A DNA stretch of 64,000 nt. It comes from Sphingobium xanthum (GTDB lineage Bacteria > Pseudomonadota > Alphaproteobacteria > Sphingomonadales > Sphingomonadaceae). Of this stretch, positions 1 to 64,000 are shown piece by piece (position 1 is the stretch's first letter; each line of letters begins with the position of its first letter). The notes under the pieces were generated by a model, which was given only the letters and a program-made list of their open reading frames with translations, had not been told where the DNA came from and searched no databases. The DNA is taken from positions 124,001-188,000 of the forward strand of contig NZ_JAHKKS010000008.1 of assembly GCF_019737615.1 (NCBI RefSeq), written 5' to 3'. A program made the translations under genes and the position numbers.

Positions 1-203
1 ATCCGCTCCACGACGTTCTCGGGCCGGTGCAGCGTCGCGATGTCGACATCCTTGACCGGCAGGCCAAGCAGCCCGTCACGCACTGCGCCGCCGACAAAAC
101 GGGCTTCGCCTTCCTGCGCGCCAAGCACCTCGCAAAGCCGGTCCAGATCCTTGCGACCGCGCCAGTCGGCATCCGGCAGGACGTCCGGCAAGGCGTCGAT
201 CAC
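1..203 (-). CDS. cca: CCA tRNA nucleotidyltransferase, N-terminal fragment
   Basis: The first 67 codons of a class II CCA-adding enzyme, which builds or repairs the 3' CCA end of tRNA; the rest lies beyond the left edge. The visible protein has the nucleotidyltransferase signature: FVGGAVRD (glycine-rich nucleotide-binding loop) followed by the catalytic DVDIAT segment around residues 50-56. The start is taken as GTG at 203, which overlaps the stop of the upstream NUDIX gene as GTGA, indicating translational coupling. The DUF1285-NUDIX-cca order is common in alphaproteobacteria (recalled from family context). Confidence 0.85.
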   Translation of the reverse strand, partial: MIDALPDVLPDADWRGRKDLDRLCEVLGAQEGEARFVGGAVRDGLLGLPVKDVDIATLHRPENVVER

Positions 204-823
204 AGGCCCTCCCGCAGGGCGCCGGCATCCGCCGCCTCGATTCGCCGTGCGAGATTGACCAGCATGGCCGCCGTCACGCCCCAGATGCGCCTGTCTTCCC
301 AGACGAACTCATAATAGCTGCGCAGCCCCCCTTGCCACTCGACGGTCTTGTAGTCGCGATTGGCGGGATCGAGCAGGAAGTCGAGCGGCACTTCGAAGAT
401 GGCGTCCACTTCCGCCTCGGCCGGATGCAGCGGCAGATCGGGCGGCACGATGCCGACGATCGGCTCGATCGAAAAGCCGGTGCCGGTGCGGAACAGGTCC
501 GAGCGGCCCAGCACCTCGACGACGTCGCGGGGAAGGGCGATTTCCTCCTCCGCTTCGCGCAGGGCGGCGGCGATGGCGTCCGCATCCTCCGGGTCGAGCC
601 TGCCGCCGGGAAAGGCGACCTGCCCGGCATGGGCGCGCAGGCCGGCATGGCGCTGCGTCAGGATCATGCCGGGCTGTGCGCGGTCGGTGATGGCGATCAG
701 CACGGCAGCCGGCGTGAAAGAGCCGTCCGGCATCGGCCGGTTTTGGTAAAGGAAGACATCCTGCGCCTGGGGCTGGTCGAGCCCGCGGTCGAGCGCGGAG
801 GACAGGCGCTTGCGCAAGGTCAT
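200..823 (-). CDS. CoA-type NUDIX hydrolase
   Basis: A 207-residue NUDIX hydrolase, probably a CoA or nucleotide-sugar diphosphatase acting in the cytoplasm. The residues before the Nudix box, LTQRHAGLRAHAGQVAFPGG, match the UPF0035 signature of the CoA pyrophosphatase (NudL) subgroup. The Nudix helix follows as a REAEEE run with the conserved glutamates near residues 90-100. The ATG at 823 is chosen because it overlaps the stop of the DUF1285 gene (ATGA) and places MTLRKRL at the N terminus; upstream in-frame extensions read through that gene. The 3' end overlaps cca by four bases, so the three genes form one operon. Confidence 0.88.
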   Translation of the reverse strand: MTLRKRLSSALDRGLDQPQAQDVFLYQNRPMPDGSFTPAAVLIAITDRAQPGMILTQRHAGLRAHAGQVAFPGGRLDPEDADAIAAALREAEEEIALPRDVVEVLGRSDLFRTGTGFSIEPIVGIVPPDLPLHPAEAEVDAIFEVPLDFLLDPANRDYKTVEWQGGLRSYYEFVWEDRRIWGVTAAMLVNLARRIEAADAGALREGL

Positions 824-1380
824 GCCGCGCTCTCCAGCGGATGAAAGGCGCCGCTGCTCCAGAGACCCGGTGGATCGTGGCCTTCCTCGATGGCGAGATC
901 GGCCAGAGCATAATAGACCGGCCGCGCAATGCGAGCGCGCAGTCCGGCGTCGAGCCCGAGATAGGGGCGCGGCCCGGCATCCGTCTGCTCGACATGGATC
1001 GGATGTCGCGCGTCGGCGTCGCTCCACAGCCCCGTGGCGCCGATGCGGAACCGCAGCGTCCGTGCTTCGCCTTCGCCCTCGCTGGCCATATCGACCGCGA
1101 CGAGCGGCGCATCATCCACATCGATGTCGAGCATCTCGACCGGCGTCACCAGCACATGCCGCCCGTCCGGCTCGCGGCGCAGCAGCCGCGCGAACAGGCT
1201 CACCAGTTCCGGCCGGCGAATCTCGCGGCCCTCGTGAAACCAGCGGCCTTCGCCGTCGATGCGCATCGCGCTGTGGCCGCAGCGGGTCGGATGCCATTGC
1301 TCGACCGGATAGCGCGTGCCGCGATCGTCGGGCACGCCGGCGATCGGCAGCTCAAGTCGGGGATCGGTCGGCGCGCTCAT
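820..1380 (-). CDS. DUF1285 domain-containing protein
   Basis: A 186-residue protein of the DUF1285 family, cytoplasmic and of unknown biochemical role. The family features are visible: a WHPTRCG segment, GRWFHEGREIRRPELVSLF near residues 48-66, and VTPVEMLDIDVDDAP in the middle. It is the first gene of a tightly overlapping operon with the NUDIX hydrolase and cca, which hints at a housekeeping role, but no function is established. The start at 1380 gives MSAPTDPRL. A divergent DUF1330 gene begins 135 bases away, so the gap should hold promoters for both directions. Confidence 0.85.
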   Translation of the reverse strand: MSAPTDPRLELPIAGVPDDRGTRYPVEQWHPTRCGHSAMRIDGEGRWFHEGREIRRPELVSLFARLLRREPDGRHVLVTPVEMLDIDVDDAPLVAVDMASEGEGEARTLRFRIGATGLWSDADARHPIHVEQTDAGPRPYLGLDAGLRARIARPVYYALADLAIEEGHDPPGLWSSGAFHPLESAA

Positions 1381-1515
1381 GGCTGAGCAGATAAGCGCGC
1401 GGACCGGGCTTGGCAAAGGGATGTCGGACCGGGCGTGCAGATCCGTGTCTCCGCCGTCTTGCGGACAAGGGGAAGAAGAGGCACGCTTGGTCATCGGACT
1501 TAGGGGAGAGCAGCC

Positions 1516-1905
1516 ATGATCACGCGCAACACGATTCTCACGATCCTGTGCGGCGCGGCTTTGCTGGGCATCGGCTATGCGGCGGGTGCGGCCGATGCGC
1601 CGACGCCCAAAGGCTATGTCATCGCCCAGATCACCGTGACCGATCCCGCGACCTACAAGACCTATGCCGACCAGACGGCGCCGATCGTCGCCAAATATGG
1701 CGGGCGCTATCTCGTGCGCGGCGGCAATCCGGTTGCGGCGGAAGGGGCAGCGCCGGTGCCGCGAGTCGCCATTGTCGAGTATCCGAGCCTGGCTGCGGCA
1801 AAGGCCCAATATTATTCGCCGGAATATCAGGCGCTCATTCCGATCCGCCAGCGCGCTTCGACGGCGCAGCTCTTCTTCGCGGAAGGCATGCCGCCCGCGC
1901 CCTGA
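1516..1905 (+). CDS. DUF1330 family secreted protein
   Basis: A 129-residue protein with an N-terminal signal peptide (hydrophobic stretch at residues 7-26 ending in AGAADA) followed by a DUF1330 domain, a small dimeric alpha-beta barrel fold. The family pattern is clear: KGYVIAQITVTDPATYKTYA, then YGGRYLVRGG, then VAIVEYPSLAAAKAQYYSPEYQ. The biochemical role of DUF1330 is unknown; a periplasmic location is inferred from the signal peptide, which most family members lack. An AGGGGAGAG ribosome site precedes the ATG. Transcribed alone, between two divergent units. Confidence 0.85.
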   Translation: MITRNTILTILCGAALLGIGYAAGAADAPTPKGYVIAQITVTDPATYKTYADQTAPIVAKYGGRYLVRGGNPVAAEGAAPVPRVAIVEYPSLAAAKAQYYSPEYQALIPIRQRASTAQLFFAEGMPPAP

Positions 1906-1912
1906 GCGATCG

Positions 1913-2467
1913 TCACGCGCCTTGTCGGGTCTGCTGCGCCTCGGTGGCAAGCGGGAAAGGGGCGCCGCGCGGACCGAGCATACCAGTCGCTGGCAAGGCC
2001 GTCTGCGCGGCGGCGCGGGTCAGCAGCCGGTGCCGCTCGACCGGGCCGGGTGCGGTCCATCCGCCGGTAGCTTCCGCGGTGAAGCCCCAGAAGCGACCAT
2101 AATATTCCGGATCGCCGATCATCACGAGCGGGTCGCCGGGATGCGCATCGACTGTCTCGATCAGCCGGTCCATGAGCGCGCGGCCGATGCCGTGGCGCTG
2201 TGCGTCCGGCCGAACCGCGACCGGGCCGACCATGACGAGCGGCGCCTGCGTGCCGTCCGGCTCGTGCAGCGCGACCGGCCAGCTCTGCAGCGATCCGATC
2301 AGTCGGCCATCGGCATCGAAGGCGCCGAAGGAGAGATCGGTGAACCAGGCCATGCCGAGTCGAATCCGGTAGGCCGTGCGGCCGTGACGATTCGGGCCGA
2401 AGGCTGCATCGAGCAGCCCGGCGACCGCCGCGTCTCCCGCGCCTACCAGTTCCCTGATTCCCGTCAC
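1913..2467 (-). CDS. GNAT family N-acetyltransferase
   Basis: A GNAT acyltransferase of about 184 residues, probably acetylating a small molecule or protein amine with acetyl-CoA. The acetyl-CoA loop is visible as VRPDAQRHGIGRALM near residues 85-100, preceded by the VGPVAV beta strand and followed by GDPEYYGRFWGF, typical of the YhbS-like subgroup. A GTG at 2467 is preferred because the homologous region begins at ITGIRELVGAGDAA-like sequence and an AAGGA lies upstream; the longer in-frame extension runs into the antisense of folB. The gene is divergent from folB. Confidence 0.75.
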   Translation of the reverse strand: MTGIRELVGAGDAAVAGLLDAAFGPNRHGRTAYRIRLGMAWFTDLSFGAFDADGRLIGSLQSWPVALHEPDGTQAPLVMVGPVAVRPDAQRHGIGRALMDRLIETVDAHPGDPLVMIGDPEYYGRFWGFTAEATGGWTAPGPVERHRLLTRAAAQTALPATGMLGPRGAPFPLATEAQQTRQGA

Positions 2468-2560
2468 CGCTTGCGTTCGTCCTTCAGGCGGGCAATAGGC
2501 GCCCGAGGCGGCGCCTTTAGCGGCTCGCGCCCAAATGAAAAGGACTATCTGAGGCAGGTC

Positions 2561-2968
2561 ATGGGACAATGGGGGCCGCAGGGCGCGCCAGGCGCGATGG
2601 ACGACATGCTGGTGCTGGAGATCGACGATCTCGAGGTCGATGTGCTGACCGGCATCTATTCCGAAGAGACGCATCTTCCCCAGCCGCTGCGTATCGGCGT
2701 GCGCGCGCTGCTCAAGCATGCTGACCATTACGAGCCGAACGGATCGCTGAGTCTCTCGAAGAACTACATGGACCTCAAGCATGCGGCGACCACGGCGCTG
2801 ACCCGTGGCCAGCATTTCACCCTGATCGAGGCCGTGGCCGACCATATCATCGACACTGTCTTCCTTCAGGACAAGAAGGCGCTCCACGTCACGGTCAAGA
2901 TCGTCAAGCTGGCGCTCTCGGAGCGGAGCGAGAAGATCGGCATCACGCTGGCGCGCTGGCGGAAATGA
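2561..2968 (+). CDS. folB: Dihydroneopterin aldolase
   Basis: A 135-residue dihydroneopterin aldolase that cleaves 7,8-dihydroneopterin in folate synthesis. The core matches FolB: a VDVLTGIYSEE strand near residue 25, a central region around NYMDLKHAATTAL, LIEAVADHI in the second half, and a C-terminal VTVKIVKLALSE strand. A GAGG at 2551 is well spaced for the ATG at 2561, giving MGQWGPQGAPGAM; an internal ATG at 2597 is possible. Folate genes do not flank it: the neighbours are a divergent GNAT gene and a convergent oxygenase. Confidence 0.85.
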   Translation: MGQWGPQGAPGAMDDMLVLEIDDLEVDVLTGIYSEETHLPQPLRIGVRALLKHADHYEPNGSLSLSKNYMDLKHAATTALTRGQHFTLIEAVADHIIDTVFLQDKKALHVTVKIVKLALSERSEKIGITLARWRK

Positions 2969-2975
2969 TCCGCAA

Positions 2976-3923
2976 CTAGCCCTTCTTGAGGCCGATCTCC
3001 CGAAGCCGCTCGTGCAGATAATCGTGCGCGCTGATCGGCGGTTCGCGCAGCGGATTGTCGCTCGTCACGCATTGCGGCAACGCCTCGATCATCACGTCCG
3101 GCCGCAGATGCAGGAAGAAGGGCATGGAATAGCGCGGGATGTGGCGGCGCTCGGCCGGCGGATTGACCACGCGGTGGCTGGTCGAAGGCAGCACATGATT
3201 GGTGAGGCGCTGGAGCATGTCGCCGACATTGATGGCGAGGCCGCCCGGCGGCGGCGTGACGGGGATCCACTCGCCCGCGCGCGTCTTGAGCTGCAGTCCG
3301 CCTTCTTCGGCGCCGGCGAGCAGCGTAATAAGATTGATGTCCTCATGCGCGCCGGCGCGCACGCCCGGCGCCTCCGCCGAGACCGGCGGATAATGTAGCA
3401 GGCGCAGGATCGAGTTGCCGCGCTCGATGCGCGCATCGAACCAGTCGGCGGGGAGGCCGAGATAGAGCGCGACGCCGGAGAGAATCCGCGATCCGGCGAC
3501 GTCGAACGCCTTGTAGAGTGCGGCGAAGGTCTCGTGGAAGCCGTCGATCTCGCTCGGCCAGACATTGGGCGCCATGTCGGCGGCGAGCGCATCGCCTTCG
3601 GGCAAATCGCGGCCGACATGCCAGAATTCCTTGAGGTCATTCTCGCTCGCGCCCTTGGCGATCTCGGTGCCGAACGCGGTGTAGCCGCGCTGGCCGCCGC
3701 CGCCGGGCACGAGATAGGCGCGCTTGGCTTCCTCGGGCAGGGCGAAGAACGCCTTGGCGAGCGCCCAGCCGCGCGCGATCAGATCCTGATCGATGCCGTG
3801 ATCGACCACGATGGCAAAGCCGAATTCGCGGAAGCTGCCGCCGATCGCATCGGCAAAGGCCGGCGCGTCGAGCTTGGAGAGGGAGAGAACAGGGACCTGT
3901 TCGAGAACATTGGAGGAGGTCAT
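2976..3923 (-). CDS. Isopenicillin N synthase family Fe(II)/2-oxoglutarate dioxygenase
   Basis: A 315-residue member of the isopenicillin-N-synthase-like non-haem iron oxygenase family. The iron triad is recognisable as H193-x-D195 (in AHEDINLITLL) and H250 (in STSHRVVNPP), and the co-substrate-binding pair RxS is R264/S266 in PRYSMPFF. The N-terminal DIOX_N domain contains FREFGFAIVVDHGI. The substrate is unknown; bacterial relatives are usually annotated only as oxygenases. It converges with folB, seven bases apart, and stands alone. Confidence 0.88.
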   Translation of the reverse strand: MTSSNVLEQVPVLSLSKLDAPAFADAIGGSFREFGFAIVVDHGIDQDLIARGWALAKAFFALPEEAKRAYLVPGGGGQRGYTAFGTEIAKGASENDLKEFWHVGRDLPEGDALAADMAPNVWPSEIDGFHETFAALYKAFDVAGSRILSGVALYLGLPADWFDARIERGNSILRLLHYPPVSAEAPGVRAGAHEDINLITLLAGAEEGGLQLKTRAGEWIPVTPPPGGLAINVGDMLQRLTNHVLPSTSHRVVNPPAERRHIPRYSMPFFLHLRPDVMIEALPQCVTSDNPLREPPISAHDYLHERLREIGLKKG

Positions 3924-4084
3924 GGCCGGACTCGCGGACAGAAGGGAATGATTGCCGCCAAACTAGGGCGTCGCAGTCCGCCTGTCACCTGCGCCTGTCA
4001 ACTGTGGGCGTCGCCGCAACAGGGCTTGCGTCGGCGCGTGGCGCATGGAATTGCCGGTCCGCCGCACGGAGGAACCGAACGAAC

Positions 4085-4498
4085 ATGCGCTACTGGCTGA
4101 TGAAATCAGAGCCCGATGCCTTCTCCTGGGACGATCTGGTGAAGAAGGGTCGCGCCGAATGGGACGGGGTGCGCAATCACACGGCGCAGCTCAACATGAA
4201 GGCGATGGAACTGGGCGACCGCGCCTTCTTCTATCACAGCAATATCGGCCTCGAATGCGTGGGCATCATGGAGATCGTGCGCAAGGCGGAGCAGGACAGC
4301 ACGGACCCGACCGGCAAGTGGATGGCGGTCGAGGTGTCTCCCGTGAAGAAGCTCGCCAACCCGGTGACGCTCAAGGCAATCAAGGCCGAGCCCGCACTTG
4401 CGAAGATGGAACTCATCCGCCAGTCCCGCCTTTCCGTGGCCCCGGTGCGCGACGATGAATGGACCAAAATCCTCGAAATGGCTGGCGAAAAGGCATGA
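4085..4498 (+). CDS. EVE domain-containing protein
   Basis: A 137-residue protein consisting of a single EVE domain, a PUA-like fold thought to bind modified bases in nucleic acids. Characteristic residues are MRYWLMKSEPDAFSWDDL at the start, WDGVRNHTAQLNMKAM, and GDRAFFYHSN in the first half. A GGAGGA lies 16 to 11 bases before the ATG at 4085. Standalone copies are widespread in alphaproteobacteria as thymocyte-nuclear-protein-like genes. It appears monocistronic. Confidence 0.9.
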   Translation: MRYWLMKSEPDAFSWDDLVKKGRAEWDGVRNHTAQLNMKAMELGDRAFFYHSNIGLECVGIMEIVRKAEQDSTDPTGKWMAVEVSPVKKLANPVTLKAIKAEPALAKMELIRQSRLSVAPVRDDEWTKILEMAGEKA

Positions 4499-4561
4499 TT
4501 GCCCGTTCCGTCTGAAAACCGGACAGATGCATTTTTTGCAATCTACTAGATAGCTTTGCAA

Positions 4562-4589
4562 TTGAATTTGTTGCGACGCAACATATATG
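4562..4589 (+). promoter_or_regulatory. Putative promoter with internal 15-bp palindromic operator
   Basis: An AT-rich stretch between the EVE gene and the 35-codon gene contains TTGAAT (4562-4567), a 16-base spacer and TATATG (4584-4589), a reasonable sigma-70 promoter. The spacer is almost entirely a perfect palindrome, TGTTGCGACGCAACA (4569-4583, seven-base arms around one A). A repressor bound there would block RNA polymerase. The sequence resembles TTGC/GCAA sites reported for the polyhydroxyalkanoate regulator PhaR, but that match is only a suggestion. Confidence 0.45.
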
Positions 4590-4613
4590 CGCCATCGGAA
4601 GCAAGGGGAGGCC

Positions 4614-4721
4614 ATGTCTGGCCTACCGATGGAGAACATCATGCGTTTCTGGAAGAAGATCTGGGCCGCTTACATCGCGACTGCCGCGGTGACCGGTCCG
4701 TTCGTGATCGGCCACTTCTGA
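4614..4721 (+). CDS. Small hydrophobic protein, 35 residues
   Basis: A short frame starting ATG at 4614 with a strong AAGGGGAGG ribosome site just upstream, encoding 35 residues. The first ten are polar, then a basic-aromatic RFWKKIWAAY patch leads into a hydrophobic segment, IATAAVTGPFVIGHF, that could sit in or on the membrane. An internal ATG at 4641 would give a 26-residue protein with the same tail. It is flanked by a promoter with a palindromic operator and a rho-independent terminator, so it looks like a complete one-gene unit. I do not recognise a family. Confidence 0.55.
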   Translation: MSGLPMENIMRFWKKIWAAYIATAAVTGPFVIGHF

Positions 4722-4773
4722 TGTGACCGGTCGGGGTCAGCCGCTCGGCAGCGACCCGGACGAGAAAAAGATC

Positions 4774-4809
4774 AAAAGGACGGCATCGTCATGGTGCCGT
4801 CTTTTTTCT
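4774..4809 (+). terminator. Rho-independent terminator
   Basis: The stem arms GACGGCA and TGCCGTC enclose a nine-base loop and are followed by a TTTTTT tract, with an A-run before the stem. It lies about 55 bases after the small 35-codon gene and would end its transcript; the A/T flanks could let it work in both directions. Confidence 0.8.
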
Positions 4810-5367
4810 TGGGCAAAGCGCCCGCAAGTCGCGGAATATCGCCCGTTCGTGCCCGGTCCGCACAAATCACCCCCAAACTTATCCACATTCGTCCACAGAT
4901 TTGCGTGGCGGAGCGCATTTGCAGCAACAGATTCCGCTTTGTGCGACTCGAAACTCGTGACACCATCCTAGTCACAGAGCGAAGGAAAGTCCGAGAGAAA
5001 TCAAAGACTTGAGAGCAATCTGGACAAGCTGAAAGGCGAGCGCGGCAACGCGAATGTTCTCAAGCTTGGCCCAAAGCCGGACGCACGGGTCTCGCTTCCT
5101 CGTGAAGCGGACCTCGCGAGGCAGAGGGACGGAGTTTTCGAGACCGCCGTCTAGGCGGAGGAGATACTCCGGCAAAGGCCAGGCTTCGTCGTCTTCGGAC
5201 GATGAAACTCGGCCGATCCGGAAGCGGCCTTCAGGCCAGGGACGGATCAAAGGCTTTCAATCAGCCGCGAGGCGATGGAAAGTCGGCGCACATGGGACCT
5301 CCAGGTTTGATTGCGCGCCATGCCGCCGGTGGATGTTCGGCAACGGACTGGAAAGCGGTGGTACAGT
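4810..5367. other. Intergenic region with one DnaA-box-like site and weak coding signal
   Basis: No gene can be called confidently. TTATCCACA at 4879-4887 is a perfect match to the DnaA 9-mer. Between about 4972 and 5250 both strands have coding-like texture: the minus strand is open for 92 codons from a TTG (4972-5250), and one plus frame is open to a TAG near 5155 but has no ATG or GTG. The GC level at third positions is lower than in neighbouring genes. It may be a decayed gene, a short unknown gene, or noncoding RNA. Confidence 0.35.
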
Positions 5368-5393
5368 GGGGGTCGGCAGCAATGCCGACCCCC
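5368..5393. terminator. Strong GNRA-loop hairpin
   Basis: Eleven perfectly paired bases (GGGGGTCGGCA with TGCCGACCCCC) close a GCAA tetraloop, a GNRA loop, followed by ATTTAGC. It resembles a transcript 3' end more than a protein-binding site, but the U tract is weak. No gene directly upstream is convincing, so it may end an unrecognised transcript from the 4.9-5.3 kb region. Confidence 0.5.
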
Positions 5394-5432
5394 ATTTAGC
5401 ATGTGCGGGAACCGTGCTCCTCCAAGTTGATC

Positions 5433-5563
5433 CGTTCGCTCTCAGCCTGTCGAAGCCTGTCCTGAGCGCCTGCCTTGGCAGGCAGTCGAAGGGGGCTGCA
5501 CTTCATGTCGGCCGCGCGTGATGCCGAGAGAAGGACAGCCCTTCGACAAGCTCAGGGCGAACG
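5433..5563. repeat. Dispersed inverted-repeat element, copy 1
   Basis: A 131-bp stretch bounded by CGTTCG and CGAACG, with inner arms CTCAGCCTGTCGAAG and CTTCGACAAGCTCAG, so it folds back on itself. The same termini bound the element at 35971-36077. This is the palindromic intergenic repeat type common in sphingomonad genomes (recalled). No open frame is conserved within it. Confidence 0.7.
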
Positions 5564-5620
5564 GCGATTTGGCCATATTGGCGCGGACGCGCCGTCGTCA
5601 GTGAGGCATCCTGGACACAC

Positions 5621-5655
5621 AAAAAGGCCGGCGACTCGCGTCGCCGGCCTTTCTT
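5621..5655 (-). terminator. groEL terminator
   Basis: A 13-bp perfect stem (AAAGGCCGGCGAC at 5623-5635 with GTCGCCGGCCTTT at 5640-5652) around a TCGC loop. Read on the minus strand it ends in a T run (the plus-strand AAAAA at 5621), 51 bases after the groEL stop, as expected for the end of the groESL transcript. Confidence 0.85.
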
Positions 5656-5702
5656 GTCTGTGACGGGATGCCGGCCGGAGCCGGCATCGCCCGAGCGCGG
5701 AC

Positions 5703-7388
<1,686 letters not shown>

Positions 7389-7405
7389 TCAGCGACGGGT
7401 TCGGC

Positions 7406-7693
7406 TCAGCCGATGATGCCCAGAATGTCGCTTTCCTTCATGATGAGCAGGTCTTCACCGTCGACCTTGACTTCGGTGCCAGACCACTTGCCGAACAGGA
7501 CGCGGTCACCGGCCTTGACGTCCAGCGGCGTCACCTTGCCGTCGTCGGACTTGGCGCCCGAACCCACGGAGACGATCTCGCCTTCCTGCGGCTTCTCCTT
7601 GGCGGTGTCGGGGATGATGATGCCGCCGGCAGTCTTCTCATCAGCTTCGATGCGGCGAACGAGCACGCGATCGTGCAGCGGACGAAATCCCAT
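7406..7693 (-). CDS. groES: Co-chaperonin GroES
   Basis: A 95-residue co-chaperonin that caps the GroEL ring. [36 protein letters not shown] at the N terminus includes the mobile loop, and [15 protein letters not shown] lies in the second half; the length is typical. It is the first gene of the groESL operon, transcribed from the promoter region that contains the CIRCE element at 7822-7848. Confidence 0.98.
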
Positions 7694-7821
7694 ATGATAT
7701 CCTTTCCTTTAGGGCGTGGGCCGCCCCGGCTCCCCGGAAGGATGAAACTGGCATCGGCATCTTGCCGATCGGACCAGCGATCCCCAGATACCGGCTTGTC
7801 CCCCGCTCGTGAATCAGCCTG

Positions 7822-7848
7822 TTAGCACTGTCACTCGATGAGTGCTAA
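7822..7848. promoter_or_regulatory. CIRCE element (HrcA operator)
   Basis: TTAGCACTG (7822-7830), a nine-base spacer and GAGTGCTAA (7840-7848) match the CIRCE consensus TTAGCACTC-N9-GAGTGCTAA except for the last base of the left arm. CIRCE binds the HrcA repressor and is the standard groESL operator outside gamma-proteobacteria. It lies 129 bases before the groES start. No hrcA gene is in the window. Confidence 0.93.
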
Positions 7849-8021
7849 CGAGCGCCATATGGGCGCTGTCCCGGGCTGGTCAAGGCGCAGTGCAGCAAAA
7901 ATTCGGCCATTGATATGAATCGTTTGGCGACAGCGTCGGATCGTGACCTCTGTCTGATGACGAGTCCCGTGCATCGCCGGGCCAGATGCGCTAGCGATGC
8001 CGCACGAAGGAGACCTGCCCC

Positions 8022-9911
8022 GTGCTGAGTTTTGTCAAAGGTGCCTGGAAACTGCTCGTCGCGCTCAAGGACGGGATGGTGCTTCTGTTTCTGCTGCTGT
8101 TCTTCGGCTTGCTGTATATGGGCCTCAAGGCCGCGCGCACCGAAGACGGCACGCCGGGCAGCGGCGCGCTCTATCTCGCGCTGAACGGCCCGATTGTCGA
8201 GCAACCGCGCGAGATCGATCAGGTCTCGACGCTCGTCGGCAATGACGGTCCGGCCGAATATCGCCTGCGCGATGTGGTGCGGGCGATCGAGCTGGCCGCT
8301 GACGACTCCAACATCAAGGCCGTCGTACTCGATCTCGATGGATTCGGTGGCGGCGGTCAGGTGGCCATGGAGCGGGTCGGGGCGGCGCTGGACAAGGTGC
8401 GCGCCGCGGGCAAGCCGGTTTTGGCGCATGCGAGCTTCTACGACGACGATGCCTATCTGCTGGCCGCGCATGCGAGCGAAGTCTGGCTGGCGCCGCTCGG
8501 CATGGTCGGGGTGACAGGCCCGGGCGGAAGCAATCTCTATTACAAGGGCCTGATCGACAAGCTCGGCGCCAGGACCCATGTCTATCGCGTCGGCACCTAC
8601 AAGAGCGCAGTCGAGCCCTACATCCGCACGGATCAATCGGACGAGGCGCGGGCCGCCAATCAGGCGCTGGTGACGGCGGTGTGGAACGGCTGGCTCGCCA
8701 ATGTCGCCAAGTCACGGCCCAAGGCGAAGATCACTGATTATCTGGCCGATCCCGTCGCGTTGCTCCGCGCTCAGTCCGGCGACACGGCCAAGGCGGCACA
8801 AGCGGCCGGCCTCGTCGACAAGCTCGGTGACGAGATCGCCTTCGGCACGCGGGTCGCCGATCTTGCGGGTGAAGGGCGCGATGGCGGTCCCGGCGATTTC
8901 GCGGCGATTCCGGTCACGAGCTATGTGCGAAAGCATCCCGCGCGGAAGGTCGGGCAGGTCGGCGTCATCACCGTCGCTGGCGAAATCGTCGATGGCGAGG
9001 CCCCGGCCGGGATGGCGGGCGGCTCCACCATTTCCAATCTGATCCGCGACGCGCTGAGCGACGACAGCGTGAAGGCGCTGGTTCTGCGCGTGGATTCACC
9101 GGGCGGTTCGGCAGCGGCATCGGAGGACATACGCTCGGCGCTGACCGAAGCGCGCAAGCGCGGCCTGCCGATCGTCGTCTCCATGGGCAATGTGGCGGCG
9201 AGCGGCGGCTATTGGGTCAGCACGGCGGGCGATGTCGTGTTCGCCGAGCCGTCGACCATCACCGGCTCGATCGGCGTGTTCGGCATCCTGCCGAGCTTCG
9301 AGGACACGCTCGCACGGATCGGCGTCACCAGCGACGGCGTGAAGGCGACGGCGCTTTCCGGCGAGCCGGATGTGATCGGCGGCGTCAGCCCGGAATTCGA
9401 TGCCCTCGCCCAGGCCAGCGTGGAGGACATCTACGGCAAGTTCATCGGCCTCGTCGCCACCGCCCGCAAGCTGACGCCGCAGCGCGTCGATGAGATCGGC
9501 CAGGGCCGCGTCTGGGATGGCGGGACGGCGCATCAACTGAAACTGATCGACCGGTTCGGCGGCCTCGACGACGCCATCGCCGAGGCGGCCCGACGCGCGA
9601 ATCTCTCCGGCGAGGCGGCGGGCGCGCGCTATTTCGATCCGGAGCCGGATGACATCTCCAAGTTCCTCGCCTTGTTCGGCGGGGAGCAGACGAGCGTGCG
9701 GGCTGGACCACGCGACTGGCTGAGCCACGCCGCGCGCCGGCAGGAGCAGCTTGCGGCGCGGGTGTTCACCGATCTGCGCGGCCTCATCGAGGGCCCCGCG
9801 ATCCGCGCCGATTGCCTGGAGTGCCGCATTTACACGCCCGCCCCGCCGATGCGGCAGGCGGAGAAGGCGAGCTGGTTCGCCTTGCTCGCCAAGTGGGCGA
9901 CGGGCGCCTGA
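8022..9911 (+). CDS. sppA: Signal peptide peptidase SppA, 67K type
   Basis: A 629-residue membrane serine protease that degrades cleaved signal peptides. One N-terminal transmembrane helix (residues 17-36) is followed by two tandem ClpP-like domains. The Ser-Lys dyad is split between them as in E. coli SppA: K194 in VGTYKSAVEPY and S394 in NVAASGGYW. The GTG start at 8022 is chosen because GAAGGAGA sits directly upstream. The tail after residue 570 extends beyond the catalytic core. The stop overlaps the start of the next gene (TGATG). Confidence 0.93.
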   Translation: MLSFVKGAWKLLVALKDGMVLLFLLLFFGLLYMGLKAARTEDGTPGSGALYLALNGPIVEQPREIDQVSTLVGNDGPAEYRLRDVVRAIELAADDSNIKAVVLDLDGFGGGGQVAMERVGAALDKVRAAGKPVLAHASFYDDDAYLLAAHASEVWLAPLGMVGVTGPGGSNLYYKGLIDKLGARTHVYRVGTYKSAVEPYIRTDQSDEARAANQALVTAVWNGWLANVAKSRPKAKITDYLADPVALLRAQSGDTAKAAQAAGLVDKLGDEIAFGTRVADLAGEGRDGGPGDFAAIPVTSYVRKHPARKVGQVGVITVAGEIVDGEAPAGMAGGSTISNLIRDALSDDSVKALVLRVDSPGGSAAASEDIRSALTEARKRGLPIVVSMGNVAASGGYWVSTAGDVVFAEPSTITGSIGVFGILPSFEDTLARIGVTSDGVKATALSGEPDVIGGVSPEFDALAQASVEDIYGKFIGLVATARKLTPQRVDEIGQGRVWDGGTAHQLKLIDRFGGLDDAIAEAARRANLSGEAAGARYFDPEPDDISKFLALFGGEQTSVRAGPRDWLSHAARRQEQLAARVFTDLRGLIEGPAIRADCLECRIYTPAPPMRQAEKASWFALLAKWATGA

Positions 9912-10312
9912 TGGTGGCCGAAGCCATTGCCGGCGGCTGCCTGTGTGGCGCTTGCCGTTACGAGGCGCATGGTGAGCCGGTCGATGTGCGCATCTGCCAT
10001 TGCCGCAAGTGCCAGAAGGCGACCGGGGCGCCGCTTTATGCCCGCGTGCGGATGCCCGGCGACGCCGTGACGATCTCCGGCCCTGTAGGCTGGTATCCGA
10101 GTTCGGAGCACGTCCTGCGCGGCTTCTGCCCGAACTGCGGCACCAGCCTCTTCGCCAGGCGCGCCGATGGCGTGACCATCAGCCTGATGATGGGGAGCCT
10201 CGACGACCCGGATCGTTTCACCCCCACCGGACAAATCTGGATGTCGAGCAAGCAGGCCTGGGTCGATCTGGGCGGCGATCTGCCGGGCTATGAAGAGGGG
10301 CCGCCCGCCTGA
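9911..10312 (+). CDS. GFA (CENP-V) family zinc protein, copy 1
   Basis: A 133-residue member of the GFA family (glutathione-dependent formaldehyde-activating-enzyme-like, CENP-V fold). Zinc ligands are visible as GGCLCGACRY, CHCRKCQKATGAP and GFCPNCGTSLF. The family's original formaldehyde role is doubtful for most members and the substrate is unknown. The start ATG at 9911 overlaps the sppA stop, so the two are co-transcribed. The 3' end overlaps the convergent UPF0126 gene by 25 bases. Three further copies occur in this window. Confidence 0.87.
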   Translation: MVAEAIAGGCLCGACRYEAHGEPVDVRICHCRKCQKATGAPLYARVRMPGDAVTISGPVGWYPSSEHVLRGFCPNCGTSLFARRADGVTISLMMGSLDDPDRFTPTGQIWMSSKQAWVDLGGDLPGYEEGPPA

Positions 10313-10947
10313 TCCTGTCCGTGACCATAATGCGGCAGGGCTAATCCCCGGGCGATCGCGATAGCGCGCAAGGCAAAGCCCGCCAGCGCGGCGAACATGC
10401 CGGCAGGCGTAGCCGGCGCGCCGAGGCTCAGCAGCAGCGCATACAGACCCGCCGAGAGCGCCGCGGCGGTCACGTAGATTTCCGGTCGCAGCAGGATCGA
10501 GGGTTCGCCGGCCAGCAGATCGCGGATGATGCCGCCGACGCAGGCCGTCGAAATCCCCATCATCGCGGCGATCAGCGGATGCACGCCGAAGCTCATCGCC
10601 TTGGCAGTGCCGAACACTGCGAAGGCGGCAAGGCCCACCGCGTCCAGCCAGTCAAGCGCCCGCTCGCTCCACCAGTGGCGCGGCGTCGCGAAGATGATGA
10701 TCGCGGCGGCGAGGCAGATCAACGTGTGGCTGACGTCATGCACCCAGAAGACCGGCGCACCGATCAGCAGATCGCGCACCGTGCCGCCGCCAACGCCGGT
10801 CACCAGCGCGAAGAAGGCGAACGTCACCAGCGTCTGCCTGAGCCGTGCGGCTGCCAGGGCACCGGAGGCGGCGAAGACGAACGTGCCGACGAAGCTCAGT
10901 GCCGAGAGGATCGGTTCGATGGGTACGTTGATCGCGGGCGGCGTCAT
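10288..10947 (-). CDS. UPF0126/TRIC-type cation channel family protein
   Basis: A 219-residue inner-membrane protein with about seven transmembrane helices, built of two UPF0126 (glycine transporter/TRIC) repeats. Each repeat has its glycine-rich motif: GVGGGTVRDLL near residue 55 and CVGGIIRDLLAGE near residue 140. Bacterial homologues are called YicG-like and are structurally related to trimeric intracellular cation channels; the natural substrate is uncertain. It converges with and slightly overlaps the GFA gene. Confidence 0.87.
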   Translation of the reverse strand: MTPPAINVPIEPILSALSFVGTFVFAASGALAAARLRQTLVTFAFFALVTGVGGGTVRDLLIGAPVFWVHDVSHTLICLAAAIIIFATPRHWWSERALDWLDAVGLAAFAVFGTAKAMSFGVHPLIAAMMGISTACVGGIIRDLLAGEPSILLRPEIYVTAAALSAGLYALLLSLGAPATPAGMFAALAGFALRAIAIARGLALPHYGHGQDQAGGPSS

Positions 10948-11060
10948 CGCGCGGACTTACTGCCGGGCTGGGGGACTGTCGAGGCCGCTTCCTTGCCGGG
11001 CGGCGGCAAGGGCGGATATGGTCCGACGCCCGACCCCACTCAATCAACGGAGCCAAGCCC

Positions 11061-11639
11061 ATGTCTCTCTCGATCCTCGTCTTCTACGGCTCCTATCGCG
11101 AAGCCCGCGCCGGCATCCGCCTCGCCGACTATACGGTCTCCCAGCTCGCGGGGCGCGGCCACGCCGTCGAACTGATCGATGCCAAAGAGGTCGGCCTGCC
11201 GATGCTCGACAAGCGCTACATGGATTATGCCCCGGGCACGGCCCCGGCCAACATGGTCGCGCTCGCCGAAAGGCTGGTCGCGGCCGATGCTTTCGTCTTC
11301 GTCGCCGGCGAGTATAATTGGGGCATCCAGCCCGGCCTCAAGAATCTGGTCGATCATTATGGCAATGCCGAGTGGGCGCGGCGGCCGGCAGGGATCGTCA
11401 GTTACTCGGCCGGGCGCATGGCGGGCGCGCGGTCCAATTCCGCCTGGCACCCGACGCTTACCAGCCTCGGCATCACGATCGTCCACAGCACGGTAGCGGT
11501 CGGCGGCATCACCAGCAGCCTGGACGAGAGCGCCACGCCGATCGGCGAAGGCGGCGCCGCACTCGACCGCGCATTCCCGGCCTTCATGGAGGAGCTGGAA
11601 TGGTGGGGTGCGGCAGTGAAAGCGGCGAAGGGGCAATAA
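11061..11639 (+). CDS. NADPH-dependent FMN reductase family protein
   Basis: A 192-residue flavodoxin-like protein of the NADPH-dependent FMN reductase family (ArsH/ChrR/YieF relatives). The phosphate-binding loop is FYGSYREARAG at residues 8-18, and GEYNWGIQPGLKNLVDH near residue 82 is the second flavin contact. It probably reduces quinones or flavins in the cytoplasm; no operon partner helps. It is followed by a composite hairpin element before the convergent lpdA. Confidence 0.85.
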   Translation: MSLSILVFYGSYREARAGIRLADYTVSQLAGRGHAVELIDAKEVGLPMLDKRYMDYAPGTAPANMVALAERLVAADAFVFVAGEYNWGIQPGLKNLVDHYGNAEWARRPAGIVSYSAGRMAGARSNSAWHPTLTSLGITIVHSTVAVGGITSSLDESATPIGEGGAALDRAFPAFMEELEWWGAAVKAAKGQ

Positions 11640-11645
11640 GAATCA

Positions 11646-11740
11646 CCCCTCCCTTTCAAGGGAGGGGAAGGGGGTGGGTGTCGCGCAGCGATCTGCGACG
11701 CTGCAAGCACCACCCCAACCCCTCCTCTGAAAAGGAGGGG
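11646..11740. terminator. Composite inverted repeat / bidirectional terminator
   Basis: Two hairpins, CCCCTCCCTT/AAGGGAGGGG (11646-11667) and CCCCTCCT/AGGAGGGG arms (11719-11740), flank a section whose own ends GGGGGTGGGTG and CACCACCCC also pair. The unit lies exactly between the convergent FMN reductase and lpdA genes, so it likely terminates both. The layout resembles a small palindromic repeat element of sphingomonads. Confidence 0.6.
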
Positions 11741-11752
11741 CCATCAAGCGGA

Positions 11753-13153
11753 TCAGATATGGATCGGCTTGCCCTGCACTGCCATCGCCGCTTCCTTCAC
11801 CGCCTCGTTGTGCGTCGGATGCGCGTGGCAGGTATAGGCGATGTCCTCGGAGGTCGCGCCGAATTCCATGGCCTGCGCGGCCTGCGCGATCATCGTGCCG
11901 GCCGGTGCCGCGATGATCCAGACGCCGAGCACCTTGTCGCTGGCCGCATCGGCGATGATCTTCACGAAGCCTTCGGTCTCGGCGATCGCCTTGGCGCGGC
12001 TGTTCGCGAGCATCGGGAACTTGCCGATCTTGACCTCGCCGCGCTCCTTCGCCTGCTCCTCGGTGAGGCCGACGCCGGCAATCTCCGGATGCGTATAGAC
12101 GACGCTCGGGATCACATCGTGATTCACGAGGCCGGTGAGGCCGGCGATATTCTCGGCGACGGCAATGCCCTCGTCCTCTGACTTGTGCGCCAGCATCGGG
12201 CCGGGGATGACGTCGCCGACCGCCCAGATACCGGGCACCTTGGTGGCGAATTCGTGGTCGGTCTCGATCTGACCGCGCTTGTTGAGCTCCAGGCCGATCT
12301 TGTCGAGGCCGAGGCCTTCCGTGTTCGGCCGGCGGCCAATGGCGACCAGCACGGCATCGGCCTCGATCGTCTCGACCGCGCCGCCCGCGGCCGGCTCGAC
12401 GGTGACGGTGGCCTTCTTGCCCTTGACGGAGACGCCGGTGACCTTGGTCGAGGTCTTGATCTCGAAGCCCTGCTTCGCGAAGAGCTTGGCCGCTTCCTTG
12501 CGGACTTCGCCGTCCATTCCCGGCAGAATCTGGTCGAGAAACTCGACGACGGTCACTTTCGCGCCGAGGCGCTGCCAGACCGATCCGAGCTCCAGCCCGA
12601 TGACGCCGCCGCCAATGACGACGAGATGGCCGGGCACCTTCTTGAACGAGAGTGCGCCGGTCGAATCGACCACGATGCCCTTGTCGTTATCGACCGCGAC
12701 GCCCGGCAGCGGCGTGACGCTCGATCCGGTCGCGATGATGATATTCTTCGCGGTGACGCTCTTGCCGGCGACCTCCACCGTGTGCGCGTCCTTGAAGGTC
12801 GCGTGCGCCTTCAGCCAGTCGATCTTGTTCTTCTTGAACAGATACTCGATGCCGCCGGTGAGACCGGTGACGGCCTTGTCCTTGTCCGCCAGCATCGTCG
12901 GCAGGTCCAGTTCGACATTGCCGAGCTTCACGCCATGCTTGGCGAGCGCACCGCTCTTGGCCTCGTGAAACAGCTCGGAGGCGTTCAGCAGCGCCTTGGA
13001 CGGGATGCAGCCGACATTGAGGCAGGTGCCGCCCAGCGTCTCGCGACTCTCGGCGCAGGCCGTCTTGAGACCGAGCTGCGCCGCCCGGATCGCCGCGACA
13101 TAACCGCCCGGCCCGGAACCGATCACGAGGACGTCATAGTCGTAGTCAGCCAT
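11753..13153 (-). CDS. lpdA: Dihydrolipoyl dehydrogenase (E3)
   Basis: A 466-residue flavoprotein disulfide reductase that reoxidises dihydrolipoyl groups of the 2-oxoglutarate dehydrogenase complex, given its place at the end of the sucA-odhB operon. VIGSGPGGYVAAIRAAQLG is the FAD loop, GGTCLNVGCIPSK holds the redox-active cysteines near residues 42-47, and HAHPTHNEA near the C terminus contains the catalytic His-Glu pair. An ATG four codons earlier (13165) exists, but a GGAG is better spaced for the start at 13153. Confidence 0.95.
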   Translation of the reverse strand: MADYDYDVLVIGSGPGGYVAAIRAAQLGLKTACAESRETLGGTCLNVGCIPSKALLNASELFHEAKSGALAKHGVKLGNVELDLPTMLADKDKAVTGLTGGIEYLFKKNKIDWLKAHATFKDAHTVEVAGKSVTAKNIIIATGSSVTPLPGVAVDNDKGIVVDSTGALSFKKVPGHLVVIGGGVIGLELGSVWQRLGAKVTVVEFLDQILPGMDGEVRKEAAKLFAKQGFEIKTSTKVTGVSVKGKKATVTVEPAAGGAVETIEADAVLVAIGRRPNTEGLGLDKIGLELNKRGQIETDHEFATKVPGIWAVGDVIPGPMLAHKSEDEGIAVAENIAGLTGLVNHDVIPSVVYTHPEIAGVGLTEEQAKERGEVKIGKFPMLANSRAKAIAETEGFVKIIADAASDKVLGVWIIAAPAGTMIAQAAQAMEFGATSEDIAYTCHAHPTHNEAVKEAAMAVQGKPIHI

Positions 13154-13179
13154 TGCGTACTCCATCGAACGTTCCGGTG

Positions 13180-13197
13180 TTCCTGCGAAGGCAGGAA
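13180..13197. repeat. Small palindrome left of the GIY-YIG gene
   Basis: TTCCTGC-GAAG-GCAGGAA, seven-base arms with a four-base loop. It is the inverted counterpart of the palindrome at 13516-13533, and together they bracket the GIY-YIG gene. Confidence 0.7.
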
Positions 13198-13204
13198 CCC
13201 ATCG

Positions 13205-13474
13205 CTACGCTGCAATATCGGGCCACAGATCGATCCATTCGCGATTGCACTCGTGGATCAATCTTATTTTCCAGGCCCGCTTCCATTTCTTGATCTGCAA
13301 TTCGCGCAATCGCGCTTCCTGCAGGTCATCATGCGCTTCGTACCAGACCAGCATCCGACAGCCATATTGCTTGCTGAAACCGTCGATCAGACCTTCGCGA
13401 TGCTGATAGCAGCGCTGCAGCAGCTCACTTGTCACGCCCAGATAGAGTGTGCCGTTGCGCTTGCTAGCCATCAT
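13205..13474 (-). CDS. GIY-YIG nuclease superfamily protein, possibly N-terminally damaged
   Basis: A standalone GIY-YIG domain of 89 residues by the first ATG at 13474, related to the small YhbQ-type proteins of unknown role. The core is visible: LYLGVTSELLQRCYQHREG, then the EAHDDLQEARLRELQIKKWKR helix with the conserved glutamate. The first half of the signature (GIY, here FVY) is encoded just upstream of 13474 in the same frame, but with no ATG, GTG or TTG before it. Either a non-standard start is used or the gene has lost its beginning. Palindromic repeats flank it inside the odh operon, suggesting a mobile cassette. Confidence 0.75.
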   Translation of the reverse strand: MMASKRNGTLYLGVTSELLQRCYQHREGLIDGFSKQYGCRMLVWYEAHDDLQEARLRELQIKKWKRAWKIRLIHECNREWIDLWPDIAA

Positions 13475-13515
13475 GTAAACGAAGCCGCGTTTCGTTACCG
13501 CCCCCGTCGCTTGGG

Positions 13516-13533
13516 CTCCTGCCTTCGCAGGAG
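13516..13533. repeat. Small palindrome right of the GIY-YIG gene
   Basis: CTCCTGC-CTTC-GCAGGAG, the same element as at 13180-13197 in opposite orientation (loop CTTC against GAAG) with one arm change. It lies ten bases after the odhB stop on the minus strand. Confidence 0.7.
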
Positions 13534-13543
13534 TACTGTTACA

Positions 13544-14818
13544 TCAAAGATCGATCAGCAGTCGCGTCGGGTCCTCGATCGCATTCTTGATCGCGACGAG
13601 GAAGGTGACGGCCTCGCGCCCATCAACCAGGCGATGATCGTAGCTCAGCGCCAGATACATCATCGGGCGGACCACGACCTGGCCGTTCACGACGACGGCG
13701 CGGTCCTCGATGCGGTGGAGGCCCAGCACGCCGGACTGCGGCGGATTGATGATCGGCGTCGACATCAGGCTGCCGAACACGCCGCCGTTGGAGATGGTGA
13801 AGGTGCCACCGGCCATGTCGGCCATGGTGAGCGTGCCATCCTTCGCCTTCTTGCCGAATTCGCCGATGGTCTTCTCGATCTCGGCGATGCTCAGGCTCTC
13901 GGCGTTGCGGATCACGGGCACGACCAGGCCGTTGGGCGCGGAGACGGCGACCGAGATGTCGCAGAAATCATTGTAGATGATCTCGTCGCCCTCGATCTGG
14001 CCGTTGACGCCCGGAATGTCCTTGAGCGCCATGCAGGCGGCCTTCACGAAGAAGCCCATGAAGCCCAGGCGCACGCCGTGCTTCTTCTCGAACAGGTCCT
14101 TGTACTTGGTGCGCGCCGCGATGACGGCGGTCATGTCGACATCGTTGAAGGTGGTCAGGATCGCGGCATTGTTCTGCGCTTCCTTGAGCCGCTTGGCGAC
14201 GGTCTGGCGCAGGCGCGTCATCTTGACGCGCTCCTGATGGCGCGACGGGTCACCGGCGGCGGCAGGCGCAGCGGCGGCAGGTGCCGCGCTGGGCACAGCA
14301 GCGGCAACCGCCGTGCCGGCCGATATGGCGGCCATCACATCGTCCTTGGTCAGGCGGCCGTCCTTGCCGGTGCCCGGGATGCGGCTCGGATCGAGGCCAT
14401 GCTCCAGCACCAGACGGCGCACGGCCGGAGACAAGGTGATCGACCCGCCATCGGCCTCGACCGCCGGAGCGGCAGCGGGTGCAGCCACGGGAGCCGGCGC
14501 AGGTGCCGGAGCGGGCGCAGGCGCCGCCTCGGTCTTGACCGGCGCAGGTGCAGCGCTTTCCGCCTTGGCAGCAGGTGCGCCACCGGCTTCGACGGTCGCG
14601 ATCACCGCGCCGACATTCACCGTGTCGCCTTCCTTGACGAGTTGTTCGCCCATCACGCCGGCAACCGGCGAGGGCACTTCCACGGCGACCTTGTCGGTCT
14701 CCAGGCTGGCGATCGGCTCGTCGATCTTCACGGCATCGCCGGGCTTCTTCAGCCACTGGCCGACGGTCGCTTCGGTGACGGATTCGCCCAGCGTTGGCAC
14801 TTTGACTTCGGTGGCCAT
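13544..14818 (-). CDS. odhB: 2-oxoglutarate dehydrogenase E2, dihydrolipoyl succinyltransferase
   Basis: The 424-residue core subunit of the 2-oxoglutarate dehydrogenase complex. One lipoyl domain (residues 1-77) carries the lipoylated K43 in ETDKVAVEV. An alanine-proline-rich linker (about 80-125) leads to the peripheral-subunit-binding domain ([21 protein letters not shown]), a second linker and the catalytic domain ending in [13 protein letters not shown] with the active-site histidine. The gene follows sucA by 30 bases. The GIY-YIG gene separates it from lpdA. Confidence 0.96.
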
Positions 14819-14848
14819 GTCTTTCCTCCTGAACCCGACTGAGGGCCC

Positions 14849-17671
14849 TTAAGCTTTCTTCTGACGCCGGATCTCGGTGCGCACGCTGTGGCCGAGAGCA
14901 TCGGCCACGAGCGCGCCCTGCTCGGCGAGGTGGCGCTTGGCGAGACCGGTCGCGGGCGAGGCGGCGGCCTTGCGTCCGGCATAGCGGGCGCGCATCGGCG
15001 CCTTGCCGGCGGCTTTCAGCGCTTCCTCGATGAATGGCTCGGCGAAGAACCATGCGCCGTTGTTGCGTGGCTCTTCCTGGCACCAGACGACATCTTCGAG
15101 GCTGGTCATCCGTTCGATGCGCTTGGCGAGCGCCTCGGTCGGGAAGGGATAGAGTTGCTCGATGCGGACGATCTGGGTGCCCTTGTCCTGCGCCGCGTCG
15201 CGCGCCTCGATCAGGTCATAAGCCACCTTGCCCGAGCAGAGCACCAGCCGCTTCGTCTCCGCGTCCGCTGCCCCATTGGTGTCGGAGAGGATGCGCATGA
15301 AGTGCTTGTCGCCCATGAAGTCCTCGGCCTTCGAGACCGCGAGCTTGTGGCGCAGCAGCGACTTGGGCGTGAAGACGATCAGCGGCTTGCGGAAGCTGCG
15401 CAGCATCTGGCGGCGCAGCAGGTGGAAATAATTGGCCGGCGTGGTGCAATTGGCGACCTGGATATTGCCCTCGGCACAGAGCTGGAGGAAGCGCTCGACG
15501 CGCGCCGAGCTATGCTCCGGGCCCTGGCCCTCATAGCCATGCGGCAGCAGCAGCACGAGGCCGTTGGCGCGCAGCCACTTGGACTCCGACGAGGCGATAT
15601 ACTGATCGATCAGGATCTGCGCGCCATTGGCGAAATCGCCGAACTGCGCTTCCCAGAGCACGAGGCTCTTGGGGTCAGCCATGGCGTAGCCATATTCGAA
15701 GCCGAGCACGCCATATTCGGAGAGCGGGCTGTCATAGACCTCGAAATGGCCATGCGGCACATTGAGGAGCGGGATGTACTTCTTTTCCGTGTCCTGATCG
15801 ACCCAGACGGCATGACGCTGGCTGAACGTCCCGCGGCCCGAATCCTGGCCCGAGAGGCGCACGCCATAGCCTTCCGACAGCAGCGAGCCGAACGCCAGTG
15901 CCTCGCCGGTCGCCCAGTCGAAATTGGTGCCGGACTTGAACATCTCCGCCTTGGCATCGAGGATACGGCGCAGCGTCCTGTGGACGTTGAGGTCGGCGGG
16001 CACGGTCGTCAGCGTGCGGCCCAGGCTCTCGAACAGCTTGGGCGAGAGCGCCGTCTCGACATTCTTGCGCGAGGTCTCGACGTCGGCGGGCTGATGCAGG
16101 CCGGACCAGCGACCGGCGAACCAGTCGGCATGGTTGGACTTGTAGGTCTTGGCCGCCTCGAACTCTTCCTCGAGCAGGTCGACGAACGCCTCGGTGGTGA
16201 CGTTCATGAACGCATCGTCGATCACGCCCTCTTCGCGCAGGCGGGCGGCATAGACCTCGCTCACCGGCGGATGGTTCTTGATCTGCGCATACATGAGCGG
16301 CTGGGTGAAGCTCGGCTCGTCGCCTTCATTGTGGCCGAAGCGGCGATAGCACCACATGTCGATCACGATGTCGCGGTGGAAGGTCTGGCGATATTCGATC
16401 GCGACCTTGCACGCGAAGGTCACGGCTTCCGGATCGTCGCCGTTGACGTGAATGATCGGCGCCTGCACGCCCTTGGCGACATCGCTCGGATAGGGCGAGC
16501 CGCGCGAGAATTGCGGGCTGGTCGTGAAGCCGATCTGGTTGTTGACGACGAAGTGGATGCAGCCGCCGGTATTATAGCCGCGCACGCCGGAGAAGCCGAG
16601 GCATTCCCAGACGATGCCCTGGCCCGCGAACGCCGCGTCGCCATGGATCAGCACGGGGAGGACCTGGCGATGCTTGCCGGGGCCGATATCGTCGCGGAAG
16701 AGCTGCTGCGCGCGCACCTTGCCGAGTACGACCGGATCGACCGTCTCGAGATGCGAGGGATTGGGGACCAGCGACATATGGACGCTGATGCCGTCGAACT
16801 CGCGGTCGGTGCTGGTGCCGAGGTGATATTTCACGTCGCCCGATCCGCCGACATCCTCGGGATTGGCGGTGCCGCCCGAAAATTCGTGGAAGATGACGCG
16901 GAAGCCCTTGGCGAGTACATTGGCGAGTACGTTGAGGCGGCCGCGATGGGCCATGCCATAGACGATCTCGCGCACGCCATATTGGCCGCCATATTTGATC
17001 ACGGCTTCGAGCGCCGGGATCATGGACTCGCCGCCATCGAGGCCGAAGCGCTTGGTGCCGACATATTTGCGGCCCAGGAACTTCTCGTACTGCTCGGCCT
17101 GGAGGACCTTGGAGAGGATCGCCTTCTTGCCCTCGGGCGTGAACTGGATTTCCTTGTCCTTGCCTTCCATGCGGTCCTGCAGGAAGCGGCGCTCCTCCAC
17201 ATCGGAGATGTGCATATATTCGAGGCCGACATTGCCGCAGTAATTGCGACGCAGCACCTGGACGATCTCGCGGATCGTACTCCATTCCATCCCGAGCGCG
17301 CCGCCCGTGTAGATGCGGCGGTCGAGATCGGCGCCGGAGAAGCCGTGATATTCCGGGGTGAGGTCAGCCGGCAGATCGCGCGCGGAAAGGCCGAGCGGAT
17401 CGAGATTGGCCGCGAGGTGCCCGCGCACGCGATAGGTGCGGATCAGCATCATGGCGCGGATGCTGTCGCCCGCCGCACGCGCGATGTCGGCGTCGGAGAG
17501 GATCGCTGTGCCCGCCTTCGCGGCCGCGGCCTTGATCGCGACCTGCATCTGCGTCGGGTCGAGCGCGGCGGTCAGATCGTCCGTCGTATCGACCGGCCAG
17601 CCCTTGCGTGCCCAGCTCGGGCCTTGCTCGACTTCGGTTTCGCCCGCGAAATCCTGGTTCTCTAGTCCCAT
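14849..17671 (-). CDS. sucA: 2-oxoglutarate dehydrogenase E1
   Basis: The 940-residue thiamine-diphosphate-dependent decarboxylase of the 2-oxoglutarate dehydrogenase complex. SucA landmarks include the N-terminal E2-binding region, GMAHRGRLNVLANVL near residue 245, HGDAAFAGQGIVWE near 345, and the thiamine-binding NGDDPEAV segment near 410. The C-terminal transketolase-like domain contains YPFPTEAL and WCQEEPRNNGAW. The length is normal. It lies 105 bases downstream of sucD in the mdh-lpdA transcription block. Confidence 0.97.
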   Translation of the reverse strand: MGLENQDFAGETEVEQGPSWARKGWPVDTTDDLTAALDPTQMQVAIKAAAAKAGTAILSDADIARAAGDSIRAMMLIRTYRVRGHLAANLDPLGLSARDLPADLTPEYHGFSGADLDRRIYTGGALGMEWSTIREIVQVLRRNYCGNVGLEYMHISDVEERRFLQDRMEGKDKEIQFTPEGKKAILSKVLQAEQYEKFLGRKYVGTKRFGLDGGESMIPALEAVIKYGGQYGVREIVYGMAHRGRLNVLANVLAKGFRVIFHEFSGGTANPEDVGGSGDVKYHLGTSTDREFDGISVHMSLVPNPSHLETVDPVVLGKVRAQQLFRDDIGPGKHRQVLPVLIHGDAAFAGQGIVWECLGFSGVRGYNTGGCIHFVVNNQIGFTTSPQFSRGSPYPSDVAKGVQAPIIHVNGDDPEAVTFACKVAIEYRQTFHRDIVIDMWCYRRFGHNEGDEPSFTQPLMYAQIKNHPPVSEVYAARLREEGVIDDAFMNVTTEAFVDLLEEEFEAAKTYKSNHADWFAGRWSGLHQPADVETSRKNVETALSPKLFESLGRTLTTVPADLNVHRTLRRILDAKAEMFKSGTNFDWATGEALAFGSLLSEGYGVRLSGQDSGRGTFSQRHAVWVDQDTEKKYIPLLNVPHGHFEVYDSPLSEYGVLGFEYGYAMADPKSLVLWEAQFGDFANGAQILIDQYIASSESKWLRANGLVLLLPHGYEGQGPEHSSARVERFLQLCAEGNIQVANCTTPANYFHLLRRQMLRSFRKPLIVFTPKSLLRHKLAVSKAEDFMGDKHFMRILSDTNGAADAETKRLVLCSGKVAYDLIEARDAAQDKGTQIVRIEQLYPFPTEALAKRIERMTSLEDVVWCQEEPRNNGAWFFAEPFIEEALKAAGKAPMRARYAGRKAAASPATGLAKRHLAEQGALVADALGHSVRTEIRRQKKA

Positions 17672-17776
17672 GGCTTCAATCCTTGCTCCGCCACGTTTCG
17701 TCCGGCGTCATCCGGACGGGTCTTCACCCGATCTGCCCGCCCTAGCGGCAATGGGTGAAGCGCGCGTTAACCATCG

Positions 17777-18657
<881 letters not shown>

Positions 18658-18661
<4 letters not shown>

Positions 18662-19275
18662 GGTTCAGCGCTTTCAGCTTGATAAGGTTTGAGAGACCAC
18701 ATGGTCTTCCACTCATTCGTTTCGTATTTGCTCATCGCTGAGACTTGCACAGCAATGAAACGGCCGCCGAAGATGCGGTCGAGCGAAAGCTTGCTGCCCT
18801 CTTCAGGCAACGGAAACTCGATAAGGCCCGTAGTCCTGTAGACTTCCCGAAGCTGCATTTCTTCACGGGACGTAAATTCAGTTTTCAGCACTTTTTCCCA
18901 AGTGCGCATGAACGGGAGGCCGGATGCGGCGACGGCGCACCCTCGCGTGTAATATGTGCCACTTGGCTTGCGTTCCCAATTGATCAGATAGCTCACCCGG
19001 CTCAACCGCATCTCATAGAAGCGGGCGTTGCGAATACGACCATAGGACCGCCGAAGGTCTGATGGCAGTTCTGAGGCCTCGAGTGCCCTGATCTCTCCCG
19101 GCGCGAACTTCGCCCGCCCCTGCATGCAGGCTTCGCGAAACTTGGCGATGACGGCATCGATCTCGCTCTTCTTCCAGTCCGAAGTGTCCGCCGCAAGACT
19201 CGAGGAGAGGGGCACCAACATCGTGGAAAGCGTGATCGCGACGACAAGAGCGGACATGGCGGGACGGCAGCTCAT
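18658..19275 (-). CDS. Secreted protein of unknown function, second of a paralogous pair
   Basis: A 205-residue protein with a signal peptide ([20 protein letters not shown], cleavage probably after SLAA). The mature part contains an FREACMQG cysteine, an [10 protein letters not shown] segment and a second cysteine in [15 protein letters not shown], a layout shared with the preceding gene. The ATG at 19275 overlaps the stop of that gene, and its own stop overlaps the sucD start (ATGA), so it is translationally coupled on both sides. The DNA looks less GC-rich than the TCA genes around it. No function is recognised. Confidence 0.8.
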
Positions 19276-19762
19276 CGCGAATAGCCATCCCGCTTCCGGA
19301 CCGACAGCAGGACTGTCGTTCCCCGTTCCTTGGTGTACCATTCGATATCAAACTGCCGGCTGCCGTCGGCCCAAATACCACGGTAATAATCAGTTTTCGC
19401 GACCTTCTTGTGCGGCCGCTTTCCAAAACGCGCTTCGATCGCTGCGAGATATTGGGAGAGCTCGAAGCTTGGCTCGAAATCGCGCGCAACGGCGCAGAGG
19501 CCCGCCCCGCGATAGCCGAACACGGACATCTCCATGCCCGGAAGCTTATACCTCGCGCCAGGGATCACGGGCTTACGATCTTTGAAACCCGACACGACCT
19601 CCTTGGTGACACCCGGCAGCGAGGAAGCTGCGGCATGCTGGCCAGCGAGGTCGGCAGGGGCAAGGCAGACGGTCGAAAACGTCGTCATCATCCCATCCAG
19701 CGCATCGGCCACCGACGCATCGGTGGCGCCCGCTAGCAGCATCGAGGCAAGGCCGAGCGACA

Positions 19763-19763
<1 letters not shown>
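19272..19763 (-). CDS. Secreted protein of unknown function, first of a paralogous pair
   Basis: A 163-residue protein starting with a short hydrophobic leader (MSLGLASMLLAGATDA) followed by FSTVCLAPADLAG, a central GYRGAGLCAVARDFEP and a C-terminal WYTKERGTTVLLSVRKR. Two cysteines are placed like those of the next gene, so the two look paralogous and may form a disulfide in the periplasm. The ATG at 19763 overlaps the mdh stop (TGATG); a GTG one codon earlier (19766) is also possible. The role is unknown, and the position inside a TCA operon is odd. Confidence 0.78.
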
Positions 19764-20731
<968 letters not shown>

Positions 20732-20824
20732 TCAACTCCCTTGCGCCGTATGAAATGATGGGCGTGCCCTTAGGCCCATTTTCCTAACGGTTCAATGAAG
20801 ATTCCCCCGGAAATCCGCTTTTCT

Positions 20825-20841
20825 TTGCAATTCGTTCGCAA
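20825..20841. promoter_or_regulatory. Imperfect dyad upstream of mdh (weak Fur-like)
   Basis: TTGCAATTCGTTCGCAA, about 100 bases before the mdh start, has TTGC and GCAA ends and faintly resembles alphaproteobacterial Fur/Mur sites. It lies in the likely promoter region of the TCA operon. The inner bases do not pair well, so this is tentative. Confidence 0.25.
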
Positions 20842-20858
20842 TAGCAATAAAGGATGTT

Positions 20859-22475
20859 TCAGTTGGGCAAGAGCGAGGTCGGCCGGCGCAGTATCTGGGT
20901 CGTCAGCCAATATTCGCCCGGCGCCGCCTGCGCCGGCTCGGCTTGCCAATAGCTCGGAAATGCATCCAGCGCGGCGGGCGGCATTGCGCCGATGGCTTCG
21001 CTGTTGCGGACGGCGTGAAGGTCTCGCCAGCCGCGCCGGTCGATGCGGGTGACGACCAGCGCCTCATAGCCGTCGAGCGCGCTTAGCGGCTGCGGCTCGC
21101 CCGGCTGGCCGCCTGGCGCGATGCGTTGCACGCTCGTGCCGTCGAGCGAGAGCAGCCATTGCTCATTGTCGGTCGGGCTGAGCCAGCTGTGCGGGAAATA
21201 GGTGCGGCCCCAGTCCGCTCCGGAATAGACGATCGCGCGATCGGGGCCGGCCGCTTCGAGCGCGCGCATCAGCCCCGCTTCCGGCCCGGCCGCGAACCAG
21301 TCCGCGCGATAATGATAGGCGATGGTGCCGGAAAGCGCGCCGGCCAGCGTGACGGCGGCTGCGGCGCGGCGGATGCGGCGCAGGCTTTCGGTCGTCGGCA
21401 CGAGCCGCGGCGTGAAGCAAGCCGCGGCGAGCAGCACGACGAGCAGGCCGAGCCAGGCGTGGGCGGGCGGCTCCGTCCAGAGATAGAGCCGCAGGACCGG
21501 CCCCGCGATGACGACCAGCAGCGCGCCGGTCACGGTCGCGAACAGCAGCAGGGCGAACGGATGCGTCCGCTCGGAAGGCCCGTTGCGCGTCAGTCGGCCG
21601 ACATAGCAATGCAGGCCAAGCGCGATCAGGACCGCTGTCCCGCCGATCAGCAGGACCGCGCCGGGCAGCAGCACATAGTCGGCATTATGCGCGACCAGCT
21701 TGGCGCCGATGGCGACGAGGCCGTGCGGCGTGAGCCCGTCGGCTTGCGGCCCGTCGAGCAGACGCAGCGCGACCGGCAGCGCCCAGAACAGGATGGCGAC
21801 GAGCAGGAACCGCGCCCGCTGGCGCGCATGGGCTGCGTCCGAGGCAGCGAACAGCAGCAGCGCGAACAGCGTGGCGGCCGCCACCATGCCGGACAGGCCG
21901 CTCAGGCCCGAACAGATGCCGAGCGCGGTGAACAGGACCAGCGGCTCCGGCCCGCCGATCTTGCCGCGTGTCAGCAGGATGGCGAGCTGCCAGCAGAACA
22001 GGATGAAGACGATCGGTTCCGGCCCGAGATTGGTGACCGGCTCGATGAAGCGCGGCGAGAGCGCGATGATGGCGCCCGCGATCACGGCGGTGCGCAGGTC
22101 CATCCGCATGGCGAGCGCGCGCAGCAGCTGCCACAGGGCGGCGGTGGCGAGCAGCACATGCGCGATCTTGAGGCCGGCGACCCCGATCGGGCTGATCCGC
22201 CAGAGCAGCCAGTCGATGAGCAGCGGGAAGGGGGCGGTTTGCAGCGGCGCCGGAACGAGATCTGGCTCGGGCGCACCGGCGATCCAGGCGATCAGCCGGC
22301 CGAACGGCAGCGTGATCGCCTTGAGATGTGCGACGTCCGTGACGCCGGGCGCGCCGGTGACGGCGAAAAGCAAGGCGTTCAGCGCGAAGACGAGCAGGAC
22401 GACCGGGATCAATCGACGCAGAATCAGGTCGAGATTGCCCTGCGTTTCCGCCCCTCCGCCCGATCGTCGCCCCAT
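20859..22475 (-). CDS. Polytopic membrane glycosyltransferase-like protein (GT39-like), copy 1
   Basis: A 538-residue inner-membrane protein with about ten transmembrane helices and a C-terminal periplasmic domain of about 140 residues, resembling ArnT/PMT-type glycosyltransferases (GT-C fold) that take sugars from polyprenol phosphate. The usual acidic motif in the first external loop is not clear; an EPDLV segment lies there. The soluble end, with QWLLSLDG, PLSALDGYEALVVTRID and RDLHAVRN, is clearly paralogous to that of the protein at 23618-25261. The gene ends a three-gene cassette with a polyprenol-phosphate sugar synthase between the two paralogues. Confidence 0.75.
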   Translation of the reverse strand: MGRRSGGGAETQGNLDLILRRLIPVVLLVFALNALLFAVTGAPGVTDVAHLKAITLPFGRLIAWIAGAPEPDLVPAPLQTAPFPLLIDWLLWRISPIGVAGLKIAHVLLATAALWQLLRALAMRMDLRTAVIAGAIIALSPRFIEPVTNLGPEPIVFILFCWQLAILLTRGKIGGPEPLVLFTALGICSGLSGLSGMVAAATLFALLLFAASDAAHARQRARFLLVAILFWALPVALRLLDGPQADGLTPHGLVAIGAKLVAHNADYVLLPGAVLLIGGTAVLIALGLHCYVGRLTRNGPSERTHPFALLLFATVTGALLVVIAGPVLRLYLWTEPPAHAWLGLLVVLLAAACFTPRLVPTTESLRRIRRAAAAVTLAGALSGTIAYHYRADWFAAGPEAGLMRALEAAGPDRAIVYSGADWGRTYFPHSWLSPTDNEQWLLSLDGTSVQRIAPGGQPGEPQPLSALDGYEALVVTRIDRRGWRDLHAVRNSEAIGAMPPAALDAFPSYWQAEPAQAAPGEYWLTTQILRRPTSLLPN

Positions 22476-22517
22476 GGCGCGATCATAGCGGATAAATGCG
22501 CTGCTGCTACGCCTTGT

Positions 22518-23621
22518 TCAGCGCTTCTTCTTCCAGGTGAAGAAGGCCGACATCGCATAGTTCCAGACCACGCTGACCGTGATGCCCGCCAGGGCCGAGA
22601 TCGCCCAGTAGGTCTTGTTGATGAACAGCCAGTCGGCGACGCCGACATTGGCCGCAGCACCGAAGGCGCAGACCAGGTTGAAGGTGATCCAGCCGCGCAG
22701 CAGGCCCCAGCCCTTCAGGCGCTGGTCGCGATAGGTGAACATGTTGTTCAAGAAGAAGTTGCTCGAGATGGCGACCAATGTGGCCGCCGCCTGCGAGACG
22801 CCGAACGGCTGGCCGAGGCCCTTGAGCACGAAGGTCAGCACGGCGAAGTGGACGAACACGCCCAGGCCGCCGACCATGGCGAAGCTCAGGAACCGGACCG
22901 GGATCAGATGGCCGATCATCTTGTCCAGCAGCAGCTGGACATATTCCCACAGTACCAGGCTATCGAGCTTGCTCTCGCCATGCTGGCGCGTGCGGAAGGT
23001 GTAGGGCACTTCCGCGACGCGCAGCGGCGTCGGCGCGCTGGCCGCGATGTCGAGCAGGATCTTGAAGCCGACCGTCGAGAGATGCGGCAGCGAGCGCATG
23101 AAGGCGTCGCGACGCATCATCATGAAGCCGCTCATCGGATCGGAAATCGGTGTTTGCGTCAGGCGCAGCGCGAGCTTGGTCGCGAACTGGCTCATCCTGA
23201 TGCGGCTCTCGCTCCACTCGCCCATGCCACCGCCTTCGACATAGCGGCTGCCGACGACCAGATCGACGTCGCCCTGCCCGATCCGTTCGAACATCGCCTT
23301 GAGGATGGTCTCGTCATGCTGGAGGTCGGCGTCCATGATCGCCACGACCGGCGCGGCGGTGGCGAGAATGCCCTCGACACAGGCGCTGGAAAGGCCACGC
23401 CGCCCGACCCGCTGGATCACGCGCACCCGCGCATCGGCCAGCGCCAGATTGCGCACCGCTTCGGAGGTGCCGTCCGGCGAATTGTCGTCCACGAACACCA
23501 GTTCCCACGGGATGCCGGGCAGCGCCTTGTCGACGAGGTCGACAAGCAGGCCGACATTCTGGGACTCGTTGAACGTCGGCACGACGATGGCAAGCTGTGC
23601 AGGGAGCATGGAGCCGGTCAC
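22518..23621 (-). CDS. Dolichol-phosphate-mannose-synthase-like GT2 enzyme fused to GtrA domain
   Basis: A 367-residue fusion. The first 240 residues are a GT2 domain like Dpm1: VVPTFNESQNV, FVDDNSPDGTSEAV, MDADLQHDE (the metal-binding DAD) and GSRYVEGGGMGEW. The last 120 form a four-helix GtrA domain, a probable lipid-linked-sugar flippase or scaffold. The enzyme should load a sugar onto polyprenol phosphate. A GTG at 23621 overlaps the preceding stop (GTGA); an ATG lies four codons later. Its neighbours are the two paralogous GT-C-like proteins that could use its product. Confidence 0.9.
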   Translation of the reverse strand: MTGSMLPAQLAIVVPTFNESQNVGLLVDLVDKALPGIPWELVFVDDNSPDGTSEAVRNLALADARVRVIQRVGRRGLSSACVEGILATAAPVVAIMDADLQHDETILKAMFERIGQGDVDLVVGSRYVEGGGMGEWSESRIRMSQFATKLALRLTQTPISDPMSGFMMMRRDAFMRSLPHLSTVGFKILLDIAASAPTPLRVAEVPYTFRTRQHGESKLDSLVLWEYVQLLLDKMIGHLIPVRFLSFAMVGGLGVFVHFAVLTFVLKGLGQPFGVSQAAATLVAISSNFFLNNMFTYRDQRLKGWGLLRGWITFNLVCAFGAAANVGVADWLFINKTYWAISALAGITVSVVWNYAMSAFFTWKKKR

Positions 23622-25261
23622 TCTTTTCCGTCCGTTGATCTGGGCGCAGGCGGCCTCTGATAGAGCTGCGCGGTGAAGGCATAGTTACCGGGCCTGTAAA
23701 CAGGCGCTGTCGATTGCCAGCCGCCGAGCGTCAGCGCGGGCATGAGATCGCCGACCGGCGGCGCTGCCGCATCGATCGTGCGCAGTTCGCGATAGCCGAG
23801 CAGGTCGATCCGTCCGGCAAGGACGGTCCGGTAGCCGTTCAGCGCCGATAAGGGCGCGTGCGGACTGTCGGCTAGCTTCGTGTCGGGCAGGATGCGGGTG
23901 AGCGACTGGCCATCGGGCGCGAGCAGCCATTGCGACACATCGCCCCGGTGCAACCGGTAGAGCGGGAAATAGCCCCAGGGCCAGCCGCTGCCGACATGGA
24001 CGACGGCGACCGACGGCCCGGCCTCGCGCACCATCGCGTCGAATGATTGCGAAGGCCCATGGATGAACCATTCCGCGCGCTTGAGGAACAGGCCGCAACC
24101 GATGACCGCGCCCAGCGCGAAGATTGCCAGCGCCCCCAGCCGCACGGCGCGCCAGAGCTTTCCGGCGGGCGCGAGCGAGCCGTCTGCTGCCAGTGCGATC
24201 AGCAGCGCGACCGGCGGCATCATCCAGACATTGTAGCGCGGCGAGAGCGAATTGAAGCCCTTCATCGCGAAGGCGGAGAGGATGGTGACGACGATGCCCG
24301 CCGCCAGCACGAGCGCAAGGCTCATCGCCGGATCGTGCCGCGCGCCGATGCCCTTGCGCGCTACCAGCAGAAGCAGCCCGGCCGCGCCCAGCGCGACGAG
24401 CAGCCCGACGCCCGCGAAATAGAGCAGCGCCACCCACGGATCGACCAGGATGGCGCCGTTGCTGAGCAATTGCGCGAAGAAGGCGGCGAGGCTGCCGATG
24501 CCGGTCTCGGCTGCCTGACTGACGACGCTGAGCGATGCCGCTCCGAAGATGAAGGGCGCGAGGCCCGTCCAGGCGGCGAGGAGGAGGGCATAGCCGATAA
24601 CGACGCGCAGGGCCGATCGGACGTCCCGCGCGTCCAGAAACACCGCCACGACATAGGCGCTGCTCGCCACCACGCCGAAGAAATGCGTGTAGCCGCTGAG
24701 CAGCCCCAGCAGCAGGAACAGCACCAGCCGCCCGGTCCTGCCCGCCACGTCGCCGCGCACGACCATCGCCGCCTGCGCGCAGCTGAGCGCGAAGAAGATC
24801 GGATAGGCGCGGATCTCCACGGCCATTTCGATGAGCTTGGGCGAAAGCGCGAGGATCAGCCCGGCAATGAGCGCGACGCGCGTCCCGAGCCGCCGCGCCG
24901 CTGTGACGATGAGCAGCACGAGGCCGCCGGCCGTGATCGCGGCATGGTAGAGCCGGAACGCAAGCTCATTGTCGCCCCAGATCCGCCAGCCGATCATGTC
25001 GATGAAATAGCTGACCGGCGGCATGCGGTCGGCGGGCACGCCGAACGGGATCTTCAGATCGCCGGTGAGCCAGGCGATCAGCGGCCCGGGCGTCAGCGTC
25101 GCGCCCGAAAGCTGCGTCGTCTCGTCGATCCAGACATTCTGCAGGCGCGCGAACAGGATGACGGCGACGGCAAAGATCAGCAGGGCGGGCGCCAGCGCCA
25201 GCCATGGTCTGCCTCCATCCGTGTCGCCCCGCGTCACCGAATCCCCCACACGTCGTCCCAC
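23618..25261 (-). CDS. Polytopic membrane glycosyltransferase-like protein (GT39-like), copy 2
   Basis: A 547-residue membrane protein with about eleven transmembrane helices, PMT/ArnT-like. An acidic WIDET motif sits just after the first helix (near residue 48), where GT-C enzymes carry their catalytic aspartate. The periplasmic C-terminal domain repeats the pattern seen in copy 1: QWLLAPDG, PLSALNGYRTVLAGRID, YRELRTID. The start may be the first ATG or a GTG eight codons later. It leads the cassette and is coupled to the Dpm1-GtrA gene by a four-base overlap. The sugar and acceptor are unknown. Confidence 0.78.
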   Translation of the reverse strand: MGRRVGDSVTRGDTDGGRPWLALAPALLIFAVAVILFARLQNVWIDETTQLSGATLTPGPLIAWLTGDLKIPFGVPADRMPPVSYFIDMIGWRIWGDNELAFRLYHAAITAGGLVLLIVTAARRLGTRVALIAGLILALSPKLIEMAVEIRAYPIFFALSCAQAAMVVRGDVAGRTGRLVLFLLLGLLSGYTHFFGVVASSAYVVAVFLDARDVRSALRVVIGYALLLAAWTGLAPFIFGAASLSVVSQAAETGIGSLAAFFAQLLSNGAILVDPWVALLYFAGVGLLVALGAAGLLLLVARKGIGARHDPAMSLALVLAAGIVVTILSAFAMKGFNSLSPRYNVWMMPPVALLIALAADGSLAPAGKLWRAVRLGALAIFALGAVIGCGLFLKRAEWFIHGPSQSFDAMVREAGPSVAVVHVGSGWPWGYFPLYRLHRGDVSQWLLAPDGQSLTRILPDTKLADSPHAPLSALNGYRTVLAGRIDLLGYRELRTIDAAAPPVGDLMPALTLGGWQSTAPVYRPGNYAFTAQLYQRPPAPRSTDGKE

Positions 25262-25348
25262 TCGTCGATGCCGGGCCAGATCGGTCGATGCGGCCGGAAA
25301 TATATCAAAGCTATGGCGCGGCCTTATCAGCTCCGCGTCAAGATTGCG

Positions 25349-26467
25349 TCAAGACGAATGCGCGCCGTGACCAAGTGCCAGATAATCCTCGGATTGCATT
25401 TCCATGAGCCGCGAAACCGTGCGTTCGAACTCGAAACTGCCGTCACCTTGCGGATACAGCGCGGCGGGTTGTGCCTCCGCGCCGGCGATGAGCTTGACCT
25501 TGTGCTCGTACAGCGCGTCGATCAGCGTCACGAAACGCGCCGCCTCGTTGCGGTTCTCCGGCCCCAGGATCGGGATGCCGACGATGATCACCGTATGGAA
25601 GCGCCGCGCGATCGCGAGATAGTCCGCCGCACCGCGCGCTTCGCCACACAGCCGCTTGAACGAGAAGACCGCGACGCCTTTCAGCGATTTGGGGACATGG
25701 AGCATCCGCCCGCCGCCCACGACAAGTTCCTCGCTCGGCACGTTCGCGCTGTCCTCGGGCGGATAGTCCGTCAGGCGGAAGAAGATTTCGCGCAGCTTGG
25801 CGGTCGTCGCTTCGCCATTGGGCACATGCCATGTGTCCATCCCGCCGAGGCGGTCGAGCCGGTAGTCGGTCGGCCCATTGAGCGGCAGGACATCCAGCCG
25901 CTCCTTGAGCAGGCCGATGAACGGCAGGAACAGCTCGCGATTGAGCCCGTCCTTGTAGAGATCGTCCGGCGCGCGATTGGATGTCGCGACCAATGTGACG
26001 CCATGCTCGAACAGAGCGGCGAACAGGCGGGACATGATCGCCGCGTCCGCCATATTGTTGACGACCATCTCGTCGAACAGCAGCACTTTGACTTCCGCGG
26101 CGATGGCGGCGGCGACCGGCGGGATCGGGTCGCCCGTCTCGCTCTCGCGCGCCACGCGCAGCCGGGCATGCACGTCCAGCATGAATTCGTGGAAATGGAT
26201 GCGACGCTTGGATGGCCCGTCGAGGCAATCGCGCAGCAGGTCCATCAGCATCGACTTGCCGCGCCCGACGCCGCCCCAGAGATAGACGCCGCGCACCGGC
26301 TCGGGCGCTTTGCGGAGCATCCGCCAGAGCACCGATCCTCGCTTGGGCGTCGCTTCCAGCTCCTGCTCGAGCGCCGCCAGCCGCACGGCAGCCGCGCGCT
26401 GATCGGGATCGGGCTTGAGTTCGGCGGAGGTGACCAGCTCCTCGTAACGGGAGAGGAGATCGCTCAT
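25349..26467 (-). CDS. zapE: Cell division protein ZapE / AFG1-like ATPase
   Basis: A 372-residue AFG1-family P-loop ATPase; in E. coli ZapE acts on the Z ring and in respiratory growth. The Walker A motif is GGVGRGKS (residues 65-72), Walker B is LLFDEM (D132, E133), and the sensor region contains VATSNRAPDDLYKDGLNR. The start ATG overlaps the stop of the upstream GFA gene (ATGA), and sdhB precedes that, so zapE ends a sdhB-GFA-zapE operon. Linkage of zapE to mdh and sdhB is familiar in this group (recalled); here the glycosyltransferase cassette separates it from mdh. Confidence 0.93.
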   Translation of the reverse strand: MSDLLSRYEELVTSAELKPDPDQRAAAVRLAALEQELEATPKRGSVLWRMLRKAPEPVRGVYLWGGVGRGKSMLMDLLRDCLDGPSKRRIHFHEFMLDVHARLRVARESETGDPIPPVAAAIAAEVKVLLFDEMVVNNMADAAIMSRLFAALFEHGVTLVATSNRAPDDLYKDGLNRELFLPFIGLLKERLDVLPLNGPTDYRLDRLGGMDTWHVPNGEATTAKLREIFFRLTDYPPEDSANVPSEELVVGGGRMLHVPKSLKGVAVFSFKRLCGEARGAADYLAIARRFHTVIIVGIPILGPENRNEAARFVTLIDALYEHKVKLIAGAEAQPAALYPQGDGSFEFERTVSRLMEMQSEDYLALGHGAHSS

Positions 26468-26949
26468 TGGGTCTTCGGCTGCGCCTCGGCGAGGGGGCGT
26501 GTGTGATGCGCGCGCGGACGCATCGCCTCATGCTTGGGGAGCGCCGGGTCGAAATAGTCCCAGGCCGGCGCATCCTTCGCGTAGATCACGCTGTCGGGAT
26601 AGACCTGGTTCGGATCATCCAGCGATCCGGCCTGGATCATGATGATTTCGCCTGGCAGATCGCCGGAAGTGTAGAGCCGGCCGCCGCAGGTGCCGCAGAA
26701 ATGCCGCGTCACCTTGCCGCCCGTGTCGCCCTCATTGGTATAGGTCGCGGGCGTGCCGGTCAGCGCGAGCTGGCTCTTGTGGATGCCGATGATCGTGGTG
26801 TGGCCGGTGCCGGTCGCCTTCTGGCAATCCTTGCAGGCGCATTGCGAGACGAACAGGCTGGGGCCGCTGAGCTTGTAGCGCATCGCGCCGCACAGGCAGC
26901 CACCGTCGAGCACCGTGCCGTCGCTGACCATTTTTGCGCCCCCGCTCAT
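26464..26949 (-). CDS. GFA (CENP-V) family zinc protein, copy 2
   Basis: A 161-residue GFA-fold protein with zinc motifs GGCLCGAMRY, CACKDCQKATGTGH and HFCGTCGGRLY. It is longer than copy 1 at both ends, with a histidine-containing C-terminal tail (HHTRPLAEAQ). It sits ten bases downstream of sdhB and overlaps zapE by four bases, so it is expressed with a respiratory-chain subunit; whether it serves that complex is unknown. Confidence 0.87.
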   Translation of the reverse strand: MSGGAKMVSDGTVLDGGCLCGAMRYKLSGPSLFVSQCACKDCQKATGTGHTTIIGIHKSQLALTGTPATYTNEGDTGGKVTRHFCGTCGGRLYTSGDLPGEIIMIQAGSLDDPNQVYPDSVIYAKDAPAWDYFDPALPKHEAMRPRAHHTRPLAEAQPKTQ

Positions 26950-26959
26950 CTCTCGCGGC

Positions 26960-27745
26960 TCAGAGCGCGCGTTCCACCATCATCTTCTTGGTCTCGGCAA
27001 TAGCCTTGGCGGGCGAGAGGCCCTTGGGGCACACATTGGCGCAGTTCATGATCGTGTGGCAGCGATAGAGGCGGAAGGGATCTTCCAGCTCGTCGAGGCG
27101 CTCGCCGGTATATTCGTCGCGGCTGTCCGCCAGCCAGCGATAGGCTTGCAGCAGGATCGCCGGGCCCAGGAACTTGTCGCTGTTCCACCAGTAGCTCGGG
27201 CAGCTCGTCGAGCAGCAGGCGCACAGGATGCACTCGTAGAGGCCGTCGAGCTTCTCGCGGTCCTCGGGCGATTGCAGTCGCTCCTTGCCGCTCGGCGGCG
27301 GCGTCACGGTTTGCAGCCAGGGCTTGATCGACGAATATTGCGCATAGAAATGCGTGAAATCGGGGACGAGGTCCTTGATGACGTCCATATGCGGCAGCGG
27401 CGTGATCTGGACGGTGCCCTTGCAGTCCTCGATCGCCGTGGTGCAGGCGAGGCCGTTCTTGCCGTTGATGTTCATCGAGCAGCTGCCGCAAATGCCTTCG
27501 CGGCAGGAGCGGCGGAAGGTGAGCGATGAGTCCTGCTCGCCCTTCATCTTGATGAGCGCATCGAGCACCATCGGGCCGCAATCGTCGAGATCGATCTCGA
27601 AATTGTCGTAGCGCGGATTCTCGCCGCTGTCGGGATCGTAGCGGTAAACCTTGAAATTCTTGACGTTGCTGGCGCCCTCGGGGGCCTTGTGGACCGTGCC
27701 CTTCTTGCGCACGACACTGTTGGCGGGGAGGGTGAATTCGGCCAT
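26960..27745 (-). CDS. sdhB: Succinate dehydrogenase iron-sulfur subunit
   Basis: The 261-residue iron-sulfur subunit of complex II, which passes electrons from FAD to quinone. The 2Fe-2S cysteines are in [10 protein letters not shown] and GLACTT, and the 4Fe-4S and 3Fe-4S cysteines are in [16 protein letters not shown] and [15 protein letters not shown]. It begins a minus-strand operon with the GFA gene and zapE. The sdhC, sdhD and sdhA genes do not precede it: the upstream neighbour is a divergent lipid kinase, so the rest of complex II is encoded outside the window. Confidence 0.97.
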
Positions 27746-27880
27746 CGCTCAGGTCCCTGGAGAGGCGCGCGGATCCGACGCCGCGTCGCAAATATGCGGG
27801 CCTCCTAGCGTGTCGGCCTCTCCGGCTCAAGGGGCAGGGCGGTAGCATGGCTTGACCGGCTCCGTTTGCGGCACCCCTGT

Positions 27881-27916
27881 ATCCTTCTGCGCCTCCTTCT
27901 GCGCATCCTTCTGAAG
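27881..27916. repeat. Three tandem 12-bp repeats
   Basis: ATCCTTCTGCGC, CTCCTTCTGCGC and ATCCTTCTGAAG lie head to tail just before the lipid kinase start, in the sdhB/kinase divergent gap. They could influence spacing of a promoter or leader; no function is evident. Confidence 0.75.
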
Positions 27917-27935
27917 GGTGGCGCGTTGCGGCGGC

Positions 27936-28775
27936 ATGACCAGAAGCCTTCTCATCTACAACGAACGCAGCGGCAGCTATGATCCGGCCCTGATTGCACA
28001 GATCGACGCGCTGTTTGCCGATGCCGGCCGGCCGATCGGCCGCAGGCTCGCGCTCGGCGACGAGGAACTGCCCGATGCCGCGTCCGCGCGGGCCGACGAG
28101 CTGGACCTCATCGTGACGCTGAGCGGCGACGGATCGATGAGCGCGGTGGCGGATCGGCTGGCGGGCTGGGACGGCACCTTGCTGGTGCTGCCCGGCGGCA
28201 CGATGAACCTGCTTTCGCGCGCCCTGCATGGTGAGCGCATGCCGCCGCGGATCGTCGAGGCGTATCTGGGAGGCGAAGGCGCCGAGCTCAACGTGCCGAT
28301 CCTGCGCGCCGGGCCGCTCATCGCCTATACCGGCATGATCCTCGGCCCGACGGCTGCCTGGGGCGACGTGCGCGAGGATCTGCGCAATCTCGACGTCGCG
28401 GCGCTCGCCAGCAACGTGCCGCGCGCGCTCTCGGCGACGCTCAACGAGCCGGGCGTCGCACTCGAAGGCCGCGACATCGACTATCCTGCGATCTTCGTCG
28501 AGCCGAGCCTTGCCGGCATTCGCGCCTATGGCGTGCTGGCGGGCAGCGCTGGCGAGCTGTTCGGGCATGGCTGGGCCTGGCTTACCGGGGATTTTCGCAA
28601 TGGTCCGTCGGAATCGCTCGGCACCGCGCCGGTCATGCGTTTCCGCAGTGCAGGGGCGCGGCTCGACATATTGGTCGATGGCGAGAAGGAATCCGCCGCC
28701 TCGCCGATCGAGATCAGCGCCGGTCAGTCGGACGTGCTTTTCTATGCGGCGCAGGGTGAGGTCGGATGGCGCTGA
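27936..28775 (+). CDS. Diacylglycerol/lipid kinase family protein
   Basis: A 279-residue protein of the DagK/YegS lipid-kinase family, which phosphorylates diacylglycerol or related lipids at the membrane. The nucleotide loop is VTLSGDGSMSAVADRL near residues 60-75 (the family GGDGT, here SGDGS), followed by LLVLPGGTMNLLSRAL, the conserved PGGTxN. ATG at 27936 is chosen; a GTG at 27918 adds six residues. The 3' end overlaps the metallophosphoesterase by ten bases, so the two form one unit. Confidence 0.85.
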   Translation: MTRSLLIYNERSGSYDPALIAQIDALFADAGRPIGRRLALGDEELPDAASARADELDLIVTLSGDGSMSAVADRLAGWDGTLLVLPGGTMNLLSRALHGERMPPRIVEAYLGGEGAELNVPILRAGPLIAYTGMILGPTAAWGDVREDLRNLDVAALASNVPRALSATLNEPGVALEGRDIDYPAIFVEPSLAGIRAYGVLAGSAGELFGHGWAWLTGDFRNGPSESLGTAPVMRFRSAGARLDILVDGEKESAASPIEISAGQSDVLFYAAQGEVGWR

Positions 28776-29491
28776 TCTTCCATGTGAGCGATCTGCATTT
28801 CGGCGCGGAAGACAGGGCAGCGCTGGACTGGTTCGCGGGCGAGGTGGAGGCGCACCGGCCCCATGCCGTGGTCGTCACCGGGGATCTCACGATGCGCGCG
28901 CGGCGGCGGGAGTTCGCCGCGGCGCGTGCCTGGCTCGCCACCTTGCCGGCCATGGTTTCGGTCGAGGTCGGCAATCATGACCTGCCCTATTTCAATCCCT
29001 TTGCGCGCTTCGCCGACCCGTACAAGCGCTTCAAGGGGCTGGAAAAGCAGATCGAGCGCCCGCTCGACCTGCCCGGCGTGGACATCATCCCGCTGCGCAC
29101 GACCGCGCGCATCCAGTGGCGATTCAACTGGTCCAAGGGGCATCTGACCTCGCGCCGTATCGCGCGGGCCAGCGTCGCGCTGGCCGAGGCGCGCGGCCCG
29201 CTGCGGCTCATCGCCTGTCATCACCCGCTCGTCGATCCGGCGACGCGCGGCTCGGCGCGCACCCGTGGCGGCGCACGGGCGCTCTCCGCGCTGGCGCGCG
29301 CGGGCGCCGATGCCGTGCTCTCCGGCCATGTGCATGATCCCTATGACGAGACCGTCCTGGTCGAGGGGCGACCGATCCGCCTGATCGGTGCCGGTACCCT
29401 GTCCGAGCGCGTCCGCGACAGCCTGCCGAGCTACAACGCCATCTGCGCAGAAGCCGACGGTCTCGCTGTCGATATCCGCTATGCGGCATAG
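28766..29491 (+). CDS. Calcineurin-type metallophosphoesterase
   Basis: A 241-residue two-metal phosphoesterase with all five motifs: SDLHFG (D9, H11), VTGDLT, VGNHD, CHHPL and GHVHDP. The class includes cAMP phosphodiesterase-like CpdA and lipid phosphatases such as LpxH. Its overlap with a lipid kinase gene favours a lipid-related substrate, but this is inference. It is followed by a long hairpin. Confidence 0.87.
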   Translation: MALIFHVSDLHFGAEDRAALDWFAGEVEAHRPHAVVVTGDLTMRARRREFAAARAWLATLPAMVSVEVGNHDLPYFNPFARFADPYKRFKGLEKQIERPLDLPGVDIIPLRTTARIQWRFNWSKGHLTSRRIARASVALAEARGPLRLIACHHPLVDPATRGSARTRGGARALSALARAGADAVLSGHVHDPYDETVLVEGRPIRLIGAGTLSERVRDSLPSYNAICAEADGLAVDIRYAA

Positions 29492-29493
29492 GG

Positions 29494-29529
29494 CCCAAAT
29501 CCCCCCATCACGGATGGGGAGGATTTGGG
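29494..29529. terminator. Long hairpin after the metallophosphoesterase gene
   Basis: CCCAAATCC and GGATTTGGG close an outer stem, continued inside by CCCATC and GATGGG around ACG, starting three bases after the stop codon. Very stable, without a T tract; probably a terminator and the boundary before repeat element A. Confidence 0.6.
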
Positions 29530-29539
29530 TCTACGTCTC

Positions 29540-29733
29540 TGTCCTACACACCCCGTTCAATGCCATGACAACTGCACGGCCCGCATCCGGGCCCACCGCT
29601 CTTTGAGTTTGTGAAACCATTATAAAACAACGACTTGCTGCATCCGGCAACAAGGCGCCTGCGTCTCACCATGCGCGATATGAGGGAAGTTAGTGAAATT
29701 GCCGGTCGAAACCCGCGGAAATGCGCGGTTTTT
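29540..29733 (+). repeat. Dispersed TGTCCTAC element, copy A
   Basis: Begins TGTCCTAC; ATGCCATG at +20, CGCTCTTTGA at +57, ACCATG at +128. Between +57 and +128 it keeps exact spacing with copy D. It ends with a CCGCG/CGCGG hairpin and TTTTT (29713-29733), which looks like a rho-independent terminator, so this copy could be a small transcript of about 190 bases. It fills the gap between two convergent genes and has no open frame. Confidence 0.6.
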
Positions 29734-29883
29734 CCGTTTGCTGGCGCGTCAGGCAAAGGCAATTAGCTGCGAACTTTGCCATCTTCGCGGCCGGAACGCG
29801 CTCAGACCGGCATATTTGCGGCCAATTGGCGTCCTGCCCTCTGCGCTCGGCCCGAGTCGAAAACAGGGGCTGCGGCAGGCGGC

Positions 29884-30306
29884 TCAGTCCGTATGTGCCA
29901 GCACCATCGGCGCGCCCAGATCCTGCACGAGGCGCAGTTTGAAGACAGTCATGAGATCGGTGGTCTCGCCGGAATAGCGACTGCGCTCCGCACCGATCTG
30001 CGCCGCGCTCCAGTGCGCTACATAGCTGACCCAATGGTCGCCGAGCTCGGCGAGCTCGGCCTGGAGCGTCTCGATCCGGCCCATGAACGGCAAGGCGGCG
30101 CTCAGGTCCGGTGCCCCGTTGGCGGTGCTTGCGGCCGTTGGCAGCAGACGTTCCAGGACCGAGGAAAGCTCCGCCATCAGGGTCAGGCAGGCGTCGGCGC
30201 TTGCCTGTCCGGGACGCGCCGACGCGATGAGCCGATCCGCGAGCGCATCGACGGCGTCATGGTCCTCGAACAGGCTGACAATATCACGCACCGCGCACCC
30301 CCACAT
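29884..30306 (-). CDS. Unknown helical protein, possibly degenerate hemerythrin-like
   Basis: A predicted all-helical protein of 140 residues. The beginning VRDIVSLFEDHDAVDALADRLI resembles small sphingomonad hemerythrin-domain proteins, and a GDHWVSYVAHW stretch has two histidines seven apart, but the full His/Glu diiron ligand set is not visible. A GTG at 30291 (VRDIV) may be the true start instead of the ATG at 30306. The function is not recognised. It converges with repeat element A and is divergent from the dipeptidase gene. Confidence 0.65.
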   Translation of the reverse strand: MWGCAVRDIVSLFEDHDAVDALADRLIASARPGQASADACLTLMAELSSVLERLLPTAASTANGAPDLSAALPFMGRIETLQAELAELGDHWVSYVAHWSAAQIGAERSRYSGETTDLMTVFKLRLVQDLGAPMVLAHTD

Positions 30307-30436
30307 ACAGAGCCGGACTTACCGCGCGCCACCCAAACAAATCCCTGCCGGAGATGATTAGGGTTCTGGAAAGCATGGCCAGAAAACATCGTCGCGGGGG
30401 CTTTCCAGCGCGGTCGAGTTCTGCTCAAATGCTGCT

Positions 30437-31720
30437 ATGCACAAAACCCGCTCCACGCTCGCCTCCGCCCTTTTCGGCGTCCTTCTCGCAACCGCCACGG
30501 TCGCTTCGGCGGCCCCGGCCGATCCCAATGATCCGCTGCTGCCGCGCCTCAAGAAAATTCTGAAGGCGACGCCGCTGATCGACGGGCACAACGACTGGCC
30601 GGGCGCGCTCGCCAGCGAAGGCAAGGACCAGCGCTGGACGATGGACCTGAACAAACTCGATCCGGTCAAGTACGACACCGACATCGAGCGGCTTAAGCAG
30701 GGCATGGTCGGCGGCCAGTTCTGGTCGGTCTATGTGTCGGCCAATCTTTCCCCGCTCGAGCAGGTCAAGAAGACGCTGGAGCAGATCGACATCGTGAAGT
30801 CGTTCGTCGCGCGCTACCCGCAGGACTTCCAGCTTGTGCGCACGGCGGCGGAAGTGCGCGCGGCGCACAAGGCGGGCAAGATCGCCTCGCTCATGGGCGC
30901 GGAAGGCGGCGGCCAGATCGACGAGAGCTTCTCGGTCCTGCGCGCCTATCACGAACTCGGCGTCGGCTATCTGACGCTTACGCACAGCAAGACGATCAGC
31001 TGGGCGGACAGCGCCACCGATGCCCCCAGGCATGACGGCCTCACCAAATTCGGCGTCGAGGTCGTGCGCGAGATGAACCGGCTCGGCATGCTGGTGGACC
31101 TCAGCCATGTGAGCGAGGCGACGATGCTGGACGCGATCGCCGCCAGCAAGGCGCCGGTCATTTTCTCGCACTCCAGCGCCCGCGCGCCGGCCGATCATCC
31201 GCGCAACGTGCCCGATCTGGTGCTGAAGGAAGTCGCGAAGAACGGCGGCGTCGTCATGGTCAATTTCGCGCCGGGCTTCATTTCCGAGCCGTTGCGGCAA
31301 TGGAACGCGCAGCAGGCCGCGCAGGCCGCGCTCAACGCCTCGCTCTATCTTGGCCAGCCCGACCGTGCGAAGGCCGCCAACGACGCCTGGCTCCAGGCCA
31401 ATCCCCAGCCCAAGGTGACGCTCTCCGTCGTCGCCGATCATGTCGATCACATCGCGAAAGTCGCGGGTCATGACTTTGTCGGCCTCGGCGGCGATTATGA
31501 CGGCCTGCCCTTCCTGCCCGAGGGGATGGACGGCGTGGAGGCCTATCCGCCGCTGCTGCTGGAGCTGATGCGGCGCGGCTGGAGCGACGAGAACATCGCC
31601 AAGCTCGCAGGCGGCAACATCCTGCGCGTCATGGCGGCGGCCGAGAAGGTCGCGGCGAGCATGGCGAACGATCCGCCCGCGACGGCGACGGTGCAGGCGC
31701 TCGACGGTCCGGCGAAATAG
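30437..31720 (+). CDS. Membrane dipeptidase, peptidase family M19
   Basis: A 427-residue zinc dipeptidase exported by a signal peptide (residues 1-25, ending VASAAP). LIDGHNDWP is the first metal-ligand motif, the MGAEGGGQI segment bears the bridging glutamate, and VDLSHVSE and IFSHSSARA supply later histidines; GLGGDYDG is near the end. It probably hydrolyses dipeptides or D-amino-acid amides in the periplasm. A short gap separates it from pyrE, which may be co-transcribed. Confidence 0.92.
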   Translation: MHKTRSTLASALFGVLLATATVASAAPADPNDPLLPRLKKILKATPLIDGHNDWPGALASEGKDQRWTMDLNKLDPVKYDTDIERLKQGMVGGQFWSVYVSANLSPLEQVKKTLEQIDIVKSFVARYPQDFQLVRTAAEVRAAHKAGKIASLMGAEGGGQIDESFSVLRAYHELGVGYLTLTHSKTISWADSATDAPRHDGLTKFGVEVVREMNRLGMLVDLSHVSEATMLDAIAASKAPVIFSHSSARAPADHPRNVPDLVLKEVAKNGGVVMVNFAPGFISEPLRQWNAQQAAQAALNASLYLGQPDRAKAANDAWLQANPQPKVTLSVVADHVDHIAKVAGHDFVGLGGDYDGLPFLPEGMDGVEAYPPLLLELMRRGWSDENIAKLAGGNILRVMAAAEKVAASMANDPPATATVQALDGPAK

Positions 31721-31749
31721 GCGCGCGCCCTACGGTAGCGAGTGAAGCC

Positions 31750-32277
31750 ATGACCGACGCAACGCTCGCCGCCGATCTCGCGGCCATCGCCACCCTGCGC
31801 GGCAGCTTCCTGCTGCGCTCCGGCACCATCGCCGACATCTATTTCGACAAATATCGCTTCGAGGGCGATCCAGCGCTGCTCCGCCGCCTTGCCGACGCGA
31901 TGCTCTCGCTCGTGCCGGGCGAGACGCAGGTCCTGGCCGGGCTGGAGCTGGGCGGCGTACCGATCGCGACCGCCATGTCGCTGGCTTCGGGGGTGCCCGC
32001 CGTCTTCGTGCGCAAGCAGGCCAAGGATTATGGCACCTGTCTCGCGGTGGAGGGCGGCGACGTCAGCGGCAAGCGCATGCTGCTCGTCGAGGATGTGATC
32101 TCGACCGGCGGCGCGATCGCCGATGCCGTGCCCTTGGTGCGGGCAGCGGGCGCGCAGATCATCGGCGTCGTCTGCGCCATCTGGCGCGGGGAAGGCGAGC
32201 CACGCATCGCCGGCGTGCCGGAGCTGCCCGTCTATCCCGCCTTCACCCGCGCCGATCTGGAAGGCGCGGCCGCCTGA
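31750..32277 (+). CDS. pyrE: Orotate phosphoribosyltransferase
   Basis: A 175-residue type I phosphoribosyltransferase that joins orotate to PRPP in pyrimidine synthesis. The PRPP loop is MLLVEDVISTGGA near residues 114-126; GSFLLRSGTIADIYFDKYR at the N terminus and VFVRKQAKDYGT mid-protein are typical of OPRTase. It is somewhat shorter than the E. coli enzyme, as in other alphaproteobacteria. It starts 29 bases after the dipeptidase stop. Confidence 0.92.
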   Translation: MTDATLAADLAAIATLRGSFLLRSGTIADIYFDKYRFEGDPALLRRLADAMLSLVPGETQVLAGLELGGVPIATAMSLASGVPAVFVRKQAKDYGTCLAVEGGDVSGKRMLLVEDVISTGGAIADAVPLVRAAGAQIIGVVCAIWRGEGEPRIAGVPELPVYPAFTRADLEGAAA

Positions 32278-32283
32278 CCGGCT

Positions 32284-32706
32284 TTAGAACGCGCTATGAT
32301 AGGCCGCATTGCCCGGCAGGCCGAGCTTCGTGACGCCCGCCCGCTTGATGGCAGCCAATATGGCATCGACCAGCGCATAGCGCGCCTCGGCATCGGGCTG
32401 CAGGTCCAGCGCCGGTTCCACCGCCAGGGCCATGCTCTGGCGCAGCAGCACGCGCAGCTGCGCCTCGCTGACCGCCGCGCCGTTCCAGCGGATGACGTCG
32501 CTGCCGTCGATGGTGACGCGGTTGCGCACCGGATCGGGCTGGAGCGTCTTGGGCGGGACCATGGTCGGCAGATCGATCGCAACCTGATGCGTCTGCAGCG
32601 GAATGGTCAGGATCAGCATGACGAGGAGCACGAGCAGCACGTCGATCAGCGGCGTCGTGTTGAGATCGGACATCGGGCGGGGCGCATCGAACGCGGTATT
32701 GGCCAT
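32284..32706 (-). CDS. ExbD/TolR family biopolymer transport protein
   Basis: A 140-residue protein with the ExbD/TolR plan: a short cytoplasmic start, one transmembrane helix (about residues 20-37) carrying the proton-path aspartate in NTTPLIDVLLVLLVML, then a periplasmic domain. ExbD energises TonB-dependent outer-membrane uptake with ExbB and TonB, but neither partner is adjacent, so this is a solitary copy. An unusually AT-rich promoter precedes it. Confidence 0.87.
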   Translation of the reverse strand: MANTAFDAPRPMSDLNTTPLIDVLLVLLVMLILTIPLQTHQVAIDLPTMVPPKTLQPDPVRNRVTIDGSDVIRWNGAAVSEAQLRVLLRQSMALAVEPALDLQPDAEARYALVDAILAAIKRAGVTKLGLPGNAAYHSAF

Positions 32707-32727
32707 AGTCGCTCTCCATTTCCATCA

Positions 32728-32756
32728 TGGTATAACATTACATATCGGATAGATAT
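32728..32756 (-). promoter_or_regulatory. AT-rich promoter or operator upstream of the exbD-like gene
   Basis: TGGTATAACATTACATATCG and the following GATAGATAT stand out from the GC-rich background 22 to 50 bases before the gene. It includes an ATAACATT half-site like those in alphaproteobacterial Zur operators, and the paired AT blocks could be a promoter. No full operator consensus is met. Confidence 0.3.
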
Positions 32757-32820
32757 GCGCTCGGCAATGGCTTTCGACGCTTTGCAGGGAACGGCGGAAG
32801 GGGATGGGAAGCGCACTTAG

Positions 32821-32844
32821 CCCTCTCCCGCTTACGGGAGAGGG
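32821..32844. repeat. Perfect hairpin CCCTCTCCCG/CGGGAGAGGG
   Basis: Ten-base arms with a CTTA loop, in the long gap before repeat element B. A related hairpin (41007-41030) precedes copy C, so these may travel with, or mark the edge of, the dispersed elements. Confidence 0.65.
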
Positions 32845-32956
32845 CGATTGGCGATGTTCCCAATCGCTTGCAGCCAGTCGTCCCCGCCATGCCCACGCAC
32901 CCCAAGCCTTCCCTTTCCGGCAGCAGATCGAAGAAGGGCCCATCGGAGAAAGCCGC

Positions 32957-33110
32957 TGTCCTACGCCTTTCGATTCATGTCACGGCACTTGCACCGGGCA
33001 CACGACCCGCCGCTCTTTGACCTCGTTAAAATCCCGGAAGTTAGCGCTCTCCCCTCGCCCCGAAGCCAATTTCACACGCCGACGGTGTGACCTTCGTGTG
33101 ACCTTAGACG
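32957..33110 (+). repeat. Dispersed TGTCCTAC element, copy B
   Basis: TGTCCTAC, ATGTCACG at +20, CGCTCTTTGAC at +54, CTCGCCCCGA about 43 bases after the GCTCTTTGA, and CGTGTGACCTTAGA near +138. These blocks keep the same spacing in copy D on the opposite strand. The remaining part of this 645-base gap (33111-33351) shows nothing recognisable. Confidence 0.6.
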
Positions 33111-33351
33111 GCACGGCCATGGGCGATAACGACCATCGTTCGAGCGCCCCGAAATAAAATGTCCATCCGCTGGCCCGGTTTCCCCGGAAATCCCGCTAAA
33201 TCTCATGCGCGGCAACGCGCGGATCGCATTTGGAGCATGGCGCCCTGGCGCCGGCGGCCCGGGCATTGCCGGACGGGTTGATCGCGGCGGCAGTCCGGGG
33301 CCGCACCCCGCCGGCTTGGTTGGCCCGGTCGCAGGACCAGGCGGGGGATGG

Positions 33352-34134
33352 TCAGCCGTGAGGGTGGTGTGACAGCGCCTCGATGACATCGTCGAGCCGC
33401 GCCGGGTCGCCGATCGCGACCACATTGCCGTCGCTCGCATCGGTCAGCGGGTCACCCGCCCAGTCGCACATGCGCCCGCCCGCCCCCTCGACGATGGGGA
33501 CCAGCGCGGCGAGATCGTGCAGCTTGAGGCCGGCTTCCACAACGATGTCGATATGGCCGTTCGCGACCAGCGCATAGTTGTAGCAGTCGCCGCCCCAGAT
33601 GGTGTCGCGGCACTGCCCGCCGAGGATGGAAAAATGCTCCGCCGTGTGGCCGGGAAAGAATTGCGGGCCGGTGGTTGCGAGGATCGCCTGATCCAGCGCC
33701 CGGCAGGATCGGGTGCGCACTGCCTTGCCGTTGTAGGTCGTCGGCATGCCCATCGCGCCCGCCCAGCGCTCGCCGCTGATCGGCTGGTCGATGATGCCAA
33801 GGATCGGCCAGCCATCCTGCATCAGTGCGATCAGCGTGCCGAAGATCGGTCGCCCGGCGATGAAGCTGCGCGTGCCGTCGATCGGATCGAGCACCCATTG
33901 CCGGGCCGCTTCGCTGCGCGTCGCGCCATATTCCTCGCCGACGATCCCGTCGCCCGGTCGCTCCTTCTCCAGCAGGTCGCGGATCGCGATCTCGGCGGCG
34001 CGGTCCGCCTCGGTCACCGGCGAGGCGTCGTCCTTGTCCTCGATCTCGTATCGCGCGCGGAAGAACGGGCGGATCGCCGCGCCGGCGGCATCGGCAAGGC
34101 GCTGGGCAAGCGCGAGATCGTCGGTAAGGGCCAT
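33352..34134 (-). CDS. hisN: Histidinol-phosphatase, inositol-monophosphatase type
   Basis: A 260-residue magnesium phosphatase of the inositol monophosphatase superfamily. VTEADRAAE, GEEYG and WVLDPIDGTRSFIAGRP supply the metal-binding residues, and WGGDCYNYALVANGHIDIVVEAGLKLHDLAAL is the C-terminal signature. The histidinol-phosphatase (HisN) assignment rests on the DPIDGTRSF variant and overall resemblance; other phosphate monoesters are possible. No histidine gene is adjacent. Confidence 0.8.
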   Translation of the reverse strand: MALTDDLALAQRLADAAGAAIRPFFRARYEIEDKDDASPVTEADRAAEIAIRDLLEKERPGDGIVGEEYGATRSEAARQWVLDPIDGTRSFIAGRPIFGTLIALMQDGWPILGIIDQPISGERWAGAMGMPTTYNGKAVRTRSCRALDQAILATTGPQFFPGHTAEHFSILGGQCRDTIWGGDCYNYALVANGHIDIVVEAGLKLHDLAALVPIVEGAGGRMCDWAGDPLTDASDGNVVAIGDPARLDDVIEALSHHPHG

Positions 34135-34228
34135 GCCGCCCTGCTAGCGCGGGATGGCGGGGGTGGCCAGTGTTTCCCAAATCATCCACCACCCTAAATC
34201 CCGGCCTCGTCAATCCGTCCTCTGGGAC

Positions 34229-34489
34229 ATGCGCCTCATCATGTGGCTCTTCACCATCGCCTTCGCGCTCACGGGCCTCAGCCTGTGGGTCGATGGCGGC
34301 TTCGTGGGCGCCAGGGATGTCGCGCGCGGCCTTGGCTTCCTCGCGCTCATCTCCTGCCCGTTCCTCTGGGCGCGGCCGACCGGTCTCGTGCCGGATGCGC
34401 TCGCCGTCGGCGGCAAGCGGCGTTTCATGCTCGGCCTCGCGCTCATCCTCGCGACGCCCTTGCTCCTCCCCTGGCAACTCTGGCTTTGA
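34229..34489 (+). CDS. Small membrane protein, 86 residues
   Basis: An 86-residue protein with three predicted hydrophobic segments (about residues 4-20, 30-46 and 65-82) separated by short basic loops. It resembles no named family that I recognise. The ATG at 34229 starts MRLIMWLFTIAF. It is followed 26 bases later by mutM in the same direction, so co-transcription is likely. Confidence 0.65.
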   Translation: MRLIMWLFTIAFALTGLSLWVDGGFVGARDVARGLGFLALISCPFLWARPTGLVPDALAVGGKRRFMLGLALILATPLLLPWQLWL

Positions 34490-34515
34490 GAGCATCGGAC
34501 GCCTAGATAGGCGCG

Positions 34516-35325
34516 ATGCCCGAGCTTCCCGAAGTAGAGACCACCGTCGCCGGTCTGCGCACCGTGCTGGATGGCGCGCGCCTGACCCTCGTCGAGACCC
34601 GCCGCGCCGACATGCGCTTTCCCTTCCCGCCGGACCTGCGCCAGCGTCTTACGGGCGCCACCGTCACCGGCCTTGGCCGCCGCGCCAAATATGGGCTGGT
34701 CGAGACCGATCGCGGCGACACGATGATCTTCCATCTCGGCATGTCCGGCCGATGGCGCATCGATCCGGCCGAGATCGGCAAGCATGATCATCTCCTGGTC
34801 GAGACGGCGGGCCATCGGCTCGCGTTGCACGATCCGCGCCGTTTCGGCTTCGTCCATCTGGTCGAGAGCGCGGCGCTCTCCGGCTACAGGCATTTCGCTG
34901 GGCTCGGCCCGGAGCCGCTCGGCGATGAGCTGACCGTGGACTATCTGGCAAAGGCGCTCGAAAACCGCATTGCGCCAATCAAGGCCATGCTGCTCGATCA
35001 GCGCATCATCGCCGGCCTCGGCAACATCTATGTCTGCGAGGCGCTGAACATCGCCGGCGTCGCGCCGACGCGCGAGGCGGGGCGCATCTCGAAGGCGCGG
35101 CTGGTGAAGCTGGTCGAGGCGATCAGGGAAGTGCTCCGCGCCGCCATCGCCGCGGGCGGCTCTACCCTGCGCGATTATGCCCGGCCGGATGGCGAGCTCG
35201 GCTATTTCGCCAAGGACTGGCGCGTCTACGGGCGCGAGGGAGAGGTCTGCCCGTGCGGCGGGATCGTGCGGCGACGGGTCGATTCCGGCCGCTCGACCTT
35301 CTATTGTCCAAGCTGCCAGAAATAG
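34516..35325 (+). CDS. mutM: Formamidopyrimidine-DNA glycosylase
   Basis: A 269-residue bifunctional glycosylase/AP lyase removing 8-oxoguanine. The catalytic N terminus is MPELPEVE (P2, E3), with the conserved K in RRAKYGL, and GLGNIYVCEAL is the helix-two-turn-helix. The C-terminal zinc finger ends TFYCPSCQK; its first cysteine pair reads CPC (one residue between) rather than the usual two. It is preceded by a small membrane-protein gene and followed by the Pr6Pr gene. Confidence 0.93.
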   Translation: MPELPEVETTVAGLRTVLDGARLTLVETRRADMRFPFPPDLRQRLTGATVTGLGRRAKYGLVETDRGDTMIFHLGMSGRWRIDPAEIGKHDHLLVETAGHRLALHDPRRFGFVHLVESAALSGYRHFAGLGPEPLGDELTVDYLAKALENRIAPIKAMLLDQRIIAGLGNIYVCEALNIAGVAPTREAGRISKARLVKLVEAIREVLRAAIAAGGSTLRDYARPDGELGYFAKDWRVYGREGEVCPCGGIVRRRVDSGRSTFYCPSCQK

Positions 35326-35353
35326 CCGGCCGGACAAGACAGGAGTGCCGCTT

Positions 35354-35986
35354 ATGTCTCTCTCCCCGATCGCGCGCTGTGCGGCGGGACTGGTGGCGCT
35401 TGTCGGCATTGCCGGTCTCGCCTTCCAGTTCACCGTGTCGCTGGAGAAGAGCGGCACCGCCCCGGATGCGCTCTGGGCGATGCTGCGTTTCTTCACGATC
35501 ATCGGCAACGCACTGACGGCCCTGGTGCTGCTTTCTGCGGCGCTCGGCTTACGGCGGATCGCCACGCCCAGCCGCCTCGGCGGCGTCACGCTCGTCATGG
35601 GGCTGATCGGCGTCATATACACGACCCTGCTGCGCAACATCGAGCATCTGACCGGCAATGCCCAGATCGCCAATTATCTGCTGCATTATGCCGTGCCGCT
35701 GCTGATCGCCTTGTTCTGGCTCGTCTTCGTGCCGAGAGGCGGCCTTACCCGGCTCGATCCGTTGCGCTGGGCGATCCTGCCGCTGCTCTATCTGCCTTAT
35801 GCGATCGCCCGCGCCGATGCGGATGGCAAATATGCCTATCCGTTCATCAATGTCGCTCAGCTCGGCTGGGGGCAGGTCGCGTTCAACGTCGCGGTGATCG
35901 CGCTCGGCTTTCTCATCGTCGGCCTGCTGCTGGTCTGGTTCGACCGGAAAATGGCGCCAACAAACCACACCGTTCGCCCTGAGTAA
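35354..35986 (+). CDS. Pr6Pr family membrane protein
   Basis: A 210-residue integral membrane protein with about six helices, of the Pr6Pr family (related to the FAR-17a/AIG1 group). Telling parts are FFTIIGNALTALVLL, IYTTLLRNIEHLTG, NYLLHYAVPLL and KYAYPFINVAQLGW. The role is unknown. An AGGAG precedes the ATG at 35354. The stop codon and the last residues (VRPE) are contributed by the dispersed repeat that starts at 35971, so the repeat has set the C terminus. Confidence 0.85.
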   Translation: MSLSPIARCAAGLVALVGIAGLAFQFTVSLEKSGTAPDALWAMLRFFTIIGNALTALVLLSAALGLRRIATPSRLGGVTLVMGLIGVIYTTLLRNIEHLTGNAQIANYLLHYAVPLLIALFWLVFVPRGGLTRLDPLRWAILPLLYLPYAIARADADGKYAYPFINVAQLGWGQVAFNVAVIALGFLIVGLLLVWFDRKMAPTNHTVRPE

Positions 35987-36077
35987 GGGCTGAGCTTGTC
36001 GAAGCCCTGTATCGAAGGGCCGCGCTATCCTTCGATACGCCGCTTCGACTTCGCTCAGCAGCTACTCAGGACGAACG
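35971..36077. repeat. Dispersed inverted-repeat element, copy 2
   Basis: A 107-bp element with ends CGTTCGCCCTGAGTA and TACTCAGGACGAACG and internal pairing TGAGCTTGTCGAAG against CTTCGACTTCGCTCA. It shares termini with the 5433-5563 copy. It overlaps the end of the Pr6Pr gene and fills the space before the convergent GNAT gene. Confidence 0.75.
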
Positions 36078-36085
36078 AAGGAAGG

Positions 36086-36565
36086 TCAAAGCCGCAGCCC
36101 CATGAACACTGTGCCTTCGGGCGTCGGCGAATAATAGGGCGCGATCCGAACGAATCCCATGCGCTCGTAAAGCCCGATCGCCCCGTTCATGCTTTCCAGC
36201 GTATCGAGCCGCATCTCGGTATAACCTCGCTCCCGCGCCGCCTCCACGATCGCCTCGGCCAGCGCCTTGCCCAGACCCGTCCCGCGCGCCTGGGGCTTGA
36301 GGTACAGCCGCTTCATCTCGCAGACGCCCGGTTCGTCCAGTGCCCGCAGCCCCACGCAGCCGATCACTCCGCCGCCCACATCCCGCGCGATCAGCAGCGC
36401 ACCCTGCGGCGGCGCATATTTGCCCGGCAGCCCGGCCAGCTCCGCCTCGAAGTCCTGATAGCCAAGGTCGATCGGCAGCCAGGCCGCATAATCGGCGAAC
36501 AGGGCGGCGACGCTGCGCAGATCGTCGTCGGTCTGTGCAGCCTCGATCCGGTGCTTGGGTTTCAC
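36086..36565 (-). CDS. GNAT family N-acetyltransferase
   Basis: A 159-residue GNAT enzyme. The acetyl-CoA loop is LYLKPQARGTGLGKALAEAIVEAA near residues 90-113, preceded by CVGLRALDEPGVCEMKRL, and ESMNGAIGLYERMGF follows, a usual GNAT ending. GTG at 36565 is taken because it falls just after the aminopeptidase P stop and gives VKPKHRIEAAQ. The substrate is unknown. It is co-transcribed with the aminopeptidase gene. Confidence 0.82.
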   Translation of the reverse strand: MKPKHRIEAAQTDDDLRSVAALFADYAAWLPIDLGYQDFEAELAGLPGKYAPPQGALLIARDVGGGVIGCVGLRALDEPGVCEMKRLYLKPQARGTGLGKALAEAIVEAARERGYTEMRLDTLESMNGAIGLYERMGFVRIAPYYSPTPEGTVFMGLRL

Positions 36566-36569
36566 CCCG

Positions 36570-38348
36570 TCAGAGCGGCGCGCAGGCCGCTTCCAGCCAG
36601 GCCTTGGCCTCGCCGTCGAGCTGCGGGCCGACGATCTCCAGCGTCCTGGCGTGATAGGCATCGACCCAGTCGCGCTCGGCAGGCGAGAGCAGGCTCGTCT
36701 CGATGAGGTTGCGGTCGATCGGCGCATGGCTCAGCGTCTCGAAGCCGAGAAAGGCCTTGTCCTCACCCTCGCCGCGTTCGACCACCAGCACCAGATTCTC
36801 GATGCGGATGCCATAGGCGCCGGTCTTGTAATAGCCCGGCTCGTTGGAGAGGATCATGCCCGCCTGCAGCGGCTCGTCGCCGCCGCCGAAGGTCGCGATG
36901 CGCTGCGGCCCCTCATGCACCGAGAGGAAGCTGCCGACGCCATGGCCGGTGCCATGCGCATAATCGAGGCCCTCGGCCCAGAGGAACTGGCGCGCGAGAA
37001 TGTCGAGCTGCCCGCCGCGTGTGCCGACCGGGAATTGCGCGCAGGCGAGCGCGATATGGCCCTTCAGCACCAGCGTGAAGCGATGGCGCATCTCGTCGGT
37101 CGGCGTACCCATCGCCATGGTGCGGGTGATGTCGGTCGTACCGTCGCGATATTGCCCGCCCGAATCGACCAGCAGCAGCGTGCCCGTCTCGACCGGGCGG
37201 CAGGTCTCCTCGCTCGCCTTGTAATGCACCACCGCGCCATTCGGGCCGGAGCCCGCGATCGTGTCGAAGCTCAGGTCCACGAGCGCGCCGGTCTCCTCGC
37301 GGAATTTCTGCAGCCGGTCGGCCACACTGATCTCGGTCTGCCCGCCCTTGGGCCCTTCGATCGAGAGCCAGTGCAGGAACCGGGAGAGCGCCGCGCCGTC
37401 GCGGGCCTGCGCGCTCTTGTGGCCGGTGACTTCGGTGGCGTTCTTGATCGCCTTGGGCAGCACGGCCGGGTCGCGCAGCGGCTTGATCGTGGCGCCGGCC
37501 TTGTCCAGCGTCTCGAAGATCGCGGCGACGGCCCGCTCCGGGTCGACCGCGACGGTCTTGCCGGCGAGATCGCTGAGCGCCCCGGTGAACTCCGCCCGGT
37601 CGCGGATGGTGATCGCATTGCCGAGATGCGCGCGCACGCTCGCGTCCACCTTCTCGGGGTCGACGAACAGCTCCGCCTTCCCGTCGGCATGGAGCAGCGC
37701 ATAAGCCAGCGCCACCGGCGTGCGCGAGACGTCCGCGCCGCGGATGTTGAACGTCCAGGCGATCGAATCGAGCGCGGTCAGCACCGTCGCGTCGATCCCC
37801 TCGGCCCTCATCCAGTCGCCCATCTCGTCGCGCTTCTGCGCGCTGGTCTTGCCGGCGTGGCGCTCCTCATGCGGCACCAGCTTGGCCTTGCTCGGCTCCG
37901 GCCGGTCGTCCCACACGGCATCGACCGGATTGCTCTCGACCGGCACGAGAGTCGCGCCCTTCTTGCCGAGCGCGCGCGTCGCTTCCTCGACCCAGCGCTT
38001 GGTGTGCAGCCAGGGATCATAGCCGATGCGCGCGCCGCCCACGGCATGATCGCCCAGCCACGCGGCGACACTGGTCTGCGGCACGCCGACATAGTCCCAA
38101 TGCTTGCCGTCCACCTGATCGCGCACCTGCAGCGTGTAGCGCCCGTCGGTGAAGATCGCCGCTTCCTCCGGCAGCACGACCGCGCTGCCCGCCGATCCCA
38201 GAAACCCGGTCAGCCAGGCGAGGCGCTGCGCATAGGCGCCGACATATTCGGAGAGATGCTCGTCGGTGAGCGGAACGACGAAGCCGTCGAGCGACTGGCG
38301 CTTGAGCTGCGCGCGCAGGGCCTTGAGGCGATCTTCATGAGTGGACAT
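36570..38348 (-). CDS. Xaa-Pro aminopeptidase (peptidase M24B)
   Basis: A 592-residue aminopeptidase P, releasing N-terminal residues next to proline. Two creatinase-like N-terminal domains precede the pita-bread catalytic domain. Metal ligands lie in LLVDSGGQYRDGTTDITRT (two aspartates), GTGHGVGSFLSVHEGP (histidine) and ILSNEPGYYKTGAYGIRIENL (two glutamates). The length matches the large eukaryote-like cytosolic form. It is probably co-transcribed with the GNAT gene. Confidence 0.94.
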   Translation of the reverse strand: MSTHEDRLKALRAQLKRQSLDGFVVPLTDEHLSEYVGAYAQRLAWLTGFLGSAGSAVVLPEEAAIFTDGRYTLQVRDQVDGKHWDYVGVPQTSVAAWLGDHAVGGARIGYDPWLHTKRWVEEATRALGKKGATLVPVESNPVDAVWDDRPEPSKAKLVPHEERHAGKTSAQKRDEMGDWMRAEGIDATVLTALDSIAWTFNIRGADVSRTPVALAYALLHADGKAELFVDPEKVDASVRAHLGNAITIRDRAEFTGALSDLAGKTVAVDPERAVAAIFETLDKAGATIKPLRDPAVLPKAIKNATEVTGHKSAQARDGAALSRFLHWLSIEGPKGGQTEISVADRLQKFREETGALVDLSFDTIAGSGPNGAVVHYKASEETCRPVETGTLLLVDSGGQYRDGTTDITRTMAMGTPTDEMRHRFTLVLKGHIALACAQFPVGTRGGQLDILARQFLWAEGLDYAHGTGHGVGSFLSVHEGPQRIATFGGGDEPLQAGMILSNEPGYYKTGAYGIRIENLVLVVERGEGEDKAFLGFETLSHAPIDRNLIETSLLSPAERDWVDAYHARTLEIVGPQLDGEAKAWLEAACAPL

Positions 38349-38504
38349 ACAGGGTTCCTGGTCGGAAGAATGTTTTGGTTATCGCCAACATAAGCCTTTT
38401 GTCGCAGCACGCTAGCGCCGAGAGATTCAGCGCGGCATGATGGGGCGCTAACCTCGCGGTAAGAGAGCAGTTCTTAAGAATAGAAAAAACGAAGGATCGA
38501 TTTC

Positions 38505-38981
38505 GTGGTTGCCGTTTCGCCCCTGCCGCTCACGCACAGCTGGCCGCTTTACGAGGCCACATTGCGCCTTCCCCTCGGCAATCTGGTTGCCGCGCTGGAT
38601 GATGTGCAGCCGCCGCCATTCTATCCCGATCCCTTCGCGCAGATGGGCATCGGCATCTGGCAATGCGACCTCAAGGATAACAGCCTCAATTGGACGGCGC
38701 CGGTCTATGAATTGTTCGGCTTTCCCGAGGGCGAACCGATCGAGCGCCCGCTGGCAGCCTCGCTCTATCTGCCCGATTCGCGCATCGCGATGGAGGAACT
38801 GCGCGCCTATGCGATCCGTCACCGCCGTGGTTTCACGCTGGACGCGCAGATTCGCCGGCCCGATGGCGATGTCCGCTGGATGCGCCTCTCCGCCATTCCC
38901 GTGATCGAGGGTCGTCAGGTCGTCCGCCTGTGCGGCACCAAGCAGGACGTGACGCAAGAGTATGACGGCCCTGGCGCCTGA
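38505..38981 (+). CDS. PAS domain protein
   Basis: A 158-residue protein with one PAS domain in its C-terminal two-thirds: MGIGIWQCDLKDNSLNWTAPVYELFG, RGFTLDAQIRRPDGDVRWMRLSAIPV and GTKQDVT. No output domain is present, so it may be a stand-alone sensor or partner. It uses GTG at 38505 with a GAAGGA upstream. The gene is divergent from the aminopeptidase gene. Confidence 0.8.
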   Translation: MVAVSPLPLTHSWPLYEATLRLPLGNLVAALDDVQPPPFYPDPFAQMGIGIWQCDLKDNSLNWTAPVYELFGFPEGEPIERPLAASLYLPDSRIAMEELRAYAIRHRRGFTLDAQIRRPDGDVRWMRLSAIPVIEGRQVVRLCGTKQDVTQEYDGPGA

Positions 38982-39041
38982 ACGCCGCCCGACACGACTC
39001 GTCCCGAGGAACTCACCGCCGGTCGCTGCGTTTGTCCGGTG

Positions 39042-40988
39042 ATGCAGGCCGAAAACACGACAGAACTGCCTGCGCCGCCCGCGAGCGCGCGATGGCGCAA
39101 CCCGCGCCCCTGGCGGATCGTCGGCCTCGTCACCCTCGCGCTTCTGCTCCTGATCGTGCTGCTCGCGGCAACCTTCCCGGTCGGCTGGGCACGGGACCGG
39201 ATCGAACGGCGCATGTCGGACCGGATCGGCGCGCCCGTCACCATCGGCCGCCTCTCCCGAGAACCCGCCTTCTCCTTCACGCCGATCATCGTCGCGCATG
39301 ATCTGCGGATCGCGCAGCCCGGCTGGGCAGGGAAAGGCGATCTGCTCCGCGTCGCGCAATTGCGCCTGCGCGTGCCCGTCCTGCCGATCCTGCTCGGGCA
39401 CGGGCTCCGGCCGGACGGGATCGAGGCGCGCGGCCTCGCCGCCAATCTCGTGCGCGATGCACAGGGGCGCTCCAACTGGAGCAGCGATCGTCCGGCGCGC
39501 AGCGACACCGGTCGCGGCTTTTCGCAACTCCTCATCCCCGATGGCCGCTTCACCCTGCGCGACGAGAAACGGCATCTCTCGCTCGTTGGCGGCCTGCGCG
39601 CGGACGGTCGGGGTGTCGCGCTCGCCGGCAATGGCCGCTTCCACGATGCGCCGGCGCGCCTGACGCTCGCAGGCCCCGCCATCCTCGATCGCGATCGCAA
39701 GCAGCCTTATCCCTTCACCCTCGCCATCGCGTCGCCCCTGCTCGATCTGCGCGCCAGCGGCCGCATGATGGGTGCGCTCAACATCCGCGACATGACGCTC
39801 GACATGAATGCTCGCGCGCCCTCGCTCAAATATCTGGACGACATCATCCAGGCAGGCCTGTTCGGTACGCAGCCGATCGATCTGCGCGCCAGTGTCCGCC
39901 ATAGCGGGCGCGACTGGTTCGTCGATCGGCTGGCCGGCCGCATCGGCCGCTCGCCGCTCATCGGTCGCGCCGACATATTGAAGCGCGACGGCCGCACGAA
40001 GATCGACGCCACGATCGATTTCGCGGCTTTCGATTTCGACGATCTGGCGGATGCGCAAGGCAAGGCCGAGCAGGCCGCGCTGGAAGCCCGCATCGGCGAG
40101 CGCGTCCTTCCCAACACCCGCATCAATCTCTCGAAAGTCGGGCCGACCGATGGCCAGATCCGCTTCACCGCGCGCAAGCTCCTGTTCCGCACGCCCTCGG
40201 TCTTTCGTTCGCTCAAGGGAACCGTTCGGCTTGAAGGCAAGGTGCTGACGCTCGATACTATCGAGGCTGGCCTCACCAATGGCCGCATGACCGGGCGTCT
40301 CGTGGTGGACCATCGCCAGGGCGCCAGGCCCTTGCTGGATGTGGATCTGCGCTTCAGCGACGGACGGCTTGGGCCGTTGCTGAACGCGCAGGACAAGATC
40401 GACGCGCCCTACCGCGCGCGGCTCCGATTGCGTGGCCGGGGCGATACCATCCGCGAGGCGCTTGGCCACGCCGACGGGCGGATCGGCCTCGCCGCCGCCA
40501 ATGGCTATGTCGTCCGCCTCGCCGCCGCCGTGCTGGCGCAGGACATGGGCAAGACGATCGGCGCGGCGCTTGGCGACGGCGAGAGCCGGGTGCCGCTAGC
40601 CTGCGTCGTCGTCGGGTTCGAGGCGCGGCAAGGCCGGCTCACCGCAGCGCCCTTCCTGCTCGATACGTCCGTCGCGCGCAGCCGCGGCACCGGCACGATC
40701 GATCTCGCGAGCGAGCGCATCGCGTTGACCATCGGCGGCCAGTCGCGCAAGTCGAGCGGCCTCCCCATGATCGATCCGATCGTGATCGGCGGCACGCTCT
40801 CCGCGCCGCAGGTCCAGCTTTCCGGCCTCGGCAGCGGCAAACGGGATGCCGGGACGATCCTCGGCGCCGTCGCAAAGTCGATCGGTGGCGCGCTTGGCCT
40901 CAACGAGAAGAAAGGTCCTGCCGTCATCGGCACCGGCCCGATCGATTGCCCTGCGCTAAGCCGTCATGTGCTGGGCGAGGGCGGCTGA
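39042..40988 (+). CDS. AsmA family protein
   Basis: A protein of 648 residues anchored by one N-terminal transmembrane helix (about residues 26-46), with a large periplasmic AsmA domain and the AsmA_2 C terminus. AsmA-family proteins bridge the periplasm and are linked to lipid transport to the outer membrane. Recognisable parts are RIERRMSDRIGAPVTIGRL, PGWAGKGDLLRVAQLRLRV and GRMTGRLVVDHRQGARPLLDVDL. A GTG at 39039, one codon before, is equally possible as start. Confidence 0.85.
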   Translation: MQAENTTELPAPPASARWRNPRPWRIVGLVTLALLLLIVLLAATFPVGWARDRIERRMSDRIGAPVTIGRLSREPAFSFTPIIVAHDLRIAQPGWAGKGDLLRVAQLRLRVPVLPILLGHGLRPDGIEARGLAANLVRDAQGRSNWSSDRPARSDTGRGFSQLLIPDGRFTLRDEKRHLSLVGGLRADGRGVALAGNGRFHDAPARLTLAGPAILDRDRKQPYPFTLAIASPLLDLRASGRMMGALNIRDMTLDMNARAPSLKYLDDIIQAGLFGTQPIDLRASVRHSGRDWFVDRLAGRIGRSPLIGRADILKRDGRTKIDATIDFAAFDFDDLADAQGKAEQAALEARIGERVLPNTRINLSKVGPTDGQIRFTARKLLFRTPSVFRSLKGTVRLEGKVLTLDTIEAGLTNGRMTGRLVVDHRQGARPLLDVDLRFSDGRLGPLLNAQDKIDAPYRARLRLRGRGDTIREALGHADGRIGLAAANGYVVRLAAAVLAQDMGKTIGAALGDGESRVPLACVVVGFEARQGRLTAAPFLLDTSVARSRGTGTIDLASERIALTIGGQSRKSSGLPMIDPIVIGGTLSAPQVQLSGLGSGKRDAGTILGAVAKSIGGALGLNEKKGPAVIGTGPIDCPALSRHVLGEGG

Positions 40989-41006
40989 GGGTGCAGAGAT
41001 GATAGT

Positions 41007-41030
41007 GCCCTCTCCCTCCAGGGAGAAGGC
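41007..41030. repeat. Hairpin before element C
   Basis: GCCCTCTCCCT and AGGGAGAAGGC arms, imperfect by one base, ten bases before the TGTCCTAC of copy C. Similar in sequence to the hairpin at 32821-32844; it may also terminate the AsmA transcript. Confidence 0.55.
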
Positions 41031-41039
41031 CAAAAACGC

Positions 41040-41190
41040 TGTCCTACAGCCACCGACCCATGGCATGGCGACTAATCGATTCCCTCGATCAAAAAGCCGC
41101 CAAATGCACAAATCTCCCGCGCGAATAAGTGCCGACCCCGTAACCTTCGTAACCTTCGAAAGAAAGTTGCGCGGCTGTGATCCTATTTCA
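41040..41190 (+). repeat. Dispersed TGTCCTAC element, copy C (divergent)
   Basis: TGTCCTAC with ATGGCATGG at +20, as in the other copies, but no GCTCTTTGA. The far end carries a direct repeat GTAACCTTC GTAACCTTC, comparable with the GTGTGACCTTC GTGTGACCTT of copy B. It lies between two convergent genes. Confidence 0.5.
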
Positions 41191-41580
41191 CCCGGCGGCG
41201 CGGGCCTCGGCCAGCAACTCGGCCGAAAGCTCGCAGCCCATCGTCGGGCCGACGAACAGCATCAGTCCGCGTCCTGGCGCGATGCTGCGCACCAGCCACG
41301 CGCCATCCATGTCGAGCGCATAGCGCGCCCGGCCGCTGACTTCGCGGTCGATATGGCTGCTGTCATCGAACGCGACGATCATCGGCGTCCCGAAGCGGCG
41401 GCTCTGGAGGGTGAGCGGCGTCATCGCGTCGCCTTCGCTCTGCACGTCCGTCGTCGAGGGCACGCAAATCCGCGCCGTCATCAGTTCGGCCAGCACGTCC
41501 CGCTCGGATCCGATGCCGGCCATGGCATCGCGCACCAGCGCTTCGAGGCGGGTCAGTGGCACATAGTTGGTCTCGGTCAT
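41188..41580 (-). CDS. SseB-like protein
   Basis: A 130-residue protein resembling the N-terminal domain of SseB (enhanced serine sensitivity) proteins: VPLTRLEALVRDAMAG, DVLAELMTARICVPSTTD, RRFGTPMIVAFDD and RSIAPGRGLMLFVGPTMGCELSAE. It lacks the C-terminal SseB half. The molecular role is unknown. The start is placed at 41580 (MTETNYVPL); an upstream in-frame extension to 41700 looks non-coding. Confidence 0.65.
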   Translation of the reverse strand: MTETNYVPLTRLEALVRDAMAGIGSERDVLAELMTARICVPSTTDVQSEGDAMTPLTLQSRRFGTPMIVAFDDSSHIDREVSGRARYALDMDGAWLVRSIAPGRGLMLFVGPTMGCELSAELLAEARAAG

Positions 41581-41795
41581 CGCCGTCTTTTCGCGCGCTG
41601 CGTTCGAAAGCGCAATGTTTGGCAATCGCCAGTCGGTCCTGCGCCCATGCCGCTTCGCCGGTCTATCCGCGCCGGCTTGTGCGCTTCCGGGAAACTTCAT
41701 AAGATACGAAATATACAGGAAAATGCGGCCTCGATCGGGATCTGGCCGTTTTTGCGCAGAGACGGATGCGAGGGATCGAACGGGAGGAGTGGGAC

Positions 41796-42362
41796 ATGAA
41801 GGGGGACATTCTCGGCTATAGCGATGTCGATGGCGGCGCGATCACCGGGGAGGACGGCGCACGCTATCGGTTCGGCAAATCCGACTGGCGCGGCGCGGAC
41901 TCGCCCGTCGCCGGTGGCCGTGTCGATTTCGACATAGCGGACGGGCGCGCGATCGACATCTATCCGCTCGCCGGGACGGGGCAGCCGACGGCGAGCCCGG
42001 CCGTGACTCCCGCGCCAGCGCCCGCCGCGCCTGCCGCGGCAGCGCCCGCTTCCGCGACGCCGCTGTGGCGGACGCCCTTGTTCGGCCTCGGCGTGACGGC
42101 GGTCATCCTGATCTATGTGTTCCTAATTCCGCCGAGCCTGTTCCATCCGATGGGGGGAAACTTAAAGCCGCTGTTGCTGATCGGCCTGTCGATCGCGGCC
42201 ATAGTCTGGCGCAACAAGCGCAGCTTTGATCGGACCAACCAATATGGCGTCGAGTCCTTCCGGGGCTTCGGCCACGTCGTCGGGTCGGGCGCGATCGATC
42301 TGGTAGCGGGTCTCGGGGCCATCGTGGGCCTGATCGTCGGCGGTTTCGCGCTCATCCTTTGA
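41796..42362 (+). CDS. Membrane protein with N-terminal soluble domain, unknown
   Basis: A 188-residue protein: a small soluble domain (residues 1-55, GDILGYSDVDGGAITGEDGARYRF), an alanine-proline-rich linker, then three hydrophobic helices (about 95-115, 127-140 and 163-188). The soluble start resembles a short cold-shock-like or OB-type beta domain that occurs before membrane tails in some bacterial proteins; that is only an impression. GGGAGGAG precedes the ATG. Confidence 0.7.
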   Translation: MKGDILGYSDVDGGAITGEDGARYRFGKSDWRGADSPVAGGRVDFDIADGRAIDIYPLAGTGQPTASPAVTPAPAPAAPAAAAPASATPLWRTPLFGLGVTAVILIYVFLIPPSLFHPMGGNLKPLLLIGLSIAAIVWRNKRSFDRTNQYGVESFRGFGHVVGSGAIDLVAGLGAIVGLIVGGFALIL

Positions 42363-42429
42363 GCCGGGGCAATTGGTTGCAGCGCGCAACGCCATTGAGC
42401 CGCCGCGCCGCTGCGCCTATCTCCCGTCG

Positions 42430-44502
42430 ATGACCGAAACGCCTCAGCCGCCAATCGCGGCGCAACGCCCGCACCAGACCCTCCATCATAATCGCACCCT
42501 CAGCGATCCCTGGGCCTGGCTGCGCGATCCCGGCTATCCGGACGTCACGGACCCGGACGTGCTCGATTATCTCAAGGCCGAGAATGCATTTTTCGAAGCG
42601 CATATGGCGGCGCACAAGCCGCTGACCGATGCGCTGTTCGAGGAGATGAAGGCGCGCATCAAGGAGGAGGACAAGTCCGTCCCGCAGAAGGATGGCGCCT
42701 ATGTCTACTGGAGCACCTTCGAGACGGGCGAGCAATATCGCCGCCACTGGCGCCGCCGCGCCGATGCGCCCGCAGACGGATCGGCCGACGAGCTGATCGT
42801 CGACGAACCGGCGCTGGCGGACGGGAAGGATTATTTCCGCCTCGGCGCCGTTGCCATTTCCAATGACGATCGCCTGCTGGCCTATGCCATCGATGATAAT
42901 GGCTCGGAGCGTTACACCGTCCGCATCAAGGATCTGACGACCGGCGAACTGTTGAGCGACGTCATCCCGGACGTGCTCTCCGCTCTCGTCTGGACCAGCG
43001 ACGACAGCGGCATCGTCTATGCCCCGGCCAATGCCCAATGGCGCACCGATCGCGCGATGCTGCACAGGATCGGCACGGAGGCGAGCGCCGACATCGAGCT
43101 ATTCAAGGAAGAGGATGAGGGCTTCCGCGTCTCGGTCGGCCTCACCTCGGCGGAGAACTGGATCGTGCTCGCCACCGGAGATCATGTGACCAGCGAAGTC
43201 CGCCTCGTGCCCGCCAACAACCCGACCGCCACGCCGATCCTCGTCTCGGCCCGCGTCGCCGAGCGCGAATATGATGCGGACGAGCATGACGGCTGGCTCT
43301 ACATCCGCACCAACGACACCCATCCCAATTTCCGCCTCGCCCGCGCACGGGTCGAGACGCCGGACCACTGGGACGAAGTGCTGCCTGCCTCGGACCAGTT
43401 CTACCTCACCGACGTCAGCTTGTTCAAAACCTTCTATGTGACCGAAGGACGCGAGAACGGCCTAGATCAGATCGAGATCCGCGACTATGCGACGCACGCG
43501 GCGCAGCGCCTCGATTTCCCGGAAGCGAGCTACGTCGCCGGGCTCGACGACAATCCCGAATATGATGTCACCAAGCTGCGCATCAGCTATGAGTCGATGG
43601 TCTCGCCCGAGACCGTGCTGGATTATTATCTGGCAGACGGCCGCCGCGAGGTCCTGAAGGTCCAGGAGATCCCCTCGGGCTTCGACTCCTCGCTCTATGC
43701 GACCGAGCGCCTGCTGATCCCGGCCCGCGACGGCACGCCGATCCCGGTCTCGGTGCTGCACCGGCGCGATCATCCGATGGACGGCTCCCGCCCGCTTTAT
43801 CTCTATGGCTATGGCGCTTATGGCATCGCCATCGAGCCAGGCTTCGGCACTTCGCGGCTCAGCCTCGTCGATCGCGGCTTCGCCTTCGCCATCGCCCATA
43901 TTCGCGGCGGCGATGATCTCGGCCAGCAATGGTACAAGGACGGCAAGCTCGAAAAGCGCACCAACACGTTCAACGATTTCGTCGACGTGGCGAAGGGGCT
44001 GGTCGAGCACGGCTATACCGCAGCGGGCCGCATCGCGACCTCGGGCGGCTCGGCCGGCGGCGAACTGATGGGCGCGATCGTCAACAGCGATCCCGCGCTC
44101 TGGGGTGCCGTCGTCGCGCATGTGCCCTTTGTCGACGTGCTCAACACGATGCTGGACGAGACCCTGCCGCTGACGCCGGGCGAATGGCCGGAATGGGGCA
44201 ATCCCATCGAGGACGCCGCCGCCTATGATCTGATCGCCAGCTACTCGCCCTACGACAATGTGACCGCGCAGCCCTATCCGCCGATGCTGGTCACGGCCGG
44301 CCTCAACGATCCCCGCGTGACCTATTGGGAGCCCGCCAAATGGGTCGCGCGGCTGCGGGCGACCAAGACGGACGACAATCTGCTCTTGCTCAAGACCAAC
44401 ATGGAAGCCGGCCATGGCGGCAAGTCCGGCCGCTGGGAGTCCCTGCGCGAAACGGCGGAGGAGTTCGCCTTCATCCTGTGGCAGCTGGGGGTGGAAAGCT
44501 GA
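42430..44502 (+). CDS. Oligopeptidase B-like S9 family peptidase
   Basis: A 690-residue prolyl-oligopeptidase-family serine peptidase, closest to oligopeptidase B, which cuts after basic residues. A seven-bladed propeller domain (about 70-410) precedes the hydrolase domain. The triad is S541 in TSGGSAGGE, D627 in AGLNDPRV and H662 in AGHGGKSGR; LYGYGAYG is the oxyanion loop. The start at 42430 (MTETPQPP) is preferred over an in-frame ATG-like start 57 bases earlier. Confidence 0.92.
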   Translation: MTETPQPPIAAQRPHQTLHHNRTLSDPWAWLRDPGYPDVTDPDVLDYLKAENAFFEAHMAAHKPLTDALFEEMKARIKEEDKSVPQKDGAYVYWSTFETGEQYRRHWRRRADAPADGSADELIVDEPALADGKDYFRLGAVAISNDDRLLAYAIDDNGSERYTVRIKDLTTGELLSDVIPDVLSALVWTSDDSGIVYAPANAQWRTDRAMLHRIGTEASADIELFKEEDEGFRVSVGLTSAENWIVLATGDHVTSEVRLVPANNPTATPILVSARVAEREYDADEHDGWLYIRTNDTHPNFRLARARVETPDHWDEVLPASDQFYLTDVSLFKTFYVTEGRENGLDQIEIRDYATHAAQRLDFPEASYVAGLDDNPEYDVTKLRISYESMVSPETVLDYYLADGRREVLKVQEIPSGFDSSLYATERLLIPARDGTPIPVSVLHRRDHPMDGSRPLYLYGYGAYGIAIEPGFGTSRLSLVDRGFAFAIAHIRGGDDLGQQWYKDGKLEKRTNTFNDFVDVAKGLVEHGYTAAGRIATSGGSAGGELMGAIVNSDPALWGAVVAHVPFVDVLNTMLDETLPLTPGEWPEWGNPIEDAAAYDLIASYSPYDNVTAQPYPPMLVTAGLNDPRVTYWEPAKWVARLRATKTDDNLLLLKTNMEAGHGGKSGRWESLRETAEEFAFILWQLGVES

Positions 44503-44516
44503 TCAAGCGGGCTGAC

Positions 44517-45821
44517 TTACATTCCCTCGAAGAAGCTCGGCAACGGCCGGGCGAACGGCGTCGCCGCCTTGGCGCCCTTGAGGACGATGATCGCATCATA
44601 GCTGTTGATGTAGCTGCGCATGTCCTCGCTCACGCCCTGCCGCCGCAACGTGCCGGGGATGAGGCGCAGCGGCGCGGTGTCGATCAGCGTCGGGCCATCG
44701 GTGGCGAGATGGCGATAGAACATGCCTGCCGTCGCCTCGAAGTCCTCGCGGCAACCGGAGATCGTGCCGCGAAAGTCGATCTGCTCGCCGTCCGGCCCGC
44801 AGACGATCATCACGCTGAACGTCTTCCTGCCCTCCATCAGCGCCAGCGCGTTGACGAAACTGCCGAGCGCGGGCGTGTATGTGGGCGAGAGGCCGGCGGT
44901 AAGGTGGTAGGCGCCGAACTTCATGACGGTGCGCGGCGGCGTCTTCCCGGCCGCGCGCCAGTGCGCCAGGAAGTTGCGCTTCATATAGTCCTCGCGCATC
45001 CGGTTGGAGAGGTTCGCTGCCGGGCTGTCCTGCAGCCGGTAGATCTCGCCGGAGAGCTTCATGTCGGCGATCAGCTGCCGCGCCGCCGTGGGGCCCTTGG
45101 CGAAGGCACTCTCCAGCGGCTTGTAGATCTCGTCCTTGAAGCTGGTCAGCGCCATCAACGGCTTGCTCTTGTCCCGCGCGGCGGCGACCGCCGCTTTCTG
45201 CGCCGGCGTCCTGGCCCAGCCGTCCAGCCGGTCGAGCAGCAGCGGCGCGGAGGACGCGAATTCCTGGTCGATGCCCCAGAGCGCACCCTGCTTCGCTCCC
45301 GCGCGGCCCAGCATCTTGCGCGCCAGATCGGCCTCTTCGCGCAGGTTGAGGAACGCGAAGCTGATCGCGCGACGCGGGTCGGCCATATAGGCATCGAGCC
45401 GCTCGGCCGGACCGCGCAGCAGCGGTTCCTGCGTTGCGGCTCCGATCGGACTGATCTCGAGCGCATAGGCGAGCGGGCGATCGATCGGCAGCGCATCGAC
45501 CAGCAGGCCCGCTGCCTGCGCAATGCTGCCCGTGCCGTGTGTTTCGCCGATCATCAGGATATCGGCCTGCGCCATCTTGCCGGTCAGCCATGCGCCGCCC
45601 TCGCCGCCCGGCCGGCCGTCGGCGAGCGAAAGCGGCTTGAGCGCCTGCGCGATCGTCTCGGAAAGGCGCGCGCGGTCGGCTGCCTGGATCTGCGCTTGCG
45701 CGGCGGTCGGGGAAGGGATGGCCTGCGGGGACGGAGGGGGCGCGGATGCCTGGGCCAGCGCGATCGTGGCAGCGCCGGCCAGCAGGCTCGTGCCCGCCAC
45801 CGCGATCATCTTGCGCACCAT
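44517..45821 (-). CDS. EreA/ChaN-superfamily-like secreted protein
   Basis: A 434-residue exported protein (signal peptide to about residue 24, then a proline-rich stretch). ILMIGETHGTGSIAQAAGLLVDAL at about residue 88 matches the GExH motif of the erythromycin-esterase/ChaN/TraB superfamily, and MKFGAYHLTAGLSP supplies a later histidine. The activity is unknown; antibiotic esterase function should not be assumed. It converges with the oligopeptidase gene, 14 bases apart. Confidence 0.7.
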   Translation of the reverse strand: MVRKMIAVAGTSLLAGAATIALAQASAPPPSPQAIPSPTAAQAQIQAADRARLSETIAQALKPLSLADGRPGGEGGAWLTGKMAQADILMIGETHGTGSIAQAAGLLVDALPIDRPLAYALEISPIGAATQEPLLRGPAERLDAYMADPRRAISFAFLNLREEADLARKMLGRAGAKQGALWGIDQEFASSAPLLLDRLDGWARTPAQKAAVAAARDKSKPLMALTSFKDEIYKPLESAFAKGPTAARQLIADMKLSGEIYRLQDSPAANLSNRMREDYMKRNFLAHWRAAGKTPPRTVMKFGAYHLTAGLSPTYTPALGSFVNALALMEGRKTFSVMIVCGPDGEQIDFRGTISGCREDFEATAGMFYRHLATDGPTLIDTAPLRLIPGTLRRQGVSEDMRSYINSYDAIIVLKGAKAATPFARPLPSFFEGM

Positions 45822-45920
45822 ATTAGCCCTCCCGTCACCGCCAACTGTCTTAGCCTAGCAAGACACCACCCAATGGCAAGGGCTTTTACCCGCGCCGCCC
45901 GCTGGCCTATAGCGCGCTTC

Positions 45921-46316
45921 ATGGGCAAGCCGTTCGAGATGCGCTTCGTGGCCGAGGCGGATGACATCGACATCATGGGCCACGTCAACAACGCGGTCTG
46001 GGTTCGCTGGATGGAGGCGATCGCCACCGCGCACTGGCAGGCGCTGGCACCCGCCGAGGCGCAGGCGCTCTACGCCTGGGTCGTGACCCGGCACGAGATC
46101 GACTATCGCGGCAATGTCGTGCAGGGCGAGGCGGTCATCGCCCGCACCCATGTCGCCGAGCCGCCGCGCGGGGCGCGGTTTGATCGGCTGATCGAGTTCA
46201 TCGGCGAGGACGGAAAGGCGAAGGTTTCGGCCCGTACGACCTGGGCCATGGTCGAGATCGAGAGCCGCCGGCTGATGCGCGTGCCGGCCAATCTGGCCGC
46301 AATCTTCCTCGGCTGA
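45921..46316 (+). CDS. Acyl-CoA thioesterase, 4-hydroxybenzoyl-CoA thioesterase type
   Basis: A 131-residue hotdog-fold thioesterase of the YbgC/4HBT kind. The N-terminal FVAEADDIDIMGHVNNAVWVRWMEAI contains the catalytic-loop aspartate and the HVNN motif; the length is standard. The start is ATG 45921; an ATG at 45873 would add 16 residues. Neither neighbour is functionally related. Confidence 0.85.
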   Translation: MGKPFEMRFVAEADDIDIMGHVNNAVWVRWMEAIATAHWQALAPAEAQALYAWVVTRHEIDYRGNVVQGEAVIARTHVAEPPRGARFDRLIEFIGEDGKAKVSARTTWAMVEIESRRLMRVPANLAAIFLG

Positions 46317-46317
46317 G

Positions 46318-47241
46318 CTAGGGCCGGGCGGGCGTGGCAGGCGCCGGCTGGGCCACGGGCGTCACCACCGGCGCGGTGCGCGGCTCGAGGATCGCCGCTG
46401 CCTCGATCACGTCGAGCGCGCGGCGCGCTTCGTTGTAGCGGCGGGCCTGCTCCAGCCACTGCGTCATTTCCGGCTGGCGCGAAAGGCTTGAGACTTCGCC
46501 GATTGCCGCCTCGATCTGTCCGGACTCGACGTTGAGCCGCGCCCGGGCCAGCCGCTCGCGCGGCTCGGGCGATGGCGCATCGGCTTGGCGGATGACAGCC
46601 AGTCCGCGCAATTCGCGCATCGCGGCAGACCACCAGCCTTCATTGGGGCTGCCGCGCTCGACCGCCGTGCCGATCGTCACCAGCCCCGCCCGCAAGGTAC
46701 CGAGCGTCACGGGCTTCTCGGCGGCGTTGACGATGGTGGCGACGGCCTTGGGCTGCGCCTCGCCGAACAGCAGGCGCAGCTGCGCCTCGACATAACCGAG
46801 CGACGTACCGGTATCGAGCGCGCGCCGGGCGGCGAAGGCGATCATCATGGCTTCCGCGCGATTGGCATAGCCCGATGCGGCCTCCGCTGCGACGGCGACC
46901 CGCGTCAGCCGCTGTTCGAGCGCAGCGACCTGATCGACTTGCGTCGCCGCGTTCAGCACCTCGCTAGCGCCGCGCGTCGATCCGCGGGCGTCGGGCATGC
47001 CCTGGGTCGGGTCCGCGCCGTCGGCGCTGTTGAGCATGGTGGCGGGGCCGGACGGCATGGCCGCCGGATCCAGCGTGCCGAAGCGCAGGCCGCCTTGCCA
47101 GTTGATCACGACCCAGGTCATGGCGGCAAGGCCGATAACGAACGCAAGCAAGGCGAGCGCAATGATCAGCCGGGTCCGGGAAGGCCGCGGCGCGTCGGTC
47201 AGGGCGTCGTCGCCAGTGCCGTCCGGTGCGTTGCTTGCCAT
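46318..47241 (-). CDS. Mitofilin-like (COG4223) membrane protein
   Basis: A 307-residue inner-membrane protein: a cytoplasmic start, one transmembrane helix (about residues 22-43) and a largely helical periplasmic region, as in alphaproteobacterial mitofilin (Mic60)-like proteins, which are normally encoded after hemC-hemD. The proline-alanine C-terminal tail (PVVTPVAQPAPATPARP) is low complexity. AGGAGG sits unusually close to the chosen ATG at 47241, so the start could be an ATG at 47277. hemY, often next in such clusters, is absent. Confidence 0.72.
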   Translation of the reverse strand: MASNAPDGTGDDALTDAPRPSRTRLIIALALLAFVIGLAAMTWVVINWQGGLRFGTLDPAAMPSGPATMLNSADGADPTQGMPDARGSTRGASEVLNAATQVDQVAALEQRLTRVAVAAEAASGYANRAEAMMIAFAARRALDTGTSLGYVEAQLRLLFGEAQPKAVATIVNAAEKPVTLGTLRAGLVTIGTAVERGSPNEGWWSAAMRELRGLAVIRQADAPSPEPRERLARARLNVESGQIEAAIGEVSSLSRQPEMTQWLEQARRYNEARRALDVIEAAAILEPRTAPVVTPVAQPAPATPARP

Positions 47242-47258
47242 GCCTCCTGCCGGGTCGA

Positions 47259-47942
47259 TTACGAGGCGCCCATACATAGCGACGTGGCGAGGCGCAGCAA
47301 GGCCGTATCGTCCGGGGACGGGGAGACATGACCTTTGCGCCAGCCTTTGCCACAAGAGTCGAGCGCTGCCTGGCTGATCGCGAGCAGGAAATGGTTGCGA
47401 TGCGAGGGCGGCAGCAGCGCGTTCAGGCGCCGCCCGGCCGCCGGGGAATGAATGGCGATGACGGACGACGGCAGTGTCGCGAACGCCTTGGTGAAGGGCC
47501 GCATGTCGCGCGCTTCGGCGCGATAGACGACGTGCCGCGCGATGATGAGGCCGAGCGGATCGAACGGGCGCACCTCCTCGCCGCACAAATGAAGCACTTG
47601 CCGATGCCCCGCCTGAGTGAGAAGCGGAATGGTGGTTGCTGCGTCGCCGCCGCCGATATGGACATTGGTGACGCCTTGCGCCCGCACGGCTTGCGCACTG
47701 GCCTCCCCCACCGTGAACACCGGCAAGCCCGCGAATTTGGCCAGCGTCGCGGCACCATGGCGCGCGCCGCTGGCGCTCGTGACCAGCAGCGCATCGAAGG
47801 GGCCTTCCGGTATCGGTTCATCTTCGACCGGGATGATCTCGAACAACGGGAACTGGATCACCTCAAGGCCGAGCGCACGAGCCGGCTCCGCCGAGCGATC
47901 ATTGCCCGGTTGAGGCCGCAGCAGCACAAGTGGCCGGTTCAT
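47259..47942 (-). CDS. hemD: Uroporphyrinogen-III synthase
   Basis: A 227-residue uroporphyrinogen-III synthase, which cyclises hydroxymethylbilane in haem synthesis. The sequence is loosely conserved as usual, but PLVLLRPQPGNDRSA at the start, LLVTSASGAR and FTVGEASAQAVRAQG are the recognisable HEM4 pieces. Its ATG overlaps the hemC stop (ATGA), and the mitofilin-like gene follows. Confidence 0.9.
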   Translation of the reverse strand: MNRPLVLLRPQPGNDRSAEPARALGLEVIQFPLFEIIPVEDEPIPEGPFDALLVTSASGARHGAATLAKFAGLPVFTVGEASAQAVRAQGVTNVHIGGGDAATTIPLLTQAGHRQVLHLCGEEVRPFDPLGLIIARHVVYRAEARDMRPFTKAFATLPSSVIAIHSPAAGRRLNALLPPSHRNHFLLAISQAALDSCGKGWRKGHVSPSPDDTALLRLATSLCMGAS

Positions 47943-48877
47943 ACCGTGAAGAGCGCGCGCAGGGCGGGGCTGGCGCGCGCCAGCAAGCGCTTGCCGAGTG
48001 CTCCGGCACTCTCGGTATTGCTTCCCGGCAAGATCGCTTCTTCGTTCACCTGCTCACCGCCGTCCTCGCTCAAGATCTGGGCACGCAGGTGCAGATCGTC
48101 GCCGGATACGCGCGCCAGCGCGGCGATCGGGCTGTGACATGATCCGCCAAGCGCCAGCAGCACGGCCCGCTCGGCAAGGACGCAACGCTCGGTATCGGCA
48201 TCGCCGATCGCGGCAAGCAGCGTCTGCGCACGATCATCGGCGGCCCGACACTCGATGCCGACCGCGCCCTGCGCCACGGCGGGGAGCAGTGTATCGACCG
48301 GAATTGCGGCACCGATATCTCCAAGGCCGAGTCGGTCGAGACCGGCCGCCGCGAGCAGGGTCGCATCGAGATCGCCCGCCTCGACGCGCGCAAGGCGCGT
48401 TGCCACATTGCCGCGCAGCAGGGTCGTCTGCAGGTCCGGGCGCAGGGCCTTGAGCTGCGCCGCCCGGCGCGGCGAGCTCGTGCCGACGACGGCCCGCTCG
48501 GGCAGCGCGGCAATGGACGGCGCTCCGATCAGCCGGTCTTCGACCGCCGCACGCGGCAGCATGGCCGCAATGCGGATCGCCTCGGGTCGAACCGTCTCGA
48601 CATCTTTCATCGAATGGACGGCGCAGTCGATCTCGCCTTCCAGCAGCGCCCGGTCCAGCTCCTTGGTCCAGAGCGCCTTGCCGCCGATCTCGGCCAGCGC
48701 CCTGTCCTGGATGCGATCGCCGCTGGTCGTGACGGTGACGAGGCGAATCGCCTCGCGCGGCCAGCCATGGGTTGCGATCAGCGCGGATATGGTGAGCTCA
48801 GCCTGCGCCAGCGCCAGTGGCGAACCGCGCGAACCGAGACGAAAGGGCGATGAAGCTGTCGGCATGGGATCGATCAT
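47939..48877 (-). CDS. hemC: Hydroxymethylbilane synthase
   Basis: A 312-residue porphobilinogen deaminase. RLGSRGSPLALAQA at the N terminus, VHSMKDV, VGTSSPRRAAQL and RGNVATRLARVEAGDLDATLLAAAGLDRLG form the conserved core, and the cofactor cysteine is in LGGSCHSPIA. The start is placed at 48877, though an ATG at 48865 is also good. It is divergent from tsaD across about 50 bases, an arrangement shared by many alphaproteobacteria. Confidence 0.95.
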   Translation of the reverse strand: MIDPMPTASSPFRLGSRGSPLALAQAELTISALIATHGWPREAIRLVTVTTSGDRIQDRALAEIGGKALWTKELDRALLEGEIDCAVHSMKDVETVRPEAIRIAAMLPRAAVEDRLIGAPSIAALPERAVVGTSSPRRAAQLKALRPDLQTTLLRGNVATRLARVEAGDLDATLLAAAGLDRLGLGDIGAAIPVDTLLPAVAQGAVGIECRAADDRAQTLLAAIGDADTERCVLAERAVLLALGGSCHSPIAALARVSGDDLHLRAQILSEDGGEQVNEEAILPGSNTESAGALGKRLLARASPALRALFTV

Positions 48878-48928
48878 GAGTGGAATGCCGATAGACCCTA
48901 AGCGCACACCTCTCTAGAGGGAAGCGCC

Positions 48929-49963
48929 ATGCCTATCATCCTCGGCCTGGAATCGAGCTGTGACGAGACAGCGGCCGCCCTGGTGTCCGGGGATCGCACG
49001 ATCCTCGCCCATCGTCTTGCCGGTCAGGAGGCCGCGCACCGTCCTTATGGCGGCGTCGTGCCGGAGATTGCCGCGCGCGCGCATGTCGAGGCGCTGATCC
49101 CGCTCGTGCAGGCCGCGCTCGACGATGCCGGCATGACCCTGGCCGATGTCGATGCGGTTGCGGCAACAGCCGGTCCGGGCCTCATCGGCGGCGTGATGGT
49201 CGGCCTGGTGACGGGTAAGGCGCTGGCCCATGCGGCCGGCAAGCCGCTCGTCGCGGTCAATCATCTGGAGGGGCATGCGCTCTCACCGCGCCTTGCCGAT
49301 CCGGCGCTCCGGTTTCCCTATTTGCTGCTGCTCGTCTCGGGCGGGCATTGCCAACTGCTGGAAGTGCGTGGTGTCGGCGACTATCGCCGCCTCGCCACTA
49401 CCATCGACGATGCGGCCGGTGAGGCGTTCGACAAGACCGCGAAGCTGCTCGGTCTCGGCATTCCCGGCGGCCCCAGGGTCGAGGTGCTGGCGCGCGATGG
49501 CGATCCGCGTGCGGTGCCGTTGCCGCGTCCCCTGATCGGGACAGCCGAGCCGCATTTCTCCTTCGCCGGCCTCAAGAGTGCGGTCATGCGCGCCATCGAC
49601 GGCGGGCAATGGAACGATGCTGACATCGCGGCGAGCTTTCAGCAGGCGGTGGTCGATTGCCTCGTCGATCGCACAGCGCGCGCGCTGGCTGTCGCGGATC
49701 GGCCTACTGCTCTGGTCGTCGCGGGCGGTGTCGCAGCCAATGGCGCCGTGCGCGCCGCGCTGGAAGACCTCGCCCGTCGCCATGATCTGCCTTTTGTCGC
49801 GCCGCCGCTTTGGCTCTGCACGGACAATGCAGCGATGATCGGCTGGGCTGGCTGCGAGCGTTTTGCCGCCGGCCTCACCGACGATCTCGCTTTCCCGGCG
49901 CGGCCGCGCTGGCCGCTCGATCCGGCGGCGGAAGCCGTGCGCGGCGCGGGGGTCAAGGCATGA
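48929..49963 (+). CDS. tsaD: tRNA N6-threonylcarbamoyladenosine synthase subunit TsaD
   Basis: A 344-residue ASKHA-fold protein transferring the threonylcarbamoyl group to A37 of ANN-reading tRNAs. [16 protein letters not shown] opens the protein, the iron-binding HLEGH lies at about residue 112, and the GGCH-like VSGGHCQL and [18 protein letters not shown] segments follow. It overlaps gpsA (ATGA). Confidence 0.96.
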
Positions 49964-50943
49964 GCGCGCTACCTATCGGTGTCATCGGCGGCGGCGCCTG
50001 GGGCACGGCGCTGGCCCAGGTGCTCGCTTCCGGCGGGAGCGACGTCATGCTATGGGCACGCAACGGTTCGGTGGTGGGCTCGATCAACGTGCATCGCGAG
50101 AATCCCGCCTATCTGCCGGGCGTGCGACTGTCCGACCGTGTCCGCGCGACCGACGACGTTGCGGTCATGGCGGAGGCACGCATGCTGCTGGTGGTCACGC
50201 CCGCTCAGCATATGCGCGCCATTCTCGGGCGCCTCGCGCCGGAAGGGCAGCCCCTGATCCTCTGCGCCAAGGGCATCGAGGCGGTCACGCACAAGCTGAT
50301 GCATCAAGTCGCGCGCGAGGCGATGCCGGGCTCGCCGGTCGCCGTGCTGTCCGGTCCGACCTTCGCGAACGAAGTCGCCGGCGGCCTGCCGACGGCGGTA
50401 ACGCTCGCCGCAGAAGAGGAAGCGCTAGCCCGGTTGCTGGCGGACGTCATCGCGCGACCGACGCTGCGGCCCTATGTCTCCGACGATGTCGTGGGAGCGG
50501 AGATCGGCGGCGCGGTCAAGAATGTGCTCGCCATTGCCTGTGGTGTCGTTGATGGGGCCGGCCTTGGCCAGAATGCCCGCGCGGCCCTGATCGCGCGTGG
50601 CTTCGCGGAGATGTCGCGTTTCGGCCTGGCGCTGGGCGCGCGTGCGGAGACGCTCGCCGGCCTCTCCGGGCTCGGCGATCTCGTGCTCACCTGCTCTTCC
50701 CGCCGCTCGCGCAACTTCGCGCTCGGCAAGGGGCTGGGCGAAGGCAAGAGCGCCGCCGCTTTGATGACCGACCGGCGCACCGTTGCCGAAGGGGCTTCCA
50801 CCGCGCCGGTTCTGCTCGAAATTGCGCGCGCTTATGGCATCGACATGCCGGTGACGGCGGCGGTTTGCGCCTTGCTTGCGGGCGAGCAGGGCGTGAGCGA
50901 TGTCATTGGCGCGCTACTTGCGCGCCCGCTCCGCGCCGAGTGA
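49960..50943 (+). CDS. gpsA: Glycerol-3-phosphate dehydrogenase (NAD(P)+)
   Basis: A 327-residue enzyme making sn-glycerol-3-phosphate for phospholipids. [17 protein letters not shown] is the nucleotide loop, [17 protein letters not shown] and [17 protein letters not shown] (catalytic lysine) are conserved, and [16 protein letters not shown] is near residue 245. It is translationally coupled to tsaD. Confidence 0.96.
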
Positions 50944-51028
50944 GGGAACGAGAAGCTTTGCCTGCCCGTTCGGTTACGCCTATTGAGAGACCGCGCGCGC
51001 CAACGGGCGCCGCGGGGGAGCGCCTTGC

Positions 51029-52570
51029 ATGACCAAAGCGCCGGGGCAGGCCGAGCAAGCCGAGCGCGATGACATCGCGGCGCTCGCGCGCGGCGGGCGT
51101 GCCAACGTCTTCGGCTTCCTGCTGCGCCTCGCGGCGCGCATTCCGTTCCTGTTCATTGCCGGCCGGCTCTATGGCGCCTCGGTACTCGGCCGCTTCGCTT
51201 ACGCCGTGCTTGTCGTCGAATTCGCGGCGCAACTTGCGACGATGGGCCTCAAACGCGGCCTTGCCGAGCAATTGGCGCGCGATCCGCGCGATCAGTCGCA
51301 CATCGTGGCGGACGGGCTGCTCCTGTGCTTGATCGGCAGCTGTGCGACCGCGGGCATATTGCTGATCTTCCCGGAAGCGATGTTCCCCAACAGCGGGCTT
51401 AACGGGCTCGATCGCCTGTTGCCGCTCATCGTCATCGCCATCGCGCTGACCGATGTGGCGCTTGCGGCCTGCGCCTATCAGTTCAACATCGCCGCCTCGG
51501 TCCACGCGCGCTCCATCGTCGAGCCGTGGACGATCAGCGTCGCGGCGCTGGGCTTCTATTTCTATTCGGAGCGCGACGGGCTGATCCTTGCCTATGTCTG
51601 TGCGATGAGCGCGGCGATGCTCGCCGCTTTCTGGCCGCTGCTGCGCCACTACGGCCTGCCGAAAGGCTGGCGGCCGCATCCCATGCGCCTGTGGCGGCTC
51701 GCGATCCGCAATTTGCCGCTGGCCGCAGCCGATGCGATCGAGTGGGCGACGCGCCGGCTCGATCTCGCGATTCTCGGCCTGTTCGCGACGCCGTCGGTGG
51801 TCGGCATCTATTATGTCGCGCAACAGGTCGCCTCGCTGCCGCAGAAGCTCAAGACCAGCTTCGAGCCGATCCTGAGCCCGGTCATCACGCGCAATCTGAA
51901 GCTCGGCAATCTGCCGGCGATCGCCCATCAGGTGAGCCAGGTCGGTTTCTGGATCGTCGCGGCGCAACTCGGCGTCGCGCTCGCGCTCGGGATTCCGGGC
52001 GAGGCGGTGATGGGGCTGGTCGGCCCGACCTTCGTGGGCGGCACCGGCGCGCTCGCCTGTCTGCTCGCGGCCGAAGTGCTGGCCACGCCTGCCGTGGTGA
52101 GCGAAGCGGCGCTCGTCTACATGGCGCGCCTTCGCAATCTCAGCCTGTCGATCCTCACCATCGTCATGCAGGCCGCGCTGACGTTGGCGCTCATCATGGC
52201 GGCGCGGCGCCTCGAACTGCCGGACATGTATATCGCCGCCACGCCGGCCATCGCGCTGGCGATCGCGCTCACGGTAAGCTCGCTGTCCAAGTCCTGGCTG
52301 CTCGGCAGCCTGCTCGGCAGCCGCATCGCCATCTGGCGGGCGAGCCTCGTCATTTGCGGTCTCGTCGTGGCGATCGGCGGGATGGCCGTCACCCTGCTGC
52401 CGCAGCGCTATGAATGGATCGAGCTGGTGATCGGCATTCCGGCGATGCTCGCCGCCTATTGCCTGATGGTCTGGCGGCTGTCGTTCGATCAGGCCGACCG
52501 GACGCTGTTCCGCGAGCGCAAGCTCGCTGCCGGGCAGGAACCGCTGGCGGAGCCCCGCGGCGGCGCCTGA
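51029..52570 (+). CDS. Lipopolysaccharide biosynthesis protein, Wzx-like flippase
   Basis: A 513-residue polytopic membrane protein with about 12-14 helices, MVF-fold (Wzx/MurJ type). The start, after a polar 30 residues, is a typical RLAARIPFLFIAGRLYGASVLGRFAYAVLVVEF helix pair. It may flip lipid-linked oligosaccharides, but no polysaccharide cluster surrounds it. It starts 85 bases after gpsA and may share its transcript. Confidence 0.82.
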   Translation: MTKAPGQAEQAERDDIAALARGGRANVFGFLLRLAARIPFLFIAGRLYGASVLGRFAYAVLVVEFAAQLATMGLKRGLAEQLARDPRDQSHIVADGLLLCLIGSCATAGILLIFPEAMFPNSGLNGLDRLLPLIVIAIALTDVALAACAYQFNIAASVHARSIVEPWTISVAALGFYFYSERDGLILAYVCAMSAAMLAAFWPLLRHYGLPKGWRPHPMRLWRLAIRNLPLAAADAIEWATRRLDLAILGLFATPSVVGIYYVAQQVASLPQKLKTSFEPILSPVITRNLKLGNLPAIAHQVSQVGFWIVAAQLGVALALGIPGEAVMGLVGPTFVGGTGALACLLAAEVLATPAVVSEAALVYMARLRNLSLSILTIVMQAALTLALIMAARRLELPDMYIAATPAIALAIALTVSSLSKSWLLGSLLGSRIAIWRASLVICGLVVAIGGMAVTLLPQRYEWIELVIGIPAMLAAYCLMVWRLSFDQADRTLFRERKLAAGQEPLAEPRGGA

Positions 52571-52580
52571 CCCGTCGCGT

Positions 52581-53243
52581 TCAGTTCTTCGGTTCCGGTG
52601 CCACCGTCACCTTGATCTCTTCGCCGCTCCTGCCAGGGAAGCCCGTGAACAGCGCGTCGATGAGGTTCGGCACGAGATAGGTGAGCTTGCTGCTCACCGA
52701 TTGCGCCCGCGCCGTCCCTTCGAACAGGCGCTCGCCGCCGGCGCGATTGATGCTCATGCTGAGCTTGCTCTGGTAGACCAGATAGCTCTCGACATCGTCA
52801 TAGCCCGGTCCCCAGAGGAACGGATCGTACCAGCCGAGCGCGTAGCGCCCGCGCCAGCCGCCGCCCCAGCCGCGATAGTAACCGGGGTAGAAGAAGGGGT
52901 CATAAAAGAAGGGATCGCGCGCGAAGCCGCTGGAGCGGATGCGCTGCGTGCCCTTGTCGATGCCGTAATCGAGGCTGACGACCAGTTGGGCCGAGCCCGG
53001 ATCGGCCGCGCGGGTATAGCCCTGCGCGGTCAGGCGCTGGGCCACCAGATCGGCATAATGCGCGAACTCCAGGCTGCCGGAGAGCTCGGGATTGCCGGGC
53101 TGCACCGTGAAGCTCTGGCCCTGCGCGGGCGGCAATTGCTGGAAGCGCGCGACATCCGCCTTGAAGGGCGTCGCGCATCCGGAAAGTCCTCCCAGCGTCA
53201 GGGCGGACGCTGCGGCGAGGAGCAAGATGGACCTTGTGTTCAT
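52581..53243 (-). CDS. DUF4136 domain lipoprotein
   Basis: A 220-residue lipoprotein: the leader ends with an LSGC lipobox near residue 21, then a DUF4136 domain (DVARFQQLP, GSLEFAHYADLVAQRLTAQGYTR, SAQLVVSLDYGI). A glycine-tyrosine-tryptophan-rich insert (PFFYPGYYRGWGGGWRGRY) occupies the centre. Probably outer-membrane anchored; function unknown. It converges with the flippase gene. Confidence 0.83.
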   Translation of the reverse strand: MNTRSILLLAAASALTLGGLSGCATPFKADVARFQQLPPAQGQSFTVQPGNPELSGSLEFAHYADLVAQRLTAQGYTRAADPGSAQLVVSLDYGIDKGTQRIRSSGFARDPFFYDPFFYPGYYRGWGGGWRGRYALGWYDPFLWGPGYDDVESYLVYQSKLSMSINRAGGERLFEGTARAQSVSSKLTYLVPNLIDALFTGFPGRSGEEIKVTVAPEPKN

Positions 53244-53362
53244 TGTGATGTCCGTTTCTCGGGCGACTATATGTCCCATAGACGTAGTGGACCGGACAAT
53301 ACCTTAGGTCAAATGAACTGGCCTTGAATGCGTTCCGTGCAGGCGTCGTCGCGAGATGACGT

Positions 53363-54391
53363 TCAGCGCATCAAGCCCATGGCTTCATAAGCACCCTTGA
53401 GGGTGGGCGCGGCCGCCTCCGCCGCCTTCCCGGCACCCTTGACCAGGATCGCATCGAGCGCGGCATCGTCGTCCTTGAGCGCGACATAGCGATCCCGGAT
53501 CGGCGCCAGATGATGCACGAGCAGATCGGCCAGCGCCGGCTTGAACGCGCCGAAGCCCTGCCCGCCGAACGCCGCGCAGATGGCGGCACGGTCCTGCCCG
53601 GAGAAAGCGGCATAGATGTCGATCAGGTTGGTCGCTTCAGCGCGACCTTCCAGCTCGGCGGGATCGGCCGGGATCGGCTCGGGATCGGTCCTGGCCTTGC
53701 GCACCTTCTGGACCAGCGTGTCGTCATCGTCGGTCAGGTTGATGCGGCTCATGTCCGAGGGATCGGACTTGGACATCTTCGCCGTGCCGTCGCGCAGGCT
53801 CATGATCCGCGCGGTCTGCTTGGGGATGTAGGGATCGGGAATCGTGAACAGCTCGACATCGAAATCGGCGTTGAACTTGATCGCGATGTCGCGGGTCAGC
53901 TCCAGATGCTGCTTCTGGTCCTCGCCCACCGGCACATGCGTCGCCTGATAGAGCAGCACGTCGGCCGCCTGCAGCACGGGATAGGTGAAGAGCGCGATCG
54001 AGGCGCCTTCCTTGTTCTTGCCGGCCTTGTCCTTGAACTGCGTCATGCGGTTCAGCCAGCCCATGCGCGCCGTGCCGTTCAGCAGCCATTGCATCTCGGC
54101 ATGGGCGGGCACGCGCGCCTGATTGAACAGCACGCTGCGGTCCGGATCGATGCCGCAGGCGACGAGCGCCGCCGTCATCTCGCGGACATTGCGCAGCCGA
54201 TCGGCGGGCGCGAGATGCTCGCTGATCGAATGCAGATCGGCCAGGAAGAAGAAGCAGCGAGAGTCGGCGCTTCCGGTTGCCGCGTCCGCGGCGGGCATCT
54301 CCTCCTGCATGCGCACCCAGTTGCGGATCGCGCCCAGATAATTGCCGAGGTGGAGATTGCCGGTCGGCTGGATGCCGGAGAGCACGCGCAT
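53363..54391 (-). CDS. trpS: Tryptophanyl-tRNA synthetase
   Basis: A 342-residue class I synthetase that charges tRNA-Trp. The HIGH-type motif is PTGNLHLGNYL (residues 9-19), and KMSKS is in GTAKMSKSDPSD near residue 210. A longer frame extends upstream, but MRVLSGIQPTGN is the invariant start, with an AGGA upstream. It appears monocistronic. Confidence 0.96.
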   Translation of the reverse strand: MRVLSGIQPTGNLHLGNYLGAIRNWVRMQEEMPAADAATGSADSRCFFFLADLHSISEHLAPADRLRNVREMTAALVACGIDPDRSVLFNQARVPAHAEMQWLLNGTARMGWLNRMTQFKDKAGKNKEGASIALFTYPVLQAADVLLYQATHVPVGEDQKQHLELTRDIAIKFNADFDVELFTIPDPYIPKQTARIMSLRDGTAKMSKSDPSDMSRINLTDDDDTLVQKVRKARTDPEPIPADPAELEGRAEATNLIDIYAAFSGQDRAAICAAFGGQGFGAFKPALADLLVHHLAPIRDRYVALKDDDAALDAILVKGAGKAAEAAAPTLKGAYEAMGLMR

Positions 54392-54599
54392 GATTCGGTC
54401 CTGTCTGTCCGGAGGGGACGTTTGGAAGGCTCGCCTCTGTGCTGGCGCAGGGCGGTTCGTCAAGTGCGCGCGACGGACGGCTCTCGATACGATATGCCGC
54501 GTTTCGGGACCGAAAGCGGGCCAATGTGCAGCGAATAGGCGCGTGTCGGGCCTTGAGCCATCCGACGGAAATGGCACTTTTCCGCCGATCCCGCGCCGT

Positions 54600-54758
54600 A
54601 ACTTCTCCAAGTTCACACGTGTGAGCCATGGTGATGCGTAAAGTCACGGCTCGGGGCGAGCGGGATTGGCGGATTTTCAGGGGTTTCACGGCGTCAAAGA
54701 GCGGAGGCGTCGATTTGCCTCGGGCTAACTTATGACATGAGGGCGCGGGTGTAGGACA
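54600..54758 (-). repeat. Dispersed TGTCCTAC element, copy D
   Basis: Read on the minus strand: TGTCCTAC at 54758, ATGTCATAAG at +20, CGCTCTTTGACG at +55, GCTCGCCCCGA at about +97, ACCATG at +126, and CGTGTGAACTTGGA near +139. GCTCTTTGA to ACCATG is exactly 70 bases, as in copy A, and the CTCGCCCCGA and CGTGTGA blocks are in register with copy B. Not coding. Confidence 0.6.
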
Positions 54759-54804
54759 GGGGTGTCATGACCTTCCCGAGGCAAGCCCGGGGGATGCGGA
54801 CAAC

Positions 54805-55251
54805 TCACAGCGCTTGTGCAGGGTCGTTCGCGTCCGCCGCAACGAACCGCAGCACACCCGCAATGCGCGATACCCCCGTGTCGCTCGGATGCGCGACACC
54901 GTCATGGACTGCCATTTCCGTGAAATCGAACGGGCTGATTCCCTCCAGGCACGCCGCATTGACCCCATATTCATTGGGGTTCGAGCGCCGCCGATGGTGA
55001 GTGTAGATGCCGCATTTCGAACAGAAATAATGCTGCGCCACGCCGCTGTTGAATGTGTAGAGCGTCAGCGCCGCCTCGCCCGCGAGGATGTCGATGCCGC
55101 CCAGCCCGGCGGACACCGTGACGGCGCCGCGCATCCGGCAGAAGGAGCAGGTGCATCGCCGCGCGGTGCGCAGCCCATCGGTCAACCGCACATGGAAACG
55201 CACCGTGCCGCAATGGCAGGCGCCGTCGATATCCGTGACGTCGAGATTCAT
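54805..55251 (-). CDS. GFA (CENP-V) family zinc protein, copy 3
   Basis: A 148-residue GFA-fold protein with GACHCGTVRF, RCTCSFCRMRGAV and YFCSKCGIYTHHRRR. The HHRRR extension after the last cysteine pair and the missing ATG-type QKATG loop place it in a different subgroup from copies 1, 2 and 4. GGAGG eight bases before 55251 supports this start over 55269. It lies between elements D and E. Confidence 0.86.
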   Translation of the reverse strand: MNLDVTDIDGACHCGTVRFHVRLTDGLRTARRCTCSFCRMRGAVTVSAGLGGIDILAGEAALTLYTFNSGVAQHYFCSKCGIYTHHRRRSNPNEYGVNAACLEGISPFDFTEMAVHDGVAHPSDTGVSRIAGVLRFVAADANDPAQAL

Positions 55252-55278
55252 GGCCGGACCTCCGTGCAAATTTCCCCC

Positions 55279-55311
55279 TGTCCTACAGCGAGGAAGGGAT
55301 GTCGGGACAGA
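55279..55311 (+). repeat. Dispersed TGTCCTAC element, copy E (5' part only)
   Basis: TGTCCTAC followed by ATGTCGGGACAG at +20. The rest of the element is not recognisable here; beyond it comes the dinB promoter region. Orientation is toward dinB. Confidence 0.5.
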
Positions 55312-55396
55312 TTTTCACAAGCCGTTGAATAACAAAAGTTTCGAGAAATTCCGCGATATGCCGTATGAGGAAAGTCAGGGGAGCTCGGATCGTGTT

Positions 55397-55411
55397 GTTC
55401 CCCTTTCGTTC
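55397..55411. promoter_or_regulatory. LexA (SOS) box upstream of dinB
   Basis: GTTC-CCCTTTC-GTTC, a perfect match to the alphaproteobacterial LexA operator GTTC-N7-GTTC, 27 bases before the dinB start. It predicts DNA-damage induction of dinB. Confidence 0.85.
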
Positions 55412-55438
55412 AAGCGCCTGTCGTGGCATAAGCGGCCC

Positions 55439-56539
55439 ATGACGGACGCTTCCGCCAAGCCGCGCAAGATCATCCATGTCGATATGGATGCTTTCTACGC
55501 ATCGGTCGAGCAGCGCGACGATCCGGCACTGCGCGGCAAGCCGATCGCGGTCGGTGGCGGCGGCCCGCGCGGCGTCGTGGCGGCGGCGAGCTATGAGGCG
55601 CGCAAGTTCGGCGTTCGCTCGGCCATGCCCGGCGGTCAGGCGCGGCGTCTCTGCCCCGATCTGCTGTTCGTGCGCGCGCGTTTCGATGCCTATCGTGCCG
55701 TTTCGCAGCAGATTCGCGCCATTTTCGAGCGCTTCACTGACGCGATCCAGCCGCTCTCGCTCGACGAGGCCTATCTCGACGTCACCGACAACAAGCTCGG
55801 CATTGCCTCGGCCACCTATATCGCGCAGGAAATCCGCCGCCTCATCCGCGAGGAAACCGGACTCACCGCCTCGGCCGGCGTCTCGTGCAACAAGCTGATC
55901 GCCAAGCTCGCCTCGGACCAGAACAAGCCCGATGGCCTCTGCATCGTGAAGCCGGAGGAGGCCGAGGCGTTCATGGCCGCCATGCCGGTCGCGCGCATCC
56001 ATGGCGTTGGGCCGGTGACGGCGCGGCGCATGCACTCCCTCGGCATTCATTCGGGCGCCGATCTCAAGGCCTGGCCGATGCAGGCGCTGCAGCGTCATTT
56101 CGGCAAGTCGGCCTCATTTTACTACGCCGCCGCGCGCGGCATGGACGATCGACCGGTGCGTGAGCGGGAAGTGCGCAAGTCGATCAGTGTCGAGGACACG
56201 TTCGAGACGGATATCGGCGCGGAGGAGCAGCTCGTCACCGAACTCACCAAGATCGCCGATCGCCTGTGGACGCGCGTCACCGCCTCACGGGCGACCGGAC
56301 GCACCGTCACGCTCAAGATCAAACTCGGTGATTTTCGCATCCTGACGCGCTCGCGCACGCTCTCCGGCCCGCCGGTCAATGCCGAGGATCTGCTGACCAT
56401 CGGCGCGGCGCTGCTGCGTGCGGAATTGCCGCTGCCGATCGGTGCGCGCCTGCTCGGCCTCGGCATGTCGAACCTGGTCGATCCGGACGGCGAGGAGGAT
56501 GAGGAAGAAGAAGCGCAGTTGCGGCTGGCGTTCGGATGA
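55439..56539 (+). CDS. dinB: DNA polymerase IV
   Basis: A 366-residue Y-family translesion polymerase. DMDAFYASVEQRDD (metal-binding aspartate) and SLDEAYLDVT (catalytic D and E) are present, and the C terminus ends in QLRLAF, a clear beta-clamp-binding motif, after an acidic DGEEDEEEEA stretch. The start at 55439 gives MTDASAKPRKIIHVDMD. A LexA box lies just upstream. Confidence 0.95.
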   Translation: MTDASAKPRKIIHVDMDAFYASVEQRDDPALRGKPIAVGGGGPRGVVAAASYEARKFGVRSAMPGGQARRLCPDLLFVRARFDAYRAVSQQIRAIFERFTDAIQPLSLDEAYLDVTDNKLGIASATYIAQEIRRLIREETGLTASAGVSCNKLIAKLASDQNKPDGLCIVKPEEAEAFMAAMPVARIHGVGPVTARRMHSLGIHSGADLKAWPMQALQRHFGKSASFYYAAARGMDDRPVREREVRKSISVEDTFETDIGAEEQLVTELTKIADRLWTRVTASRATGRTVTLKIKLGDFRILTRSRTLSGPPVNAEDLLTIGAALLRAELPLPIGARLLGLGMSNLVDPDGEEDEEEEAQLRLAFG

Positions 56540-56565
56540 CCGCGCCCGGCAGCTCAGCTGTCAGG

Positions 56566-57204
56566 CTACAGGCTCGGCCCTTGCACCGCCTTGTTCTGCG
56601 GCGCGGCCTGCTTGGCCGTCAGGGCCTCCATCATGCCGGCGACAGGTTGACCCGCCTTGGCATAGTCGATCGCGGACATGCCGGCGAGACGATCGCGCCG
56701 CGCGGGATCGGCACCGTTGTTCATGAGCAGGCGAACCATCTCCAGATCGCGCATCTGCACCGCCCGGATGAGCGGTGTCTCGCCGCTGCTGTTGGACTGG
56801 TTGGGATTGGCCTTGCGCGCGATCAGCAGCTGCGCGCCTTCATGAAACCTTTTCTCCACGGCCAGCATGAGCGGGGTGCGGCCGCCATTGTCGGCGAGGT
56901 CCGGGCGGGCGCCGCGCCCGAGCAGATAGTTGGTGAAGGTGAGATCGCGCCGGCCGATGACGATCAGAAGCGCTGTCTCGCCCGTGGTCTTGTCGCGCGT
57001 GTTGATCGGCGTCACGCCGGGCTGTTCGAGAAACTTGATGATCGCGTTGTTGTCCGATTTCCGGATCGCCTCGAGAAACTTGTAGCTTTCCGAGAATTGC
57101 GCGGCGGCCGGCTGCGCCATCAACAGGCCGATCAACGCAGCAAACGCCAGCGCCAGCCAGCGGCCGGCTGCGTGCTTCGTCTGGTATCGGCCATGCTGCG
57201 TCAA
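56566..57204 (-). CDS. Exported ankyrin-repeat protein
   Basis: A 212-residue protein with a signal peptide (to about residue 36, ending AQPAAAQ) and about four ankyrin repeats, e.g. TTGETALLIVIGRRDLTFTNYLL and GGRTPLMLAVEKRFHEGAQLLIARKANPN. A periplasmic ankyrin protein is typical of sphingomonads; partners are unknown. It converges with dinB and is divergent from the SCO gene. Confidence 0.87.
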   Translation of the reverse strand: MTQHGRYQTKHAAGRWLALAFAALIGLLMAQPAAAQFSESYKFLEAIRKSDNNAIIKFLEQPGVTPINTRDKTTGETALLIVIGRRDLTFTNYLLGRGARPDLADNGGRTPLMLAVEKRFHEGAQLLIARKANPNQSNSSGETPLIRAVQMRDLEMVRLLMNNGADPARRDRLAGMSAIDYAKAGQPVAGMMEALTAKQAAPQNKAVQGPSL

Positions 57205-57281
57205 GTCTGCGTCCCCCTCGATCGAACCGGTGGTCTCTGCGGTTGCGCTGGCCCCAATAGCAGGGCATGGCTGGCCCTGTC

Positions 57282-57917
57282 ATGAACAAAGCCGGCAAAA
57301 ATTCTCTTTTCCTTTCCGTGGCTCTGGCGCTCGCGGCCTGCCAGGGCGGATCGCCCGGCAACAATGCCGAGGTCGCCCAGGAAGGGAACCTCATCGGCGC
57401 GAGCATCGGCGGCGATTTCACCCTGACCGACCAGGACGGCAAGAGCGTCCGCTGGGCCGATTTCGCCGGCAAGTATCGCATCGTCTATTTCGGCTACACT
57501 TATTGCCCGGACGTCTGCCCGCTCGATCTGCGCGACATCATGGCCGGCTACCGGATGCTGGAGAAGGACGATCCGGCCAAGGCCGCGAAGATCCAGCCGA
57601 TCATGATCACCGTCGATCCGGAGCGCGACACGCCGCAAGTGCTCAAGGCCTATGTCTCGGCTTTCCACAAGAAGCTGATCGGCCTCACCGGCACGCCCGA
57701 GCAGATCGAAGCCGTGAAGAAGGCCTTCGTGGTCGTCTCCAGCAAGGAAGGGGACGAAAAGGCGACGCAGGACTATCTCGTCAATCATTCGCGTACGCCG
57801 TTCCTGTTCGATCCCGACGGCAAGCCGATCGCGCTGGTCCCGATCGGCGCCGCGAGCGCCGAGGAAGCCGCCTCCGCCAAGGCCGTGCGCGATTTCCTCG
57901 TCCAGTTCGTGCGATGA
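57282..57917 (+). CDS. SCO1/SenC family lipoprotein
   Basis: A 211-residue thioredoxin-fold copper chaperone involved in assembling the CuA centre of cytochrome oxidase. The leader ends LALAACQ, a lipobox. The copper ligands are C75-x3-C79 in YTYCPDVCP and H169 in VNHSRTPFL. A start five codons upstream (57267) is possible. Its stop overlaps the next gene (ATGA). Confidence 0.9.
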   Translation: MNKAGKNSLFLSVALALAACQGGSPGNNAEVAQEGNLIGASIGGDFTLTDQDGKSVRWADFAGKYRIVYFGYTYCPDVCPLDLRDIMAGYRMLEKDDPAKAAKIQPIMITVDPERDTPQVLKAYVSAFHKKLIGLTGTPEQIEAVKKAFVVVSSKEGDEKATQDYLVNHSRTPFLFDPDGKPIALVPIGAASAEEAASAKAVRDFLVQFVR

Positions 57918-58339
57918 ACTTCTGGGAAGAGCCCCTAGAGACGCTCGACCGCGCGCAATGGGAGGCTCTGTGCGACGGCTGCGGCAAATGCTGCCTGCAC
58001 AAGGTCGAGGATTTCGACACCGGCCGCATTTATCCGACCAACGTCGCCTGCCGCCTGCTCGATACCCAGACCGCGCGCTGCTCCAATTATCGCCATCGCC
58101 GCGCGTTCGTGCCCGATTGCCTGCGCCTGACCCCGGCCAAGCTGGACGGCATCAACTGGCTGCCGGAAAGCTGCGCCTATGTCCGTCGCGCGCGGGGCAA
58201 GCCGCTGCCGGAGTGGCACTATCTCGTTTGCGGCGACCGCGAGGCGATCCACCGTGCGGGGCAGAGCGTGCGCGGCCGCGTCATTTCCGAAGCGCTCGCC
58301 GGCGATCTGGAGGACCATATTGTCGAGCAGCCGCTCTGA
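57914..58339 (+). CDS. YcgN family cysteine cluster protein
   Basis: A 141-residue UPF0260/YcgN protein. The cysteine clusters are LCDGCGKCCLHK near residues 19-30, NVACRLLDTQTARC, VPDCLRL and ESCAYVRR, suited to a metal or iron-sulfur centre. The role is unknown. It overlaps both the upstream SCO gene and the downstream M48-type gene, so the three form one unit. Confidence 0.9.
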   Translation: MNFWEEPLETLDRAQWEALCDGCGKCCLHKVEDFDTGRIYPTNVACRLLDTQTARCSNYRHRRAFVPDCLRLTPAKLDGINWLPESCAYVRRARGKPLPEWHYLVCGDREAIHRAGQSVRGRVISEALAGDLEDHIVEQPL

Positions 58340-59033
58340 GCATCCGCTCGCGCTGGCCGATGGCGCGGTCATTCCCCTGATCATCCTGCGGCACGCCCGC
58401 TCGCGCCGCATGAAACTGCGCTTCGACGGGCTCGCTGATCGCGCGCTGCTGACCATTCCCGCCCGGACGCCGATCCGCTCGGCGCTTGCCTGGGCGCAGG
58501 AGCAGCAGGGCTGGGTGGCCCAGCAGCGTGGCCGCGCGGGCGGCGCCGTCCAGCTCGCCGCCGGTGCGCAGGTGCCGGTTGAGGGCGAGATGCTGCGCAT
58601 CGTGGCGACCGGCCTCCCCGGCCGACAAATCCGCTGCGAGGCAGGCAGCCTGCTTGTCGGCGGCCCGGCCGATCTTGCCGGCATGCGGACGCTGCGCTGG
58701 CTCAAGGCGCGGGCCAGGACAACGCTCGAACAGGAGACGCGAGCGCTCGCAACCCGGCATGGGCTACCACTCGGTCGCGTGTCGATCGGCGATCCGCGCG
58801 CGCGCTGGGGCAGTTGCTCGGCGCGCGGCGACATTCGCTACAGCTGGCGGCTCATCCTCGCGCCGCCGCATGTCCGCATCGCCACCGTCGCGCACGAAGT
58901 CGCGCATTTGAAGCATATGCATCACGGCCCGGATTTCCACGCGCTCGTGCGTGCCATTTCGCCGGCCGATCCGGACGTCGCGCGCGCCTGGCTCCGCCGC
59001 GAAGGCGCGGGGCTGCATCGCTACACAGTCTGA
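58320..59033 (+). CDS. YgjP-like M48-family metallopeptidase (DUF45)
   Basis: A 237-residue zinc metallopeptidase of the YgjP/DUF45 kind. The zinc motif is H192-E-V-A-H196 followed by HMHHGPDFH (third ligand likely H202), and WGSCSARGDIRYSWRL is conserved. The start is TTG at 58320, backed by GGAGG seven bases upstream; no ATG or GTG fits, since the next in-frame region begins inside the domain. It overlaps the YcgN gene by 20 bases. Confidence 0.85.
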   Translation: MSSSRSEHPLALADGAVIPLIILRHARSRRMKLRFDGLADRALLTIPARTPIRSALAWAQEQQGWVAQQRGRAGGAVQLAAGAQVPVEGEMLRIVATGLPGRQIRCEAGSLLVGGPADLAGMRTLRWLKARARTTLEQETRALATRHGLPLGRVSIGDPRARWGSCSARGDIRYSWRLILAPPHVRIATVAHEVAHLKHMHHGPDFHALVRAISPADPDVARAWLRREGAGLHRYTV

Positions 59034-59040
59034 GTGACGC

Positions 59041-61110
59041 TCAGGGCTGCGACGGCGTCGGCCGCGGGCTGGGGCTTGGGCGCGCCGGTTGCTGGCGCGG
59101 ATTGCGGCCCAGCACATCGTCGATCCAGCGCTGATCGATCCGCTGCGGGGCGGTCGCGGATGGCACGCCATCGCCTTCGTCCCCGCCGGAGCGATCCTCC
59201 TCCTGGCCCGCCGAAGGCAGCGGCATGCCATCCTCATCGACCATCATGCCATTGTCCGGCTGGCCATAGGCTTCCTCGTCCGGCTCCAGCTGCCACTCGG
59301 GCAAGGTGACCTCGGTCTCGAACTTCTCGACCGGCCGGTTCGCCGTCGCGACCTTCATATAGGCCGCGAAGGCCCGCGCCGGTGCGCGGCCGCCGGCAAG
59401 ACCCGGTATGGCGCGGTTGTCGTCACGCCCCATCCACACGCCCGTGGTGAGGCCGCTCGAGAAACCGATGAACCAGCCATCCTTGTTGCTGGTGGTGGTG
59501 CCGGTCTTGCCCGCGACCGGTCGGCCGATCTGCGCGGCGCGGCCAGTGCCGGTGTTGACCGCGGTCTGCATGAGGTCCGTCATGCCGGCCGCGACCCACG
59601 GAGCGACTAGCACGCGGCTGGTGTCGTCCTTGTGCTCGTAAAGCACTTCGCCATCGGCCGTCGCGACCTTGAGAATGCCATAGGGCTTCACGGCAACGCC
59701 CTTGCGCGCCACGCTGGCGAACGCCTGAGTCATGGCGATCACATGCACCTCGGACGTGCCGAGCACCATGGAGGGATGCGTGTTGATCGTCGTCGAGATG
59801 CCGAAGCGCCGCGCCATGTCGGCAACCGAGGCAAAGCCCACTTCCATGCCGAGCTTCGCGGCGATCGTGTTGATCGAGTATGCAAAGGCCGTCCGCACGT
59901 CGATCTCGCCGACATTCTTGCGATTGTCGTTGCGCGGGCTCCAGCCGTTGATCGTGACCGGACTGTCGTTGACCGCCGTTTCGGGCGTGTAGCCGGATTC
60001 GAGCGCGGTGAGATAGACGAACAGCTTGAAGGACGAACCGGGCTGGCGCTCCGCCGTCGTCGCGCGGTTATAGTTGGAACTGATATAGTCCAGCCCGCCG
60101 ACCATCGCACGCACCGCGCCATCGCGATCGAGGCTCACCAGCGCACCCTGCGCGCCGCCCGGCACATTGCCCTGGATAGCCGCGACGGCCGCGCGCTGCA
60201 GCCGCAGGTCGATCGTCGTGTAGACGTCGATCGGCTGCTCCTGCTCATCGACCAGAGTGTCGAGCTGCGGCAGCACCCAGTCGGTGAAGTAGCGCACAGA
60301 ATCCTGCGCCTTTTCCGGGGCCATCTTGACGCTGTCGAGATCGACGGCGGCGCGCTCGGCCGCCGTGATGTCGCCATTGGCCCGCATAACGTCGAGCACG
60401 ACGCCGGCGCGTCCGGCAGCGGCTTCGGCGTCGGCTGTCGGCGAATAGGCCGAAGGTGCCTTCACCAGACCGGCGATCACCGCCGCTTCGGCAAGGCTGA
60501 GACTGGTCGCCGGATGATCGAAGAACTTCCGGCTCGCCGCATCCACGCCATAGGCGCCGCCGCCGAAATAGACCTTGTTGAGATAGAGCTCGAGAATCTG
60601 GCGCTTGGAGAATTTGCGCTCCAGCGCCAGCGCGAGGATCATTTCGCGCAGCTTGCGACCCGCAGAATAGCTGTTGTTGAGGAAGATATTGCGTGCGAGC
60701 TGCTGGGTGATCGTCGATGCGCCCTGGAGGCGGCGGCCTTCGCCGCGCCTTATGTAGCCCATATAGACGGCGCGGGACATGCCGATCGGGTCGATCCCCG
60801 GATGCATGTAGAAGCGCTTGTCCTCGACCGAGACCAGGGCGCGGGTCATGATCTCGGGAATCTGATCATAGCTCAGCCAGCGGCCATAGCTCGGCCCGAG
60901 CGACACGATGACGGTGCCGTCCGCGGCGTGGACGCGGATCATCTGCCCGTTGGGCGAGCTCTTCATCGATTCGAAGCTGGGGAGCGACTGCATGGCGATC
61001 ACGACCGCGATGGCGAGCGCAATGAAGCCGCCGATGCCGAGCGCCAGTCCAATCTTGATGAGCCGTATCGTCCAGAGTTTCACGCGACTCATCGTCTGTG
61101 CCTTGGCCAT
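59041..61110 (-). CDS. Class A penicillin-binding protein 1A
   Basis: A 689-residue bifunctional peptidoglycan synthase. One helix (about residues 14-40) precedes the glycosyltransferase domain with E96 in VSVEDKRFYMHPG, then the transpeptidase with S359-x-x-K362 (QPGSSFK) and K535 in KTGTTTSNKDG. It ends in a disordered serine-proline-arginine tail. It converges with the M48-type gene, seven bases apart. Confidence 0.95.
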   Translation of the reverse strand: MAKAQTMSRVKLWTIRLIKIGLALGIGGFIALAIAVVIAMQSLPSFESMKSSPNGQMIRVHAADGTVIVSLGPSYGRWLSYDQIPEIMTRALVSVEDKRFYMHPGIDPIGMSRAVYMGYIRRGEGRRLQGASTITQQLARNIFLNNSYSAGRKLREMILALALERKFSKRQILELYLNKVYFGGGAYGVDAASRKFFDHPATSLSLAEAAVIAGLVKAPSAYSPTADAEAAAGRAGVVLDVMRANGDITAAERAAVDLDSVKMAPEKAQDSVRYFTDWVLPQLDTLVDEQEQPIDVYTTIDLRLQRAAVAAIQGNVPGGAQGALVSLDRDGAVRAMVGGLDYISSNYNRATTAERQPGSSFKLFVYLTALESGYTPETAVNDSPVTINGWSPRNDNRKNVGEIDVRTAFAYSINTIAAKLGMEVGFASVADMARRFGISTTINTHPSMVLGTSEVHVIAMTQAFASVARKGVAVKPYGILKVATADGEVLYEHKDDTSRVLVAPWVAAGMTDLMQTAVNTGTGRAAQIGRPVAGKTGTTTSNKDGWFIGFSSGLTTGVWMGRDDNRAIPGLAGGRAPARAFAAYMKVATANRPVEKFETEVTLPEWQLEPDEEAYGQPDNGMMVDEDGMPLPSAGQEEDRSGGDEGDGVPSATAPQRIDQRWIDDVLGRNPRQQPARPSPSPRPTPSQP

Positions 61111-61197
61111 GCCTCGCCCTGCTTCGCGTTCATCTCGCGCATGACGTACAAGCGCCTGCCGCCTTTACAAGCGCTGAATGGGGGCAAGGCCTGAGAG

Positions 61198-61596
61198 TCA
61201 GTCCTGGCCGGACTCGAAGTCGAGCGAGGCGCTGTTCATGCAATAGCGAAGGCCCGTCGGCCCCGGCCCATCGGGGAAGACATGGCCGAGATGCCCCTCG
61301 CAGCGTGCGCAGCGTATCTCGACGCGCCGCATGCCGTGCGTCGTGTCCATGATTTCCTCCACGACACCGTCCTCGACGGGCGCGGTGAAGCTCGGCCAGC
61401 CGGAGCCGCTGTCATATTTGTGGCCGCTGTCGAACAACGGCAGGCCGCAGCCGGCGCAGTGATAAATACCCTGCGCCTTGTTGGCATTATACTCGCCGGT
61501 AAAGGCGCGCTCGGTGCCATGCTCGCGCAGCACATGATATTGCTGCGGCGTCAGGCGTTCGCGCCATTCGGCGTCGGAAAGATTGAGCTTGTCCAT
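61198..61596 (-). CDS. msrB: Peptide-methionine (R)-S-oxide reductase
   Basis: A 132-residue MsrB repairing the R form of methionine sulfoxide. Structural zinc cysteines lie in [10 protein letters not shown] and [13 protein letters not shown], and [11 protein letters not shown] contains the catalytic cysteine. WPSFTAPV is conserved. The start at 61596 ([11 protein letters not shown]) is preferred over 61632. Confidence 0.94.
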
Positions 61597-61647
61597 GGCT
61601 GCGAATATCGGGTGCGGGCGAGGCAGCGTCAATGGGAGGACAGGTGT

Positions 61648-62046
61648 TCAGCCCGGTCGCTCGTCGAAATAGCCGACATCGGGCTCGTCCCGGTCCCAAT
61701 CGGCTCTGGACGCGCAGAAGATGTGCGTGCGGATGCCCTTGCCGAGCGGCTCATCGAGCGTGCCGGCCGTCACATAAATATTCTTCTCGTCCGTTTCGGC
61801 AGGCAGCGGCGTGCCGCAGGTCTTGCAGCGCGTCATCGTGTAGCTCTCGCGCAGCTCATAGGTGACGCCATGATCCTCGCCGCGCAGCCAGCGGAACCGC
61901 TCCCTCGGCACGATCAGGATCGCGATGCCGCCCGCGCCGGTCGCCTTGCGGCAGAGCGAACAATGGCAGATCCATACACCGCCGATCTCGCCCTCGATCT
62001 CATAGGCTCTGGCGCCGCACAGGCAGCTTCCCGTTCGAACTGTCAT
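61648..62046 (-). CDS. GFA (CENP-V) family zinc protein, copy 4
   Basis: A 132-residue GFA protein with GSCLCGARAY, ICHCSLCRKATGAG and TRCKTCGTPLPAETDE. It resembles copies 1 and 2 in the second cluster. GAGGAG precedes the ATG at 62046. It is 52 bases upstream of msrB in the same direction, so the two may share a transcript; a redox link is possible but unproven. Confidence 0.87.
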   Translation of the reverse strand: MTVRTGSCLCGARAYEIEGEIGGVWICHCSLCRKATGAGGIAILIVPRERFRWLRGEDHGVTYELRESYTMTRCKTCGTPLPAETDEKNIYVTAGTLDEPLGKGIRTHIFCASRADWDRDEPDVGYFDERPG

Positions 62047-62227
62047 CGCGGCTCCTCGCTGCACTGGGTCGCAGCATCGGCGCTGTGCGCGGCCGCGTCA
62101 ATCTGGCAGGGTGGACGCTGGCGGACGGTGGATCGTTGACATGCGCTTCTAAAGTTGTAATTCTCAATAATTATTGAGAGCAACGATTGAGCACGGAATG
62201 AAGGTGTACAAGAGAGGAAAATCGAAA

Positions 62228-62623
62228 ATGGCCCGACCATCGTTTGCGGCGGCCTGCCTGATTGCCATGCTTGGTGGCCAGATGGCGCAGGCGCATCACA
62301 GCTTCGCCGTGTTCTTCGACTCCGACCGGATGGTGAAGCTCAAGGGCACCGTGACGGCCTTCCACTTCACCAACCCGCACGGCATCATCGCCTTCGACGT
62401 GACCGGCGCGGACGGCAAGGTGCAGAAATGGCGCGCCGAGACCAACGCGCCGGTGATCCTGATGCGCCGCGGCTGGACGCGGGCGAGCATCAAGCCGGGC
62501 GACGTCATCACGATCGACGGATGGGCGGCGCGCGATGGCAAGCCCTATCTGCGGTTGAGGCAAGCGCATGATGCCACCGGCAAGATGATCGGTCAGGCGC
62601 CGTTCGGTCAGTCGGACGGCTGA
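62228..62623 (+). CDS. DUF6152 family secreted protein
   Basis: A 131-residue exported protein (signal peptide ending AQAHHS) of the DUF6152 type: HHSFAVFFDSDRMVKLKGTVTAFHFTNPHGII near the start, GWTRASIKPGDVITIDGWAARDG in the second half. Function unknown; the histidine-rich mature N terminus could bind metal. An AGAGGA supports 62228; ATG 62198 is an alternative. Its stop overlaps the next start (TGATG). Confidence 0.82.
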   Translation: MARPSFAAACLIAMLGGQMAQAHHSFAVFFDSDRMVKLKGTVTAFHFTNPHGIIAFDVTGADGKVQKWRAETNAPVILMRRGWTRASIKPGDVITIDGWAARDGKPYLRLRQAHDATGKMIGQAPFGQSDG

Positions 62624-63393
62624 TGCGGATGCCCGCCCGCCTTCTCCCGGCGCTCCTGGCGCTTGCCCTGCCGGCATCGGCCATCGCGCAGGAGCATCCC
62701 GATCTTTCGGGCTTCTGGATGCTGTCCATGCCGCTGCCCGCCAATGATAGCGCGTTGATCGCCAAGCTGCCGCCCGATACTGCGGTGATCGACGATACCG
62801 GCGTCGCGGAATTTCCGGTCAACGTCTATGGCGGACTCGAGCTCAAGCCTGATGCGCTGGCTGCCGCGTCGAAATGGAAACCCGCCGACGAGATGAGGCT
62901 CTCGCGGGTCTGCGCCGCCCCCTCGATCATCTATTCTATGCAGGGGCCGTTTCCGTTCGAACTGCACCAGTCGCCGCAGATGATCGTGATGAAATACGAA
63001 TATTTCGATCAGGTCCGCATCATCTTCATGGACGGCCGGGCGCATCCGCCCGCCGATGCTCCGCACAGCAAGATGGGCCATTCGGTCGGCCGATGGGACG
63101 GCAAGGAGCTGGTGATCGACACGACGCATATCGCGCCCTCCACGATCACCAACAACGGCCTGGATCACAGCGACCAGATCCACATGGTCGAGCGCTACAA
63201 GCTCTCCGATGACGGCAAGACTTTGCTCGCGACGCAATGGTTCGAGGACAAGAGCGTGCTGGAGAACAACGGCGCCCGCTTCATCGCCTGGACCAGACAG
63301 CCCGGCCAATATATCTACGGTTATGATTGCGATCCCAGCGTTGCGCTGGAGTATGAGCAAGCCGAGGCGCCGGCGGAGGCGAAACAGCCCTAA
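62623..63393 (+). CDS. Secreted protein, partner of DUF6152 gene, unknown
   Basis: A 256-residue exported protein (signal peptide ending ASAIAQEH) beginning HPDLSGFWML, a pattern of sphingomonad secreted proteins found with DUF6152. Further parts are MQGPFPFELHQSPQMIVMKYEYFDQVRIIFMDGR and GHSVGRWDGKELVIDTTHI. It is predicted to be mostly beta. Function unknown; coupling to the DUF6152 gene implies joint action. Confidence 0.78.
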   Translation: MRMPARLLPALLALALPASAIAQEHPDLSGFWMLSMPLPANDSALIAKLPPDTAVIDDTGVAEFPVNVYGGLELKPDALAAASKWKPADEMRLSRVCAAPSIIYSMQGPFPFELHQSPQMIVMKYEYFDQVRIIFMDGRAHPPADAPHSKMGHSVGRWDGKELVIDTTHIAPSTITNNGLDHSDQIHMVERYKLSDDGKTLLATQWFEDKSVLENNGARFIAWTRQPGQYIYGYDCDPSVALEYEQAEAPAEAKQP

Positions 63394-63668
63394 GCGCCAT
63401 CGGGCGGCCGGTCATAAAAGTCGACCTGCATTGTCATGTGGCCGAGCGGCGTCACGAAATGCGGTTGTTCGGGCTGTACGATGCCCGGATGATCGGCGTC
63501 CAGGATGACGTCGGAGGCCGGATCGAGATAGGACAGGCGCACTTGCCCCGCGGTGACGCGGATGATGCCCCACACGCCCGCCTTTGTCGAATGGCGGGCG
63601 CGCAGGGCAGCGGGTAGCGTCTCTTCGTCGAACATGGGTGTCGAACGATAGGGGCGCACGGCGCTCAT
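63390..63668 (-). CDS. DUF1971 (TehB/YeaR-like) domain protein
   Basis: A 92-residue protein of the DUF1971 family, a single cupin-like domain as in E. coli YeaR: TPMFDEETLPAALRARHSTKAGVWG, GQVRLSYLDP and HPGIVQPEQPHFVTPLG are typical. YeaR is induced by nitrate and nitric oxide through NsrR and NarL. The ATG lies one base after the stop of the alternative oxidase gene, so the two are co-transcribed. Confidence 0.85.
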   Translation of the reverse strand: MSAVRPYRSTPMFDEETLPAALRARHSTKAGVWGIIRVTAGQVRLSYLDPASDVILDADHPGIVQPEQPHFVTPLGHMTMQVDFYDRPPDGA

Positions 63669-63669
63669 C

Positions 63670-64000
63670 TCAGGCCGCCATCCGGATGTCGTCGGCATGC
63701 GCCGGATAGGGCGCCGCTGTGACGGCAGGAGCAAGGCCGGCCAGCTCGCTGGCAAAGCCATGATTGATGTCGCGATGATGAGCCTCGTCCGCCCGAACGA
63801 CCAGCACGACATCGCGCAAGGTCGCGTCATCGGCCAGCTTCCAATAGTGGCGGGCAATGGCGGGTGCCGGCACATTGGCGCTGCGGCCCTCGTCGATCTC
63901 GGCGAGGTAGAGCGTGTAGCTGATCACCGCTTCCTCCTCGAAATAGCCGACGACGCGGTGCGCGGTGCGCGCGCTCACGAGATAGAGCGCGAAGAACGCC
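63670..64000 (-). CDS. aox: Alternative oxidase, C-terminal part
   Basis: About 109 visible residues of a diiron alternative quinol oxidase; the 5' part lies beyond the right edge. [20 protein letters not shown] carries one diiron glutamate pair and [14 protein letters not shown] the other ExxH. The enzyme reduces oxygen with quinol without pumping protons and resists nitric oxide. Pairing with a DUF1971 gene suggests a nitrosative-stress unit. Confidence 0.9.

Follow-up and report, generated by a model that had tools for sequence, protein, structure and literature searches.

In the 64,000-nucleotide stretch of the Sphingobium xanthum genome analysed here (the window), a small GIY-YIG gene interrupts the order odhA-odhB-lpdA on the minus strand, the names of these neighbours being our reading of their translations. 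Upstream of it lies odhB (2-oxoglutarate dehydrogenase E2; 13544..14818, minus strand), for which orthologues were also found, and downstream lpdA (dihydrolipoyl dehydrogenase; 11753..13165, minus strand). The whole cassette between them (13177..13536) consists of a palindrome, the gene and a second palindrome, a layout that recurs between odhB and lpdA in relatives. The left unit (13179..13201, plus strand) has an 8-bp stem, a GAAG loop and the tail CCA facing inward; the right unit (13512..13533, minus strand) has the opposite orientation, a 7-bp stem, the same loop and again an inward-facing CCA tail. The palindromes themselves read TTCCTGC-GAAG-GCAGGAA (13180-13197) and CTCCTGC-CTTC-GCAGGAG (13516-13533). 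An inverted-repeat search returned a single pair, with arms at 13181-13201 and 13512-13532 that are 95% complementary and separated by 310 nt. With up to two mismatches, the 16-mer of the palindrome has two copies in the 64-kb window, both at the cassette, where 0.12 would be expected, and none of 100 shuffled sequences reached two copies. The frame between the palindromes matches the GIY-YIG family PF01541 (E 3.6e-15), so that the description from which we started, a sequence-only reading of a GIY-YIG gene bracketed by inverted palindromes between odhB and lpdA, is correct in its sequences, its inverted pair and its gene.

The GIY-YIG frame (13205..13498, minus strand) comprises 97 residues and a stop codon when counted from a GTA codon at 13498. 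No in-frame ATG, GTG or TTG was found upstream of 13474, the position of its first ATG, and a start there would drop the GIY strand and cut into the domain. The orthologue in genome G051 carries GTG where the window copy has GTA. The start codon of the window copy has thus probably been lost, judging from this comparison, and the copy may be dead, since it is without a usable start. The frame runs open through the right palindrome (13205-13543).

The gene family itself is under purifying selection, with dN/dS values of 0.046-0.309 in ten close pairs. Y8, Y19, R29 and E66 (numbered from the GTA codon) are invariant in 39 aligned sequences, and the family shows the GIY and YIG tyrosines, the central arginine and the C-terminal glutamate that passages of PMC1564403 give as the motif of the GIY-YIG superfamily. 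A Pfam search of the window protein detected no domain besides PF01541. The AlphaFold2 model of the frame has a mean pLDDT of 96.2, and a structure search with this model returned the UPF0213 protein 1zg2 as the best match (E 9.8e-4; 23% identity), followed by Slx1 structures with weak E-values. UPF0213-like GIY-YIG proteins (PDB 1zg2, 1ywl), which we take to be YhbQ-like, are the closest solved proteins in both sequence and fold, and distant ones at this identity; in the open-licence literature searched, no palindrome link of such proteins is described. The likeness of the window protein to Slx1, the nuclease of the Slx1-Slx4 pair acting on branched DNA and its second-best fold match, suggests a hairpin or cruciform substrate. 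Slx1 is a eukaryotic protein that acts with a partner, and to our knowledge it is not tied to repeats. The catalytic domain and a selfish-element logic are shared with GIY-YIG homing endonucleases, but here no extra DNA-binding domain accompanies PF01541, and the gene lies between intact genes rather than within an intron.

The palindrome is a repeat of the source genome. An exact search of the 4.06-Mb sequence found 26 copies of its 14-base core and none of the reversed control; with up to two mismatches 63 units are listed, a count that also takes in units of the TCCCGC family, which differ at two positions. Of the 63 units, 44 are arranged heads-out with a partner no more than 90 bp away (22 pairs, against one other close pair), and in 13 of the 22 the spacing is exactly 53 nt. 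This layout is that of REPINs, and most of the units form inverted dimers in one orientation, as CGTC-tagged REPs do. Four GIY-YIG matches are present in the source genome, one in a 643-aa open frame that we read as UvrC-like and three in small genes. All three small genes lie within a palindrome pair of their own, and the three pairs belong to different families: the CCTGC type of the window, GTCATTCCCGC..GCGGGAATCCAG and GTCATGCTGAA..TTCAGCATCC. The second family is likewise repeated in this genome (8 matches to a general pattern), as is the third (13 matches with up to two mismatches).

Small GIY-YIG loci were gathered from the family, from the class and from a named genome collection, the last contributing the best 80 of 586 confirmed candidates (alpha-, beta-, gamma- and deltaproteobacteria, Planctomycetes and Anaerolineae); none of these samples is random, all having been ranked on how similar the loci were to the query and without regard to flanks. 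With two profile models the 223 loci separated cleanly into 186 of type ii, the window's kind, and 37 of type i. Removal of identical copies left 183 and 37, and enough flanking sequence was available for 180 and 37. At an inverted-repeat score of at least 14 (a threshold chosen by us, like the regular expressions used below), flanking inverted repeats were found at 134 of the 180 type ii loci, compared with 2 of 569 positions drawn at random within these loci, and at 31 of the 37 type i loci, compared with 0 of 120; the remaining 46 type ii loci had no flanking pair at this threshold. Similar counts came from the 80-locus set alone (51/77 versus 3/770 random positions, three loci with short flanks having been dropped). 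In the same set, a control centred on genes with trimmed ends found 48 of 72 GIY-YIG genes flanked, compared with 10 of 893 other ORFs. With mechanical ORF ends the figures were 19 of 77 GIY-overlapping ORFs and 6 of 995 others, which we think is an undercount because such ORFs can cross palindromes or be antisense. The association of gene and palindromes and its class specificity are, in our view, near certain. The sequence-only reading had proposed a search for further GIY-YIG genes with the same kind of flanks, and these exist in number; palindromes scattered without any link to such genes, which would have spoken against it, are not what the data show.

Type i loci were dropped as an unflanked negative control when the inverted-repeat score found another palindrome class beside them, no matched hairpin pair having appeared there in a perfect-stem hairpin scan. 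Since type i thus proved to be flanked, random positions and other ORFs were taken as controls instead. At four loci (L104, L143, L152, L162) the flanks are longer composite inverted repeats that contain palindromes of different stem.

Palindromes of this kind might be transcription terminators or mRNA-stability hairpins, lying around the gene simply because REPs are crowded into intergenic DNA in general. The cassette does lie within an operon, and REPs are reported (PMC3733652) to occur mainly downstream of genes and in many cases to be plausibly transcribed. However, flanking palindromes are far rarer around the remaining ORFs of these loci than around GIY-YIG genes (10/893 versus 48/72, as above); moreover, the upstream arm could not terminate the gene, and the pairing of palindrome class with protein clade described next is not predicted. 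We therefore consider this explanation most unlikely.

The two protein types differ in the palindromes that flank them. CGTC-type hairpins lie on both sides of 93 of the 180 type ii genes and of none of the 37 type i genes, and the GAGC..GTCGA class lies on both sides of 28 of the 37 type i genes and of none of the 180 type ii genes. The GAGC..GTCGA motif occurs on one side only at 11 of the 180 type ii loci, about the same share as at their random positions (32/569). By our strict expressions 38 of the 180 type ii loci, including that of the window, have neither motif, and strong inverted repeats with other stems occur at many of the 38. Type i forms a single clade in the protein tree, with all 37 tips included and a support of 0.999. 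The correlation of protein similarity with similarity of the 5' stem is only weak within type ii (Mantel r 0.18, with 1 of 1000 permutations as high). The source genome contains 12 units of the GAGC..GTCGA class but no type i gene.

CGTC-tagged REPs were catalogued in 2013 across five phyla, mainly in alphaproteobacteria (Di Nocera et al., PMC3733652), and the traits given there are a stem of 8-9, a loop of 4-5, the tail CCA and an arrangement in paired dimers. Near the 134 flanked type ii genes we picked 204 units, requiring at least two of the four head letters and at least two of the four tail letters. Of these, 172 have a stem of 8 or 9 and 180 have a loop of 4 or 5; among the units so selected the head was CGTC in 128 and TGTC in 31, and the tail CCA in 154. 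The nearest unit pair was heads-out at 52 of the 90 type ii genes for which both units were called. The units flanking most type ii genes are CGTC REPs. Four organisms that Di Nocera et al. name were checked, Azospirillum lipoferum 4B, Novosphingobium aromaticivorans, Sinorhizobium meliloti (with a CCTC-like head) and Neisseria gonorrhoeae, and each has a type ii gene with CGTC-REP-like flanks. Among five further loci checked, those of Aeromonas and Shinella were flanked and those of Photobacterium and Rhizobium K1/93 were not; the GIY-YIG locus of Rhizobium CIAT894 has an inverted repeat that is longer and of another kind. The window's own family shares the stem (8 in the left unit, 7 in the right), the loop (4 in both), the CCA inward of both stems and the dimer layout of CGTC-tagged REPs, but not their head: neither CGTC nor TGTC or CCTC stands unpaired at the head of the window units and their REPINs, which read GTGTTCC or GTGCTCC.

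That the cassette has inverted ends, is small and is present at some sites and absent from others would also fit a small insertion element or MITE of the ordinary kind, mobilised by an unrelated transposase, with the GIY-YIG gene as a passenger. However, one and the same gene family is the cargo again and again, in alpha-, beta- and gammaproteobacteria and other lineages, and its two clades each have their own palindrome class. Di Nocera et al. sought transposases flanked by CGTC repeats and, in the passages of PMC3733652 concerned, report none. A passenger role is thus very unlikely, and we return to the nuclease itself as the putative partner of the palindromes.

To follow the cassette among relatives, odhB was searched in 59 genomes and 30 loci were fetched. 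By our tally the GIY-YIG cassette occupies the odhB-lpdA gap at 5 of these loci and gene-less palindrome pairs occupy it at 7; at 4 the gap is at most 15 bp long and at 14 it contains other sequence, so that the empty sites that had been proposed as a check do occur. Besides the window, the cassette is present at this site in G051, G046, G023 and G024, and in four genomes found outside the 30-locus set (G061, G071, G095, G082), altogether in at least seven genera. The copies in G024 and G071 are frame-broken. The intact proteins from the odh site group in a single clade (support 0.928) that takes in all 8 tips, two of them from the same genome. Both palindromes match within each genome, and the stem varies between genomes and genera (CCTGC or CCGGC); in G023 one side is mixed in stem type. 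Because seven genera hold the cassette at the same place as one protein clade, it has been inherited at the odhB-lpdA site, and the window copy accordingly gives no sign of recent movement. The proposal of a mobile cassette thus holds in that gene and palindromes form a unit, but not in the sense of a recent arrival. It had also been called non-autonomous; the gene-less pairs are more likely to be the non-autonomous parts, with the gene cassette as their driver.

A difference between closer relatives is found in Azospirillum. A type ii gene separates sufB from sufC in A. lipoferum 4B and is flanked on either side by a complete palindrome pair, and the sufB-sufC gap is free of the cassette in A. 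ramasamyi (91 bp), A. oryzae (87 bp) and Azospirillum sp. B510 (129 bp), which are 95-96% identical to A. lipoferum 4B over the matched parts. The difference is a gain or loss between close relatives. At this locus of the suf operon (L344, 2352-2968) the gene is bracketed by two complete pairs and not by single palindromes. In the comparison of syntenic loci no clean insertion borders or target-site duplications were readable, because the intergenic DNA is too diverged. Pairs of Rhizobium plasmids showed one palindrome-bearing indel, away from the gene.

At the level of genomes, the gene is patchy: 209 of 389 alphaproteobacterial genomes have a match at E <= 0.001, and by our count 143 of them have one at E <= 1e-15, in a class-wide search that scored up to 14 candidates per genome. 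The CGTC pattern GTCAYYCCSGCNNNNGCSGGRRYCCA is present in 80 of the 389 genomes, namely in 59 of the 143 with a type ii match at E <= 1e-15 compared with 21 of the 246 without (Fisher p 5.6e-14, the genome counts taking no account of relatedness). A recheck of these 21 exceptions with PF01541 revealed in most of them only long UvrC-like frames, which indicates that CGTC-type repeats persist without the gene. High numbers of CGTC-type repeats are found in genomes with only UvrC-length matches (93 in G318, 66 in G377, 57 in G246, 49 in G426); these are either orphan families or served by another enzyme. The other class, in the form CCTGAGCNTGTCGAAGG, occurs in 25 of 31 genomes with a type i gene versus 5 of 29 in which PF01541 matched once (UvrC only), a comparison that covers 60 of 119 genomes, the remaining 59 being unclassified. 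CCTGC-type repeats are numerous in G049 (35), G004 (18) and G078 (14), where a CCTGC-flanked gene was not seen. Where a genome has few copies, the CCTGC palindrome is often located at type ii genes: such a gene is present in 7 of 20 regions fetched around its copies, which represent part of these copies, with four cases at odhB-lpdA and three at other places. In one region of G049 (L321), two opposite CCTGC-type units at C1:1379593 and 1379630 fall within the coding range of odhB (C1:1378888-1380150), and this palindrome pair thus sits inside the gene.

Genomes rich in repeats but devoid of the gene, the vertical inheritance of the odh cassette, purifying selection and the Slx1-like fold would all be expected if the protein were a domesticated housekeeping nuclease that trims or resolves palindrome hairpins and cruciforms, its gene being kept beside its own substrate and the palindromes being spread by other means. 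A resolvase, however, needs no substrate of its own on both flanks of its gene, no separate clade for each palindrome class and no several genes per genome in different palindrome families, and the patchy occurrence of the gene (the 209 of 389 genomes given above) also argues against a housekeeping role. We regard this explanation as unlikely, if less so than the other rivals.

Our preferred reading is that the gene encodes a REP-associated GIY-YIG nuclease and that families of short genomic palindromes have their cognate enzymes in stand-alone GIY-YIG proteins some 95 residues long, which we think probable. On this reading each gene sits within a pair of its own palindrome, the same palindrome being present elsewhere as gene-less, heads-out, REPIN-like pairs. 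The two palindromes would form hairpins by extrusion, either in single-stranded DNA or in a cruciform; the nuclease would recognise the cognate hairpin and nick at its foot, as an Slx1-like enzyme might, and nicking would allow palindrome pairs to leave their site or be copied elsewhere and would keep the palindrome family homogeneous. The gene-bearing pair would be the master and the gene-less pairs its dependents, like RAYTs and REPINs, and the odhB-lpdA cassette is now a fixed, inherited resident. Cleavage and movement by the nuclease are what we infer from these patterns: that it acts on its palindromes is likely, and that it spreads them rather than trimming them alone is somewhat the better supposition.

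The parallel with the REPIN/RAYT system is close in organisation. There, too, short heads-out palindrome pairs are scattered genome-wide (PMC3733652), each palindrome family has a single enzyme gene bracketed by the family's palindrome, and several such families can share a genome; heads-out pairs forming a genome family and an enzyme gene flanked by the same palindromes are likewise what we observe. The enzyme of that system, however, is a tyrosine (Y1 HUH) transposase and its heads are GTAG, in contrast to a GIY-YIG nuclease with PF01541 as the sole domain found and to CGTC-like or other heads here. Lacking a tyrosine transposase, the GIY-YIG/palindrome system is not a member of REPIN/RAYT.

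The 2013 catalogue states that CGTC-tagged repeats "apparently lack a dedicated transposase" (PMC3733652), and its main text contains no mention of GIY. A search of the open-licence literature in PubMed Central (bioRxiv and most subscription papers being outside its scope) found no link of GIY-YIG genes to REPs. The type ii gene family is the obvious candidate enzyme for CGTC-tagged repeats. Whether the two stand-alone GIY-YIG clades are the missing mobilising enzymes of CGTC-tagged REPs, those of Neisseria included, and of the GTCCTGAGCTTGTCGAAGGAC class is a wider claim, for which we see about as much reason to believe as to doubt. The candidate matches the CGTC repeats in flanks, class specificity and genome distribution, and the question left in 2013 is now testable. 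If our reading is true, bacteria would possess a repeat-spreading system independent in origin from the RAYT transposases, in which spreading would run on structure-specific hairpin cutting by a protein of 95 residues, and a large set of small GIY-YIG proteins annotated by their domain alone would have a role.
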